Assembly: GCF_000315915.1 (NCBI RefSeq) | Contig: NC_020185.1 | Location: 558,001-622,000 of the forward strand | Source of the DNA: Henningerozyma blattae CBS 6284 | Lineage: Eukaryota > Ascomycota > Saccharomycetes > Saccharomycetales > Saccharomycetaceae | Direction of reading: 5' to 3' | DNA length: 64,000 nucleotides | Shown here: one piece after another, positions 1 to 64,000 of the stretch | How the letters are laid out: each line of letters starts with the position of its first letter | How positions within the stretch are numbered: position 1 is the stretch's first letter | The notes under the pieces: model-generated | Databases searched by the model: none | What the model saw: only the letters and a program-made list of their open reading frames with translations | Told to the model about the DNA's origin: nothing | Program-made: the position numbers and the translations under genes

Positions 1-1
1 A

Positions 2-1417
2 GGAACCACACCCACAAGTAGTAATTCAAATCAAGCCTATATTACAAGATCACCTATGTATTCTCCTTTGAACTTTACTCATCAAGGTGGGATTAGTCCA
101 GCTTATCCGCAATTATTCAATTTTAGAAATTCAACTTCTATGGGAACTGGTCCAGGTGTTTGTGAATATGAATCAAATAGACCTTTATTTGCATTAGATT
201 GGAGTCAGGATGATTATGTGTGTCTTGGTTCCTATAAAGAAGATAATTTAAATAAATTACAAATCATTCATACAGGTGATTTGCTAAATTGGAACAGGGT
301 CGCTGAATATAATGTAACTTATCCAGTGAGCAATATCCAGTGGATTCCAGCTCAATTACAACCCAGAAAATTTGCTACCTGTTCCGATTCTCTAAGATTA
401 TGGTCCTTACGTGAAGATACTTCTTCTATTGAAGAAATCCTAAATTTATCGTATTGTAAGTATAACAAATTAAGACAGAATACAACCACTAATGGTACAA
501 ATGATTCAAGAACTTCTGTTGGTGTTGATCCATCAGTATTAGGGCAATTTCCACCTATCACTTCATTTCATTGGAACCCAATAGATACAAATTTTTTGAT
601 ATCTAGTTCAATCGATACCACCTGTATTGTTTGGGATTTACAAAGCAACAATTATGTAAAGACGCAATTAATTGCGCATGATAGTGAAGTATTTGATGTT
701 AGATTCTTAACGCAATCTACTCAGTTATTTGCAAGTTGTGGTGGTGATGGTAGTGTAAGAGTGTTCGATTTAAGATCATTAGCGCATAGTACCATCATTT
801 ATGAATCAGCAGCCAACACATCTATGTCAAATCTTTCTTCTGGTGGTATGGTCGATCATCCAGGCTCCTTAAATACATCTTCGAGAGTTGGCTCTGTCGA
901 TTTATCTTCAAAATCAAATGCTTTACTCAGATTGGAACCTTCTCCAACGGATCCTAACGTTATTGCTACTTTTGGTGCTGATTCTAATAGCGTTTTAATT
1001 TTAGACATGAGAAACCCGGGTACTCCTGTTCTAACATTAGATGGTCATTCAGCACCAATAAACCAAATTAAATGGCATCCAACCAAAAAAAATACAATTT
1101 TATCGTCAAGCGATGATTGTCAAGTCTTATATTGGAATTTAAATGATCCTTTGACTATTAGTCCATCTGAAAATGGCGAAATCTCAGCAAATAGTAGTAG
1201 TGTTAACATTAATTCCGATCAAGCACAGGATGCATCAAGCATGTCTAATGTTCCTATTTGGAATACAAGAAATGATATTAAAAGCATGGATACACCATTC
1301 ATGTCATATACTAGTAAAGGTAGAGAAGTTAATAATATTGTATGGAGACCAAGAAATGGTGATTGGTTTGGGGCTATCAGTGGCAAAAGATTTCAAAACG
1401 TTAAAGTGTTTTCTTGA
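2..1417 (+). CDS. YPL247C: WD40-repeat protein, DCAF7/WDR68 (AN11) family, YPL247C ortholog; 5' end cut by window
   Basis: A WD40 beta-propeller protein whose reading frame is open to the left edge: codons from position 2 run without a stop into the first visible ATG at 56, so the N-terminus probably lies outside the window. About 471 residues are visible against roughly 520 in S. cerevisiae YPL247C. Repeat signatures include SSIDTTCIVWDL, SCGGDGSVRVFDLR, GADSNSVLILDMR and SSSDDCQVLYWNL. The family (plant AN11, animal WDR68) acts as a scaffold for DYRK-type kinases and E3 ligases; in yeast the role is poorly defined. A Ser/Asn-rich loop separates the last two blades. It ends convergently with SGS1, with a short AT-rich gap that contains a (TA)n tract near 1518-1542. 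The name comes from family resemblance plus its place beside the SGS1 block. Confidence 0.85.
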   Translation, partial: GTTPTSSNSNQAYITRSPMYSPLNFTHQGGISPAYPQLFNFRNSTSMGTGPGVCEYESNRPLFALDWSQDDYVCLGSYKEDNLNKLQIIHTGDLLNWNRVAEYNVTYPVSNIQWIPAQLQPRKFATCSDSLRLWSLREDTSSIEEILNLSYCKYNKLRQNTTTNGTNDSRTSVGVDPSVLGQFPPITSFHWNPIDTNFLISSSIDTTCIVWDLQSNNYVKTQLIAHDSEVFDVRFLTQSTQLFASCGGDGSVRVFDLRSLAHSTIIYESAANTSMSNLSSGGMVDHPGSLNTSSRVGSVDLSSKSNALLRLEPSPTDPNVIATFGADSNSVLILDMRNPGTPVLTLDGHSAPINQIKWHPTKKNTILSSSDDCQVLYWNLNDPLTISPSENGEISANSSSVNINSDQAQDASSMSNVPIWNTRNDIKSMDTPFMSYTSKGREVNNIVWRPRNGDWFGAISGKRFQNVKVFS

Positions 1418-1712
1418 GACTCAGGGACTATATTTCCTCTATATTTATTAAAAGCATATTGTTATACATATATTTTTATTACTAGCTTTTGTTTGTTTGT
1501 TTTTTACCTCGATACTTAATATATATATATATATATATATATTCTTTAATACTCTTGTTTTATACAGTTTAGAAGATTTCCAAAATATCAAGCTTGAAAT
1601 AAGTTTTTACTTTCTTAATCAGAGGTTAGAGATTTTTATGAGTTCTATAAGATCTTGAATACTATAAAAAGAAATTTTTTTTCTTGCATTAATTAGCGAT
1701 GAATTCATTTAC

Positions 1713-1979
1713 CTAACCGTCTGCCGCCTCTATAATTTTTATAGTTTCGTCTAAAGGTATTCCTTTTCTTCGTAGGGATTTTTTTTTCGTTGAGGGGTCT
1801 TTATTAGTAAATTGACTTGACCTGATTTGACTAATAATTGCCTCGTCTGCTCTTTGTTCATCTGAATTTGAGCCAAAAAACTTAGAGGTTACTGGGTTAC
1901 CACCTGCTGTAACGTCCAAGTTTTCTATATTATGATTAAGGTTATTCATGGCGTCTAGTTTTCTTTTACGTAATTCCAT
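1713..1979 (-). CDS. SGS1: C-terminal tail of Sgs1 in the -1 frame (frameshifted fragment, not a separate gene)
   Basis: An 88-codon frame overlaps the SGS1 stop by 25 bases. Its residues SKFFGSNSDEQRADEAIISQ closely match my memory of the S. cerevisiae Sgs1 extreme C-terminus (SKFFGANLNEAKENEQIINQ). Upstream of the apparent ATG the same frame reads KKFRYFKNKIMELRKRK, matching the end of the yeast HRDC region (RRRFKYFKKTIADLSKKR). The two frames meet at a run of eight A residues on the coding strand (window 2004-2011). One extra A, or a -1 slip, would give a single protein of about 1,495 residues. I therefore read this as SGS1 sequence. Possible causes are a homopolymer sequencing error, a true mutation that truncates the protein, or slippage at A AAA AAT. 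Confidence 0.85.
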   Translation of the reverse strand: MELRKRKLDAMNNLNHNIENLDVTAGGNPVTSKFFGSNSDEQRADEAIISQIRSSQFTNKDPSTKKKSLRRKGIPLDETIKIIEAADG

Positions 1980-4900
1980 AATTTTATTCTTAAAATATCG
2001 AAATTTTTTTTATGATGTTCATTTCCTCCAACAATAATGCCAAATTCTTCTTCACTAACTGGCAATAGTTTAGCAACCTTTCTAACGATTGTATCCGGTA
2101 AAAAATTGGAAACTGGTGGATTTAATCTATTTCCTACATTTAATGAGATCTCATGCAATTGTTCATATGCAAAAGCAAGTTCACTAAGTTCTTGAGTAGA
2201 TTTTGAGTTATAATTATTATTCAGATTGATTGGATGCGATGCTTTTGGTGCTTTCCAATTCCCTGATACGTTAGAATCATTTTGATAACTGAAAGAACGA
2301 AGATGTTGCGTTGCACTCGTAAATGTAGGGGCAGGGACTTTGGCATTATTGGATATTCTTTCATTATTTGTAGATCTAGAATTTCTAGAAGCAGATGTAG
2401 GTCTACTGTTATTAGTTGACTCTGGACCAGCTGTTGAAGTTCGAGAATTATCTGCTGAAACAGTAAATGTCATCTTAACCTCTAACTTTCCATTTAATAA
2501 TTTTCTAGCATTAGGGCCTAATTTAACATAATTAGTTGAGAAACCATTTCCATGCATAACAGGTTTATCTTCTAAAACACGTAAATTAATTAAATTTAAG
2601 AATATTCTATCAATTTCTGATTTTTGAAGTTTTTTACCGTAGCCATGTTCTGGTAGCTCAGTATGGCCAGCTTGTACAATTTTAGAACTTCTAGACCCTT
2701 TAAAAACATCCCTACAATAAATCATGGTAACTCTTTTAGAATGGATAGCTTCTACTAATTTTGTAATTCGTATAGCATCTTCTGTAACATCTCTCTCTTC
2801 TGTAACAGCATTGCTGCTAAAACGGCAATTATCACAATTTTTATGACAATCTTTGGAATTAAAATTTTCGTTGAAGTATGATAAAACTAATTTTCTTCTA
2901 CAATCGGTAATGTTATCACAGTAAGCCAATACTTGTTGTAATTTATTTAGATGTTTTTCTTTATTAGATTTATCTAAATTTTTATCTCTTTCTATCATAG
3001 TTTGAATAGATCTAATATCTCTAAAGGAAAAATAAGTAATGCAATGAGAAAATTTACCGTCTCTACCTGCACGACCTGTTTCTTGATAATAACCCTCAAG
3101 TGTCCTTGGAACTGTAAAATGATAAACAAATCTAACATCAGGCTTATCAATACCCATACCAAAGGCAACAGTAGCGCAGATAACCTGAATTTCATCTGCT
3201 TGCCAAGCTTTTTGAACCCTTAATCTATCATCTGGTTCCATGCCTGCATGATAGAAGGCAGCTTTAATCCCACTCTTTTCAAGTAAAGCAGAAGTTTGTT
3301 CACAAGAATTTTTAGAATGGCAATAAACAATGCCTGTCTGATTTTTAAATCTGGATTTTATTTCGTCAGACATTTGGAAAATACTATTCTTAGTTTTTTT
3401 TGTAACTTCATAGTATAAATTGTTTCTATTAAAACTTTGCTTTAAGAAAACAGGGTCATTCAATTCTAAATTATGAATGATATCCATTCTAACTTGTTCA
3501 TTTGCAGTAGCTGTTAAAGCAATCATTGGGATATCAGGGAATTCTCTTTTAAAATATTTTAATTCTTTATAATCTGGTCTAAAATCATGACCCCAATTGG
3601 AAACACAATGAGCTTCATCAATAACAACTCTGGCTAATTTTCCATCATCATATAATTTTTTTAATGCTCTTTTACATTGTTCGGAAGCACTGATCATTTC
3701 TGGAGACATATAAATTAAATCCAAAAATCCGTGAATAAATAGATTAAAATGTTGTCTTCTTTGATCAGCTGTCCCCTTGGAGCTAAACATACAAGCTTTG
3801 ATATTGTTATCTAATAGATGTTCCACTTGATCTTGCATAAGGGATATTAATGGTGAAATGACAACAGTAGTGCCTCTTGTTTTACCTGATTTAATAACAG
3901 CCGGAAGTTGATAACAAAGGGATTTACCACCACCAGTAGGCATTAATACAAATACATCTCGCCCAGAGAGAGTAGCATTTATAGCTTCCAATTGGTGTGG
4001 TCTAAAGCCTGATAATTTAAATGTTTCCTTTAATCTATGTTCCAGTTCTGAGGTCCAAGGGTATCTCGGCGAGATCGAAGAAGACGCTGGTTGTTCTTTA
4101 TGTCTACTTTCAATCTCACTTATGGAAAAATCATCATCCGAATCATCGAAATTAATTTGTGAATCTGGATTTAATTTATTAACAATCTCCATTTTTATTG
4201 CAGGATGGAATGAATCTGAGTCTTCAACTAATTTTTTCTCACTAATTATTGAAAGTTCATCATCAATATTATGTATTTCTTGTAATTGAGTTCTAGTCTC
4301 TCTTTCCTCATCAAACCTTTCTAAATCATCATCAGATATGATTGCTAGTTCATTATCAAATCCATCATCATCATCAATAACTTCTAAATCAGAATAAGAT
4401 ATTGTTGGACCATTATCTTGATTGCTAGTTGGTATATGATTAGAATCTTGATCTATAGGATCTTTATCAAAATCATAGTCTAGAAGGTTAATTTCAGGTA
4501 TATTTTCGTCGGAATTATTATGATGATTTTCCTTATTATTATCATTATTGTTTATATTTGTATTTGATTGGAGCAGCATTGAAGATTCAAGATTTTTTCC
4601 AATTATATTATTTGATATACTTTGTTTTCTCATTGGTGATGAATTTATTACTTCGATCAAATTTTCATTATTTGAATTTAAATTTTCATCACTAATTGGA
4701 GGTTCCATATTAGCAAAGCTCATATCTGCATCAGATTCATCGTAATATTGATCGTAATAATCACCATCTTCATCTTCATTGATATTATTATTAAGTGGAT
4801 CATCAACGATAAAATCAATATCACTGGGATTCAAATGAGTATCGTTTTCTTCAGCTTGTGTTTGAAGATAATCAGACGCATTATCTGCTTCAGCTTCTTC

Positions 4901-6205
4901 AGTGGAATCGTTATTAATACTATGATTTATTCTATCTGTTGGCCCCATGACATAATCAAATGGATCTTCCTTTTCAGGAATCTTATAGTTGATTGATTTT
5001 CTTGTTCTTAAATTTCGTGATTTAATATTGTTATTATTTTCATCACTAGGTGGTTGGCTTTCGGGAGTAATTGAATAGCTATCTATTACAGAGTTACTAT
5101 TTTCCTTATTAGTTGTAATATCTATCATGGTTGAAATATGAGTTTCATCATTTTCATCGTCATTGTCATCGTCATTATTATTATTATTATTATTATCAAC
5201 TTCTTCGACAGTTATTTTGTTAATTTCCTTATTATGAGGTTTTATAATATCATTATCAAATTCATCATCGTCATCAAGAAGTTGAATAATTTCATCATGA
5301 TTTCTATAAGTTGTAGATGGTGTTGGTTGTGATATAATTTTATCTCTCCTTAATGAAATTTGTGAAGATATGTTGTTGTTATGTGATGAAGTATTTTTTT
5401 CTAAAGTTGTAATAGAAATTTCTAAAAAATTAATCTTAGGTTTTAATTGTAATAATTTTGGAGTAATTTCATCTTTAATTTTTTCTTTTTGGTCAATTTC
5501 TGATAAAAAATCAGATTCTAATATTTTGCATTTTTCAATTAATAATTCAGATTGTTGTTGAAATAGATTTAATAATTCACTTTGTTTTAATATTAGTTTT
5601 TGATGAGAATTATTAATGGATGTTTGATTTTTGGAAATAATTTCTTGTGAAACTGCCTTTCTATTTGGAATATCTATATTTGAATTAATTGATGGCAAAG
5701 TTTTATTTTTATTTCTCAAATCAACAGATGATACTTGCGGAATTGGTGTAGATGTAATATTATCATTTATAAGGGATGTTTTAAATTTCTTGGATACGGT
5801 TGAAGGAGTAGAATAATAATGGGTTACATCTGTTGAAGTTTTATTACTTATTTGAGTTCCTGGGATGGCTCTTTGATTTATGATGGGATCATCAGTAGCA
5901 AAAAGTTCAGCAGTAACTAGATCTATACTATCAAAATTATTAACACCTGTGTTGGAAGATTTAGTGGTATTGTTGAGTAGAGAACTCGGGAGATTTGATT
6001 GTGAAGTTGTATTATTATTGTTTGTAGTGGTGGTGGTAGAAATTATTATTGGATCAGGTATATTTGTTACAGATCGTATTTTTTTTCTTGCAGGCAAAGT
6101 TTGAGTTAAAATATTTAAAATAAGATCTTTATCCTCTTGGATAGTAGTAGTTTCTTTTAACCATTTATGTTCCCTTCTTAGATTGTTTGAAGGCTTAGTT
6201 ACCAT
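1955..6205 (-). CDS. SGS1: RecQ-family DNA helicase Sgs1, main reading frame (frame breaks near C-terminus)
   Basis: The 3'-5' RecQ helicase that works with Top3-Rmi1 to dissolve double Holliday junctions and with Dna2 in end resection. The 1416-codon frame has a long acidic, Asn/Asp-rich N-terminal half, as in S. cerevisiae Sgs1. The helicase core follows, with Walker A TGGGKS at about residue 757 and the DEAH box at about 863. A RecQ zinc-binding Cys cluster (CHKNCDNC) lies near 1124, then an RQC region, then an HRDC domain at about 1330-1395. The frame ends abruptly at LWNYVKEN. The tail expected after HRDC is present in the -1 frame just downstream (next entry), so this frame is probably not the complete protein. 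An MCB site lies 185 bp upstream of the ATG. Identity is secure; the C-terminal end is not. Confidence 0.95.
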   Translation of the reverse strand: MVTKPSNNLRREHKWLKETTTIQEDKDLILNILTQTLPARKKIRSVTNIPDPIIISTTTTTNNNNTTSQSNLPSSLLNNTTKSSNTGVNNFDSIDLVTAELFATDDPIINQRAIPGTQISNKTSTDVTHYYSTPSTVSKKFKTSLINDNITSTPIPQVSSVDLRNKNKTLPSINSNIDIPNRKAVSQEIISKNQTSINNSHQKLILKQSELLNLFQQQSELLIEKCKILESDFLSEIDQKEKIKDEITPKLLQLKPKINFLEISITTLEKNTSSHNNNISSQISLRRDKIISQPTPSTTYRNHDEIIQLLDDDDEFDNDIIKPHNKEINKITVEEVDNNNNNNNDDDNDDENDETHISTMIDITTNKENSNSVIDSYSITPESQPPSDENNNNIKSRNLRTRKSINYKIPEKEDPFDYVMGPTDRINHSINNDSTEEAEADNASDYLQTQAEENDTHLNPSDIDFIVDDPLNNNINEDEDGDYYDQYYDESDADMSFANMEPPISDENLNSNNENLIEVINSSPMRKQSISNNIIGKNLESSMLLQSNTNINNNDNNKENHHNNSDENIPEINLLDYDFDKDPIDQDSNHIPTSNQDNGPTISYSDLEVIDDDDGFDNELAIISDDDLERFDEERETRTQLQEIHNIDDELSIISEKKLVEDSDSFHPAIKMEIVNKLNPDSQINFDDSDDDFSISEIESRHKEQPASSSISPRYPWTSELEHRLKETFKLSGFRPHQLEAINATLSGRDVFVLMPTGGGKSLCYQLPAVIKSGKTRGTTVVISPLISLMQDQVEHLLDNNIKACMFSSKGTADQRRQHFNLFIHGFLDLIYMSPEMISASEQCKRALKKLYDDGKLARVVIDEAHCVSNWGHDFRPDYKELKYFKREFPDIPMIALTATANEQVRMDIIHNLELNDPVFLKQSFNRNNLYYEVTKKTKNSIFQMSDEIKSRFKNQTGIVYCHSKNSCEQTSALLEKSGIKAAFYHAGMEPDDRLRVQKAWQADEIQVICATVAFGMGIDKPDVRFVYHFTVPRTLEGYYQETGRAGRDGKFSHCITYFSFRDIRSIQTMIERDKNLDKSNKEKHLNKLQQVLAYCDNITDCRRKLVLSYFNENFNSKDCHKNCDNCRFSSNAVTEERDVTEDAIRITKLVEAIHSKRVTMIYCRDVFKGSRSSKIVQAGHTELPEHGYGKKLQKSEIDRIFLNLINLRVLEDKPVMHGNGFSTNYVKLGPNARKLLNGKLEVKMTFTVSADNSRTSTAGPESTNNSRPTSASRNSRSTNNERISNNAKVPAPTFTSATQHLRSFSYQNDSNVSGNWKAPKASHPINLNNNYNSKSTQELSELAFAYEQLHEISLNVGNRLNPPVSNFLPDTIVRKVAKLLPVSEEEFGIIVGGNEHHKKNFDILRIKLWNYVKEN

Positions 6206-6389
6206 AATTTACTGAATGAGTTTAAATAAAACGAACGGATGTGCTAGTAAATTATAGAATAGCACAACAATACGATCCAATTTATGGTCTAGTTGATTTT
6301 GTTTATATTTTTTTTTTCTTTTATACATGATTTACAAAACACGTTAAATTTGAAATATTTTTTATTCTATTTGTATAATGATTTCTCGG

Positions 6390-6395
6390 ACGCGT
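6390..6395. promoter_or_regulatory. MCB element (ACGCGT) upstream of SGS1
   Basis: A perfect ACGCGT, the MluI cell-cycle box bound by MBF (Mbp1-Swi6), lies 185 bp upstream of the SGS1 ATG in the divergent SGS1/SPG5-position promoter. MCB sites drive G1/S expression of DNA replication and repair genes, which suits SGS1. There is only one copy, so its function is inferred. Confidence 0.55.
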
Positions 6396-6500
6396 GATGG
6401 GGTCTTGTAATGGCGCTAAATAAAGTTTAAATTAATATATGATAGTGAGGAGTATGATCTTATCAATAGCCCTAAAAACGGTACTAAGAAATAGGAGCGT

Positions 6501-6527
6501 ACACACACACACACACACACACACACA
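6501..6527. repeat. (AC)n microsatellite
   Basis: About 13 AC units lie immediately 5' of the preferred start of the SPG5-position gene. It is likely in the 5' UTR or promoter and length-variable. Confidence 0.9.
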
Positions 6528-6534
6528 AAGAGAT

Positions 6535-7371
6535 ATGACGATGCTTAGCAATAGCTTTAAATTAGTTGGGATCAACAAGTACCTATTAAGAAGCTGGGAT
6601 ATGAATTTGAAATGGAACTGGTTAAAACTGTTACGAGGGGCAGGATATGTTCCTTTGAAAATTTATAGTCCTAGTTTGATCTATTGCAGAGATCGGTTCA
6701 TCTCTTATAAATCGAGGTTCATTAAATCAAACTTTGTTGCATCTAGAATAGACAGTAAAGTTTGGTCAACCAACACCCCTAGACAAGGGGTTAATATTGT
6801 TAATAAATTGTTTTTGCAAAATAAGTATGGCAATACTAATGGCAATATTATCAATACGTTATTGAAATTTGCCCAACCCAAGGAGAAACCTCAAGACATT
6901 TTCAATATGATAATTAATCAACGAATAGATAAGACTATTGGATCATATATAGAATTCCGACCCAAAATTAGGGGAATGGATGGGATGGGATTTTTAAATC
7001 AAGAGAATCTTGCAAAGATGCGAGTTGATGCAAGCATGCATTACGAAGAATTTTGCAAGATTAATGATTCCATTGAACAAATCTTTAAGCAATATGGATC
7101 ATTACCCATGAAAAATGACGGGAAAAGAATTTGCATCTATTTCCCCAATTTATTTAGTGATGAAGTAGAAAGGTTAATGATCGATATTGGAATAGAAGAG
7201 GGAGTTGTGTATCCAATGACAGAAGAAGTATTAAGTACAAATGGTATTGAACCTATTTTTTCAAACACAACCAACTTTTCACCTATTTTATCTAGTAGTA
7301 GTGGCAATGGCAATGGCAATGGCAATGGCAACAGCATTAGCAACAGCATTAGCGGATATATATTTGTATAA
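6535..7371 (+). CDS. SPG5: Protein at the SPG5 position (YMR191W-like by synteny)
   Basis: A 278-residue frame from the ATG at 6535, or 276 from the ATG at 6541. The frame is open back to an ATG at 6439, but that extension would translate an (AC)13 microsatellite (6501-6527) into a His-Thr run, so I place the start after it. No domain is recognised with certainty. The N-terminal 90 residues are basic and aromatic; the middle contains YIEFRPKI and a Met/Gly-rich segment; the C-terminus ends in Ser/Asn/Gly-rich repeats encoded by a GGCAAT minisatellite (about 7303-7332). It lies between SGS1 and MRPL24 on the same strand as MRPL24, exactly where S. cerevisiae has SPG5, a stationary-phase proteasome regulator of 373 residues. 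The name rests on position, not on sequence I can align. Confidence 0.6.
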   Translation: MTMLSNSFKLVGINKYLLRSWDMNLKWNWLKLLRGAGYVPLKIYSPSLIYCRDRFISYKSRFIKSNFVASRIDSKVWSTNTPRQGVNIVNKLFLQNKYGNTNGNIINTLLKFAQPKEKPQDIFNMIINQRIDKTIGSYIEFRPKIRGMDGMGFLNQENLAKMRVDASMHYEEFCKINDSIEQIFKQYGSLPMKNDGKRICIYFPNLFSDEVERLMIDIGIEEGVVYPMTEEVLSTNGIEPIFSNTTNFSPILSSSSGNGNGNGNGNSISNSISGYIFV

Positions 7372-7606
7372 TAAATAATTTGTAGAAAAAGCGAGCCGAT
7401 ATTGTCTAATATAATTTCAAAATATTAAAAAAATGTCAAGTAAACTTTAAAGGTTCGGCCTCGTGACCGAAAGGCGAATCACTAATTATTACAAGCGATA
7501 ATATAAAATAGGTATTATTATTTGTATAAAAAAAAAAGAGCAACAAAAAAAACTACATCCTACCCCTTCAGCTATCCAAATTGTAAATGCAAATTAAAAT
7601 ACGAGT

Positions 7607-8335
7607 ATGAAATGCAATATTGTATTATTTAAAGAATGGAAAAACGTTGTTACACGTCGAGTGAAAAAAATCCCTGATTATAAAGTTGGTGATGCCAAAC
7701 CATTATATATGCCCAGAGAAGCTAAAAGATATCCTGAATACAAGTATGGTGAATCTAATATTTTCCAACAAAGTAATAAAGGGTTGTATGGTGGGTCGTT
7801 TATTCAATTTGGCCATCATGTAGCGGAAAATGGGATCAAGACACCCAAGACATGGTTACCTAATATTATCAAGAAACGGTTATGGAGTGAGACGTTAGGG
7901 AGAGATGTGGAAGTGAAACTGACTACCAAAGTGTTGAAAACTATTAGTAAAGAAGGTGGTCTAGATAAATATCTGTTAAAGGACAAGAGTGCAAGAATTA
8001 AAGAATTGGGACCATTTGGATGGAAATTGCGTTATGATGTGTTGAAAAAAATGGAGGATGAAAAGAGGAAAACGACCGATCCACACGAGGGCAAATCTCT
8101 AACTGAGAATGGCGACCGTGTTTATTACGAAGATGAGAAATATCGAGTTATAGTAGGACGTCGGAAGTTGATGAAGCTGCTGTACCCCTTGGAGAAAGAA
8201 CGGATCGAAAGCCATGGCAAACAATTGCACTATCGTGATTTTGTGGATCGATATCGTCAAGTTGGGAGTATAGAGATGTTTTACAAGTTGGAACAGTATG
8301 GGTTTGAGATTGGTAATATTAGTATCTGTAAGTAG
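7607..8335 (+). CDS. MRPL24: Mitochondrial large-subunit ribosomal protein bL28m (Mrpl24)
   Basis: A component of the mitochondrial 54S ribosomal subunit. The 242-residue product has the conserved yeast core [17 protein letters not shown] (here [20 protein letters not shown]), then [20 protein letters not shown], a bL28 signature [15 protein letters not shown], and [18 protein letters not shown]. All of these match S. cerevisiae Mrpl24 (about 258 residues) closely. The N-terminus is short and basic ([12 protein letters not shown]), consistent with a mitochondrial targeting sequence, and shorter than in S. cerevisiae. The start is the ATG at 7607, which is preceded by an A-rich leader. It keeps the ancestral order before RPL36. 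The 235 bp upstream carry poly-A tracts and no other gene. Confidence 0.95.
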
Positions 8336-8350
8336 GGGAATTTAATTACA

Positions 8351-8387
<37 letters not shown>

Positions 8388-8713
8388 GCGTATACGTATA
8401 CGTATACGTATTAAGTAATAACAGCATAGTAAATAGGAAGGACTGCTAAGGCCCGTGCACCAGGCGGAAAGCGAAATAAAATTGCAAAAAACAAGAACGC
8501 AAAAGCGAAGTGGAAAAGTGGAAAAAGTGAAAAATTTCGAGATTCATCAATGGCCCATATGGATTGCGAAATGGCAAATTGCAAGAGAGAGTGGCAAAAG
8601 TGAAAAATTAATCAAGTGAGTGAAAAAACAGTATTAGAAAAATATGAGTGAAAAAAAAAATACTCTTTAGTATACGAGGTTATAAAGAATAGATCAAAAT
8701 AAACACGAATAAA
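8336..8713. other. MRPL24-RPL36 intergenic region with simple repeats
   Basis: Holds a (TA)n tract (about 8352-8378) running into TG steps and then TACGTA repeats (about 8391-8411). A purine-rich stretch with repeated AAGTGAAAAA-like motifs leads to the RPL36 start. It must contain the RPL36 promoter, but I see no clear Rap1 site matching the S. cerevisiae consensus. Confidence 0.5.
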
Positions 8714-9016
8714 ATGGCTGTCAAAACTGGTATTGCTGTTGGTTTGAACAAAGGTAAGCAGGTCGTCTCTATGACCCCAGCTGCCAAGATCTCATACAAG
8801 AAGGGCCAATCTTCTCAAAGAACCAAGTTCGTCAGATCTTTGGTCAGAGAAATCGCTGGTTTAGCTCCATACGAAAGAAGATTGATCGATTTGATCAGAA
8901 ACGCCGGTGAAAAGAGAGCCAGAAAGGTCGCCAAGAAGAGATTGGGTTCTTTCACCAGAGCCAAGGCTAAGGTTGAAGAAATGAACAACATCATTGCTGC
9001 CTCTCGTCGTCATTAG
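8714..9016 (+). CDS. RPL36A: Cytosolic ribosomal protein eL36, intronless
   Basis: A component of the 60S subunit, 100 residues, the family's normal length. It matches S. cerevisiae Rpl36a almost throughout, for example RTKFVRSLVREIAGL, YERRLIDLIRN and GEKRARKVAKKRLGSFTRAK, ending in AASRRH. Both S. cerevisiae copies carry an intron near codon 5; here the frame runs uninterrupted from ATGGCTGTC and shows no GTATGT or TACTAAC, so the intron is gone. Codon use is strongly biased (AGA, TTG, GTC, AAG), typical of highly expressed yeast genes. It follows MRPL24 on the same strand, as YMR194W follows YMR193W. Confidence 0.97.
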   Translation: MAVKTGIAVGLNKGKQVVSMTPAAKISYKKGQSSQRTKFVRSLVREIAGLAPYERRLIDLIRNAGEKRARKVAKKRLGSFTRAKAKVEEMNNIIAASRRH

Positions 9017-9381
9017 GTAGTTTGAATGGTATAACATTACATAACTATATAGTTTTAACATTACATAATTATAGTGTTTAACATTGCGTTTCCGAAATCA
9101 AAGAGTGGGAGGGTGCTGATGCCATGGCGGGTTAGCCGCTGAGCATGGGATATTTGCTCGGTTGAGCCTTGTGTATGCGCATTGAATTGGGAATTGAGCT
9201 GACGTTTTGCCATAGTGTGAACCCTAATTAAAACAAACTGTATTTTTCTCAAATTTTTTTAGCCCACTTTTTCTTTTTTCGCCCTCGGGAGTTGTTTTTT
9301 TTGGCTCCTCGGGAAAAGTATAAAAGCAACACCAATTACAGCACAATATAGTATTACATTCCCTTCGAAAAGACCCATACA

Positions 9382-9465
9382 ATGTCTTTTATTATAGACA
9401 CCCAGAGTCACGGGGCACCGTACAAGGACTACTCTTGTAGTGGGTTTTTGCATGTGGGTGTATAG
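9382..9465 (+). CDS. Candidate 27-codon small ORF downstream of RPL36, at the ICY1 position
   Basis: A short frame, MSFIIDTQSHGAPYKDYSCS followed by GFLHVGV, starts in a good yeast context (ATACAATGTCT) 65 bp after a TATA element (GTATAAAAG at about 9316-9324). S. cerevisiae has ICY1 (127 residues) immediately after RPL36A on this strand, so this could be a degenerate or truncated relic, a real micropeptide, or chance. I cannot align it with ICY1 or ICY2 from memory. The surrounding 9.0-9.7 kb is GC-richer than most of the window and full of overlapping short frames, which raises the chance of a spurious ORF. Confidence 0.3.
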   Translation: MSFIIDTQSHGAPYKDYSCSGFLHVGV

Positions 9466-9714
9466 TTATAAACTACGGACCATGTTTCGATATGGTTTGC
9501 CGTGCTCGCGGTAGTCTTAGAACAACCGGTCTTCCCTCCAATGCTGGTGACACGTTCCGTGTGTCTTTTATTCGGTGGCAGGGCCGTACAATTACAAGCA
9601 ATTGCTTGATTCTTTATGTTGTTGTGTTTTGCCTTATTATATATTACATAGCCATACATAGCTTACATCCACTTCGTCTTGAGACGTAATTGCCCATCAT
9701 CCTCGTCGGCCTTA

Positions 9715-10143
9715 CTACCTTTTGCGATGGGCTCGTCGAAGCCTTTCTATCTTCTCGTCCCTCTTCTTTATCTGTTGCAACAAGTCTGTTTCCAACTGAG
9801 TCTTTTCCTCCAGCATCTCCAACACACGTGAACATCGGTTCCTCAATACTTCGATTTCTTTCCGTTGTTCTTCCAATTCGCGTTGCTGGTCCAAATAGAG
9901 CTTTTCAATTTCGCGTTGTCTAGAGGCGATCTGCCCGACCAGGTCACGTGCCGGGTCTCTCTTCGTCCCGAGCGATCTTGGGTCCACGAAAGCACCGGGC
10001 GTAGGGCCTAACGCCGAGGAAATCGGCTTGGCATTCGCAGTTGCGGTTGCGGTTGCAGATGCAGTGGCATTCGGGAATGTATTGCCGTACGAAAAGCCAC
10101 TGGGCGTTGCTGGCAGTTGTTCTGCCGACCACGTGCTATACAT
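9715..10143 (-). CDS. Orphan coiled-coil protein, 142 residues
   Basis: I do not recognise this protein. Residues 1-65 are low-complexity (Ala/Thr/Asn/Pro-rich, with an ATATATA-type stretch). Residues about 67-138 form a heptad-rich, Glu/Arg/Leu-rich helix (IEKLYLDQQRELEEQRKEIE then LLQQIKKRDEKIERL), ending in a basic RRAHRKR tail. The coiled coil is unlikely to arise by chance and the start is a normal ATG. It is transcribed divergently from CLN1. In S. cerevisiae the gene divergent from CLN2 is BBP1, a spindle-pole coiled-coil protein of 385 residues, but I see no sequence similarity, so synteny is only suggestive. GC content is clearly above the window average. No paralog is present here. 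Confidence 0.6.
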   Translation of the reverse strand: MYSTWSAEQLPATPSGFSYGNTFPNATASATATATANAKPISSALGPTPGAFVDPRSLGTKRDPARDLVGQIASRQREIEKLYLDQQRELEEQRKEIEVLRNRCSRVLEMLEEKTQLETDLLQQIKKRDEKIERLRRAHRKR

Positions 10144-10934
10144 TATCTCTCTTTGTCTCTTTCTCTCTTTCTCTCTTTGCTTTTGTCTTCCTTTGTCCCT
10201 CTTGCTTTTGTATTATAAGCACCAGGCTAAGGCCAGGCTAAGGCCAGGCTAAGCGGTGCACGGCTCGTCTGCTTAAGTATGTCTTTGCCCGATCTTTGTG
10301 TAAAAAAGCCTAGGTCTCAACGTGGGATGGAAGTGGGGTCTATTTCCCAAGCCCTGTCTTTTTGGTCTGTGTGGCCTTTCCGTTTCTTTTCCTGACTTTT
10401 CTGCCTGTCTTTTCCGCCTGGCTTTCCACCTGGCGTTCTGCCCGGCGTTCCTTTTTCCAGTCTGGCCCGCCAGATCCGACGCGAAAACGCGCTCAGGAAT
10501 TTCGTGGCTTTTTTCTTGTTTTCGTGGTTCTGCCCTCTTTTTCGCGTCGTCCGATCGATTCGCTTTTGCCGTTGCTGTTGCGGCAAATCCACTACTATTC
10601 TCGATCTAGTTGTAGATTGCGATCTTGGGTTTTCGCTTTTCATTTTTACTCGTGGCTCTCGTCGTTTTCGCGCCGGGCCCCTTCCGCTTTCGGTACCGCG
10701 TCTGCGCCTGCCACTGTGCTGCCATTGTCCTTTATCTATCATATCTATTAATCTCTTATAGTAGCATTTATATATATATATATATATAAGCATTGGATAC
10801 TGCCCCTGATAAAAAGCTGCATATCGCTCTGTCCCGTGACCGTGACGCACGTGATACGCCTTTGCCCTACTGTCCATTGTCCTCAACTCTAATACCCCTA
10901 CGCCCTGCGTCCTACTTCAAATCGCCAATCCTCA
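10144..10934. promoter_or_regulatory. Long GC-rich promoter region between the coiled-coil gene and CLN1
   Basis: A 790-bp divergent intergenic region. It contains a CT-rich tract (about 10145-10210), a tandem repeat of AGGCTAAGGCC-type units (about 10224-10254), a cluster of five SBF-type sites (separate entry) and a (TA)n/TATAAG element near 10770-10790. S. cerevisiae CLN1 and CLN2 also have long upstream regions. Long minus-strand frames cross it but have no family resemblance. Confidence 0.7.
10480..10672. promoter_or_regulatory. Cluster of five SCB (Swi4/Swi6, SBF) sites upstream of CLN1
   Basis: Matches to CRCGAAA on either strand lie at 10480-10486 (CGCGAAA), 10500-10506 and 10520-10526 (TTTCGTG), 10540-10546 and 10666-10672 (TTTCGCG). 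Five sites within 193 bp, 260-455 bp before the CLN1 ATG, is far above chance. It matches the known SBF control of S. cerevisiae CLN1/CLN2, the positive feedback that fires Start. Confidence 0.8.
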
Positions 10935-12100
10935 ATGGGTCTCACAGTAACTGCTAAACAGACGTATTATCCCATCGAGCTTTCCAATGCCGAATTGTTA
11001 GCTCATTACGAGGCAGTCCAAGAATATCACAGAGACATTTCTCGCCATGCAGTGTTACAATCCGCTCGTTTCAAACCAGACCCTGCCTTGATAGCCCAAC
11101 AACCAGAAATGCCTCCTGCATTGACACGTCAACCAGTCGTCACTTTTCTCTACGAACTTTCCGTGTTGTCTCGAGTCACCGACGGTATCTTTTACCACGC
11201 AGTGCGTCTCTATGACCGGTACTGTTCCAAACGTGTCGTACTCAAAGACCAATCCAAACTAGTAGTAGCCACTTGTCTCTGGCTGGCGGCAAAGACTTGG
11301 GGTGGTTGCAATCATGTCATCAACAACGTCTCTGTGCCCACCGGTGGCCGTTTCTACGGCCCAAACCCTCGCTCCAGAATCCCCAGACTATCCGAATTGG
11401 TCCATTATTGTGGCGGGCCCAACGTCTTTGACGAATCCATGTTTATGCAAATGGAAAGACATATCCTAGATACCCTTGCCTGGGATATTTACGAACCCAT
11501 GATTAACGATTACGTCTTGAACGTCGATGAAAATTGTTTGATCCAATACGAATTGTATAAACGACAGTTGGAACACAACAAGAAATGTCTTTCAAAGAGA
11601 CAATCCCAATCGTCAGTCGATTCAGATGCCACCGTCAATGACATCCCAGAACACGACGACGACGACGACGACGATGTCGACGACGACGATCTACAGGACG
11701 ACCAAGATCTTCATATGAAAATCCAATTGATCCATTTGAAAAAATTCCTCATCGAGCTTTCCGCTTGGAATTACCGTCTTTTGGACTACGAAATGTTCGA
11801 AGTCGCAAGCGGCATCTGCTCTTTGATCAACCGTTTCACATCCCACGACCAAGGCCCCTTTCTCATCGCCCCTACAATCTCACCTGCACGCTCAACTCAA
11901 CTAATCAACCTGCTCATCTCTTCCCTATTACATCTACCGGAATCTCTCCTTGCAGTCCATCGCGATTGTCCCGATATCACTTGTTTCGTAGCCAAAGTCA
12001 AATCATACAACGAACAATTACAACGACAAATACGTCTTGCATCTTCATTAGACCTTTCACGTAAACTTTCTGCTACTGCCTCGGCTAATGCATCCAACAC

Positions 12101-12137
<37 letters not shown>

Positions 12138-12527
12138 GCTGCCTCATCAGCTCCACCTTCCTCCCCTGCATACCCAACTCCAAGTTACACTCCAATCAGA
12201 AACACTAGTACCGCATCAGATAACAGCATCTTCAGCAACATGGTAGATCAATCATCCCCCATCACCCCTCAATTATATACATTCGGACAATTCAAAAACG
12301 ATAGCGATTGCTCAAGCACTTTAAGTTTAACCAGTATCTCTCAAGAAGATAAAGAAAACCAACCTCCATCCAATGCAATCCTGCACACGAAAAACATCCC
12401 ACCAAGAGCTAATTTTATCAATAATTCAAATAATAACAACATTTTTTCTTCTCCTTTGGCATTATCGAATAGTAATCATTCAAGTAACAATTCCTCGCTT
12501 GTCTCACTCGGTAATCAAATCTTATAA
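10935..12527 (+). CDS. CLN1: G1 cyclin Cln1/Cln2
   Basis: Activates Cdc28 at Start. The 530-residue product begins TVTAKQTYYPIELSNAEL, nearly identical to S. cerevisiae Cln1/Cln2, and has a full cyclin box (about 60-200) with YDRYCSKRVVLKDQSKLVV, WLAAKTWGGCNH, PTGGRFYGPNPRSRIPRL and MERHILDTLAWD. The C-terminal half carries the destabilising Ser/Thr/Pro region, including SSPITPQLYTFGQFKND and KENQPP. Two low-complexity insertions stand out: a poly-Asp segment (about 241-258) and a poly-Ala run (about 390-406, mostly GCT codons). The first ATG gives an N-terminus a few residues shorter than S. cerevisiae Cln1. Codons are unusually GC-rich for this window up to about 12.3 kb. Synteny with MRPL24-RPL36 and ROT1 fits CLN1; sequence alone cannot separate CLN1 from CLN2. 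Confidence 0.95.
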
Positions 12528-13448
12528 ATTATATATATATATAAACGATAATTTGCATATACGTAGTCTCACTTCATAGTATAATATTATAATATTCATT
12601 TACAAGAGCGATTGAATTATCATCATCAGCGATAGCTACTAATTGGTGGAAGGAGTCAGGGAAAGTAAACAGCCTTGTTATAAGTCACGAATGTCTTGTC
12701 ATGAAGACAAAGGCTCAAAGCAAAATTCAATACATAAAGTAATGATTCTGTCGTAGATTTAGCTACAGTATATAATAATTCTCTCTATAATTCTGTAGAT
12801 GTTACCCGGGTTTTAGTCAGAGCCAGGAATTAATATAAAATTAGATTGTTTCGTTAAACAGAATACCCATCTTCACAGAACGTTCCTCTTATATAAGACC
12901 GATGTCTCATCAGACACAAGCTTCCCGGACATAATACATATGTTCTCATCAGAACTAGCATTCTGGAAGATAACTCTTAACGAGCTGAATTGTAACAGCC
13001 GTTCCAATTCGTAGACTACACCTTCCACATAGTCTCTGCCGATGATAGTAGTATGGTACCTAAACATTTACCTATCATCCCACTTTTAGGGATAAGCTTC
13101 CGAAAGCCACCCTGTCTATTCTTTAGTCGTGAGCCTGCAGCCTCACTCCTTCAAGTACCTTAGGTTTCTTATAATCTCCGACTCCTCAGATATCTCTGTA
13201 TCTCTTAAGTCTTCATCTTGTCTCTGAATATATTCTTTCGTGTGCCTTTTTAGTATAAACTTATTCACAAGTATATTATCTTATTTATATCCTCTCGATC
13301 ACATGACCTGACCAGTTGTCCGTCACATGCCTTGTCTGGATATACCACAGCTTCAAGCAAGTTTCATTGAATAAAGGATGGCCATTTGCTAGAACTTTTG
13401 TATTAGCCGCTTTGGCGGAGCGTATCACGTGACTGCTGCGAATTGCAG
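12528..13448. other. Gene-poor interval 3' of CLN1, possible retroelement LTR remnant
   Basis: No convincing coding region. A nested stem-loop (AGCCTT at 12671-12676 with AAGGCT at 12710-12715; TGTCTT at 12692-12697 with AAGACA at 12704-12709) and a second hairpin beside TATATAAG (TGTCT at 12903-12907 with AGACA at 12912-12916) are present. Position next to tRNA genes is where yeast Ty elements insert, so degenerate LTR sequence is plausible, but I find no flanking duplication. Confidence 0.35.
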
Positions 13449-13449
13449 C

Positions 13450-13455
13450 AAAAAA
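13450..13455 (-). terminator. RNA polymerase III terminator for the Ser-Val tRNA unit
   Basis: Six T residues on the coding (minus) strand, 13 nt past the 3' end of tRNA-Val. There is no comparable T run between the two tRNAs (only TTT). Confidence 0.75.
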
Positions 13456-13468
13456 GAAATGTAAAATT

Positions 13469-13542
13469 TGATTTCGCCCAGGATCGAACTGGGGACGTTC
13501 TGCGTGTTAAGCAGATGCCATAACCAACTAGACCACGAAACC
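13469..13542 (-). tRNA. tRNA-Val (anticodon AAC)
   Basis: A 74-nt cloverleaf. The acceptor GGTTTCG pairs with CGAAATC (one G-U), the anticodon arm TCTGC/GCAGA encloses TTAACAC, and the T-arm CCCAG/CTGGG encloses TTCGATC; the discriminator is A. The sequence is almost identical to S. cerevisiae tRNA-Val(AAC). No intron. It lies 3 nt downstream of tRNA-Ser on the same strand. Confidence 0.97.
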
Positions 13543-13545
13543 AAA

Positions 13546-13627
13546 CGACAACTACAGGATTCGAACCTGTGCGGGCAGAGCCCAAGAGATTTCTAATCTA
13601 TCGCCTTAACCACTCGGCCAAGTTGCC
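13546..13627 (-). tRNA. tRNA-Ser (anticodon AGA)
   Basis: An 82-nt class II tRNA with a long variable arm (TGGGCTCTGCCCGC), B box GGTTCGAATCC, and acceptor GGCAACT paired with AGTTGTC (one G-U) plus G discriminator. It closely matches S. cerevisiae tRNA-Ser(AGA). The anticodon stem reads ATAGA/TCTCT, giving one U-C mismatch where S. cerevisiae has a full stem. It is the upstream member of a two-tRNA unit. Confidence 0.95.
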
Positions 13628-14880
13628 TCTTATTTATTGAAATTGTTGTAGACGAGATTGACTTTATACTCATCTACAAGTTGCTAACTAGAAATTATAC
13701 ATAACACTGAGCAACTGCTAGTTGCATACCTGTGAATATCGGTTCAATGCATAATCTCTACTAGTTAGCCAGCATTACTCAAACTGTGCACTCCTACCCT
13801 TATAAGTAAGTTTACAAACAGTCCAATTAAAGTAAAATGGGAAAGCTGGCGTTGACCTTTGAAAAGTATTTAAAGGCCAGCTTTTCCAGACTTAAGACAT
13901 AAATTTATAGTTCTTTCATATAGTTATTTAGTTTAAAAAGAACAACAATTATATTCGTAAGTTCGAAGTATTAACTGGTGTTAAGTTAAGAAGATTGTTA
14001 AGTTTAGTTTTGGTAACTACTATTTAAGTGTATCGTACTCCTAAGTTGGTTTACAACAGAAATGTTTTTCATGGTGGTACTATCAGTACACTATGTCAAG
14101 GGTTAGAAGCTTACAAGCCCTAACTAAATAAGAGACGTTCGTGTCAACATGTTGCAACGCGTAAACTCGCTTGTATATAAAGCGATGCCCATGAGGCATC
14201 TATATAGAATTACACAGAATAAGATAAGTAAGTTATAGTTATAAGAATAATCAGGGTTATAGTCATCTGAAAAATACTAGCCAGATCACTATATAATAAA
14301 ATTTAAAGCTTGGGTGTAAAAGGCAATCCCAAGAACCCTCACGGAATGACATTACCTTAGACTACTAAAATCTAAGCATATCAAGTGTCTCATATTCTAA
14401 TAAAGAGGTTTCCTCCATTTAAGGAATGCCGTATAAGTACCAGAATGAAGTTTGGATCCATGCTATGTCTTTGAAACATTGGTTTTCTAATATAAATCTT
14501 CTTGGTACTACTACAAAACTAACTTAGCCCTTTCTTTGTTTCAACTCCCACCCCCCCCTCCACAAGCATCTCTAATAAAAGGAAACCAATAGAAAATCTT
14601 GTACAATTTTTTTATTTTTGAGGAATACCTTATATTAAAGATGATCTAATTTGTTTAATAAATATGGTTCAATAAAAATCATTAGCTCGATTCCCTGTTC
14701 TTCAAATATCTAATATTAGGTTTTCCATTTAGCCCTTAGTATATGATGTGATAAAACTAAAATGTGATTAGAACCTCAGAAGATCTAGTTTACTAGATAT
14801 CACTTGTTCACACTTCGGAAGGATTCTGTTTCAGATGACTACTTTTCTTATATATTGGAATTGTTTGAGGTTTTCGAAGC

Positions 14881-14911
14881 CATGTATTTTCCCCGATTAG
14901 GAGTAATACAG
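14881..14911. promoter_or_regulatory. a-specific gene operator (alpha2-Mcm1 type) of the a-factor gene
   Basis: An alpha2-like half site CATGTATT (14881-14888), an Mcm1 P-box CCCGATTAGG (14892-14901) and a second, weaker inverted alpha2-like half site GTAATACAG (14903-14911). Layout and length match the operators of S. cerevisiae STE2, MFA1 and other a-specific genes, which Mcm1 activates in a cells and alpha2-Mcm1 represses in alpha and diploid cells. It sits 174 bp before the a-factor ATG. The spacing of the second half is one base off. Confidence 0.75.
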
Positions 14912-14977
14912 GGTCCATCAAGGTTGCCTATACAAAATGAAACATTTTCATCAATAGTGAAAATCTAATGAACAAAT

Positions 14978-14988
14978 TATATATAAAA
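14978..14988 (+). promoter_or_regulatory. TATA element of the a-factor gene
   Basis: TATATATAAAA between the operator and the ATG, about 100 bp before the start codon, a usual yeast distance. Confidence 0.6.
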
Positions 14989-15084
14989 GAGAGATAATTT
15001 TTTTTTAAAAGATTGTTGATCAATTATCTATTGATAAATAAAGTACCAACTAATTACGACTACCTTTTACTAAATAAAATTAAG

Positions 15085-15189
15085 ATGCAATACAACGCTC
15101 AAGCCGGTCAAAAAGAAACTTCATCTGAAAATAAAGATAATTATATTATTCCTGGTTTATTCTGGGACCCAGCATGTATCATTGTTTAA
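15085..15189 (+). CDS. MFA1: Mating pheromone a-factor precursor
   Basis: A 34-codon gene beginning MQYNAQAGQKETSSENKDN, followed by YIIPGLFWDPACIIV and a stop. S. cerevisiae MFA1/MFA2 precursors share the SSE-KDN leader end, the YII.G.FWDPAC peptide and a C-terminal CaaX box. Here the CaaX is CIIV, predicting farnesylation by Ram1/Ram2, removal of IIV, carboxymethylation by Ste14, Axl1/Ste23 cleavage between N and Y, and export by Ste6. The predicted mature peptide is YIIPGLFWDPAC, with Pro where S. cerevisiae a-factor has Lys. A consensus a-specific operator and TATA lie upstream. In S. cerevisiae CLN1 and ROT1 are adjacent with no pheromone gene between them. I cannot say whether this is MFA1, MFA2 or another copy. 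Confidence 0.96.
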   Translation: MQYNAQAGQKETSSENKDNYIIPGLFWDPACIIV

Positions 15190-16263
15190 GGCACTTAGAA
15201 TTCCCTGAATAGTACAAAAATACATACGTTACATAACAATATATAATAATTTAATGAAGAAATTGAACTATTTAAAAAAAATTTTTTTTTTAAAGTACTA
15301 CCATCTGGACTTACAAAATCTTGTTGAAATTATTTCGTAGGCCAGATAATGATACCTTGACATCCGTTTATTTGAACGGGACTAACTAATCGCATAGAAT
15401 TCTAGTATCATATTGGGATACTTACTTGAACATCATCATAATATATACCAAAGTATCGAATTGTACTAGACTTTGCTTATCACTATATATTCAAAGATAC
15501 ACTTTTCCAATTCTTGTATATATTTTATATATATATAGTCTGGTTTACAACTTTAATAATTTAAATATGAGATTTCAATAACCACTTGTCTCGTTTCTCT
15601 GGTCTCGTTTCTCTTGGCAAGAGTTGATGCGTGCCATCAGACTTTTACCTCATGTGTAAATAATTATACCAAATCATGCAAGATATAGATGATCCATATT
15701 TCAATGGAATCCTCTATTCATTGATACTACTTCATTTGACAAAAGACACATTCAAGTTTAAACAGATACACTTTCTCATATTCTTAAATGATTTTGATTC
15801 CCCAACATTCAAGTTAACTTACAAGGACTTTCAAGTAATAAAAAACAAAAAAAACTACATTAACATGAACTGATTAATACTGTATAGTATAAAGTGTATG
15901 CATACATTTCTTATTATACCCGATTTTACGCGTTTCTTGTTTATTTTAAACAAGTACTCTTATTAACAACCCTTTTCAGTTTCAATAAAATAATCATAAT
16001 AGATACTTGATTGGTAAATCGTATCTATTTATATATATATATATATATAATTATTTTTATCGTGTCCCTTTCTAGTTAGATCATTAATACTTGTTTGTTT
16101 GTTTGTTTTTTTTATTTTCTTTATTTTTATTGTACCTAAATTCAAACCCGTGCTAATTCCTCCGCACCGCGCTTAACGACGTAAATTTCACGTCTGTAAT
16201 AAAAGTTCCACATTCTAACAACACATTTATTATTCAACTTTATTCACAACATAACAACCCCAA
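15190..16263. other. AT-rich interval between a-factor gene and ROT1
   Basis: Holds the a-factor 3' region, scattered T and TA tracts (for example about 16030-16048) and the ROT1 promoter. A 65-codon frame at 15676-15873 is AT-composition-like, shows no family signature, and is not called. Confidence 0.5.
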
Positions 16264-17082
16264 ATGTTATATCTTTCGTTCCTATTACCTTTGGCTCTCG
16301 TTAATGCCATCGACACTACATCATCTAGTGCATCCTCATCATCTGCAGATGTATCCTCTGCATCCTCAGACGCATCCTCTTCCTCCCCCTCTCCTACTGT
16401 CGATGTACAAGACCTACAACAACAACTAGAAGGTACTTGGTCCTCCAAATCAAACCAAGTATTTACAGGCCCTGGCTTCTTTGATCCTATAGATGAACTG
16501 CTAATCGAGCCTTCTTTACCAGGTATTTCATATTCTTTTACATCTGACGGGTTCTGGGAACAAGCTACTTATCAAGTTTCAGGAAACCCAAAGAATCCAA
16601 AATGTCCTGCCGCTGCCTTAGTCTGGCAACATGGTAAATACGATATACTAGATAACGGTACAATGATCCTAACTCCTTTCAAAGAAGACGGTAGAATGCT
16701 AGTGTCTGATCCATGCACTGATAACGGTACCTCCACTTATATGAGATACAATTCTTCTATTACTTTCCAAGCTGTTACAGTCTCCTTGGATGATTACCAT
16801 GGTATGTACAAGTTACAAATATATCAATTTGATGGATCTCCTATGCAACCATTATATTTAGCATACAGACCTCCTATGATGCTACCTACACAAGCTATAA
16901 ACTCAGCATCCTCATCAAATTCAACTTCAAAGAGATCTTTAAGAGATCTTGTCAAGAGAAATTTGCAAAATAAATATAAGACAAACGCATCAAAGACTTC
17001 TTCGTTTGTAGACTCAAATATCTTCTGGTACATCTCAACAGGGATGCTTTGTCTAGGTTCAATCATCTTCCTACTTAGCTAA
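16264..17082 (+). CDS. ROT1: ER membrane chaperone-like protein Rot1
   Basis: An essential ER membrane protein in S. cerevisiae, needed for protein folding, N- and O-glycosylation and beta-1,6-glucan synthesis. The 272-residue product has a signal peptide (MLYLSFLLPLALVNA), a Ser/Ala-rich spacer absent or shorter in S. cerevisiae (256 residues), the conserved luminal core (LEGTWSSKSNQVFTGPGFFD, SYSFTSDGFWEQA, CPAAALVWQHGKYDIL), several NxS/T sites, and a C-terminal membrane anchor (about 251-271). YMR200W directly follows CLN1 in S. cerevisiae; here 3.7 kb intervenes. Confidence 0.96.
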   Translation: MLYLSFLLPLALVNAIDTTSSSASSSSADVSSASSDASSSSPSPTVDVQDLQQQLEGTWSSKSNQVFTGPGFFDPIDELLIEPSLPGISYSFTSDGFWEQATYQVSGNPKNPKCPAAALVWQHGKYDILDNGTMILTPFKEDGRMLVSDPCTDNGTSTYMRYNSSITFQAVTVSLDDYHGMYKLQIYQFDGSPMQPLYLAYRPPMMLPTQAINSASSSNSTSKRSLRDLVKRNLQNKYKTNASKTSSFVDSNIFWYISTGMLCLGSIIFLLS

Positions 17083-17162
17083 TTTATAACTACCATCAAT
17101 TATTATACATATTATATATATATATATATATTTTTAAATAATGTGCCTCCGCCTCCGCCTCC

Positions 17163-17170
17163 GTCACGTG
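17163..17170. promoter_or_regulatory. E-box / Cbf1-type site GTCACGTG before VPS27
   Basis: GTCACGTG follows a short CCTCCG repeat in the 228-bp ROT1-VPS27 gap. It matches the RTCACRTG consensus bound by Cbf1. Function is unproven. Confidence 0.4.
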
Positions 17171-17310
17171 CTATTCAATCCCCTAGTGATTTTCAAAATT
17201 GCAAGCTTTAATAATTATCAAAGAATTACTAATATTTTAAGATGTGGTTAAAAAAAATTACATATTCAGTATCCTATTCAAAAAAAGCATATATATAAGC
17301 TACCCCATCG

Positions 17311-18301
17311 ATGTCAAGCATTACAGAATCTGAATTAGATTATCAAATCGAGCGTGCCACAAGAGAAACTATCCCCAATGGTGAATTAGACTTACCTGCA
17401 GCATTGGAAACTTCTGATATCATCAGATCTCGTCGGATCCTCCCAATAGACGCCATGAGATGTTTAAAGAAAAGAATCAAAACCACCCAATCAAACCCAA
17501 ACACTCAATTAGCAGTATGGAAACTGGCCGAAATTTGTATCAAAAACGGTGGTATCCCATTTATTCAACAAATATGTTCCAAAGAATTCATGGATACCAT
17601 GGAACATTGTATCTTAGACAGTCAAGATGACGATGAATTAAATGATTTGGTCATCCGATTATTTTATGAATTATACTTGGCCTTTAATTCAGATCCTAAT
17701 ATGTCTTATTTAAATAAAGTTCACAAGAAATTAAAATCCAAAAATATTGAAATGCCTCAAGAATTATTACAAAAAAATATCTCTTCCACCATCTTCGATT
17801 CCAAAGTACCAGCAGCTTGGATGGAGTCAGATGCTTGTATGATTTGCTCCAAAAAATTCACCATGATTAATAGAAAACATCATTGCCGTTCTTGCGGTGG
17901 GATATTTTGTCAAGATCATTCTTCAAACTCCTCTGCCTTACCTGAGATGGGTATCCATGAACCTGTCAGAGTTTGTGATGATTGTTTTAATGAAGAAGAA
18001 TCGAAGAAAAATGAAATTTCATCTAAAAAGAAAAAAACTCATCGTCATAAAAAATCAAAACAAAAACATTATGATAATACCTATGATGAAGAAAGAGAAT
18101 TTAGAAGAGCCATTGAAGAATCATTAAAGGAGACAAGAAACTCATCAACACCGATTGTTCCCGTTGTGGAAAGACCTCGCCAACCTTCTCCAATTTTATC
18201 TCAAGAAGATCAAGAAGATGCTGATTTGAAAGCAGCTATTGCTGCAAGTTTACAAGAAGCAGAAGCTGAGAAACAAAGAAGAATACCAAAGCAACAACAG
18301 C

Positions 18302-18332
<31 letters not shown>

Positions 18333-19455
18333 GCAGCAACAATATGCTCCCATCGCTACTGCTCCTCAATCCACGTTATTAACTTCGGCAGAAGAAGATG
18401 ATATCTATCTATTCGCTTCTTTGGTGGAACGTCTTAAGACAAGGCCTCCATCAGAAATTCTAGAAGATACTCAATTACAAGCATTATATAAAAGAGTCAT
18501 CTCTACAAGACCAAGATTAAATTCAGCATTAAATGATACAATAGTAAAGCATAACACTCTACAAAATATGAACGGGAAAATTTCCAATATTATGACCATC
18601 TATGATGATTTACTAGAACGGCAATTGAATGATATTCATTTATATCAACAACAATATACGACCCCTTCAGATCCTTATTCTTATCGTCAATCAAGTACAT
18701 CTTTACAACCAGCTTTTCAAAATCCATCTCAAATACCTGAACAGATACCTCAACAAGCTTCACAAAACGCTCATCAATATGTACCTGAACAGATCGTTCA
18801 GCAAGTTTCACAAAATGCTCCTCAGCAAGCACTACCACAAGCTCATCAATATGTACCTGCGCAACAGGTTCCTTTGCAAACTTTACAACAAGCCCCTCAG
18901 TCTCGCCAATATGTACCTGAACAAATACCTCAGCAAGCTACACAGCAAACTTTGCAGCAGGCCCCTAAACAAGCCTTACATGTTCCTCAACGACCAGCTC
19001 AGCAAGCTCCTCAAGTTACATCTCCCCCAATCTCTCAAATGCAAAATTTAAAACTTGAAGAATCCGAACCTCCTGAAATTGATGGTCCTTCAGAACCTCC
19101 ATATCCAAAGGAAGATGAAGCCCCAGAAATTCTTAAAACGACACTAGTTGAACTTCCAAATGGGGTAGCAAATACTCAAACTCCGTATCCTAGCCAACAA
19201 GAAGAGGTAGCACAAAAGCCAATTATTCCTAAACAACAAGAATTACCTCCTCAACAAATACCAAATGGGCAAACTGCAAATGGGCAAACTGCAAATGGGC
19301 AAACTGCAAATGGACAAAATATTACTTCATTTAATTTCCCAACTGTTCCAGTTAACAAAGTCCAAACTAATTTAGCTGAACCTATTGTTGAGCAACAGCA
19401 ACCTCTCGAACAGCAAGAAATAGAAGCTGAAGAAGAACTTTTATTAGAATTATAA
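17311..19455 (+). CDS. VPS27: ESCRT-0 subunit Vps27
   Basis: Binds PI3P and ubiquitinated cargo on endosomes and recruits ESCRT-I. The 714-residue product has an N-terminal VHS domain (about 1-150) and a FYVE zinc finger from W170 (WMESDACMICSKKF, then NRKHHCRSCGG). Two ubiquitin-interacting motifs follow (FRRAIEESLKE and LKAAIAASLQEAE). A poly-Gln run lies near 18295-18345, then a long Gln/Pro-rich region with repeated QYVPEQ segments. ESCRT-I-binding tetrapeptides PSDP and PTVP are both present, and the C-terminus EEELLLEL fits a clathrin box. Four NGQTA units (19261-19317) form a tandem repeat. It is about 90 residues longer than S. cerevisiae Vps27 because of the low-complexity region. 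VPS27, ATG3 and LRO1 keep the YNR006W-YNR008W order. Confidence 0.97.
18295..18345 (+). repeat. CAA/CAG tract encoding poly-Gln in VPS27
   Basis: About 17 consecutive Gln codons, mostly CAA, downstream of the second UIM. A candidate length-variable site. Confidence 0.9.
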
Positions 19456-19906
19456 TAATTCTTACAGTAACCATTTGATAAATAATGCAATAAACTAAAA
19501 AAAGAACTGTTATTTAATCATAATAATTTTAACGATTTCCTTGGAATAATGAATTCTGCATTAATTTTTTTTTTTTTTTTTTTATTATTTCTAAACTAAT
19601 TAAATAGAAATAACATTAATAATTAGTGTGTTTAAAATATGCAATATAATCTATTTATTTATATATAAGTTATTTTCTAAATGTATGAAATTATGATATC
19701 TATGTATATATTATACGACGTATTCGAGTTAATATATATGTATGAAATGAGAATGTTGATAATTGTTAAAATATTATTTGTATTGTGTGAAAACTACTAA
19801 ATCATTCAGGGAATTTAACTAAAGAATAAAATAAAAAAAGGAACAATATGAGTATATCTGTAATCGTTCATAAGATTATTTTAGTAAATAAGTAATATTC
19901 GATCAT
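19456..19906. other. Convergent VPS27/ATG3 intergenic region
   Basis: AT-rich 3' flanks with a T run of about 20 (19565-19583) and no gene. Confidence 0.5.
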
Positions 19907-20950
19907 TTACCAACCTTCCATCGTATAATCATGCTCGATGCTGGGAGTAACACTAGTAATAAATTTTAAAAATACAATTAGATACTGGTCTACCCTTAAT
20001 GAATCATTAATATCATCTTGTAAATCTTCCCAGCCATCTTCCTTGGAATTCTCTTCAGGTAATGTTGTTGCATGGCTTGGAGTAGTTGTTGTTACATCGG
20101 TAGTAGTCAAGTCAGTAGGTGTTGCTTTGGCATTTTCTTCTTCTTGTTTTCTTCTATTTTGTCTAGCTAACCGTATTCTATCGAATAAAATCTTCATAAC
20201 ATTCGCATGTTTACAAGGGTGGATTGAAACAGATGGAATACTCTTCTTTAAGAAAGGTAATTTTTCAATGGTGGCAGTTTTAGTTCTGTAATCAGGTGAA
20301 ATATCTTCAAACATTTGATCTGGTGTCAATGGTGAACCATCATTATTAAATCCAACAATATACATTTTAGGGGTTCTGTAAGAAGTTGAGTAAGTAATGT
20401 ATAAATCATAATATCTTCTTGATGAGTCTACTGGTACCTCTACTATATCATCTTCTTCTCCATCCTCTAATGCCATGCCTTTCATCATTTCGTCGATATC
20501 CAATGGAGCTGCATTTACAGAATTCGAGTGAAGATTCTTTTCATTGGATTGATCTATTTTAGCGTTGGATTGCGAATCTGTTCCTTCTGGTTTCTTAGAT
20601 ATTGTTTCTTCCAATAACCAGCCATCCTCATCAGACTTGCCATCATTTATTTCACTATCTATAATAATTTCCCTTGTTAATCCATCGGTAGTGTTATTAG
20701 CGCTGTCTGGTGCTCTCTTATTGCAAACAACCTTCCTACTTACTAGGAATTGCCTATCCTTTGGTAGGAAATCTCTAAAGCTGACATCGTTAGTAGCCTT
20801 ATTCCAGTACCATGTTGGAAACATGCTTGTTAAATAATCACCAGCTTTAACAAACTCGTTTGGAGTGATCTGGCCAGTAGTTTGGAAAGTCGATGTATTA
20901 GTAACCGGAGTCCAATATTCTCTCCAACTACTTAATTTAGATCTAATCAT
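19907..20950 (-). CDS. ATG3: Autophagy E2-like enzyme Atg3
   Basis: Conjugates Atg8 to phosphatidylethanolamine. The 347-residue product starts [20 protein letters not shown], has the conserved [19 protein letters not shown] segment and [16 protein letters not shown], and carries the catalytic cysteine in HPCKH (about C246; C234 in S. cerevisiae). The flexible acidic region (about 85-165) contains DGWLLEE, and a second acidic insertion rich in Thr lies near 275-310. The C-terminus ends DYTMEGW, matching the family. It is divergent from LRO1 and convergent with VPS27, as YNR007C is in S. cerevisiae. Confidence 0.97.
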
Positions 20951-21763
20951 AGTTGATTATTATAAATGAATGTGAAATGAAAGTATAATTGTAAGTGTAT
21001 ATATTTGTGATATTTTTTAATGATATATGCAAATCAAAATATAGACTAAAACCAAAAAGTAATATTTATCAAAAGCCTAATTCCTTCTAATGCAGATATA
21101 GGTATGTTTCTTTTTGTTGTCTGTGTTATTCTTTAAAAAATAATATAGTTTAAAACACAAGCTAAATTAGTTACACTTTTAGAGTTTATCCGTTTTGATT
21201 GGTTATATATAATAGTTATCGTGTTCTTTAAATTCTTTGGCTCTGATCCTTAAAAAGCTAAACATCACGTTCACAAATTCCTGAATCACTCTGCTAGCGA
21301 ATCTGTGTTACCCGTCACACAAGATATTTTGCATTTTCGGACTGTGAAAATTTCAGTTGTTTTATTTACCTTTTAGATGTTATATTAATTTTTGAAGTAT
21401 TTGATGCCCTTTAATTCTTATATACGAAAATATATATATAAAAACAATATTTCTAACTTAAGAAGTTGATTCAGTTGGATAAAAATTTGACTAGAAATTA
21501 TATTAAGATAACTTAAAGTCTATTATACTCAGGATTTTTGATAAAGGTTCAGAGAAACCAGGTGGCTTCACGTGATTTTAGAAATAAAGAGGGATAATAA
21601 TATTTGGTATTATTATATTCTTCCATATTTTGCAAAAGTCCAATATTTTACATTCACTTTTAGGATATATATATATATTTGATATACGTTTATATACACA
21701 CGTGTACTATTCAATCTTTTTTTTTGGTAATAAAAAAGAGCATTAGCAAGTAAATATTATACT
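20951..21763. other. Divergent ATG3/LRO1 intergenic region
   Basis: 812 bp, AT-rich, holding both promoters. An E-box-like TTCACGTGAT (about 21570) and TATA-like runs (about 21429-21440, 21667-21678) are visible. No further gene seen. Confidence 0.5.
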
Positions 21764-23734
21764 ATGGGTCTAACAAACCGTCGAGGCAGAAGCTCAAGCT
21801 TAAGGAGAGGTAGCATTGAAGAATTTCAAAATGAGGAAAAAGCTAGATCAGAAGATCGTTCAAGGTCCTTAGAGCGATTAGGTGTAGTCCGTAGGGTATC
21901 TCATCATGATAATAGGATGAATGAAGATTTGATTTTAATTCAAGCTGCTAAAAAGAGATGGAGAGACTCAAGACGATTAGTTTTCACATTAGGTACTTTA
22001 CTTGGTATTTTAATAGCGTTTTATTTTGGATCAGATCATGTTAACAATACTGACCTATTCGATAAAATGGTTAATTTTGACGCCCTTAAGGATTACATCG
22101 ATGATTGGAAGGACGTAGTACCTCAAGGGTTCAGTTCCTTCATTTATGAATTACAAGAAAATTATATACCATCTACATCTCCATCAAATAATCTGTCTGA
22201 AAATTTTGCTGTAGGCAAGCAACTGAAGGCTGAATTGAACATAACAGCAAAACATCCAGTTATTATGGTACCGGGAGTTATATCTACTGGTATTGAAAGT
22301 TGGGGTGTTTCCGGAGATGGTGAATGTGATAGCACTCCGCATTTCAGGAAAAGATTGTGGGGCTCATTTTATATGTTAAGAACAATGGTACTAGATAAAT
22401 TATGTTGGTTAAAACATTTGAAACTGGATCCTTTAACTGGATTAGACCCTGAAAACTTCAGAATGCGTGCCTCACAAGGTTTTGAATCAAGCGATTTCTT
22501 TGTCGCAGGCTATTGGATTTGGAATAAAATTATACAAAACTTGGGTGCTATTGGATACGATTCAGACAAGATGACTACAGTAGCTTATGATTGGAGATTG
22601 GCATATTTAGACCTGGAACGTAGAGATAGATATTTTACGAAAGTTAAACATCATATAGAAATGGTTCATGATCTATCAGGTGAGAAAGTTTGTCTGGTTG
22701 GGCATTCAATGGGTGCGCAGATTGTATTTTATTTCTTAAAATGGGTAGAAGCTGAAGGTCCATTATACGGTAACGGTGGTAAAGGATGGGTTGATAAGCA
22801 TATCTCTTCGTTTATTAGTATTGCTGGCACTTTATTAGGAGCTCCAAAAGCAATGCCTGCATTAATAAGTGGTGAAATGAAAGATACCATTCAATTGAAT
22901 GCCCTGGCCATGTATGGGCTAGAAAAATTTTTTAGCCGTAGAGAAAGATTAGATATGTTACAAACTTGGGGTGGTATTCCTTCAATGCTACCAAAAGGTG
23001 GTAATTTGATCTGGGGTAATAAGACATTTTCAAGTGAAGATTCATTGAAATATGAAGAATCTTCACCTAAAGATACGTATGGTAACTTTATAAGGTTTGC
23101 CAAACTAAATGCTGAACATTATAGAGATAATATGACAATGGAGGAATCTATAGGGATGCTATTAGATTTATCTCCTTCATGGTTACAATCACGTATCGAA
23201 GATCAATATAGTTTTGGCTATGCGAAAACTGAAGCCGAATTGCAGAGGAATGAGGTTCACCATAGTCATTGGACTAATCCTTTAGAAGTCCCATTACCTA
23301 ATGCTCCAAATATGAATATCTATTGTATTTACGGTATTAATAATCCAACGGAAAGGGCATATGTCTATAAGGAAGAAAAGGCAAATTCCAGCTTAAAAGT
23401 ATCTATTGATTATGAATCAGATACATCAGTGTTTTTAACAGAAGGCGATGGCACTGTTCCTTTAATTTCTCAAAGTATGTGCCACAAATGGGCAGAAGGA
23501 GTTTCACCATATAATCCAGGAGGCACCAATGTAACAATAGTAGAAATTAAGCATCAACCAGAAAGATTTGATATTAGAGGTGGTGCTAAGAGTGCAGAAC
23601 ATGTAGATATTCTAGGTAGTGCAGAATTAAATGAATATCTGTTAAAGATTGCTAGTGGTTTCGGTGACACCATTGAGCCTAAAATTTTTTCTGATATTGA
23701 AAATTGGGTTAAAAATATTGATTTTCCATTATAA
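21764..23734 (+). CDS. LRO1: Phospholipid:diacylglycerol acyltransferase Lro1
   Basis: Makes triacylglycerol by transferring an acyl chain from phospholipid to diacylglycerol in the ER and nuclear membrane. The 656-residue product has a basic, Ser/Arg-rich N-terminus, one transmembrane helix (about 72-89), then an LCAT-type alpha/beta hydrolase. Visible motifs are HPVIMVPGVISTGIESW, the DWRLAYLDLE segment, the nucleophile in GHSMGAQ (about S315) and EGDGTVPL with the acid residue region, then the HVDILG histidine. Length and motifs agree with S. cerevisiae Lro1 (661 residues). Confidence 0.97.
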   Translation: MGLTNRRGRSSSLRRGSIEEFQNEEKARSEDRSRSLERLGVVRRVSHHDNRMNEDLILIQAAKKRWRDSRRLVFTLGTLLGILIAFYFGSDHVNNTDLFDKMVNFDALKDYIDDWKDVVPQGFSSFIYELQENYIPSTSPSNNLSENFAVGKQLKAELNITAKHPVIMVPGVISTGIESWGVSGDGECDSTPHFRKRLWGSFYMLRTMVLDKLCWLKHLKLDPLTGLDPENFRMRASQGFESSDFFVAGYWIWNKIIQNLGAIGYDSDKMTTVAYDWRLAYLDLERRDRYFTKVKHHIEMVHDLSGEKVCLVGHSMGAQIVFYFLKWVEAEGPLYGNGGKGWVDKHISSFISIAGTLLGAPKAMPALISGEMKDTIQLNALAMYGLEKFFSRRERLDMLQTWGGIPSMLPKGGNLIWGNKTFSSEDSLKYEESSPKDTYGNFIRFAKLNAEHYRDNMTMEESIGMLLDLSPSWLQSRIEDQYSFGYAKTEAELQRNEVHHSHWTNPLEVPLPNAPNMNIYCIYGINNPTERAYVYKEEKANSSLKVSIDYESDTSVFLTEGDGTVPLISQSMCHKWAEGVSPYNPGGTNVTIVEIKHQPERFDIRGGAKSAEHVDILGSAELNEYLLKIASGFGDTIEPKIFSDIENWVKNIDFPL

Positions 23735-24028
23735 CAGAAATAGCCTTATCTTTTAATATACTTTTAATTGATTTATTAAATCAATAAATTTAGCATATGT
23801 TCTATGCGTTCTTTTGTATGAACTATCTCCGTTACTCTATTAACTTGGAAATAGTTTATAATTTATTATATATTCTACATATATAAATATATATTTTATT
23901 GGCGATAATATATGAAAAAATTGATGTAATTTATTAAAATTGTAAAATTTTTGAAAAATAATTAAAGTTCAATATATAAAATCAGATAAAATAAAAATAA
24001 ATGTTAAGTATTAACTATTAAAAATATG

Positions 24029-27000
24029 TTAGTCTATTTTAAATCTTTTAAATAGTCCAATCCTAAACTGCTTTGGGACTCTAGCTAACCAGTATAGGCC
24101 TATACCCGCAACAAAATTAAATACAATAAAGCATAAGAAAATACCATAATTTCTCCATCTTCTGCTGTATTTTGAACTGACAGATTTCAAAAAATCGTTT
24201 GTTTTTGAAACGTTACAGAAATGGCAAGTATCAGTAGCATCTGTGTCTGTTAAATACCCTGTACCAGCCATGCTAATGTAAGGTTGCATATATTCACCAC
24301 AGGTCATACCACTAGGTGGTGAAAACCTAACTAATTCATAATCTGCACAAGTAACATCGGCATTAGCTAACCCTGTGGATAACAAACCATCAATGAAATA
24401 AGTTAAAGGTGATACACGATACATGAAGATCCAGAAACGAGGGAAAATATCTGGACCGGCCATAACACCACAGAATGCCAATGACATTGTGAACATCAAT
24501 GATCCAAGATTAGCTGCATTTCTGTCATGTTCATTAAAAGAAATAACCAAAATGCTCATTGAGGAAATAAAAACAAAAAAGGCACAGGAGAATAGCCAGA
24601 ATAAAGCACCTCTTTCATGTAATTGATTCGCAACAGATGCGTTATGATATAAACCAACACTATAGTAATAGATGAAGTATGCAATTGTGCCACATAAGAA
24701 ATTCCAAGGTACTTCTACCAAGATTTGGGAAACTATAAAAGTTATCCATGAAAATGTTCTAGAAGGCCTTTCTCTTGCTTCATACAAATCTCTTTGTTGG
24801 ACAAACATTGGTAAATATTGTTGCATTAATGGATTAAATATCACAGTAAACATAAATAATGATAACATTTGATTTTGTAAACCTTGTAAGGATAAATCTG
24901 CCTTAAAAAATGTGAAACCAATAAATAGCATATTATAGATTGTTAGGAAAAATTTTGACCATAGATATGTAGGAGACCTCCAATATTGGTCAAATAATCT
25001 TAAAACCACATATTTTATTTGGAATAATAGCGGAGTGGCATATTCATTATGTTCTTCAGAGCCAACAGGTTTTTCAATACCTGCAAATTCTTCTTCTAAG
25101 CGGTTTAATTCTTCTTGTACATCTCTGTATTCTTGAGAATTTCTCCAAACTTCATAATAATCTTGATTTGCAATAGAACCAGGAGCTGCACCAACTACAT
25201 CCAACATCCATTCTGCTGGGTTTGCTTCTTTTGGGCATTTATCTGCACCATTAGCTTCGAAATAATCAATCATAGTTTGGCATCTTTTACCTAAATCACC
25301 AAAATATACTGTTTTACCACCTTTCTGTAAAAATAATAACCGGTCAAATTCTTGCATTAAAATAGCGGAAGGTTGATGAATTGTAAATAAAATAGCTTGG
25401 CCATGATTTGCTAGCTTTCTCATTAATTTACAAATGGACCATGCCGTTTGTGAATCTAAACCTGAGGTTGGTTCATCTAAAAATAATAATAATTTTGGCT
25501 TGGCTGCTAATTCAACACCAATAGTTAAACGTTTTCTTTGTTCCACATTTAACCCTTCACCAGGAACACCAACAATAGCTTCAGCATACTTTTCCATCTC
25601 TAAGATTTTGATTACTTCTTCTACGTATAGTTCTTTTTCTTTCCTTGATACAGAATATGGTTGACGTAAATACGCAGAAAATCTTAAAGACTCTCTAACA
25701 GTTGAAGTCTTTAAATGTAAATCTTGTTGTTGACAATACCCAATAGATCTTGGGAATGATTCATCACGTAATTTACCATCCACAAACATGTCACCAGTGA
25801 CAATACCCATAGTAGTTCTTTCTGCAAGGCAATCTAACAAAGTAGTTTTACCAGCACCAGAAGCACCCATTAAAGCAGTCAAAGTGCCAGGTTTAACCCA
25901 GCCATCAACATTACTTAAGATTCTCCTATTTTCACCCTTTATATTAATATCATAGCATAAATTTTTCCAATGGAAAATGGATTCTGATTTTGAAATGACA
26001 GCATTATTTTCAATATCTTTTTCTGATGAATTAGACGAGGAATTTGTGGTAGGTTGAACTTCTAAAGTTAGATTTGTACCTTTTAATTGTTGTTTTTCTG
26101 TTAATGTATTCCCACTTATACTATCAGTTATATTATTTATGGATGAATTTTTAACGTCCAAGGAGCTGTCATTACCATTACCCTTTTCTAAATCTGAATC
26201 CATTGCCAGACTTGATGAATCTTGAATTTGACCTTCCTTATGCATTTTTTTCAACACATCGTGAGGGAATATTAGCATTTCACCCTTTTGTTTTGCACCT
26301 TCATTAATTTCACAGAATAGTAAATATACACCCAAGAAAAATATCACGTAAGCTAAACCAATACCAAACCCTCTCCATTTATGTTTATTATAATAATCAT
26401 AACTTTCTCTTAAATAATCATCACCAAGGACATAATTTTGACCAGGTACGGAACCAACGACTGAACAAACCCTTTGATCAGGTAATATATTTTCATAACC
26501 AGGGCCTGTCGGGATATATGTAGCACATTCAAATTTTGTATTATGAAATTCATTAACCATTAAAGATTCAAACATATAAGCTAAAGGGTTAATATACCAG
26601 ATCCATTTAGACCAACCTAAAAGTTTTGTCTTGGGAATAGCAAACCCAACGTACATGGATAATGCCAATAATAAGATTGATGCTGGAACCATTGCCTCAC
26701 TTAAACTTTTTGTCATAGAACCTACAGTTCTAAAAAGATGTGACATAGCTAATACGGAAGTGAAATTAATTAGTAGGTAAAAAAAGAAATTCCCACCATT
26801 TCTTTTAAAATTGACCATAAAATAATAAATAATATTAAAGCAAATACATGTGATAATCTTTGGAGGTAATTCTGATAGGATTGATGCCAAAGCATCTGCG
26901 CTTGGATGGTATAAGGAATATGTTCTATGTTTTTCAGTAATTTCTCTTGCTTCATAAATGGCAAAAATTTCTAATAACGATGAAAATGCATTAAATAAGA

Positions 27001-28894
27001 CTGCAAAGAACATGGCAGCACCACGATAATAAAAACTTTGTGTAGTGGATGGTGGTTTCAAAACGTTATAAAACATAGAACCAAAGATTAATGACATGGC
27101 TGTATTACCACAAACTTGGAATAAAGTGATGGAAGAACTATTTTTCATTCTCCAGAAATTTCTAAGCAATAGATATTTGACTTGCATAAAATAACTTACA
27201 GTGTAAGGTGAAGCAGGTCTTGCCTTTTTTGATTGTTTGGCTATATGAGCTTCACGGATCTTTTCTATTTGTTCATTTTCATTTGCCTTTTGTCTCACTT
27301 TATACTCTTCTATATCTTCAATTAAATGCTTATATTCTTTTGAATTTTCCCAATATTCATTCATTTCCTTTGGGGTTTGTGGAACAAATTTTTTGGCCTT
27401 AATGAAATTTCTATTAATGATTCTTTCACTTGGATTTGTAATACCTGTGATAAAATCAGCTACAGTTTGTCTTTGAATACAATAATACCCCATTTTTTCA
27501 AAATATTTTTTAGCATTAGTGGTAGTACCAAAATAAATTTGATAGCCTTCATAAAGAACACAAACTTTATCGAATAAATCATAAGCATCTTTAGAACATT
27601 GATAAATGGATACTGCAGCTGAAACGTTGGTAATGGAAGCCTGTGTCTTTAAAGCTTTAACGAATTCTAAAGCAGTAGCTGCATCTAAACCTCTTGTTGC
27701 ATTATCCCAACATTGGAATTTCGAACCACAGATGAAAACTTCTGCAATGGAAACACGTTTTCTTTCACCACCAGAAACACCTCTTACTAAATCATTCCCG
27801 ACTTTTGTATTTCTAGTATGAGATAGCCCATAAGTGGCCATTGCAACTTGAGTAATATGATCTGCAAATTGTTCTCTCGAAACATTATGAAATCTATTCT
27901 GAGGAGTCTTTAATCTTGCTACTGTTAACAAAGTTTGATAAACAGTCAAGTGAGGTAAATGAATATCATTTTCTGCATTATAAACAACATCACCTCGGTA
28001 ATTTTTTTTAATCTTCTTTTGTGAAATACCATTATATGTAATCTCTGAATCTTGTGAAATTTTGAACCCATGAGTATTACCGGTTAATGATTTTAATAAT
28101 GTCGTACAACCTGAACCAGGTCTGCCTAAAACAACCAATAACTCACCAGATTCGACCAACCCATCCATCTTATGTAAAATGGTGACACCTTTAAATTTCT
28201 TTGCTTGTGATCTTCTCTTGGAATTGAGATGGTTAAAAAATAATCTTGCATATTTATACGGAGCATTGAATACTGTAGTTTGATAAGTAATATCATTTGT
28301 ATCGGAACCCATAGCACAAAGATCCGTCCAACAACAGCCCAACTCATAGGGTTTATAATATGATTGATCATTATTTATCAAATTGACCATATTTTGGATC
28401 CATTTTTTCGATTTAAACTGTGGATTAGAAGGATCTATATAAGGGTTATACAGTGTGGACACTTCAGTACCATTGCTCGTTTGTTGTTCTAATTTATTAT
28501 TATCTAAAATTGGATTGATACCATTGGTATAAACTCTAAAAATGGAAGCACTTGTAGTAGCAGTTGACACTGTATCTAAATTATTAATGCTAGTATCACT
28601 GGATGTGGGTGAAGTTAATGTAGTGGTATTATTATTAAAACTTTCTTTAGAATTCATTGACAAATTATTAAAGTACATTGCCAAGTTGTGAATATTTTTT
28701 TGAATATTCTCATCAAACCCATTATACCTATTCAAACTGGATTCACATCCTGACATGCCATTGTTCGAAGAAGCTGTTTCAGTAGCAGATTCATTCGCAT
28801 CAGAAATCTGCTGTGAGACTGTTTCGGAAATAGGTTCCGACGGGTTCATTGAAACGACAGATCTATTTGTTATACTATTAGAATTTAATGACAT
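24029..28894 (-). CDS. PDR5: PDR5/PDR15-type multidrug ABC transporter
   Basis: A plasma-membrane drug efflux pump of the fungal PDR (ABCG) family with NBD-TMD-NBD-TMD order and 1,621 residues, about 110 more than Pdr5, mostly in the Ser/Asn-rich N-terminus. NBD1 has the family's degenerate Walker A GRPGSGCTT (C263 replaces Lys) and the signature VSGGERKR; NBD2 has canonical GASGAGKTT (K1016) but the degenerate signature LNVEQRKR. These asymmetries are normal for Pdr5. Highly conserved pieces include CWDNATRGLD, HRTYSLYHPSADA, YFIYYYSVG and TDTCHFC near the C-terminus. The MRP20-then-PDR order matches YDR405W-YDR406W (PDR15), and nearby RPB2 matches the PDR5 locus, so it descends from the PDR5/PDR15 ancestor. 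Two PDREs lie upstream. Confidence 0.95.
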   Translation of the reverse strand: MSLNSNSITNRSVVSMNPSEPISETVSQQISDANESATETASSNNGMSGCESSLNRYNGFDENIQKNIHNLAMYFNNLSMNSKESFNNNTTTLTSPTSSDTSINNLDTVSTATTSASIFRVYTNGINPILDNNKLEQQTSNGTEVSTLYNPYIDPSNPQFKSKKWIQNMVNLINNDQSYYKPYELGCCWTDLCAMGSDTNDITYQTTVFNAPYKYARLFFNHLNSKRRSQAKKFKGVTILHKMDGLVESGELLVVLGRPGSGCTTLLKSLTGNTHGFKISQDSEITYNGISQKKIKKNYRGDVVYNAENDIHLPHLTVYQTLLTVARLKTPQNRFHNVSREQFADHITQVAMATYGLSHTRNTKVGNDLVRGVSGGERKRVSIAEVFICGSKFQCWDNATRGLDAATALEFVKALKTQASITNVSAAVSIYQCSKDAYDLFDKVCVLYEGYQIYFGTTTNAKKYFEKMGYYCIQRQTVADFITGITNPSERIINRNFIKAKKFVPQTPKEMNEYWENSKEYKHLIEDIEEYKVRQKANENEQIEKIREAHIAKQSKKARPASPYTVSYFMQVKYLLLRNFWRMKNSSSITLFQVCGNTAMSLIFGSMFYNVLKPPSTTQSFYYRGAAMFFAVLFNAFSSLLEIFAIYEAREITEKHRTYSLYHPSADALASILSELPPKIITCICFNIIYYFMVNFKRNGGNFFFYLLINFTSVLAMSHLFRTVGSMTKSLSEAMVPASILLLALSMYVGFAIPKTKLLGWSKWIWYINPLAYMFESLMVNEFHNTKFECATYIPTGPGYENILPDQRVCSVVGSVPGQNYVLGDDYLRESYDYYNKHKWRGFGIGLAYVIFFLGVYLLFCEINEGAKQKGEMLIFPHDVLKKMHKEGQIQDSSSLAMDSDLEKGNGNDSSLDVKNSSINNITDSISGNTLTEKQQLKGTNLTLEVQPTTNSSSNSSEKDIENNAVISKSESIFHWKNLCYDINIKGENRRILSNVDGWVKPGTLTALMGASGAGKTTLLDCLAERTTMGIVTGDMFVDGKLRDESFPRSIGYCQQQDLHLKTSTVRESLRFSAYLRQPYSVSRKEKELYVEEVIKILEMEKYAEAIVGVPGEGLNVEQRKRLTIGVELAAKPKLLLFLDEPTSGLDSQTAWSICKLMRKLANHGQAILFTIHQPSAILMQEFDRLLFLQKGGKTVYFGDLGKRCQTMIDYFEANGADKCPKEANPAEWMLDVVGAAPGSIANQDYYEVWRNSQEYRDVQEELNRLEEEFAGIEKPVGSEEHNEYATPLLFQIKYVVLRLFDQYWRSPTYLWSKFFLTIYNMLFIGFTFFKADLSLQGLQNQMLSLFMFTVIFNPLMQQYLPMFVQQRDLYEARERPSRTFSWITFIVSQILVEVPWNFLCGTIAYFIYYYSVGLYHNASVANQLHERGALFWLFSCAFFVFISSMSILVISFNEHDRNAANLGSLMFTMSLAFCGVMAGPDIFPRFWIFMYRVSPLTYFIDGLLSTGLANADVTCADYELVRFSPPSGMTCGEYMQPYISMAGTGYLTDTDATDTCHFCNVSKTNDFLKSVSSKYSRRWRNYGIFLCFIVFNFVAGIGLYWLARVPKQFRIGLFKRFKID

Positions 28895-29240
28895 TGTATC
28901 AAAATAAAATAAATTCTCTAATCTGTACGTATGTAAAAAGTTTCGTATGTGTAAGTATATTTGTGTTTGTAGATTTTATTTACTATAGACAAGTATCAAG
29001 AATCCTTTCAAGAATTGAATAAAAATAAAAAATAAACGTTTAGTAAAATTTCTTTTCAAGCATCACATCCAATGTCATATATATATACTATTTAGTTCGA
29101 ACATTTCATTGTCCCATATTGCTAATTAACATATTTTCCGTTCATATATTATCTAACCATTTTCTCATTGTTATTCTGAGTGGGTGCTAATACTACTATA
29201 ACTTTAATAAAAATTAGGGGTTTCCCAGCAAGAATTTCCT

Positions 29241-29248
29241 TCCGCGGA
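29241..29248. promoter_or_regulatory. Pleiotropic drug response element (PDRE) 1
   Basis: A perfect TCCGCGGA inside the palindrome TTCCGCGGAA, 347 bp upstream of the PDR-type ATG. It is the Pdr1/Pdr3 zinc-cluster binding site. Confidence 0.85.
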
Positions 29249-29595
29249 ACATTGGCACGGCAATCATTTCTCCGACAAGAATGGCATCTGTCACATTCCG
29301 GGCATCCCATGGATCCCTCCGAGTCTGTCTGAGAGTCATTATTACTATTACCACATATAGTATCCCAGTTTTCTGTTCTTGGTGGATCTGTCATTCCTGA
29401 TTGCGGGGTTGTGCGGCTATGCGGCTATGCGTTAAGTCCTAATTAGTGTTTCCTATTTGGGTGATGGGAGTGGGGATCTCCTGCCTGATTGGGACCAGCC
29501 CATTTCTCTTTACAGCAATATTCGGGAATGGATTTCGGGGGAAAACGGAAATAAAAGATGAAATAAAAAAATAAATAGAAATTAAAAACGGTCGT

Positions 29596-29603
29596 TCCGC
29601 GGA
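29596..29603. promoter_or_regulatory. Pleiotropic drug response element (PDRE) 2
   Basis: A second perfect TCCGCGGA, within the longer palindrome CGTTCCGCGGAACG, 702 bp upstream of the same ATG. Two sites on one promoter support Pdr1/Pdr3 control. Confidence 0.85.
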
Positions 29604-30137
29604 ACGATAACCCCTCTCGCAAGTGTTTCCAGATACGGATATATCTTCGATCATGTGCGGCGCTACCTGATGAAAGGAGGAATTGCATTTCTGCATTCTA
29701 ATGTTACAAGAGACATATATGTATAGAATACAATAGATAAAAGGAAAAAAAAAAGGGAGTCAAAGATTAAAAGCCAAGGATTGTAATTATGTCATTAAAC
29801 TAGACATAGACACAACTGCTATTGGATGATGACGCTAGGGAAAACAAACGAATGGTTTAGTGTAGCGTGATTTATTTATAGAAGTTGGAAAAAAAAAAAG
29901 AATTGTAAATGAAACTAACGATTCGTGTTGATCGGCTATTATGTAAAGAGGTCTATATAGTTATTTATAGATAATTACGTTTTCGCTGCGTTATGGGGTT
30001 CTTGATTGGATTGCAGTATCTAGTATTTACAAGTTTTCCATGGGAGAGTTACTGGTGCAGATTAAATGTTGGTATATGCTATGTTATATTTGTTTATTTT
30101 TATTTTATTTGTTTTTTTCGTGATGAGATGCTACGAA

Positions 30138-30800
30138 TTATGATATATGCTGTTGTTGTAGGCGTTTTTCTATGGCAAGAAGTTCATCTTGATAGGCAAT
30201 CATCTCTTTAGCTTTGGATTTCTTATTATTCATCTTAGCCGATAAACGGCGGCCAATAAATACTGAAGCTGGTTTTTCAAAAGGTTCAGCAACCCCTTCG
30301 AACAATTTCTCATGTTTTTCCTTATTAGAACCAAGTTGTCCAATCATAGATACGGTTCTATGCTTATTGATATCAGCATTCAATTCAGGATTCCAAAGAT
30401 TATTCTCACCAGGTGCTGGTTCTGCAGGCCATATAAAAGGGTGTTCCATTTCAATAGTCATCTTCTTGATTTGGGGTCCTCTATATCTACCTTTGACTTC
30501 TTTCACGATCGCACCGTGTAACAACTGTGTGGTGATATTCAAAGCTCTTAGTCCATAGACGTGGTATAAGTAATCTCTAAGATCTAGCTTGTTAAAACTC
30601 TTGGGAACAATAAATTTAGCTTGGTATGGTGTATGTTTGGCATTCGGTCTTAATAGTACCACACGTGCATTGGGAAAGTATAACTGGGTCTTACCTACAC
30701 GGAAATGTGGTAGATTATTTCTGATGGCTTCTCGTGTTCGATTAAAGATTCGTTCACTGACTCTAGAAACTACTGAAGGGGATGGAGTAACTCTTGGCAT
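30138..30800 (-). CDS. MRP20: Mitochondrial large-subunit ribosomal protein uL23m (Mrp20)
   Basis: A uL23-family protein of the mitochondrial 54S subunit, near the peptide exit. The 220-residue product has a basic N-terminus, the uL23 core (GKTQLYFPNARVVLLRPNAK, then YQAKFIVPKSFNKLDLRDYL, YHVYGLRALNI) and a fungal mitochondrial C-terminal extension ending in a Lys/Gln-rich helix. S. cerevisiae Mrp20 is somewhat longer (263 residues). It precedes the PDR gene on the same strand, as YDR405W precedes YDR406W. Confidence 0.9.
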   Translation of the reverse strand: MPRVTPSPSVVSRVSERIFNRTREAIRNNLPHFRVGKTQLYFPNARVVLLRPNAKHTPYQAKFIVPKSFNKLDLRDYLYHVYGLRALNITTQLLHGAIVKEVKGRYRGPQIKKMTIEMEHPFIWPAEPAPGENNLWNPELNADINKHRTVSMIGQLGSNKEKHEKLFEGVAEPFEKPASVFIGRRLSAKMNNKKSKAKEMIAYQDELLAIEKRLQQQHIS

Positions 30801-31567
30801 GGTTGTGTATACGTTTCCTATTTCCTATCCAGAGCTATTATACTTTTTACCTTTTAATCATAATAAAGGGCGCCTTCTTTTTTTTTTTATTTTTTTTTTT
30901 CATATTAAAAACAGGTTAATAAATCAATTAAAAAAATAAAAATAAAATATAGATAAAGGTCTGAGTCAGGGTAACAATATTTTACTAGATCACGTGTTAA
31001 TCTCTAACAATTTTTTTTTTTTTGGAAATTTCAAAATTTCCCGAAATTTCAAAATTCTCTCTTCGTCTTTAAAGAAGAAGATGACAAAAGAAAAATATTG
31101 AAAAAAATTAATCATGAACAGTTAATCATTAACAACTTCTTGCTTGAGATTTAACAGAAAGGATTAAGACTTGGCATTCCATATATTTTGAATAATAGGT
31201 TCTTCTTTCCAACCGATTGAATAATTCATTCCACATCACTGTAATTCTCTTCAAGGCTTCATACACTACTATTGGACTTTATTACCTTATAATAAATATT
31301 CTTTTTTTTTATTTTTTTTATTTATTACACTACAAAGTTCACCAATAGTTGTCGTGTTGTATCAATATAAAAATCTATCTTTGTTTAGTATTGTAAAAAA
31401 AAGTACACAAGAGCAAGAACATAAATTAAACAAAAAGAAAAAAAACTTATAAAATATATTCCATTTAATTTTTTTTTTAAAGGCAAAACGAAAAAAAAAA
31501 AAAGTAAACAATCAAGCAAGCAAACAAACAATCAATATTGTATAATTCTCACAAATATAATAAAGAT
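30801..31567. other. Divergent MRP20/RPB2 intergenic region
   Basis: Very AT-rich with many T and A runs. A 14-bp direct repeat GAAATTTCAAAATT occurs at 31025-31038 and 31043-31056; the first copy lies in an inverted repeat GGAAATTT/AAATTTCC. An E-box-like ATCACGTG (about 30990) is present. The 5' leader of RPB2 is A-rich. No gene seen. Confidence 0.5.
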
Positions 31568-34500
31568 ATGTCCGTAAAAGCTGAAGAAACAGATAATCAA
31601 TTTGATGATTATGATGATAATCAATATAATTTTGAAGATGAAAATTCACCAATTACAGCTGAAGATTCGTGGGCAGTTATATCAGCTTTCTTCCGTGAAA
31701 AAGGTTTAGTATCACAACAATTGGATTCCTTCAATCAATTTGTCGATTATACTTTACAAGATATCATCTCAGAAGATTCAACTTTAATCCTAGAACAATT
31801 AGCTCAACATACAACTGAGTCAGATAATATTAGTAGAAAATATGAAATTAGTTTTGGTAAGATATATGTTACAAAGCCTATGGTAAATGAATCAGATGGT
31901 GTTACTCATGCCTTATATCCACAAGAAGCTAGATTACGTAACTTGACCTATTCTTCAGGTTTATTTGTCGATGTTAAGAAAAGAACTCATGAAGCTATTG
32001 ATATGCCAGGTAGAGAATTGAAATATTCTTTAATTGCAGAAGAATCAGAAGAAGATTTTGATGCTGGAAAAGTTTTTATCGGTAGATTGCCAATCATGTT
32101 AAGATCTAAGAATTGTTACCTAAGTGATGCAACTGAATCAGATTTATATAAATTAAAAGAATGTCCCTTTGATATGGGTGGTTATTTCATTATTAACGGT
32201 TCCGAAAAAGTTTTGATTGCTCAAGAACGTTCAGCAGGTAATATTGTTCAAGTCTTTAAAAAAGCTGCTCCATCTCCAATTTCCCATATTGCTGAAATTA
32301 GATCTGCTTTAGAAAAGGGTTCAAGATTTATTTCCACTTTACAAGTTAAATTATATGGTCGTGAAGGTTCTTCATCAAGAACAATTAAAGCTACATTACC
32401 CTATATCAAACAGGATATCCCTATTGTTATTATTTTTAGAGCTTTAGGTATCATTCCAGATGGTGAAATTTTAGAACACATTTGTTATGATGTTAATGAT
32501 TGGCAAATGTTAGAAATGTTAAAACCTTGTGTTGAAGATGGTTTCGTTATTCAAGATCGTGAAACAGCTTTGGATTTCATTGGTCGTCGTGGTACTGCCT
32601 TGGGTATTAAAAAAGAAAAGAGAATTCAATATGCCAGGGATATTTTACAAAAGGAATTTTTACCACATATTACTCAATTAGAAGGTTTTGAATCAAGGAA
32701 AGCTTTCTTCTTGGGTTATATGATTAATAGATTACTATTATGTGCCCTGGATCGTAAAGACCAAGATGATCGTGATCATTTTGGTAAAAAAAGATTGGAT
32801 TTGGCTGGTCCACTATTGGCTCAATTATTTAAAACTTTATTCAGAAAATTGACAAGAGACATTTTCCGTTATATGCAAAGAACTGTGGAAGAAGCTAAAG
32901 ATTTCAATATGAAATTAGCTATTAATGCAAAGACAATTACATCAGGTTTGAAATACGCTTTAGCTACTGGTAATTGGGGTGAACAAAAGAAAGCCATGTC
33001 GTCGAGAGCTGGTGTTTCTCAAGTTTTAAATAGATATACTTATTCATCTACTCTATCACATTTAAGAAGAACTAATACGCCGATTGGTAGAGATGGTAAA
33101 TTAGCAAAACCACGTCAATTACATAATACTCATTGGGGTTTAGTTTGTCCCGCTGAAACACCAGAAGGTCAAGCTTGTGGTCTAGTAAAGAATTTATCAT
33201 TAATGTCGTGTATTTCTGTTGGTACTGATCCAATGCCTATTATTACTTTCTTAAGTGAATGGGGTATGGAACCCTTAGAAGATTATGTTCCTCATCAATC
33301 CCCTGATGCTACAAGAGTGTTTGTTAATGGTGTTTGGCATGGTGTTCATAGAAATCCAGCTAGATTAATGGAAACTTTAAGAACATTAAGAAGAAAAGGT
33401 GATATTAACCCAGAAGTTTCAATGATTAGAGATATCCGTGAAAAGGAATTGAAAATTTTTACAGACGCTGGTAGAGTTTATAGACCATTATTTATTGTTG
33501 ATGACGATTCTGAATTAGGTCACAAAGAACTAAAAGTAAGAAAGGGGCATATCGCTAAATTACTGGCTACAGAATATCAAGATATTGAAGGTGGTTATGA
33601 AGATGAAGAAGATTACACATGGACTTCTCTATTAAATGAAGGTTTGGTTGAATATATAGATGCAGAAGAAGAAGAAACAATTCTAATATCAATGGCTCCA
33701 GAAGACTTAGAACCTATTTCTCCAGAAGAAATTGATGAAGCTAATAATTCAGAGGAGTCTGCAGGGCATGTTGATGTAGCTAAGCGTATTAAGGCTTTAC
33801 ATCACGCCGCTACATTCACACATTGTGAAATTCATCCTTCTATGATTTTAGGTGTTGCCGCTTCTATTATTCCATTCCCTGATCATAATCAATCGCCTCG
33901 TAATACATATCAATCCGCTATGGGTAAACAAGCTATGGGTGTTTTCTTGACAAATTATAACGTTCGTATGGATACAATGGCTAATATTTTGTATTATCCA
34001 CAAAAGCCTCTAGGTACTACTAGATCTATGGAATATTTGAAATTTAGAGAATTGCCAGCAGGTCAAAATGCCATTGTCGCTATTGCCTGTTATTCTGGTT
34101 ATAATCAAGAAGATTCTATGATTATGAATCAATCCTCAATTGATCGTGGTCTTTTCAGATCGTTGTTCTTCAGATCTTATATGGATCAAGAAAAGAAATA
34201 CGGTATGTCTATTACTGAAACCTTCGAAAAACCACAGCGTACAAATACATTAAAGATGAAGCATGGATCCTATGACAAGTTAGATGATGATGGTTTGATT
34301 TCTCCAGGTGTTAGAGTATCTGGTGAAGATATCATTATTGGTAAAACTACCCCTATTTCACCTGATGAAGAAGAATTAGGTCAAAGAACCGCTTATCATT
34401 CTAAGCGTGATGCTTCAACTCCATTAAGAAGTACTGAAAATGGTATTATTGATCAAGTTTTAATTACTACTAATCAAGATGGTTTGAAGTTCGTTAAGGT

Positions 34501-35278
34501 TCGTGTAAGAACAACTAAAGTTCCTCAAATTGGTGATAAGTTTGCCTCACGTCACGGTCAAAAGGGTACTATTGGTATCACTTATGGTAGAGAAGATATG
34601 CCTTTCACTGCGGAAGGTATTGTTCCTGATTTAATTATTAATCCACATGCTATTCCATCTCGTATGACAGTTGCCCATTTAATTGAATGTCTATTGAGTA
34701 AGGTTGCTGCATTATCTGGGAATGAAGGTGATGCTTCGCCATTTACTGATATTACAGTTGAGGGTATTTCTAAATTATTACGTGAACATGGATACCATTC
34801 TCGTGGTTTCGAAATTATGTATAATGGTCATACTGGTAAAAAATTAATGGCCCAAATTTTCTTTGGTCCAACTTATTATCAACGTCTAAGACATATGGTG
34901 GACGATAAAATTCACGCTAGAGCTCGTGGTCCAATGCAAGTGCTAACAAGGCAGCCTGTGGAAGGTAGATCAAGAGATGGTGGTTTAAGATTCGGTGAAA
35001 TGGAACGTGATTGTATGATTGCACATGGTGCTGCGGCATTCTTAAAGGAAAGATTAATGGAGGCATCTGATGCTTTCAGAGTTCATATTTGTGGTATTTG
35101 TGGTCTGATGACTGTCATTGCCAAATTAAATCATAATCAATTCGAATGTAAGGGCTGTGATAATAAAATTGATATTTATCAAATTAAGATTCCATATGCT
35201 GCTAAATTATTATTCCAAGAATTAATGGCTATGAATATCACTCCACGTTTGTATACGGATCGTTCGAAGGATTTTTAA
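31568..35278 (+). CDS. RPB2: RNA polymerase II second-largest subunit Rpb2
   Basis: Forms one side of the active-centre cleft of Pol II. From the ATG at 31568 the protein is 1,236 residues; the open frame extends ten codons further 5' but only to a TTG, so 31568 is the start. Alignment to S. cerevisiae Rpb2 is near-continuous, including [78 protein letters not shown] and [15 protein letters not shown]. The C-terminal zinc site uses Cys near 1175, 1178, 1194 and 1197 (CGIC...CKGC). It is the most conserved gene of the window. Variable spots are the acidic N-terminus and an insertion near 735-750 ([16 protein letters not shown]). Confidence 0.99.
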
Positions 35279-36172
35279 ACTGGAAAATATAATTTAATTC
35301 ATTTACTAAACGGATCCTAATAGAGAGCACCAAATTTATGGATTCCTCAGCTTTCTTATTTATCAGTAATTATGGAAAAGAGAAAAACAAACATTTATTC
35401 GCTTGTACAGAATAATATTACGTCATGACTTGATTTAACTTTATTTAGAATTCTAAATAAATATGTGTGTATAAATATTTATTTGCTTATATAATTCATG
35501 AACTAAAGTACACAACAATGAACATTAACTGATCTGGTTTTTTTAGAATATTATTGATATGTTAAGAAATATATTGAATGTTTAGTAATTTTTTATTCAA
35601 CACTAAATGTCACGTTCAAATATATAAATACATTTTTAGATTGTATTACATTAAAAATTTAAGTTTGGTTTGATCTTCGCCCCCAACTATCAAAAACATT
35701 ATAAGATAAATTTATAATAATAGTTATGTGTGCTTCCTGAATATGTTCAATATTCAGATAGATCATAGGTTATTGACTATTGACAACAATTTTCAACTCT
35801 TTGCTTCAGCAGATATAGTTCAAAAATATATTTTGTAACATAGTTTCCTCAAAGAGTAGACGAGCAAAGAAAATATTTAAGATAGAAAATTTCTAAGCAG
35901 TGGAAACTAACTTTTTTCCCAAACTACTAAATCTCACAAATCAGAGAAAAATGGTAAATAGGGAAGAATTCGAATAAATATCTGGAGACTAAAAAGTTGT
36001 TCGTAATTAATTCATAATAAAATAGTTAAGGTAAAAAATATTAAGTTAAAACTAAACTTCGTAGTTTATTTATTTATTTATTCAAATAATTTTACTTAGC
36101 AAGTAGGATTTTTCCTTTAGGTTTTGAAAAGGGCTCATGAACTAAAAAAGCTAAATATTTAAATTTTCAATT
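35279..36172. other. Convergent RPB2/DIT1 intergenic region
   Basis: About 0.9 kb of AT-rich sequence without a credible frame, RNA gene or repeat beyond short A/T runs. In S. cerevisiae RPB7 lies next to DIT1 in this position; it is absent here. Confidence 0.5.
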
Positions 36173-37786
36173 TTAATTTAAATGCTCACATTGTTTTTTA
36201 ACCTTATTTAAAATATAATGTCCTCCTTCTCCCTTCTCTAAACATGTTTCATACCATGTGCCTTCATATACGCCTTTTTCTAAGGCATCTTTTACGACAG
36301 ATGCTTTTGTCAAATAATAGGAGTCATCTTGATCGGTTAATTTAACGACACAATTATGCCAAGGGGTAGGAATATGTAATAAGTCTTCAGACTTTGGTTC
36401 AGATGAATCATTTAATGACTTAACAATACGACATTGTTCGGGAGATATTACTTTAATACCAAATTTTGGTCCACCATTAGTATGAGCATGAATTGAAAGT
36501 CTCAAATGATGTGGGAATGCTAATTCAACAAGGTTTGAATATGCGTCATTTCTCTTTATCATGTTAAAGGCAATCTTTGAAACTGTCTTCTTGAATTTTT
36601 TTCTTGACATATCTTTAAAGTAAGGCAACAAGCGTAAATCCTCTGACATAAATTTAGAAAATCCCCTATATAAATACAATCTGGGGTGACCATCAATAGC
36701 GATTTCTTTTTTAAGTTGTCCCGCATCAGTATCGCAACCCCTTAGAAGCACTTGTCTAGATAAGTCAGAGAGTGCACAAATTTTCGATCCTGTATAATGC
36801 TCAACCTTAACTTCGGATACCCATTTTGGATCGAACTTAGGTGCAGTGATACCATCAAAAAATAGCGTATTTAGACCACAGAACCCAATAGCATCATGTC
36901 CAGGAATTGCTAGTCTTTCATACAATTGGTGTAGCTTGCAAGTATAGCTATTGACAATATCATCATCAACACCAATACAATCAGAAAAGACGTGGCCGTC
37001 ACTGATGATCCAAACTTTCATTCCAGGGGGGTAAAATTTTTGAACCTCTTGAGTTGCTTGTATTAATCTTTTTAAAGCAAATTCTTCGCCTTTATCAGGA
37101 ACATCACCACCAACTTTTTCAACGTTAGATGATTTGCATGGAAATGCAGGTAAAACACATTCAATTCTTATATATCGATCTGTGAAATAACGAACCTTAC
37201 TGATAAAATGGTCTCTACCTCCTTCATTCCATTTATCACCAACGATGGTATTTTTCAAACTATTTGCAAAATAGTCCGTAAACAATTCATCATACTTTAC
37301 ACTGGTTTTATAAAGAGGTGTATAATCCTTACTTAATCTAGATTGATCTAGTATGTGAAAAATGAACCAATCATTGAACTTACTTTCATTTTCCACTGTT
37401 GTTATACAACCTCTAATTTGTTTTTCATTTGGTTTTATATACTCTGAAATTTTGATATCCAGTTGTAAATTTTGGTTAAATTTTTGAACAATTACCTCTG
37501 GGACGATATATTCAGTAACAGTATCTGTAATGGTAGAATGCGTAGTAGGTAAGCTTTTATATATGTTGAAAAAGTTTTTCCATTGTGAGGTTTTCAAAAA
37601 TTTATAATTTTGTTCTATGCAATACAAGTCCCCAGTTTCTCTGTCTCTTGTATACAATACCAAAACTTTGCTGAATGTAGAAAGGTCATCATTATGCCTA
37701 TGAACAAGTGGTTTTTGGCTTGTAGTAGAAACTCTAAAACTACCAACATTATACTTTTCACCTTCCCTTTCTTGCGTCAGAGTCAT
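36173..37786 (-). CDS. DIT1: Spore-wall dityrosine biosynthesis enzyme Dit1
   Basis: Catalyses the first step of N,N'-bisformyl dityrosine synthesis for the outer ascospore wall (N-formylation of tyrosine). The 537-residue product matches the S. cerevisiae length (536) and belongs to the DIT1/PvcA (isocyanide/pyoverdine) family. Visible family segments are ECVLPAFPCKSSN, PDKGEEFALKRLI, MKVWIISDGHVFSDCIGVDD and the C-terminal THGGPKFGIK-like motif (here HTNGGPKFGIKVI) with PWHNCVV. It is divergent from DIT2, the next enzyme, sharing a 1.06-kb promoter region as in S. cerevisiae. Expected to be sporulation-specific. Confidence 0.97.
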   Translation of the reverse strand: MTLTQEREGEKYNVGSFRVSTTSQKPLVHRHNDDLSTFSKVLVLYTRDRETGDLYCIEQNYKFLKTSQWKNFFNIYKSLPTTHSTITDTVTEYIVPEVIVQKFNQNLQLDIKISEYIKPNEKQIRGCITTVENESKFNDWFIFHILDQSRLSKDYTPLYKTSVKYDELFTDYFANSLKNTIVGDKWNEGGRDHFISKVRYFTDRYIRIECVLPAFPCKSSNVEKVGGDVPDKGEEFALKRLIQATQEVQKFYPPGMKVWIISDGHVFSDCIGVDDDIVNSYTCKLHQLYERLAIPGHDAIGFCGLNTLFFDGITAPKFDPKWVSEVKVEHYTGSKICALSDLSRQVLLRGCDTDAGQLKKEIAIDGHPRLYLYRGFSKFMSEDLRLLPYFKDMSRKKFKKTVSKIAFNMIKRNDAYSNLVELAFPHHLRLSIHAHTNGGPKFGIKVISPEQCRIVKSLNDSSEPKSEDLLHIPTPWHNCVVKLTDQDDSYYLTKASVVKDALEKGVYEGTWYETCLEKGEGGHYILNKVKKQCEHLN

Positions 37787-38842
37787 TGCTAATTTTTCAG
37801 AGTTAATTTTAAAATTTTAATTTGTTATCTTTCACAATTGTGAGTATAATTAGTCAATCTTATGAATATTTGAAGTAACTAATAAACACATTACAAGAAA
37901 AAAAATATAAAAATAAATATGAATTGAAATGTCACGAATATATTTGAAATTAGAAAGATTAATCTATTTTAAAGATTTCATTATTGTAACGTTTATCATT
38001 CTTTTATATTGATAATTTGATGATTTTTCAATGGCAAGAAATTGATTTGATTATAGGCCACATGTAACTAATAAATTTCATCCCCTCTCAATATTTTAGC
38101 ATAGTATGCCCTTACTCTATACAATGCGTATAATGGGCAAGGATAAAAATAAAATTAGGGTGAAAATAAAGTAATAATTTACATCAACTTGTATGTAGCT
38201 AAGAATGTTAGTATTTCTCCTGCTTTTTTTTGGCATTTTTCCAGAGAAATGTCCCCACACTTTCTTTCGTACCTTAATTACCTGAACGAGAAACTCCGAA
38301 AACATGTTTCGTAGAATATACCCCAAAAAGATATAATCACGCTAAATTTGGATTTAACCTCTTCAAGATATTATTCGTTTAATTTTAAATTTGGAGTGAA
38401 TGCTTTCATGAAGTACCTCATTTGAGAGAGAATGTCCGTATTTAGGGGAATATTGTCTTCTTTTTTTAATTTTTATTTTATCTAAACGTGCTTATGACTC
38501 CTTTAATTATACAGAGTGCTAAGCTCCCAAAATTTGTTATTAGGGAAAACCTATTAAAGAAAATATTAGAGAGAATTCTTACAACATTAATAGAAAACCA
38601 GTTGAATATTTTGGATTCCAATAAAGGGTTAGTATACGTTTTAATTAATCTTCAATAATTAGTTTCAGAAACGTGAACAATTTAATGTTATATAAGAAAA
38701 ATTAAAATTTCCTCAAATTCAAATTTCGTACACCCTTGAAAGGATATATATAATCTAAGTATTAATAATTAAAATACAATAGTTTAAAGAGGTTATTAAC
38801 GTTTAAAAATATTTGATCAAAACCCTATCAATTCTATCAGAA
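37787..38842. promoter_or_regulatory. Shared DIT1/DIT2 divergent promoter region
   Basis: 1.06 kb between the two starts. In S. cerevisiae this region holds Ndt80 middle-sporulation elements and a repression element. I did not find a clear CRCAAA-type MSE by eye, so the annotation rests on arrangement. A TATATATAA-like element lies about 90 bp before the DIT2 ATG (about 38744-38753). Confidence 0.5.
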
Positions 38843-40303
38843 ATGTTCGATATTCCCCTTCTGTACTATCCCGTTTTTATTTTGGTCTATCTAGCTTATA
38901 AAGTTGTATTTCCTCCCCTTAATTTTCCAAGGAACATCCCTACAATTCCATTTTATGTGAATTTTTTGCCAATTCTGTTTGGCATTGATCAATTAGATGT
39001 TTTTAGATTATATTTGGCTGAACCCTTAGAAAGATATGGTGCCGTAAAAATATTTTTTGGTTCACGTTGGAATATATTAGTTTCAAAGCCAGAATACCTA
39101 TCACAGCTATTCAAGGATGAAAATACATTTGCTAAGAGTGGAAATCAGAAGAAGATTCCATATAGTGTACTTGCTGCTTATACCGGTGATAATGTCATTA
39201 GTGCCCATGGTGCAATCTGGCGTAAATACAGAAATGCAGTAACAAATGGGCTACAGCACTTTGATGATGCTCCTATTTGGGAAAATACAAAGTTATTTAG
39301 AAAATTGCTTTCAAAGAAAATTGAAAATGGGAATAGTAATCGGCTTTCGATGGTTCCATTAATTCAAAGATTAGCATTGGATAATATTTCAAACGTTGCA
39401 TTAGGTTTTGATTTTGGAACATTGAAGTCTGACAACTGCCCCTTGCATCAACATTTGTTACACATTAAGAAAAAAATATTTCATCCATTTTTCTTAACAT
39501 TTCCCTTCTTTGATAGACTTCCAATACCCTCACGTGTAAAGGGTTTCAAGGAAGTTGAGAGCTTTCGTAGGGAGTTAGTACGAAAAGTTCAAGATGATCT
39601 GATTACTAATTTTAAATTTGAGCAAACAACTTTTGCTTCTAGTGATTTAATTCGTGCTTATAACAGAGAGGAACTAAATTACAAGCAATTATGTGACAAT
39701 ATGATTATTATTTTGATTGCAGGCCATGAAAATCCTCAAATGGCTTTAACAAGTATGTTTTACTTCTTGGCTAAATACCCTGAATTTCAAGAGTTAATTA
39801 GAGAAGAAGTTAAAGGTATTACTGAATCAAAATATCTACTTGAACTTCCAATCTTAAACTCTTTTATATATGAAGTATTAAGGTACTATCCTCCTTTGAA
39901 TTCAATAATTAACCGTTGTACAACTAGAGCTTGTCGTCTGGGTTCTGAGATAGCTATTCCAAAGGGTGTCTATGTTGGCTACAGTAATTATGGTTCTTCT
40001 CATAATACTAAGAATTGGGGAGAAGATCATATGGAATTTAAACCAGAAAGATGGGGAAAGGAAATAGAAAGTATTCATAATAATTGGAAATATGCTAAAA
40101 ATTCTTGTAAAATTACTTCATTTCATGGTGGTCGTCGAGTTTGTTTGGGTGAAAAGTTAGCACTCACTGAAATTAGGATAACAATTACAGAAATGGTCAA
40201 ACATTACAAGTGGAAATTGCCAAATGATTGGCAAGATAGGGTGACTCCTGCTGGTCCGTTGTCTCCTTGGGCCCTAGAATTAATTTTTGAAGAGCGCAAT
40301 TGA
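38843..40303 (+). CDS. DIT2: Cytochrome P450 CYP56 (Dit2), dityrosine synthase
   Basis: Couples N-formyl-tyrosine units oxidatively to bisformyl dityrosine during spore wall formation. The start is the ATG at 38843 (486 residues; S. cerevisiae 489); the frame extends ten codons further 5' only to a TTG. An N-terminal membrane anchor (IPLLYYPVFILVYLAYKVVF) is followed by the P450 fold: I-helix AGHENPQ, K-helix ExxR in YEVLRYYPP, the PERWGKE segment, and the heme loop FHGGRRVCLG with ligand about C434. It is convergent with HPT1. Confidence 0.97.
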   Translation: MFDIPLLYYPVFILVYLAYKVVFPPLNFPRNIPTIPFYVNFLPILFGIDQLDVFRLYLAEPLERYGAVKIFFGSRWNILVSKPEYLSQLFKDENTFAKSGNQKKIPYSVLAAYTGDNVISAHGAIWRKYRNAVTNGLQHFDDAPIWENTKLFRKLLSKKIENGNSNRLSMVPLIQRLALDNISNVALGFDFGTLKSDNCPLHQHLLHIKKKIFHPFFLTFPFFDRLPIPSRVKGFKEVESFRRELVRKVQDDLITNFKFEQTTFASSDLIRAYNREELNYKQLCDNMIIILIAGHENPQMALTSMFYFLAKYPEFQELIREEVKGITESKYLLELPILNSFIYEVLRYYPPLNSIINRCTTRACRLGSEIAIPKGVYVGYSNYGSSHNTKNWGEDHMEFKPERWGKEIESIHNNWKYAKNSCKITSFHGGRRVCLGEKLALTEIRITITEMVKHYKWKLPNDWQDRVTPAGPLSPWALELIFEERN

Positions 40304-40543
40304 TCAACATAATTTTCTTAGGTAAGCTTTACTTAAGGAAGTTTGTATCCCTTCTCAAATATATGTAATATTTCAAGAATCAAAAAGAAAATAAGCTATG
40401 TAATAATTATGTTAATTTTTTTGAAAATAGATCATCAATTTAGATTAGGTAATAATTGACTTAAATATGTGATAATAATATACAAATATAAATATATGAT
40501 AGCGCATATAGGAGTTCAGTGACTATATGTATGCCATTAACAT

Positions 40544-41191
40544 CTATTCCATAAAGACATCATTGCCTTGCTCTATAGCCCTTTTAGTATGGTAAACAAT
40601 ATCAACGGATTCCCATGGGTAAGCTAACCATTGATCTGGAACATGTCTCGCAGCAAAATAACGATTTTCATCCGCCAACATGTCAGCTGGTAAATCAGCC
40701 TTCTTAGGCTTTAATTTGTTATGTAGAACAAAAATGCCGAAATTGGTTTTATATTTTTCATCCTTCTTTGGATCAACACCTTTAGCAGCAGCTTGTTCAG
40801 CGGCATCTTTTTCTAGTTCATGTAAAGCATAATGCAAGGTAGTACGAGTATCATCGACTTCATCAACAATTAAAACATTCTTACCGACTAAATCTAATTT
40901 ACATTGGTTGTAATCAATCCATTGAGTTCTTTGAACAGTAACACCAACAGATTCAGCTTCTGAGCCAACAGTGTTTAAATCCTCGTATAAAGAAAGAATA
41001 ATGGCAAAAATTCTAATGGTTGGAATACCAGGTTCCTTTAAGAAAGTACGCAGTATTCTAGCTGGAATGAAACCACCACCACCAATGGCAATAATGATGT
41101 CCGGTTTAAACTGTTTAATTCTGGCAGCAGAGACTTGGCATAATTGATGAACGTTATTATAGGAGATATATTGTTTATCAGCTTCAGACAT
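40544..41191 (-). CDS. HPT1: Hypoxanthine-guanine phosphoribosyltransferase Hpt1
   Basis: Purine salvage: converts hypoxanthine and guanine to IMP and GMP with PRPP. The 215-residue product is close to the S. cerevisiae length (221) and nearly identical over QYISYNNVHQLCQVSA, IIAIGGGGFIPARILRTFLK and the PRPP loop VLIVDEVDDTRTT (106-118), ending DVFME. In this window UTP5 lies upstream on the same strand, as YDR398W precedes YDR399W. A perfect PAC motif lies 223 bp upstream, suggesting co-regulation with ribosome-biogenesis genes. Confidence 0.98.
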   Translation of the reverse strand: MSEADKQYISYNNVHQLCQVSAARIKQFKPDIIIAIGGGGFIPARILRTFLKEPGIPTIRIFAIILSLYEDLNTVGSEAESVGVTVQRTQWIDYNQCKLDLVGKNVLIVDEVDDTRTTLHYALHELEKDAAEQAAAKGVDPKKDEKYKTNFGIFVLHNKLKPKKADLPADMLADENRYFAARHVPDQWLAYPWESVDIVYHTKRAIEQGNDVFME

Positions 41192-41924
41192 GATGACAGG
41201 AAATGTAATAGCAAAAAATAAGACAAAAGTTTAAAGGAACAAAAATATCAACAAAAAGTGGATAAACTAAGACAAACTAATTAAAATACAAAGACTTTTA
41301 TAAGACGTTAAAAAGAAATCCTCTAAGAATCATTTCATCAACTTATTCTTAACTAAAACTCCATTTTATTGTGAATAATAGCTAATGCTGAAAATGTGAA
41401 AAATATCAGGGTGAGCTCATCGCCTTTTTATATGGAAATTTTCGACATTTTTTTAGCATATAAAATACTGTTTACTCGGGATGAGTAAAAATATTTTACA
41501 GAGAAACCCTGCAGTAACAAACATGTTTTGGCGATGGCCTCTCGGTTGAAAAACGTATTTAGGCGGGAAACTCGTGAATATTTTCCAGAAGTTTAATTAC
41601 AGTCAATTTATTAATAGGCAAGAGTCAGTAACTGAAATGCCTATTTCAGAACCGCTGCTGCTGCGATAGTATCAGTGTAGTGGAAAATCCGAATGATCTT
41701 AACTTTGAGTGATTTTATTATACAGTGCTTTAACGAGATAAGTCTATAGATAATTATGTATGAAAGTAAGCTATTACAAAAATATATCAGAAAAAATTTT
41801 TGAAAAGTAATGATACGATTCCATAAATCGTAGATATTCGTAATATCTCGCTGTATGTAGGAGCATAATGCAGAAAGAGCTATTCTTGGTATGATACAAA
41901 ATCAGAGATTGTTTTAACGAGTAC
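41192..41924. other. HPT1 promoter and UTP5 3' flank
   Basis: Contains the PAC motif, an RRPE-like tract and two GGCRATGGCC/GGCGGGAAA-like GC patches (about 41530-41570). Otherwise AT-rich with no gene. Confidence 0.5.
41414..41423. promoter_or_regulatory. PAC motif upstream of HPT1
   Basis: AGCTCATCGC, the reverse complement of GCGATGAGCT, bound by Dot6/Tod6 in S. cerevisiae. An RRPE-like GGAAATTTTC follows at about 41435-41444. This pair is typical of ribosome-biogenesis genes. Confidence 0.65.
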
Positions 41925-43844
41925 TTAAACAGTTTCAAGATCACTGTAGCCTCCTTCCTCCTCTTTATCACTTGCATCTAAATATTCCTGTGTTAGTTTC
42001 TCAGAATGCTCAATATTCTCTTCAGCGTCGTCATCGCTTCCATCATCCTCATCATTACTATCTTCGTATTCTTCATAATCTTCTTCACCGTCATCTATTA
42101 AGCCCGCATCATCTAATTCTTCGTTATATTCAACATATTCTTCTTCCTGTTTCAAGTATTCATCATCTTTTTGTTTATCTAATAAAAGTTCTTCAGCAAC
42201 AGATAACGTATTTAAGGTTTTGAGTAATCTACTTTGTAATCCTAAAAATGTTGGTAATAAATCAGAGCGTCTTTTTAAGGTTGAATAAAGGGAGGATAAT
42301 GAAGAAATCAAATTAGGAACGGTAACTAAATAACCACCGTGTACGATCAAGCACCATTTGATCCAAACACTAAGTTGATCTTGTCTATGTGTCTGTCTAG
42401 CAATTTTTTCAGCTAATCTTTCCAATAACACAACAGCTAAAACGGGTTTTAATCTAAAAATAGTATCTTTAATGGCATTTGTATTTGAACGGCTTAATAC
42501 AGTTTCTAAGAGAGTGTGATCATTTGATTGTAATGCTTGTGTTAAAACAACAGACATAGTACCAGCAGCTCTCTTTTCAAAATTTCCACCTTTGATTTTT
42601 TTACCAGTTTTACTTGCGATGTTTTGCAGTGACATAGAATCTAAATCATCAATAAACGCTTTAAAAACTGGTCCATCTTCACCCTTTTTCTCTTCTTCAT
42701 CTCCTTCTAATTCCCACTCCTTTATAGCGTCTGTAACATGCTTAAAGTTATCACCAGATGTAACTTTGACGCTACGCTCTGCATAATTGATTGCTGAAGA
42801 AACATCATTAGTATATAGTAACTTATTTGAACTCTTGTTACTTATTAATAATGAAACCATTTCAGTATGTTCAGAAGGTAGTTCCTTATATTGAAATTGT
42901 TTAAAAATTGGGACAGATGCACCTTGTACCAGTGTGACATTCAAAATATCTTGATTGATAAAAACATTAATCACTGGGGTAGGAATTTCCCGATCCGCTT
43001 TAAACCTGATTTGTTTATTAGATTGCTTAGATTTTGCGGCTCTTCTTTTTATCTTATTATTAACTAATGGATCGATAAATAGTTCTACCATTCCATCTTC
43101 TGTTGTAATTGCAATATTATCTTGGCCAATATGAGATAGCTCTAGAACGTTCGACTGAGCAACTAAAATAGATTTAGCTAAACCAGTATTGAGATCATAA
43201 ACATTTAAAAATCTATCATTGTGTGCACCACTCAAGAAAAAGTCGCTAGATAGCAATTTGAGAATAGTAACTGGTAAGACATGGCCAGGGAATGTTAGAA
43301 TAATTTCTTTTTTGGAAATATCGACCAAGTAAATTGAATGAGATGCAACTAATAATTTTTTCGAATCTTTAGGTAAAAGACATAACTTATTCAATTGAAA
43401 ACAGTTTTCTACCTTAAAATGCTGTGTTAATTGAAAATTCTCTATATCGAATTCATAAAAGACATCGTCTGCATCAATACACCATAAACTATTGCCTTGA
43501 ACTTTAATATCTTTAATTGCACGAGAATTACCTGTAGAAAATTTATGTATAACATCGTTCGCAAGTGGTGAATAGATCCAAATTTCACCTATATTTAAAC
43601 CCAAAGCAATACACTGAGCATCGGCGCTAGAAGAATAGTACCATTCCAAAGTAGAAACGTTGTGACTTGAGTCATCTAATAAAAAGTAATTGTTATCAGC
43701 ACCAACAATAGTTGATAAATTTCCACTCTTTTGAACAGGTTCGATTGCGATTCTTTGTCTATCTAAAGCAACAGAAACGTAGCCAAAATATTGGCCCGAG
43801 GCATCATAGCTAGACAGAACTATTGGAGTAGTATTGCTAGACAT
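41925..43844 (-). CDS. UTP5: U3 snoRNP / t-UTP subunit Utp5
   Basis: A nucleolar WD40 protein of the t-UTP subcomplex, needed for Pol I transcription and early 18S rRNA processing. The start is the ATG at 43842-43844, giving 639 residues (S. cerevisiae 643): MSSNTTPIVLSSYDASGQYF aligns with the S. cerevisiae N-terminus, and the longer open frame begins at a TTG. WD40 repeats fill the N-terminal half (for example FPGHVLPVTILKL, LSGAHNDRFLNVYDL). A Utp12-type helical domain follows (about 390-570), with a strongly acidic C-terminal tail of Asp/Glu runs. A PAC site lies upstream. Same strand as SXM1 and HPT1. Confidence 0.95.
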   Translation of the reverse strand: MSSNTTPIVLSSYDASGQYFGYVSVALDRQRIAIEPVQKSGNLSTIVGADNNYFLLDDSSHNVSTLEWYYSSSADAQCIALGLNIGEIWIYSPLANDVIHKFSTGNSRAIKDIKVQGNSLWCIDADDVFYEFDIENFQLTQHFKVENCFQLNKLCLLPKDSKKLLVASHSIYLVDISKKEIILTFPGHVLPVTILKLLSSDFFLSGAHNDRFLNVYDLNTGLAKSILVAQSNVLELSHIGQDNIAITTEDGMVELFIDPLVNNKIKRRAAKSKQSNKQIRFKADREIPTPVINVFINQDILNVTLVQGASVPIFKQFQYKELPSEHTEMVSLLISNKSSNKLLYTNDVSSAINYAERSVKVTSGDNFKHVTDAIKEWELEGDEEEKKGEDGPVFKAFIDDLDSMSLQNIASKTGKKIKGGNFEKRAAGTMSVVLTQALQSNDHTLLETVLSRSNTNAIKDTIFRLKPVLAVVLLERLAEKIARQTHRQDQLSVWIKWCLIVHGGYLVTVPNLISSLSSLYSTLKRRSDLLPTFLGLQSRLLKTLNTLSVAEELLLDKQKDDEYLKQEEEYVEYNEELDDAGLIDDGEEDYEEYEDSNDEDDGSDDDAEENIEHSEKLTQEYLDASDKEEEGGYSDLETV

Positions 43845-43991
43845 ATCTAAACTTGATTGATAAAGGCTGTTTTCTACTTGGTGGTTTATTGAGAAATAGA
43901 TGTAAATTTTAAGATAAATACCTCTTTTCAATGATCTTTCTCTTATTTTATGCAATATTCTTGATATTTTAGCAATTGACAAAAATCTGTT

Positions 43992-44001
43992 AGCTCATCT
44001 C
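43992..44001. promoter_or_regulatory. PAC-type motif plus RRPE-like tract upstream of UTP5
   Basis: AGCTCATCTC (reverse complement GAGATGAGCT, matching GMGATGAGMT) is followed directly by CAAATTTTTTTTT. It lies 148 bp before the UTP5 ATG. A second partial copy, GCGATGAT, lies near 44027-44034. Confidence 0.65.
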
Positions 44002-44214
44002 AAATTTTTTTTTCAGTTCGTCTCTCGCGATGATAATAAAAATTAAGAGGTACGAAAAAGTAAAAAAATTCTAAGTGAAAATGAATTTCTAAAAAAAAAT
44101 ACATATTATTATTGCATTCTATAATTTACGTAACTATTATATCTTTATATCCATATAAAAATATCTATGCTGGAGAAAACAAGACCTGAGTGTTCTTAAT
44201 AGGCGAGAGTTTTT

Positions 44215-47058
44215 TTAATTTGTTGAAACAAATTCTATGATAGTCTCCAAACTATTCTTCTTTTCTTCTGACAAGGAACCAATAACCTGTTGGTATCTAG
44301 TGGGGTTAACACTTTGTAGTTGTGTAAAAAAATTAGCAACCTCTTGGAAAGCATTAACGTCATCCAAGACAGTTTCTTTCAAATCGTCTTCATATTCCTC
44401 AAAGAAAGCGTCGTCATCAGCATTTGCATTATCGAATATTTCTTGTAAGCCTTCTGCACCTTGAGCCATTGCGTCACGTCTTCTAATAGCAGTTGGTAAT
44501 TCCTCCGTCAATTGGACTAATTTGTTTGATAATTGTGATATGTATCCAATTACAGAGCCTGGTAGTTCTGGCAATTTCATAACCGAAAGAATTGCTAATA
44601 TTTGTAATTTAGTGGAAAAGACACTTGCAAATTTATTATCAAACCACTTTGTTAGAAGAGCCAAAGTAAAGCCTTCTGACTCACATATTTGGAAGGTCTC
44701 CAATGGTTTGACAGATAATGATGCTAGAAATAGTTTAATTATTTGAGAATCTTCTATTTCTAGCTCTTCAACAGATGCAGCCTTAATAGCTTTGGAAAAT
44801 AATGGAATATCGTTCATAGATAAAGTGTAGAACACCAGAATATCTAAAACACTTTCAACATCGTAATCAATTTCACTTTCAAGTTTTGCAGACAAAATTG
44901 TCAAGAATGGTTCAGCAAAGGTCTGATCTTTTGGGAAACCATAAGTAACTAAGGTTTCGAAGAATACTAAATATGATTCAAAATAATCCATGGCGTATGT
45001 TTCAAATGAATCAAGGACGTCGTGGACTATTTCCCAAATGGTTGGAGTAAACTGGTTGAATAGGGCCTGTGCGGATAATGCCAAAGAGTCCATTAAGTCG
45101 ACAATTTCACTCAATAATGAAATTTGAGCATTAATGATGACGAATTTAACTACGGGAACAAATTTGTCAATTAAGGAAACCTTTGTCATTGACATAACCA
45201 TAGTGGTCATTGTTTGTAATAAAGCACAAGCTTGAATTTCTTGGTCCTGCTCAGCAGCATTATAACTGGAGCTTGAATTTTCTAATATACTGTTACCTAA
45301 TGTCAAAAATTGCTCAACCAAACTGGATGCTAAATTTTCAGCAAATGGGGTCAATTCATCAGCAAAATGTTCAACGAAAGTTTCGATAACCTCAGATAAG
45401 GTATCTAATTCAAATTCTTTGGATAGCATCAATAGTTTTTCGGTGATGCCTGGAACTTGTGAACTGATGTGGCTATGTATGTCAGGATTAGCAATAATCA
45501 AAGTCTTTAAAGCATCAGCTGCTTCAACTCTAACTGGCAAAACATCGCTATTCATGAAATGGTTGTATGTCAATTCGAATATTTTTGAAAGGGTACCCAT
45601 ATCTTCGAACTTCTTAGTATATTGAGCAATAGTCTCTAACGACCTAGCTAATAAGAATTGGTAGTTGTTTTGGGACAATAGAGGTACAATAAAGTTAGAG
45701 AATATGGCTTCCAATTCAGTATTTTCATCCAATTGGGTAAATAAGCTAGAGATCATTCTAAGTGCACCTTCTTGTTTGAATGCACATTCAAGATTATCGC
45801 TATTGGTAGAGTAACTTTGTAAAATTTCGCTAACAAATGGAAGAATAGAATTTAATTTTTCTGGTCTCTTGTGGCCTATCACATATATAAAATCAGTAGA
45901 TGCTACATCAGATGTTGACCCCTCTTTGTTTAAATCAAAATATCTTCTGGTATATTCTTCTGGGTCATCCTCTAATAACTCCATACTTTCTTTAGTAGCA
46001 CAAACACAAGAGAAAATAATATTTTCGATAATGATTTGAATATGTGGTTCTATATGTTGATAAAGCGAATCTTCAACAAGGCATTTTTCAAAAAATTCGA
46101 TTAAATAAAATAGAGAGGCTTCGCTTAACCATAAAGTACCCTCTTTCCATGATTGGATAATTTTAAAATACTGTTGAATAATAACTGGAGTTAAGTTTGA
46201 AATAACATAAGAATTAAATTCTTCTGATATTGCCTTTGTGGTTCTGGAATACTTACTAATAAATTTGTATAAATTCCCAAAACCCCACTTATTAACCTTT
46301 ACTCTTTTATCTAGAGAACGATCAGCAGGTTCTAAATCTAACACTTCCTTTGGGAATTGCTTAGCACAGACAAATAAATGCATTTCGATCCAAGCATTAA
46401 CTTTGTTTATATCTTTAAAGTAAGCAGGAAAGTTGTTTAAGCATGCATATTTAAAACATTTTAAAATTAAATATAGTAATTCATTTGATTTATAATCTTC
46501 CCTGTTGACCAATTGAGATGCAATACCTTCTATGGTTGGGAAAACTTGGCTAATGACTTCATCAATTTCGGATCTATTATCACTCATATCCCACCTGTGG
46601 GCAATGCATACTTCGAATAATAATAGCAACCCTGCGTATGTATATTGTTGTTCACCACTCTTTAATAGTTCATTAATAACACCGGTTAAATTCCATGGAT
46701 CATTATTGTTTAAGATAGCTCTAACTGATTCTGTTAATGCAGGTCTTAAATGATTGTTATCAATGACTTTAACTAAGACTTCAACAAGTTTTTGCTTAAT
46801 TGCTTGTTGCTCTTCTGATTTGATCCCTGCTTCACGTTTAGAACCCCAACAACGTTGAAGTTTATTTTTCATATAGATAGCAGATGATAAACGGATATTA
46901 GCCGAAATAGCTTCGTTGCCTATCACATTTAGTAAAAATGTTGTAAATCCATCTTGTTTTTGATATTCATTAAGTTGATTCTCAGCTTCTCTAATTAGCT
47001 TGGCATCTGCAACCATTGTCTGCTCAATGCAGGCTAAAATAGCATCCTCATTACTCAT
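44215..47058 (-). CDS. SXM1: Karyopherin-beta importin Sxm1
   Basis: A nuclear import receptor; in S. cerevisiae it carries Lhp1, Pab1 and ribosomal proteins. The 947-residue product (S. cerevisiae 944) is an all-helical HEAT-repeat protein. Its N-terminal importin-beta signature is LIREAENQLNEYQKQDGFTT followed by SANIRLSSAIYMKNKLQRCW. An acidic stretch near residues 890-905 (DNANADDDAFFEEYEDD) is typical of this subfamily. Its place upstream of UTP5 and HPT1 supports SXM1 over its relative NMD5. NCB2, which lies between SXM1 and UTP5 in S. cerevisiae, is absent. Confidence 0.92.
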   Translation of the reverse strand: MSNEDAILACIEQTMVADAKLIREAENQLNEYQKQDGFTTFLLNVIGNEAISANIRLSSAIYMKNKLQRCWGSKREAGIKSEEQQAIKQKLVEVLVKVIDNNHLRPALTESVRAILNNNDPWNLTGVINELLKSGEQQYTYAGLLLLFEVCIAHRWDMSDNRSEIDEVISQVFPTIEGIASQLVNREDYKSNELLYLILKCFKYACLNNFPAYFKDINKVNAWIEMHLFVCAKQFPKEVLDLEPADRSLDKRVKVNKWGFGNLYKFISKYSRTTKAISEEFNSYVISNLTPVIIQQYFKIIQSWKEGTLWLSEASLFYLIEFFEKCLVEDSLYQHIEPHIQIIIENIIFSCVCATKESMELLEDDPEEYTRRYFDLNKEGSTSDVASTDFIYVIGHKRPEKLNSILPFVSEILQSYSTNSDNLECAFKQEGALRMISSLFTQLDENTELEAIFSNFIVPLLSQNNYQFLLARSLETIAQYTKKFEDMGTLSKIFELTYNHFMNSDVLPVRVEAADALKTLIIANPDIHSHISSQVPGITEKLLMLSKEFELDTLSEVIETFVEHFADELTPFAENLASSLVEQFLTLGNSILENSSSSYNAAEQDQEIQACALLQTMTTMVMSMTKVSLIDKFVPVVKFVIINAQISLLSEIVDLMDSLALSAQALFNQFTPTIWEIVHDVLDSFETYAMDYFESYLVFFETLVTYGFPKDQTFAEPFLTILSAKLESEIDYDVESVLDILVFYTLSMNDIPLFSKAIKAASVEELEIEDSQIIKLFLASLSVKPLETFQICESEGFTLALLTKWFDNKFASVFSTKLQILAILSVMKLPELPGSVIGYISQLSNKLVQLTEELPTAIRRRDAMAQGAEGLQEIFDNANADDDAFFEEYEDDLKETVLDDVNAFQEVANFFTQLQSVNPTRYQQVIGSLSEEKKNSLETIIEFVSTN

Positions 47059-47754
47059 ATTTTCAAAATAGTTCAGCTTGAGTGTCTAGCTACAACTTCT
47101 GAGAAAAAAATATAATATCAGTTAATTAATATTAAGGTCTGAAGTATTTAATTCTCGATGTGTTTTTTCTGTGATGAGCATCCTTTCATCACTTAACCGT
47201 ATTGCAGTATTTGTCAAAGAATTTTCAATGTAGATTTTTACGACGCTTTGAAAAAAAAAAAAAAAAAAAAACAAGAAAATAAGGAAAATATGATCTAAAT
47301 TGTCAATATCACGTGATGTTAAATAAATGGAGTTAAAAGAACGTGTAAGATGTTTGTTAGGTGGATATTGATTTTTAAATTTTTTTCCTATTAACAATAA
47401 TCTTTTTTACAAGAAACGTGTACATAAATACTGGCCTAATTTGCTGTAACTTGTTTTTCCTCTATTCTGTACTATTTACTATACAAATGAATCCTTAAAA
47501 TAATATAATTGTTATGGCAATGAAAAACTGTGCGATACCTAAAGAATAGATATAGAATAGATGTAGAATAGATTTAGAAAATATTAGAAAATATGCAAAG
47601 AAATAGTAAAAATGAATATATAATAATTAAATTAATTAAAGGAGACATATTAAAGTGGATACAAATATCCAAGTTCGTTACTGTCATTACTGTCATGCGT
47701 GAGCTTTGTTAAAAGATAAACCCTGCCAATACTTTGAGCTGAAATAGGGAGCAG
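47059..47754. other. SXM1 promoter and MDM32 3' flank
   Basis: Contains an A run of about 20 (47250-47270), a palindromic E-box ATCACGTGAT (47308-47317) and three ATAGATNTAGAATAGAT-like repeats near 47545-47580. No gene is called; a 91-codon frame here depends on the A run. Confidence 0.5.
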
Positions 47755-49812
47755 TTATACCATTGCACCAAATCCAAAAAATATTAGTTGAGAAGCCAAA
47801 GTAGAACCCCAAATTTTCATCCAATCATTCTTCTTTTTATATTCCCATTCTTCCACCAGTTTCATAAAATCACCATACAGTTCCATGGTTATTGTGTCAT
47901 AAATAGCCGCCTCATTAAAAAGAGTTATGTTTCTCAAATCTTTGATATTCTTAGCAAATCTGCAACGTAAAATTATTTCGTTAGAATCATCTTGGAATAA
48001 CTGATCGTGAAATTTGATTATTTGATGGTCTAATAATTCATCCTCGTTTTCAATATCTTCATCATTTTTCCCTTTTAGGTATTTTTCTTTATTTGAAAGT
48101 GATGATAATACAGTTATCTTTGGAAATGATTTATTCTTTTTAATAAATGTGTTAGGGAAATTCCATGAAGAATTCCGATCGACCGTGGTTATTGAATGGA
48201 AAATTTCGTGTTTGGCGTTAATAAAAGATACAAGAAGTTTCAATTCCTCTGGAGATATGATTGGTTCTCCTGTAGACAATACTGGGGTATTTTTCGTTGA
48301 TGTACAAGCTTTTAAATCTTTGAACTTAAATTTTAAATCCACATATATATATTTGTTTGAAGTATCAGACTCTTCATCTGAAATAAATGATTTGTTAAAA
48401 ATATTTGTGATTGAATCATAATTATGCGGTAGCATGATGTCAGCAATAATTTCTAAAGAACCACTGTTTATCCAACTAAAATTTGTGCTTTCATTCAGAC
48501 CAAGATCAGCTATTTTTATGGAATCCAGACGTAATCTTGTAATTCTTTCCCAGTCAGACAAATCTCTTTTCATATCATCAATATATGCCAATTTGTGTTG
48601 TTTTTTATGGATATTAAATAATGCTCCATTAATAGAACCATCTGCAATATCTGCGTTTAAAAAATCAAACAACACCCAATTTAATCTCAAAATCGGTAAT
48701 TCTAAATTATAAATCGCAATGGAATAATTTTTATTCATCTGATTATCCTGTAATTCAAAATTGGAGTCCTCGATATGAATATTTTTCAGTTCATAATTGG
48801 GATTAGAAAACCATTTATAAATAAATGGCTCATTCGTATAGTTAGTGCTCCATCGTTTATCGTCCGTCTTATCGTGGACTAATGATATAATAGCTGGATC
48901 AGAGATAGAAATGGAACCAGTCATACCAAATATTGATATGTTTTCTATTAACCCTTTGCCCATCAACCATGATTTCAACGATATAGTCAAGAGCATTTCA
49001 TGAAGGGATAAATCAAAATTGATTAAGTCCCTTTCATCCCTATTTTTTTTTTCAATATCGTCATTAATATTATTATGTTGTATTTTGTTGCTTCCAGTGA
49101 TTGATTTAATTCTAACATTGTTAAATTTAATATATCTATTTTTCCATTCAGGTACCATTGCGTCACCAAATTGAACATCTATACCATCTAGAAAAAAATT
49201 TAAAGAACGACCAATGGATTTACCAACAAACTCCTTGGCAAAAACAGTATTCAAAAAGAATAAAATAATTGAAACGAATGTGGTTGTTCCCAATATAATC
49301 CAAATTAATTGAGATATTATTAACCAAGAAAACATTGCACTAATTTCATCATGTGAAAATGGCCTATTTTCTTTTATTAAAAACCATTTTGTATTTAGTT
49401 TGAATTTTTTATAGAATGTATCAGCTTCTTTTAAAAATAACTGTCGATCCATTCTTTGCTGATTTTTTCTCAATAAAATATTTTGGATTCTTAAATGGTC
49501 AGAACTTTTTGAAAAATCATTAGGACTAATATTGTTATTAGAATAAAGATGACTTCCTACCAGTGAGAAATCTCTGCGGTTAACGATTCTAGAAATAGCG
49601 TTTTTATTGAAATGATTCTTCCTCTTTAAAATTTCATAGAAAGTTAAGAAAGTTAAATTAGGCGAATTAATAGTATTCAAAACTCTTGATGAAGAGGCTG
49701 ACTTAGATAAAGTTCTATACGTTTGCCTACTATATACTCCTATATTGCCTCTAAGAGAAGAAGTTATTGCTAACGTGTTAAGTTTCAAGACCTGTCGAAA
49801 GGGCTGTTCCAT
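47755..49812 (-). CDS. MDM32: Mitochondrial inner-membrane protein Mdm32 (Mdm31/Mdm32 family)
   Basis: Needed for mitochondrial shape, mtDNA nucleoid stability and inheritance. The 685-residue product has a long Ser/Arg/Asn-rich mitochondrial presequence region and a double-length transmembrane segment (about 161-191, FSWLIISQLIWIILGTT then FVSIILFFLNTVFA). The family core follows (FFLDGIDVQFGDAMVPEWKN, ISLKSWLMGKGLI, SWINSGSLEIIADIMLP) and a C-terminal hydrophobic end (TLASQLIFFGFGAMV). Synteny with RPB2 and ARP8 (YOR151C, YOR141C) favours MDM32 (YOR147W) over MDM31. S. cerevisiae Mdm32 is about 620 residues; the N-terminus here is longer. Confidence 0.88.
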   Translation of the reverse strand: MEQPFRQVLKLNTLAITSSLRGNIGVYSRQTYRTLSKSASSSRVLNTINSPNLTFLTFYEILKRKNHFNKNAISRIVNRRDFSLVGSHLYSNNNISPNDFSKSSDHLRIQNILLRKNQQRMDRQLFLKEADTFYKKFKLNTKWFLIKENRPFSHDEISAMFSWLIISQLIWIILGTTTFVSIILFFLNTVFAKEFVGKSIGRSLNFFLDGIDVQFGDAMVPEWKNRYIKFNNVRIKSITGSNKIQHNNINDDIEKKNRDERDLINFDLSLHEMLLTISLKSWLMGKGLIENISIFGMTGSISISDPAIISLVHDKTDDKRWSTNYTNEPFIYKWFSNPNYELKNIHIEDSNFELQDNQMNKNYSIAIYNLELPILRLNWVLFDFLNADIADGSINGALFNIHKKQHKLAYIDDMKRDLSDWERITRLRLDSIKIADLGLNESTNFSWINSGSLEIIADIMLPHNYDSITNIFNKSFISDEESDTSNKYIYVDLKFKFKDLKACTSTKNTPVLSTGEPIISPEELKLLVSFINAKHEIFHSITTVDRNSSWNFPNTFIKKNKSFPKITVLSSLSNKEKYLKGKNDEDIENEDELLDHQIIKFHDQLFQDDSNEIILRCRFAKNIKDLRNITLFNEAAIYDTITMELYGDFMKLVEEWEYKKKNDWMKIWGSTLASQLIFFGFGAMV

Positions 49813-52086
49813 TTTTCTTTATATTTATATGATGATCTTGAACTTATATTATTTTTAAGCCGTTTGAACACTTATTTAGAATTATCGTGTCTCTTATCTT
49901 ATTATATGAGTGTTAAAAAAATGGAATAACTAGGATCTCATTCAGTATGCAATTGAAGATATTATTGAGACTATTTACAGAAATTCGAATGCAAACCGCT
50001 CTGGTTCTTCAGTTTTATATTTTTTTTGAAAAATAATCTAAGCAAGTTTCCAAGATAATAAAGGTACCAGCTATTTTTATAAAAAATAAAAGTCAATCGT
50101 TATTTAATACTTGAGCAGCTATCGCAGTCTCACTATCCTGCTTTCGGGATTTTGAATCCTAAAATCCGTCGATGCGAAAATCTTTTCCATCACGTGAATA
50201 TAAAATAAACAACTATTTAGATATTCTTGTCGTAACATAATGATATAAATTGTTCTTATAATTTTTCTCTTAATTCTAATTAATCTATATACATATATAT
50301 ATAGGACGCTATAGAAACGGGTTCAATTGACATGCTCTGAGACACATAAGTTGTGTAAAAGTATTACTTTTTATTTAATAACTAACAGTCAATAAGCCAA
50401 AAAAAAAATAAAATTCCTAAAAACTAATAAAAAAAAAATTTAAAGATGATTAAACTCTAAATTTTAAACTTTACAGAAACAGTAAATAACTTTTTGAAAA
50501 GTCCGAAATTTTTTTAATGTTTAGTTTAAATAATAGGCATAAAAAAAATCTTACATCCAAAGTTTCCGTTTATAATTTAATCTCCTCACCAAACAAACAA
50601 TAAAAGTAATGCTTGTAAAATTGTAATTTTTTTTACTTCTTTTCGAAAATCAATTGAGATATATGAGCTATGTTTTACTTTTTTCTTAAAATCTATATAC
50701 TTCTATTTATTTACTTTTATCCTCGGTATCAATAGCAGTTAAAAAAAATAGTACAATACGTAACATAAGTTTCCTTATTCAGGTTCCTACTTAGCCAGTA
50801 TCATTCAATTTATTAACAAGCTCTTTTATTGTGGAATTAAAAGTAAAATATTGAAATAAACTCAGTCATGCTCTATTAAAACATTATTTTTCTAATAAAG
50901 ATATTATTTTATTAATTAAGAATGTTCGAAAGAATATAATAGTAATTATATGCGACCTTCTATATGCTTATTTCCAATACAGTAGTATGAAGTTTCTTCC
51001 AATATACTATAATCAATTAATAGAAGGAACCATAAAAGAACCTTGATATAGTTATACTTCCCATTTTAAAACTTGTATCAATAACTAAAAAAGCTGGAAA
51101 ATACAATTTTCCTTAACAGTTAGTTATTTAAGTGCTATAAGATATAATTTGATAGTGGATATACTTCTAGCTTCCAATAGAACCACAGTCAAGTTAATTA
51201 AAGCATTTTGACAAAATCACAAAATTGACCTAACTTTTTCTGTTATTGTGTGCTTATTGTACCATTCCATTGAATAACACTTTTTTTTAAAAACAATATT
51301 GTCAGAGCTGTGGCATTATGTGTCATAAATCGTGGGTTTGTGTTAACAGCTAATAAAGTATGAATTTAGTCGTACTTGTAGATTTATACAACAACCAATA
51401 ACAACTTAATATAATAAATATTCCAACATGAATTAAGCATACGTGGCCTCACTACTAAATATACCCAAGTAGTTTTATTAAGAAGTTATTAGGATGTGAT
51501 AGGTTCTATTTTAATATCAGACCATCAATTCGTTGATGGTGGATCTGTCCATTTTTTGGAGTATAAATTACCACAAAAATATCCCAAAAGTTTACAACTG
51601 TTCATTGTATATCCTGTATATATTATATATTCCCTTTCGAAAGAAGCAAGCAGATTTTTTATAATAATAATAATATAATTATTCAAACAGATTACTTAAC
51701 TAAGAATTAAACTATGAGCAACAATATTCTGAACAGTGCGACCGCAGGTCAAATATATATATTTTTATCACTACAAATTTACTGGGATTCAAGAGAGTTA
51801 GACATTGTTATACGGTGTTTAAGATGTAAAGACGATTACTTTATTTAGAAATATATAGTAAATACTATAACTAAAATGAATATATTTCTTAAATAGTGTT
51901 TTTCGATATAAAAAGAAAAACACATTTTAAATAATAAGTCACGTGATAAAAAGTCTTTTATCACTTAATAGAAAATGATATAATCATATTCCAGCAAAAT
52001 TCTGAAGTAACACTAAATAAATCCAATGTAATTAATATTATAAAATTCTATAAATTATAGCTGTTTAATAACCTCTACAACAAGAA
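49813..52086. other. Long AT-rich gene-free interval
   Basis: 2.27 kb with no credible coding frame. Visible items: an ATCACGTG at 50189-50196, several A/T homopolymers (50399-50435), and a perfect 9-bp inverted repeat at 51943-51964. Degenerate transposon sequence near the tRNA is possible but no LTR ends were identified. In S. cerevisiae this region would hold SPP2, SMP3, MRPL23, PNO1, THI80 and LSC1, none of which is present. Confidence 0.5.
51943..51964. repeat. Perfect inverted repeat GTGATAAAA-N4-TTTTATCAC
   Basis: Two 9-bp arms with a 4-base loop (AGTC), 123 bp upstream of tRNA-Gly; the left arm overlaps a GTCACGTGAT E-box. It could be a protein-binding dyad or a stem-loop. Confidence 0.8.
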
Positions 52087-52157
52087 GCGTAAATAGTTCA
52101 GTGGTAGAATGTAAGTTTCCCATACTTATGGCCCGGGTTCGATTCCCGGTTTTCGCA
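52087..52157 (+). tRNA. tRNA-Gly (anticodon CCC)
   Basis: A 71-nt cloverleaf: D-arm AGTTCAGTGGTAGAAT, anticodon stem TAAGT/ACTTA with loop TTCCCAT, and T-arm CCGGG/CCCGG with TTCGATT. It matches S. cerevisiae tRNA-Gly(CCC) closely. The acceptor GCGTAAA pairs with TTTTCGC except for a U4-U69 mismatch. A and B boxes look intact and a T5 terminator follows at 52164-52168, so it is probably transcribed. Confidence 0.92.
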
Positions 52158-52163
52158 CGTATA

Positions 52164-52168
52164 TTTTT
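52164..52168 (+). terminator. RNA polymerase III terminator of tRNA-Gly
   Basis: Five T residues, 6 nt past the tRNA 3' end. Confidence 0.7.
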
Positions 52169-52523
52169 GCCAAAAATTTTAGTATGGTGATGTCTGGGTG
52201 GATTTTATTTTTTAGCTGAAATACCATATCACTAGTTTCAACTGTTATTAATAGGGCTAGCAAACTAAATAGTTTCTTGGATTTAGAATCAAATTTTTTT
52301 TCAACATCATTGATAGCACAAAAGTAGTTGTCATTTAGTTCAAAATTTACACAGATTGGTCCATAGTGATTGTTCTAATTTTGAAAAGTAAATACTCTTT
52401 AACACTAAAAGATATAGACCAATACACGTCGTCAGTCAATTCTTTGCTTTTAATAATTAGAAAAATAAATACCTGGGTATTGATATATAAGTATACCATT
52501 TCAATTGCGGGAACTATATTTTA

Positions 52524-55088
52524 ATGTCAGAAGATCAAAACTCAAGTGCAGACGATCAGATTGGTACGCCAATTGGAAATACACAAGAACAAGGCCAAGA
52601 TCAAGATGATGATGCAAATTCAAATTATGATTCCAACGAAGATTCTATTGATGTGCAAGATCTAGCAGATGATTCAACCATCGATATTAAACAAGATTCA
52701 GATAATGAAAATGAGAATGAGGATATTGGAGATGATAAATCTGAAGAGAAGCATAACGTAATATCTAATAAAGTTATCATAAAGAGAAAACCAGGTCGTA
52801 AGAGACGTCCCAATAATGATTATGGTGAGACTCCACTAGCAGACACAAAAATTCCAAGCAAAAAGAATCCAAAAATAGATAGTTCTAAAAATAAAAAGTT
52901 CCATCTACATTTACTAGAGAAGAGAAGGTTAGGCCGTCTAAAGGCAGCAGAAGAATTTGCTAAAAAATTAAAACAAAGTGGTATCGAAAAGATTGAAACA
53001 TTAACTGTTAATCCAACAGGTTTATTTCAACCTGCTATGCTAATAAATCAAAAGAATTATTCATCTGATTATCTGAAAAAAGATAGTCAAATATTTGCTA
53101 TGAGAAATAGAAAAGAAATTAGGGAAAATGCACAAACAACGACATCCTTGAATAATACTCCAGATTTTCAAGAAGGAAGAGGCGAAGCAAATCAAGCAGC
53201 TCAAGATGAAGATATTAATTTGGGAGATCCTTCTACCACAATTGTTATTCACCCTGGCTCAAAATTCTTAAAAATTGGCTATGCCCAAGATCCAAACCCT
53301 ATTTTAATTCCATCTTGCGTTGCTGTTCCAAAGAATCAATTTTTAGATACCGTTTCTGAATTAAATGATAACTTTAATTATTCCAAAGATCAGTCAGAGA
53401 AATTTGATGAATATAAAAATGAATTACTAAAGAGTTTCAAAGAAAGAATGAGATTTTATAAACGTAAAGTGCAAACTAATGGCCATGAACAAGTGTTGTC
53501 ATTCAATAAAAATTCTAAACCCGAAGATGTAACTGAAAAAAATGATATAGAAGATGTAAACCGTTGGATAAATGATCCTCAAAAAAAATATTTCGGTTCT
53601 GATGCCATACGATGCTCGAAAGAAAATTTCATAATAAGATATCCTTTTATAAATGGGGGTTCTTTTAATATTGAAGCACCTTATTATAGAACATTATCTG
53701 AACTGCTATCAGAAGTATGTGAATTCCTTGTTCATATATTGACATCTGATACTTTCCAATTGAAGACCTCTGATTTTAGCAGCTATAAAATTGTATTGGT
53801 CATTTCTGATATTTTTGAAAAAAGTCACCTTGAAGTCATGTTCAGATTATTATTAAATGAGATGCAATTCAATGCTGTCGCAATAATACAAGAATCATTA
53901 GCAACTTGTTATGGTGCAGGTGTTGGTTCTTCCACGTGTGTGGTTAATGTTGGAGCTACACAAACGAGAATTGCATGTGTAGATGAAGGTAGTATCGTAG
54001 AGGATAGTATTGTTTCATTAGATTATGGGGGTGATGATATAACAAAATTATTTTCAATTTTATTATTACAAAGTGGATTCCCTTATACAGATCTGAATAT
54101 CAATGCAGCCCATGATTGGATCTTGGCTGAAAAGTTAAAAAAAGATTTTGTTACATTCCACGATGCCAATGTAACTGTCCAGTTATATAATTTTATTAAA
54201 AGAGTTCCAGGCCAAATACCACAAAAATATGAATTTGAGACATTTGAAGAAGTTATGTTAGCTCCATTATCTTTATTTTATCCCCAAGTTTTAAAGTTAT
54301 TAAAATCAGAACAACTTGCTAAGTACAAGAATGAACAAGTAAAGAAACAATTACCAGCTTCAAGAGATATATTTACTAGCGAATTAAATGATTGGAAGTC
54401 GATTGCACAAGCCGATTGTTTGAATAAAAATTTATATTCTGAAACATCAGATGAAATATCAATGTTGAAAAGAACATTAAATATTCATTTAAATTTAGAG
54501 GAAATTCGCGATGAAATTGATAAAGAGCATGAAATACCCAACTCTAATTATACTTCTCTAGAAAAAGCCATCATTCAAAGTATAGCTAATGCATCTGCAT
54601 CTCTTGATATATCTAAAATCAATTCGTTTTATTCAAATATTCTACTTGTTGGAGGTGGTGCCAAGATTCCTTCTTTAGATTTTATCTTAGAAGATCGTAT
54701 AAAAATTTGGAGACCTCGACTATTATCTGTAAATTCATTCCCTACATTTTACAAAAAGCTAACGAAATTAATCAAGGAGTTACCAAACTACGGTAAGACA
54801 AATAAGACATCTGAAGAAGAAGAAAGTCTCAAAAAAGCCATCGATGAATTAATCAAGACTGAATTTGAAGCATATGGCCCCATATTAGAACAGCAAGCTA
54901 GCAATGACAGTTTTTTCCCAGTTAGTATTCTACCATCTCCGCGTAATATGGATCCAGCTGAATTGATATGGAAGGGTGCTAGTGTCTTAGCCCAGATAAA
55001 GCTTGTTGAAGAATTATTTGTAACCACTGCTGATTGGGACATGCATGGAAGCAGAATTCTTCAACATAAGTGCATTTTTACATACTAA
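52524..55088 (+). CDS. ARP8: INO80 complex actin-related protein Arp8
   Basis: A nuclear actin-related protein of the INO80 chromatin remodeller, where with Arp4 and actin it binds the Ino80 HSA region and linker DNA. The 854-residue product (S. cerevisiae 881) has an acidic, disordered N-terminus (about 1-85), a basic stretch (IIKRKPGRKRRPNND), and FHLHLLEKRRLGRLKAAEEF. The actin fold starts at TTIVIHPGSKFLKIGYAQDP and is interrupted by family-specific insertions. Other actin-fold landmarks are VVNVGATQTRIACVDEG, DYGGDDITKLF, ILLVGGGAKIPSL and the C-terminal PAELIWKGASVLAQIKLVEE. The nearby MDM32 and RUP1 support the YOR141C assignment. Confidence 0.96.
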   Translation: MSEDQNSSADDQIGTPIGNTQEQGQDQDDDANSNYDSNEDSIDVQDLADDSTIDIKQDSDNENENEDIGDDKSEEKHNVISNKVIIKRKPGRKRRPNNDYGETPLADTKIPSKKNPKIDSSKNKKFHLHLLEKRRLGRLKAAEEFAKKLKQSGIEKIETLTVNPTGLFQPAMLINQKNYSSDYLKKDSQIFAMRNRKEIRENAQTTTSLNNTPDFQEGRGEANQAAQDEDINLGDPSTTIVIHPGSKFLKIGYAQDPNPILIPSCVAVPKNQFLDTVSELNDNFNYSKDQSEKFDEYKNELLKSFKERMRFYKRKVQTNGHEQVLSFNKNSKPEDVTEKNDIEDVNRWINDPQKKYFGSDAIRCSKENFIIRYPFINGGSFNIEAPYYRTLSELLSEVCEFLVHILTSDTFQLKTSDFSSYKIVLVISDIFEKSHLEVMFRLLLNEMQFNAVAIIQESLATCYGAGVGSSTCVVNVGATQTRIACVDEGSIVEDSIVSLDYGGDDITKLFSILLLQSGFPYTDLNINAAHDWILAEKLKKDFVTFHDANVTVQLYNFIKRVPGQIPQKYEFETFEEVMLAPLSLFYPQVLKLLKSEQLAKYKNEQVKKQLPASRDIFTSELNDWKSIAQADCLNKNLYSETSDEISMLKRTLNIHLNLEEIRDEIDKEHEIPNSNYTSLEKAIIQSIANASASLDISKINSFYSNILLVGGGAKIPSLDFILEDRIKIWRPRLLSVNSFPTFYKKLTKLIKELPNYGKTNKTSEEEESLKKAIDELIKTEFEAYGPILEQQASNDSFFPVSILPSPRNMDPAELIWKGASVLAQIKLVEELFVTTADWDMHGSRILQHKCIFTY

Positions 55089-55526
55089 CTGCCACAAACT
55101 TTTATATAGTGTACATTTATATCTTCTTTTGCTAATATTTAATTTTAACAACTCACTGCAATATTGTTACAAAGTAGACACGTTTGTGGCTATTTACAAG
55201 AATGCTACATTCTGGCTTCAAACTAGAACTGATAAAAAGTTTATCAGAAATGAAGCATCTTTTAGCGATTACTACTTTTGAATGAACATTTCGGGGGAAT
55301 TGGGAAATATCAAAATATTTGTATAATTTTTAAAGTCAAAAAATATAGGGAATTTTCGGAATCTATTGATAGCAGCTAATTAATTCGAAGATGCTTTCGT
55401 GGATGTAAAAGACTCTCGTAAAGGATTGCATTTGGTAATGTTTTACATTAGGATATATATATTTTCAGGGATTACTTCTACTCTGCGCACTTAAATCACG
55501 TAGTATCAATACTCAGCTGTCTAACG
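55089..55526. other. ARP8-RUP1 intergenic region
   Basis: 440 bp, AT-rich, with the RUP1 promoter (TATATATATTTTCAGG near 55453-55468). A 78-codon frame overlapping the ARP8 end is judged spurious. Confidence 0.45.
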
Positions 55527-57596
55527 ATGTATGGGGAACATTTACAAAAATTGCTGAATATGGGGATCGCAAAAGATGTAGCCACATCAACTTTAAATAA
55601 AGTGGGTGGTAATTTGGAAGCGGCTATTAATCATATATTTTTAGATACTCCAGATACTCAAGAAAGGGAAGCTATTTCTACAAGTGATTTATTAACGGCC
55701 CAGAAAACTATCTCCAGCAATAATTATAATAATGACAATAGTAATTCAAGTTTCGATAGTGATTCGCAAGCCACATCTTGCCACATAGAATTGTCCAGAA
55801 AGAATAGTAGGAAAGTAAATAGTAACACAAGTAATCTCCCCAGTAATACTTTTATAATTAGTGGCGGCAGTAATTCAAATAATATTTTATCAAGAGAAAA
55901 TTTATCAGAAAATTCTTCTGATTCAAGTATCGATTCGAAGGAAGAATATCAACCCTTATATTTAACAGATACTCAACCACCCACTTATCAAGATTTTACA
56001 ATGACTTCAAATGATAACTCTCAACAAATTTTTGTTCCACCTGTTTATTCCAAAGGTACCTATAAAGTTCAAAAAAGTTTACCGGATGATCCAACAGTGC
56101 TACTATCATTAGAACCTTCAAAACTACTAAGTAATTACTTTGGATTATTTTCAATGAGCTTGGCTTTATTTGCACCTGATTTATTTATGGGTCCTGACTT
56201 TGTTAATTTAAATTTTAATGATAATTGGAATAAAGGTTTACAGATTGATACTCCTGAATATGAAGTTAAATATACACACAACTTAGAGCCGGGATTAGAA
56301 GATCGAATTGAAATTGTAAATGCTATTAATTTGTCTGAAAAAGAACGAGAATTAACTTACCAACCCTATATCCTATGGCAACTACAAAAAGTTATTTCAA
56401 TTATGAATTCACAAATTTCCTCAAGGGCATACATTTCAAGTGGCATATATTCACTTTGTTTAGATGATAATACACAAAAAAAATTAATGGAAACTTCACA
56501 TTTATACGATATTCTACCAACATTCATAAGGTCTTTGATGAACGATTGCAAACACGTACCAGATTTAGATCAAAATAGAATGAAGAACATGTTTGTCTCA
56601 AAAGCATTCCACCAGATACCTATACACAAGGAACCTACTAAAGTGTCATTATTTTTATTTCATTTCTTACCCGAAGAATACGATTCCAATTTATACAAAA
56701 TGTTTAATTCATTATTATACCGATCTTATGATGAACCAATATACCCAAGAACAAATCAAAATAGTGCTGACTCTAGCAGTTCCGATGACGAAATTTCTAA
56801 TGAAGAGGAGAGCTCATTAGACGAAATTAGTACCATTTTAACAGTAATTTTTGATGAACTGGATCAAGATACTGAATTGATTACTCAGCCAGATGGTGTG
56901 GAAATTCCATTTGAATTCTATCCTGAACTATACACCAAAAAGTGTAAAGAGAAATTAATAAATGGCATTTTACATACCAGATACCAAAACAAACTAAAGA
57001 TGAAAGAAGTCTTGAATGACTTGAATAGTTTGAAGTCATTTGAAGGCAAGGATATTCTTAGATTCTTGAATAGCACTTTAGAATATCTACAGCGTGATGG
57101 TAAAGAAGGCCCAATGGTTAATAAATTGTCTTACGTCAAGGAGCAATTGAGTAGGGCAAAAACTGAGAAAATGCTTGAATATAAGACAATTTCAAGAAGC
57201 TTACAAAATGAATGGAATATCGATAAACCCGAGCTTAGTATCATTGAACAAGCACAAGATTTAGGTTTAATCGGTGATCCCCACTTGCTAGTAATGGCAG
57301 TCTTGTCACCGTACTTGTATTTTTTCAGGGACAGACGTAACAGATGGTTTAAATTTCAAAGCTCTATCATGGGGACTGATTTTGAAATCACTAAATATGA
57401 ATCGGACAAGACTGTTCAAGATGAAATAAAACTAAACACAAAATCTGCAAGTGAGACTCCAATTATGTTTGTCTATTGTAAGAAAGATGCTATTCCAAAT
57501 GATTCTTTAGTGTTACAAAAGTTTGCTAAGAACCAAGGCTGCAGTGCTTTTGCACAGGCTGATGAGATGAGCTTGAAGAAGAATGTTACCAGGTGA
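55527..57596 (+). CDS. RUP1: UBA-domain protein Rup1, Rsp5-Ubp2 adaptor
   Basis: In S. cerevisiae Rup1 tethers the deubiquitinase Ubp2 to the ubiquitin ligase Rsp5. The 689-residue product (S. cerevisiae 671) opens with a UBA domain (about 3-40: LQKLLNMGIAKDVATSTLNK, LEAAINHIF). A Ser/Asn-rich linker follows, then a PPTY motif at 151-154 suited to Rsp5 WW domains, then a long helical region resembling a peptidase-like scaffold (PDDPTVLLSLEPSKLLSNYF, YQPYILWQLQKVISIMNSQ). It is followed by SIA1 on the same strand, as YOR138C and YOR137C. Confidence 0.9.
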   Translation: MYGEHLQKLLNMGIAKDVATSTLNKVGGNLEAAINHIFLDTPDTQEREAISTSDLLTAQKTISSNNYNNDNSNSSFDSDSQATSCHIELSRKNSRKVNSNTSNLPSNTFIISGGSNSNNILSRENLSENSSDSSIDSKEEYQPLYLTDTQPPTYQDFTMTSNDNSQQIFVPPVYSKGTYKVQKSLPDDPTVLLSLEPSKLLSNYFGLFSMSLALFAPDLFMGPDFVNLNFNDNWNKGLQIDTPEYEVKYTHNLEPGLEDRIEIVNAINLSEKERELTYQPYILWQLQKVISIMNSQISSRAYISSGIYSLCLDDNTQKKLMETSHLYDILPTFIRSLMNDCKHVPDLDQNRMKNMFVSKAFHQIPIHKEPTKVSLFLFHFLPEEYDSNLYKMFNSLLYRSYDEPIYPRTNQNSADSSSSDDEISNEEESSLDEISTILTVIFDELDQDTELITQPDGVEIPFEFYPELYTKKCKEKLINGILHTRYQNKLKMKEVLNDLNSLKSFEGKDILRFLNSTLEYLQRDGKEGPMVNKLSYVKEQLSRAKTEKMLEYKTISRSLQNEWNIDKPELSIIEQAQDLGLIGDPHLLVMAVLSPYLYFFRDRRNRWFKFQSSIMGTDFEITKYESDKTVQDEIKLNTKSASETPIMFVYCKKDAIPNDSLVLQKFAKNQGCSAFAQADEMSLKKNVTR

Positions 57597-58881
57597 ATAC
57601 GGAAAGATTACAGCAAGAAGTTAACAGCACCATCATTTATGACAAGAGTACTACAAAGTACGTGCCTACATTACTAAGATACTAGCCGGTCTCCCTAAGT
57701 GACATATTATTCACGGATAATTCGAATAATCCGAGGCATTCCTGCCATATACGATACTTCTCGTCAATCACCCTCAATAATAAGCTTTCCCAAGATGCTT
57801 ACGCACACACTAAGAGTTCCACTCTTAACTCAAATCCTCTAATCTATAAACCTACTTGCGTCATATGACCAGAGAATATTACCATACTCAAATTGGCATA
57901 TGCTTGCCTTTATTTTTTGCCTCTTTTAAGAGCACCTATCCTTTAACGTCTACATTCCCTAAACAATTGTATTCGAACATTCACTGCCTCCCAGACTCTG
58001 GCTTATCTTAGTTTTGATGATTTAACACTTGAAATAACTGTGAAAGGTACTCCTACTTCACTATTCTACCCTCTTTTCACAGCTTGCATTTCTCTACTAC
58101 TAAGAATGACTTTTCCTCTTTCTGACATTATTTTCACTTTTCAACGCGTTCTAGTACCAAATTGGAAAGTCCCAAAACAACATCGGATTGCTAAAAAATT
58201 TCATTCCTGGAAAAGGATTATTTCGTCAAATGTTTCACTTTTCTAGTAAGTTCAAAACTTTCATCCTTGTGCAGGATTTTACAGCACTACAACAAGAGTA
58301 TGTACGTTTATAGAGTTCTTATGTGAAAGCGCTCCAATCTTTTCGAAATAGGATGTATAATGCTTACAAGCAGTCGGTAAGAGCTCCATAAATAAGAATC
58401 TAACTGCCACAAACATTGCTTACAGTGTGTAATTTACAGATGAGTCGTATGGTATATCCTTTCCTCCAGGCACCAAGGTGTGAGTAGTTTCGATGTACAT
58501 TGCGTTTAGCATATCGAAAATGCTCCAAAAATAAATATTGACTGAAGCCTGGGTTGATTTACATGCGTACCTATTAGCATACGCTAACAATGCAAATAAG
58601 TGATATATTTTGTAGATTTCTCAAGTTCTTTAGAAATAAGATTGTATAATTGATTATATAGGAAGGGGTGTTTATATCTCAGTTCCAAGCTATTTTGACG
58701 TTTTTCTTATTTTCGTTCAACTTTTAATGGAAGGGCAAAGTCGATTGACCTGAAATATTCTCTCCTTATTGCTTTAACTTTTTTTATTTTCTGATTGGCT
58801 AAGTTGCCTTGTCTTTTTTTAAACTCAGAACTAAATATATCACTTCTATAACGAATACTAGTTGAACGATTCCATGGTATT
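57597..58881. other. RUP1-SIA1 intergenic region
   Basis: 1.28 kb without a credible gene. A pyrimidine-rich stretch (about 57690-58080), a short dyad TTAGC-ATAC-GCTAA (about 58576-58589) and an out-of-frame ATG at 58874 overlapping the SIA1 start are visible. Unusually long for a tandem yeast spacer. Confidence 0.45.
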
Positions 58882-60618
58882 ATGGTACCCCAAAGAAAAC
58901 TTCTGAAAGTATTTAAAAAGACCACCTATTTGACTACATTCCTCTTACTTTGCATTGCTTGGTCAAGATTACGGCTGTTCTTCCTTAATGTGAAATCTCA
59001 ACCAAATGCCGTTGAATATAATGGAGGGTTAATCGATGATATTAAATTGATGAAATGTTATCGTTGGTATAAAAATTGCGAAACATTATATGCACAAAGT
59101 GCTGTCCACGATAATTCCTTTGTTCTTTGGAATAGGGTGTCAAAAAATATGACAGATTCTTCATTGTATGCAATTGAATCAAATTGGTTATATGAAACAT
59201 TCTTTTATGTTCATTTGTTTAATACTAACGCAAATAAAGAAGATGAAAAACAACCATTGGCAGATATAGCAGTATCAAGAGATCCGTCATTAGTTCCATT
59301 AACAGTTTTACAAGAAGTCATGCCCTCATTAAGATCTTCGGATTCCATGATGGGTAATAAACGGTTATATTATCAAAAAACTTCTTGGTGGTATCGATTT
59401 TGGAATAATCCTCTTCCGACAAAAATGAATTTAATGAATAAATGGAAACATAATAATGATATCTTATGGTCCAAAATACAACATGATTCATGCCTAATTA
59501 CTAATATTCAGTTATATTTAGGTTCTAATTTCGTAGAGTCTCGTCCATTTTGGAAAGAAATTATACATGAATTACATAATGAAGATGGTAACTCAATACC
59601 AATCTCTATAACAAGAAAAGTTGAATGTGGGTTTGATGCAAATCATACCTTCCCAAAAAATACTATCAATAATAAAGATTTATTACAGCTTAAACAAAAA
59701 TCTGATTTGAAAATTTTACAACTTTCTGATATTCATATAAAAGGTAATGAAGAAAATTCTGCCATATTAGGAGAATTCCAATCAAGAATATTTATTTCAA
59801 GAATAATCGATATTGAACGCCCTGATCTAGTAGTTATAACTGGTGATATTTTAGATGGCAATAAATCTGTAGACTATCAAACCTGTATTTTAAACGTGGT
59901 TCAGCCAATAATTAGAGCTCAGATACCCTTTGTTATATCTTTTGGCGCAAAAGATTTCTCAAAATATGCTACTCAACAAGAAATTACTGATTTTGTTAAC
60001 CAAATACCATATTGTTTAAATAAAAACTCAGATTCGAATGGTCATCTAACGATTCCTTATAATTTTTCTACTATACCAAATGATTCAAAGGATGATTATT
60101 CAAATCTCATAACACAAAATGACCTAGCAATCTTTATCTTTAATTCAAAAACTTCCAAAAGACAATTTTTTAAAGATTATATCTCTTTGTACAAATCACC
60201 ACCTAAATTAGCCTTAGCTTTTCAATACTTACCAATACCCACATATCGATTATCTGGCGTATTTCCAATTATTGGACAATATAATGAAAGAAATCTTTTA
60301 CCAGAGGGATTTGATAACGATGATAACTTAATCAATTATATGCATGAAATGAATATCAAGGCTTTAAGTTGTGGGTTTGATCATAGTAATGACTGTTGTC
60401 TCCAATCTATTCATGATATTTGGCTTTGTTATAGTGGTGCAACAGGGTTGACAGCTCCTCATTCAATTTTCATGCCTCCAAGTGTCCGCTTATTTAAGGT
60501 AGATAATATTGATAAATCAATTACTTCATGGAAAAGAAATTATAATAAAATTGATGAAGTTTATGATTATCAGTATATATACAACCAGCCCAAACAAAAA
60601 CACACTCCTTCAAACTAA
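58882..60618 (+). CDS. SIA1: Sia1-like membrane-anchored metallophosphoesterase
   Basis: A calcineurin-like phosphoesterase related to S. cerevisiae Sia1 (622 residues; implicated in glucose activation of Pma1) and Dcr2. The 578-residue product has a signal anchor at about 14-35 (YLTTFLLLCIAWSRLRLFF). The phosphoesterase core shows ILQLSDIHIKG (D283, H285) and VVITGDILDG (D322), the two metal-binding motifs. The usual GNHD block is replaced by FGAKDFSKY, so the fourth family motif is altered; S. cerevisiae relatives may share this change. The C-terminal half has CGFDHSNDCC and IWLCYSGATGLTA. The start at 58882 gives the signal anchor; an overlapping upstream ATG at 58874 is out of frame. Confidence 0.9.
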   Translation: MVPQRKLLKVFKKTTYLTTFLLLCIAWSRLRLFFLNVKSQPNAVEYNGGLIDDIKLMKCYRWYKNCETLYAQSAVHDNSFVLWNRVSKNMTDSSLYAIESNWLYETFFYVHLFNTNANKEDEKQPLADIAVSRDPSLVPLTVLQEVMPSLRSSDSMMGNKRLYYQKTSWWYRFWNNPLPTKMNLMNKWKHNNDILWSKIQHDSCLITNIQLYLGSNFVESRPFWKEIIHELHNEDGNSIPISITRKVECGFDANHTFPKNTINNKDLLQLKQKSDLKILQLSDIHIKGNEENSAILGEFQSRIFISRIIDIERPDLVVITGDILDGNKSVDYQTCILNVVQPIIRAQIPFVISFGAKDFSKYATQQEITDFVNQIPYCLNKNSDSNGHLTIPYNFSTIPNDSKDDYSNLITQNDLAIFIFNSKTSKRQFFKDYISLYKSPPKLALAFQYLPIPTYRLSGVFPIIGQYNERNLLPEGFDNDDNLINYMHEMNIKALSCGFDHSNDCCLQSIHDIWLCYSGATGLTAPHSIFMPPSVRLFKVDNIDKSITSWKRNYNKIDEVYDYQYIYNQPKQKHTPSN

Positions 60619-61121
60619 CAATAATTATCAGCATTTTTTTTATTTAACTTATTATAGACTCCAATGACATGAATACTTCCTTCTATTTCCACCTATTTTT
60701 ACTTCGTTTCTCACTTCATGTTCATAAAATTAATTAATTTTTCAAAATCATTCTAGTGCATATTATAGATTATATATTTTTATTATGTATACATTCGCTT
60801 TAATAATAATAAAAATAATAATACGAAATATTAGACAAGACAGGTTAATTTTTCAGATATAAATATGAACTTCGTAAATTATAGGTAAATATCTATGTAA
60901 CTAGGAGAAAGAACGTGGATATTTGGGGTCCTTAAAATAAATATATAGTACAAATCTAAATATAAAATGTTATATAGATCCTAAATTATTGGGGAAATAT
61001 AAAAGTTAATAAAATTCAAATCAAAATCAAAATCAGCTTTCCAAAATAATTGTAGACAAAATTTGAACAACCGTAAATAAACAAATCCAAAAAAAAAGAT
61101 GAGCTCTAAACTTAGAATATA
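60619..61121. other. Convergent SIA1/SAC7 intergenic region
   Basis: AT-rich 3' flanks with AATAATAATAAAAATAAT-like tracts near 60800-60825 and CAAAATCAAAATCA repeats near 61017-61035. No gene. Confidence 0.5.
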
Positions 61122-63743
61122 TCATTTCTTGACAGGCCGTGAAGGGCTGCGTAATCTTTGAAACCATGATTCACGCTTCTTCTGCTTGCTATCCTTTGCT
61201 GACTTCATATAAGTTGGATTTTCACTGCCAGAAAACGATCTAGATCTAGTATGACCATTCTCAGGTCCTTCTAATAATGCTGTTTTAATGGCAGAGTCTG
61301 CAGAAATCGAAGTTTCGGTAGTACCAACGCTAGGCTTTATCACAGTAGCCTTTGGTCTACCGTTGAATGTAAAATTAGCACTATTGCTGCTTAATGAACG
61401 ATTCATACCTTGGACAGGTAAGTATTGCAATCCAGTGGAAATATCATGGGTAGGTGTTGAAGGTGATAAAGATGCAACTTCATTTTCATTTTCATTTTCA
61501 TCATCATATAGATCTTCTCCTTCCTCTTCAGTTACACTTAAATCACCAGAGTCACTTAATATGCCAGGCTTATGAAGCCATGGGAATAATTTTGACCTTC
61601 TCTTATTACTTGTGATCACATCTGGAGGGTTTGGAACAGAGCCTATTGATCTGGAATGTGGCCTAGTTTTGATGGGTTTTTTTGGAGATATAAATTTCTT
61701 TGGAATTGACTGAGATAGATTTGTCAGTGATATATTATTTGCAGCATTTTCTTTAACTGAAGAAGGTTGGACAATGCCTGGTATATCCGATGGGAATGCT
61801 AATAAATTCTGTTTTTCACCATTCTTTAACGATGAACTTGAAATTGATAAGGGAGAATCTGTACGCGTAATACGAGCAGGAGACATTGTTCTAGGAATAT
61901 TTATAGCCTGAATTGGTGATGTTCTACCGGAAACTGGATCATCTTTTATTATATTTTTAATTACTCTATTTGGTGAATCATTGCTATTTAGTACCTTAGA
62001 AGGACTACCAGAGGGATCAACACGAGTGAATGATTCAGGCCGTTCTTCTGCGTTAATATTTGTTGAAGTAGCTATGTTAGAAGAGGCTGATATCTTTCTA
62101 TCAGTCTCCTGGGTTTTCAGTTGTTCTTCTTTAGCAAGTTTCAAAAGATGTGGAAGTAGCTTATAAGAATATTCTATCAGAAATTCCACTACCAATCTGG
62201 AAAGTTCATATTCTTTGGGATCCATATCATGCTGTGGATGAAATAGAAAGGATGGCTGAAAAATAGCTGCCAGATTGCTGCCTGGCATTAAATTGAATTG
62301 AGACTGTCTTGAAAATAAGCTTAGTAAATCTAACAAATAAATTGTTAATTGCTTAGTGTCGTTAGATAATGATACAAATAATGCCTCGTAATCCTTAATG
62401 GCTGCCTTAACATCTCTCGTTAGTTTCTTTTTCTTATGTGTCCTTTTTCCTTTTCTTTCCTTAAGTAGTGCATCATCCTCTTCCTCATCACCATCGTTTT
62501 CTCTGTCATCAGTATAAGGTGGCATATTTTCAGTTGGAGAAGTGCTAGATAATTCATTCATGCTTGATGATAATGCTTGTTGATTACTTGCTGCCTCAGT
62601 GGAGATTGTTGCCTCAGTTGAAGTTATTGAAAGACCAGACCCGCTAGAATTTTTAACTCTCATGGGCTTTGAATGAGCAGGTAATATTTCTTTTGGTTCA
62701 CCATGTGGCTTGTCAGTCATAGTAATTATTGGCACATCTTTAAGTTCTAAACGATGAATAGCAGGCTCCTTTTTATCAGTAGATTCATTATTATGGTGAT
62801 TTATATGGCTTTGGACTGTTGAATTACTGAGATTCTGATTTTTAGCATTATTACTGTTCTGATTAAGATCAGATGGCTGCCCAGCTGGTGATATTGCTGA
62901 TGAGCTGTGAATAGATTTAGATTTTGAACTATGCGCATTTAGAGTATGGTTTACTGTAGATGAATTCTTAGACATATCTGATTTATTTTTTTTCATCATA
63001 TGCCTCAAAATTCGCGGCCTATCTTGTAAAGGTGACCTAAAATCGTCATAAAGATCTAATGGTATAAGTGGTTCTTCCAAATTATTTAAATATCTTCTCA
63101 GGAGTGAAGCAACATCGTGAACAGTATACGGTTCCCATTGATTAAATTTTGTACCATAATCAGGCGGCCTTGAAAATATATATTGTAATTCTTTGACTCT
63201 TTTACTATTACCAGCAATTCTAAAAATACCGGGGGTATCCAGAGCATTAGCTTTTAAATAAGCACCACATTTAGCCACAACAATAGGAATTCTACCAAAA
63301 TTAACAAGCTCTGACTGTACGATAACTTCTGCACTAGCGACACTCAAAGATTGTGATAATGAAACACCAAATACTCCACCTGTAAACCCATTACGGTTTG
63401 AAATAAAATTATCTCTATACGATCTATATTTATTTTGCTCTTCTTGTTGCTTTGAAGTATTTATACTTGGTGGTGTTGTAGGAACATTATTATTTGAGCC
63501 AAATTTCAAAGCCAAAGGTGGTCTTCTAGCAGGCAGAGTAGTTGGGGGAGAAAGATAGTTCTTATCAACACTCGATATAGGTATTGGACTTTCTATAGGT
63601 ATTTGGGAGAAACTAGAATCAAATATATTATTATTCTCATTTTCTTTTATTGGGGATTTATTAATTGTAGACGACGGTAGTGGTAAAGAATCACTAGAAA
63701 AACTTTTTTGGTTATTATTGAATTGTTTCCAAAATACTGGCAT
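61122..63743 (-). CDS. SAC7: RhoGAP of the Sac7/Bag7 family
   Basis: A GTPase-activating protein for Rho1, acting in actin and cell-wall integrity control. The 873-residue product has a disordered N-terminus and a RhoGAP domain starting near 125 ([18 protein letters not shown], then [17 protein letters not shown]). The catalytic arginine finger lies in GIFRIAG (about R175). The GAP fold is split by a roughly 200-residue Ser/Asn-rich insertion (about 250-440) between [11 protein letters not shown] and [10 protein letters not shown], then resumes through [15 protein letters not shown]. The C-terminal 300 residues are disordered and phosphosite-rich. Neighbours include genes of both the YDR389W (SAC7) and YOR134W (BAG7) regions; the length suits SAC7 better (BAG7 is about 410 residues). 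Confidence 0.9.
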
Positions 63744-64000
63744 TTCTTTATATTTTTAATTTATTCCACGTTTGGGCTGGGTGTTATACAATATTAATAG
63801 ACTGATATGAGTTTAGATAATATCTATACAAACTAATACTTTAGTTAACTTGTGTATGAATTCTTTTTTTAAAAATTGAATGACTATTTTGCTAGGGTGA
63901 GTGAATATTGAGGAAGTATATTTGCTAAATATTTAACGATAAGTAAAGTACAATAGGAAGTTATAATATTCAAAAAGCAAACTGCTATGTAGGCTTTCTT
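63744..64000. other. SAC7 upstream flank at the window edge
   Basis: 257 bp of AT-rich sequence, presumably promoter. No further gene begins before the edge. Confidence 0.5.

What the first reader, a model, noticed from the sequence alone, without database searches (positions are those of the whole stretch)
15085..15189. Unannotated-size a-factor pheromone gene with a variant mature peptide
A 34-codon gene encodes the predicted pheromone YIIPGLFWDPAC with CaaX CIIV. It is below usual ORF cut-offs. Pro at position 4 in place of Lys of S. cerevisiae a-factor could alter receptor recognition or backbone turn.
Basis: partly seen in the sequence, partly recalled or inferred. Interest (0 to 1): 0.75.

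Follow-up and report, generated by a model that had tools for sequence, protein, structure and literature searches.

The report
One of five proline-variant a-factor genes
This 34-codon yeast gene is one of five copies found in the genome that encode a precursor of the a-factor mating pheromone, and all five carry proline where most relatives found carry lysine, a change that would likely have to be matched by the yeast's a-factor receptor.

Summary
Window 15085-15189 encodes a 34-residue a-factor precursor: Pfam MFA1_2, 75.9 bits against a cut-off of 25. The yeast is Henningerozyma (Tetrapisispora) blattae CBS 6284, named through a sister copy. Three encode YIIPGLFWDPAC, two YIVPGLFWDPAC. The mature part shows strong purifying selection (pooled pN/pS 0.035).

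An alpha2-Mcm1-like (a-cell-specific) operator lies about 200 bp upstream. Two strict operator patterns hit nine sites in the 14 Mb genome: three precede MFA copies, others STE2, AGA2 and an ASG7-like gene. The other two MFA copies match 11 of 12 core bases.

Pro4 is in 5 of 5 copies here and in 0 of 16 relatives retrieved (12 Lys, 1 Ser, 1 His, 2 unalignable). It is fixed in this genome and, in this limited sample, restricted to it. 'Unannotated' is not supported. This is an ordinary member of a known family; the five copies and the fixed Lys-to-Pro switch facing the one STE3 found are the interesting parts.

The parts
15085..15189 (+). MFA (a-factor precursor) ORF, 34 codons plus stop
15085..15141 (+). 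predicted N-terminal pro-part MQYNAQAGQKETSSENKDN, expected to be cut off after Asn19
   Evidence: sequence; cut inferred from the S. cerevisiae precursor (recalled) and from the conserved DN junction
15142..15177 (+). predicted mature pheromone YIIPGLFWDPAC
15178..15186 (+). last three residues IIV of the CaaX box CIIV, predicted to be removed after farnesylation
   Evidence: Saccharomyces uvarum P0011 also ends CIIV
14881..14912 (.). alpha2-Mcm1-like operator CATGTATTTTCCCCGATTAGGAGTAATACAGG; core 14883-14910
   Evidence: 12 of 12 core bases, best of 103 other 600-bp window segments is 10; one of 5 such sites in the genome, control 0; with the fixed-spacing 31-base consensus it scores only 15 of 23, within the shuffled range
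14837..15190 (+). block (promoter plus gene) shared with the C1:425269 copy, 75% identical over 356 columns

Best explanation
The feature is an MFA gene for the lipopeptide mating pheromone a-factor of Henningerozyma blattae, one of five dispersed copies found, likely expressed only in a cells and predicted to be processed to farnesylated, methyl-esterified YIIPGLFWDPAC. In alpha and diploid cells the alpha2-Mcm1 complex would repress it through the operator at about -200. In a cells the 34-residue precursor would be farnesylated at the CaaX cysteine, trimmed of IIV, methylated by a Ste14-type enzyme, cut after Asn19, exported by a Ste6-type transporter and sensed by Ste3 on alpha cells. Shown here: the gene, the five copies, operator-like sequences, the selection pattern, one match each for STE3, STE2, a Ste24-type protease domain and an ICMT (Ste14-type) domain, and Pro4 in all five copies. 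Inferred: expression, processing, secretion, receptor activation. The five copies most likely raise pheromone dose, and the two near-identical 12-mers (Ile3 or Val3) are probably interchangeable. Pro4 most likely arose once, before the copies diverged (or was spread by gene conversion), and is tolerated or favoured because this yeast's Ste3 accepts an uncharged Pro-Gly turn in place of Lys-Gly.
For: Full-length Pfam MFA1_2 matches for all five copies, 74-85 bits, cut-off 25. Purifying selection, strongest on the mature 12 codons. Operator-like sites upstream of all five at 11-12 of 12 core bases; nine strict sites in the genome, six of them before MFA copies, STE2, AGA2 and an ASG7-like gene, reversed-pattern controls 0. 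STE3, STE2, Peptidase_M48_N, ICMT and an alpha-factor gene are present. Sixteen relatives from other sources share the precursor layout.
Against: No expression or peptide data. By the fixed-spacing consensus the operators of the window copy (15 of 23; 22% of shuffles reach it) and of C1:425269 (14; 64.5%) are not above chance. The window copy differs from the other copies in the early pro-part (MQYNAQAG against MQ.TTQAT), near where the first N-terminal cut falls in S. cerevisiae (recalled). The Pfam families used for Ste24 and Ste14 also match bacterial control genomes. Farnesyltransferase, Rce1, Axl1 and Ste6 were not searched for.
Confidence: 0.93

Rival explanations
1. This copy is a redundant or decaying paralogue: the frame is intact but it contributes little, and the C1:304900, C2 and C10 copies supply nearly all a-factor.
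For: Its operator and that of its closest relative C1:425269 are the weakest under the fixed-spacing consensus, its pro-part departs most from the family pattern, and its Pfam score is lower than those of the C2, C1:304900 and C10 copies. An LTR-like repeat and tRNA genes lie upstream.
Against: The frame and all mature residues are intact; against C1:425269 the 12 mature codons show 3 synonymous and 0 amino-acid differences; its operator core is 12 of 12 with symmetric spacing.
Confidence: 0.2
2. The Ile3 and Val3 forms are two functionally distinct pheromones rather than interchangeable isoforms.
For: Two 12-mers are encoded by separate loci; a precedent for two a-factor types in one yeast is Saccharomycopsis fibuligera (PMC5106798, passages).
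Against: Ile/Val is conservative and both residues occur at position 3 in the relatives; only one STE3 match was found.
Confidence: 0.07
3. The ORF is a chance frame.
For: Very short ORF; no expression data.
Against: Full-profile Pfam match, four paralogues, relatives in other yeasts, selection and a rare operator.
Confidence: 0.01

Closest known systems
S. cerevisiae MFA2 and MFA1 a-factor precursors (Pfam PF17317 MFA1_2)
   Same: Precursor layout MQ...SSE.KDN + 12-residue peptide + CaaX, and 10-11 of 12 mature residues (MFA2 retrieved as P0004; mature MFA1 peptide confirmed in PMC7035247, passage)
   Different: Pro4 for Lys4; CIIV or CIIA for CVIA; five copies found here against two in S. 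cerevisiae (recalled)
Tetrapisispora phaffii TPHA_0I01280 (P0008)
   Same: Same family, 61% identity to the window query
   Different: Mature YIVKGVFWDPEC: Lys4, Val6, Glu11
Kluyveromyces lactis a-factor, recalled as WIIPGFVWVPQC
   Same: Would share Pro4-Gly5
   Different: Different core; recalled only: no Kluyveromyces protein came back and one search found the string in no held paper
Saccharomycopsis fibuligera MFA1/MFA2 (PMC5106798, passages)
   Same: More than one a-factor type in one genome, differing by one residue
   Different: Described there as tandem clustered; here the copies are dispersed over three contigs

Membership tests
a-factor precursor family (Pfam PF17317 MFA1_2) | Match over the curated Pfam cut-off | tested here: met
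   75.9 bits, cut-off 25, profile 1-34 of 34
a-factor precursor family (Pfam PF17317 MFA1_2) | Short precursor ending in a CaaX box after a 12-residue aromatic peptide with DPxC | tested here: met
   YIIPGLFWDPAC-IIV
a-factor precursor family (Pfam PF17317 MFA1_2) | Conserved KDN junction before the mature peptide | tested here: met
   Alignment of 21 sequences; D and N of the junction are invariant
a-factor precursor family (Pfam PF17317 MFA1_2) | Lys at mature position 4 (common, not defining) | tested here: not met
   Pro in 5 of 5 H. blattae copies; Lys in 12 of 16 relatives
a-specific gene under alpha2-Mcm1 control | alpha2-Mcm1 operator upstream | tested here: met
   Core 12 of 12, rare in the genome; but with the fixed-spacing consensus 15 of 23, not above shuffles
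a-specific gene under alpha2-Mcm1 control | Transcribed in a cells only | not testable with these tools
   No expression data
a-factor pheromone | Farnesylated, methylated, secreted, activates Ste3 | not testable with these tools
   Needs mass spectrometry and mating or reporter assays

The most novel reading that the evidence does not exclude
The H. blattae lineage swapped the near-constant Lys4 of a-factor for Pro in every one of its five pheromone genes while its Ste3 changed with it: a pheromone-receptor specificity shift that pre-organises the peptide as a Pro-Gly turn and helps isolate the species from Lys4 relatives. A lead from one comparison: Asp50 and Asp56 of S. cerevisiae Ste3 (recalled sequence) are Asn and Gly in H. 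blattae.
Probability: 0.25. Interest if true: 0.6.

Novelty: new member of a known kind. Interest (0 to 1): 0.4.

Why it matters
a-factor is the textbook farnesylated pheromone, and how such short lipopeptides change together with their receptors is still little tested. Here a change at one position is fixed across five diverged paralogues facing the one receptor gene found, a clean natural test of whether position 4 sets specificity. It also shows that tiny CaaX genes can form dispersed families of which at least one member is deposited only as a 'hypothetical protein'.

Tried and rejected
Chance ORF: rejected by the family match, paralogues and selection pattern. A divergent sixth copy: a search with the diverged Naumovozyma castellii member P0018 re-found only the same five. 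Solved relatives: none for the precursor at E up to 10 or for Ste3 at E up to 0.01. NCBIfam: no match, as expected of a prokaryote library.

Literature. One search (species name with a-factor) gave 0 papers; searched peptide strings and found only the S. cerevisiae string, in PMC7035247 (passages). Searches looked for comparative a-factor papers; opened as passages only: PMC7243462 and PMC5106798. PMC3507789 (H. blattae genome 14.1 Mb, post-WGD) was seen as passages. PMC10569646 (passages) cites Srikant et al. for finding a-factor genes in Saccharomycotina (listed there as bioRxiv 2021 with a Current Biology 2023 DOI). That paper is not held and may already list these copies, so no claim is made that they are not in print. 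Searches were seen as listings only; one search gave nothing on topic.

Dropped or weak rows. One search scanned two of the five copies on the wrong strand (0 families); repeated on the right strand. In the position-4 tally P0017 and P0018 cannot be aligned at that position and are counted as such (the script read them mechanically as Val and Phe). The strict-operator hit at C5:1078716 lies inside a long coding ORF and is treated as chance. The Ste3 comparison is against a typed, recalled sequence.

Full report
What is there. Window 15085-15189 (+) translates to MQYNAQAGQKETSSENKDNYIIPGLFWDPACIIV and a stop. The upstream frame is open for 29 codons without an ATG, and A is at -3. Pfam MFA1_2 (PF17317) matches positions 1 to 34 of 34 at 75.9 bits, cut-off 25. 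The window is G000:C1:558001-622000 of a 14,041,469-base, 10-contig genome. A protein identical to the C1:304900 copy, on a contig of 2,697,332 bases (the length of C1), is deposited as 'hypothetical protein TBLA_0A01280 [Henningerozyma blattae CBS 6284]', so the yeast is H. blattae, formerly Tetrapisispora blattae (genome 14.1 Mb, PMC3507789, passages).

Five copies. A six-frame search of the whole genome gives five matches at E up to 10 (the tool calls such counts lower bounds): C1:573085 (window), C1:425269, C1:304900, C2:1161118 (minus strand) and C10:109707 (minus strand). Each is a clean 34-codon ORF. Mature peptides: YIIPGLFWDPAC in the window, C1:425269 and C2 copies; YIVPGLFWDPAC in the C1:304900 and C10 copies. 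CaaX boxes are CIIV, CIIV, CIIA, CIIA and CIIV in the order window, C1:425269, C2, C1:304900, C10. All five pass the Pfam cut-off at 75.9, 74, 84.1, 85.1 and 83.9 bits in that order. A search with a divergent family member re-finds the same five only. The window copy shares a block of promoter plus gene with C1:425269, 75% identical over 356 columns. The C1:304900 and C10 copies share a downstream neighbour gene, 77% identical over 667 bases; Pfam calls it TENA/THI-4 in one (33.8 bits, cut-off 22) and just under the cut-off in the other (20.6). These two loci look like products of one segmental duplication (inference).

Selection. Over the ten pairs, pooled pS is 0.57 and pN 0.082 for the whole ORF (ratio 0.145); for the 12 mature codons pS is 0.60 and pN 0.021 (ratio 0.035). 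Pairs share branches and the sites are few, so these are descriptive. Pairwise pS is 0.36-0.76, so the copies are well diverged at silent sites, yet Pro4 is in all five.

Regulation. Upstream of the window gene, at 14881-14912, lies CATGTATTTTCCCCGATTAGGAGTAATACAGG: two alpha2-like half-sites around an Mcm1-like box (consensus recalled). Scored on 12 core bases with spacers of 4 or 5 bases, the five genes score 12, 11, 11, 12 and 12 (window, C1:425269, C2, C1:304900, C10), while the best score in 103 other 600-bp window segments is 10, reached in 5 of them. Against this: with a fixed-spacing 31-base consensus the C2, C1:304900 and C10 sites stand out (19, 22 and 18 of 23; 0 of 200 shuffles reach them), but the window copy (15; 22% of shuffles) and C1:425269 (14; 64.5%) do not; these two have five-base spacers on both sides. 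Genome-wide, TGTA-N5-CC-N6-GG-N5-TACA has 5 sites and TGTA-N4-CC-N6-GG-N5-TACA has 4; the reversed-pattern controls have 0. Of the 9 sites, 3 precede MFA copies (window, C1:304900, C10), 1 STE2, 1 an AGA2 gene (Pfam AGA2, 90.8 bits) and 1 a 144-aa ORF between SET2-like and YJL171C/Tos1-like genes, which by recalled S. cerevisiae gene order would be ASG7 (no Pfam match over its cut-off). Two lie near a MATalpha1-like locus and one inside a helicase-like coding ORF. In the 1501 bases of locus L013 before the STE3 match, where no such operator is expected, the best score is 9 of 12.

Pathway. The genome gave one match each for STE3, STE2, the Peptidase_M48_N domain of Ste24-type proteases and ICMT; the last two families also match some bacterial control genomes. 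The alpha-factor gene found encodes five identical HWLRLGRGEPLY repeats. Farnesyltransferase, Rce1, Axl1 and Ste6 were not searched for.

Position 4. A profile search seeded with the five copies, recalled S. cerevisiae MFA1 and MFA2 and a recalled K. lactis peptide returned 18 proteins among 20 candidates: the 2 H. blattae entries and 16 others, 3 of them without a source name. At mature position 4 the 16 have Lys in 12, Ser in 1 (Kazachstania africana), His in 1 (Lachancea fermentati), and 2 cannot be aligned (Naumovozyma castellii P0017, P0018); none has Pro. Tetrapisispora phaffii has Lys. In this sample Pro4 is confined to H. blattae and fixed there. The sample is limited: the tool needs shared five-residue words and no Kluyveromyces protein came back. 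I recall the K. lactis a-factor as WIIPGFVWVPQC, which would put Pro4 elsewhere in the family; that rests on memory (one search found no held paper with it).

How it likely works. The precursor is predicted to follow the S. cerevisiae route: farnesylation, removal of the last three residues, methylation, N-terminal cuts ending after Asn19, export, sensing by Ste3. Pro-Gly is a classical turn pair, and I recall that turn constraints at residues 4-5 of S. cerevisiae a-factor have been discussed as favourable (no paper seen here). Pro4 would thus keep or stiffen a turn while losing the only positive side chain of the peptide. If Lys4 normally meets an acidic receptor residue, H. blattae Ste3 should have lost it. 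Against a recalled S. cerevisiae Ste3 (225 of 309 identical), Asp50 is Asn and Asp56 is Gly in H. blattae. But 20 columns differ in charge class; among them the receptor loses three acidic residues and gains four. This is a lead, not evidence of co-evolution.

Verdict. The gene is real and an ordinary member of a known family. Beyond the finding as given are the five-gene family, the two isoforms, the operators and the fixed Lys-to-Pro change. The claim 'unannotated' fails. Prior listing of these genes in Srikant et al. 2023 is possible and could not be checked.

Noticed in passing
Naumovozyma castellii NCAS_0F01250 (P0017) and NCAS_0B07140 (P0018): Two relatives keep the a-factor pro-part (MQPSTQATQKD..AENKDN) and a CVIV CaaX box, but the mature part is entirely different (HNMVINCLSNICC / DFVFNCLSNISC), beside two normal a-factor genes (P0005, P0006) in the same species. 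They could be diverged pheromones or decayed genes.
   Followed up: partly
G000:C1:1867763-1867790 (L040) and G000:C1:1880919-1880946 (L041): Two of the nine strict alpha2-Mcm1-like sites lie 13 kb apart near a MATalpha1-like gene and a VAC17-like gene (an HML-like setting by recalled S. cerevisiae order), one between the 3' ends of hexokinase-like and SPB1-like genes. They are candidates for a recombination enhancer for mating-type switching.
   Followed up: partly
window 12776-13347: A 572-base LTR-like dispersed repeat next to tRNA genes; 31 matches in the genome including itself, several full length at 78-89% identity, one of them about 3 kb from the C10 MFA copy.
   Followed up: partly
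window 13468-13627 (-): tRNA-Val(aac) and tRNA-Ser(aga) genes only 2 bases apart on the same strand, which suggests one dicistronic transcript.
   Followed up: no
G000:C2:1220459-1220782 (L019): The alpha-factor precursor has five identical HWLRLGRGEPLY repeats and lacks the Pro-Gly pair of S. cerevisiae alpha-factor, while a-factor here has gained Pro-Gly.
   Followed up: no
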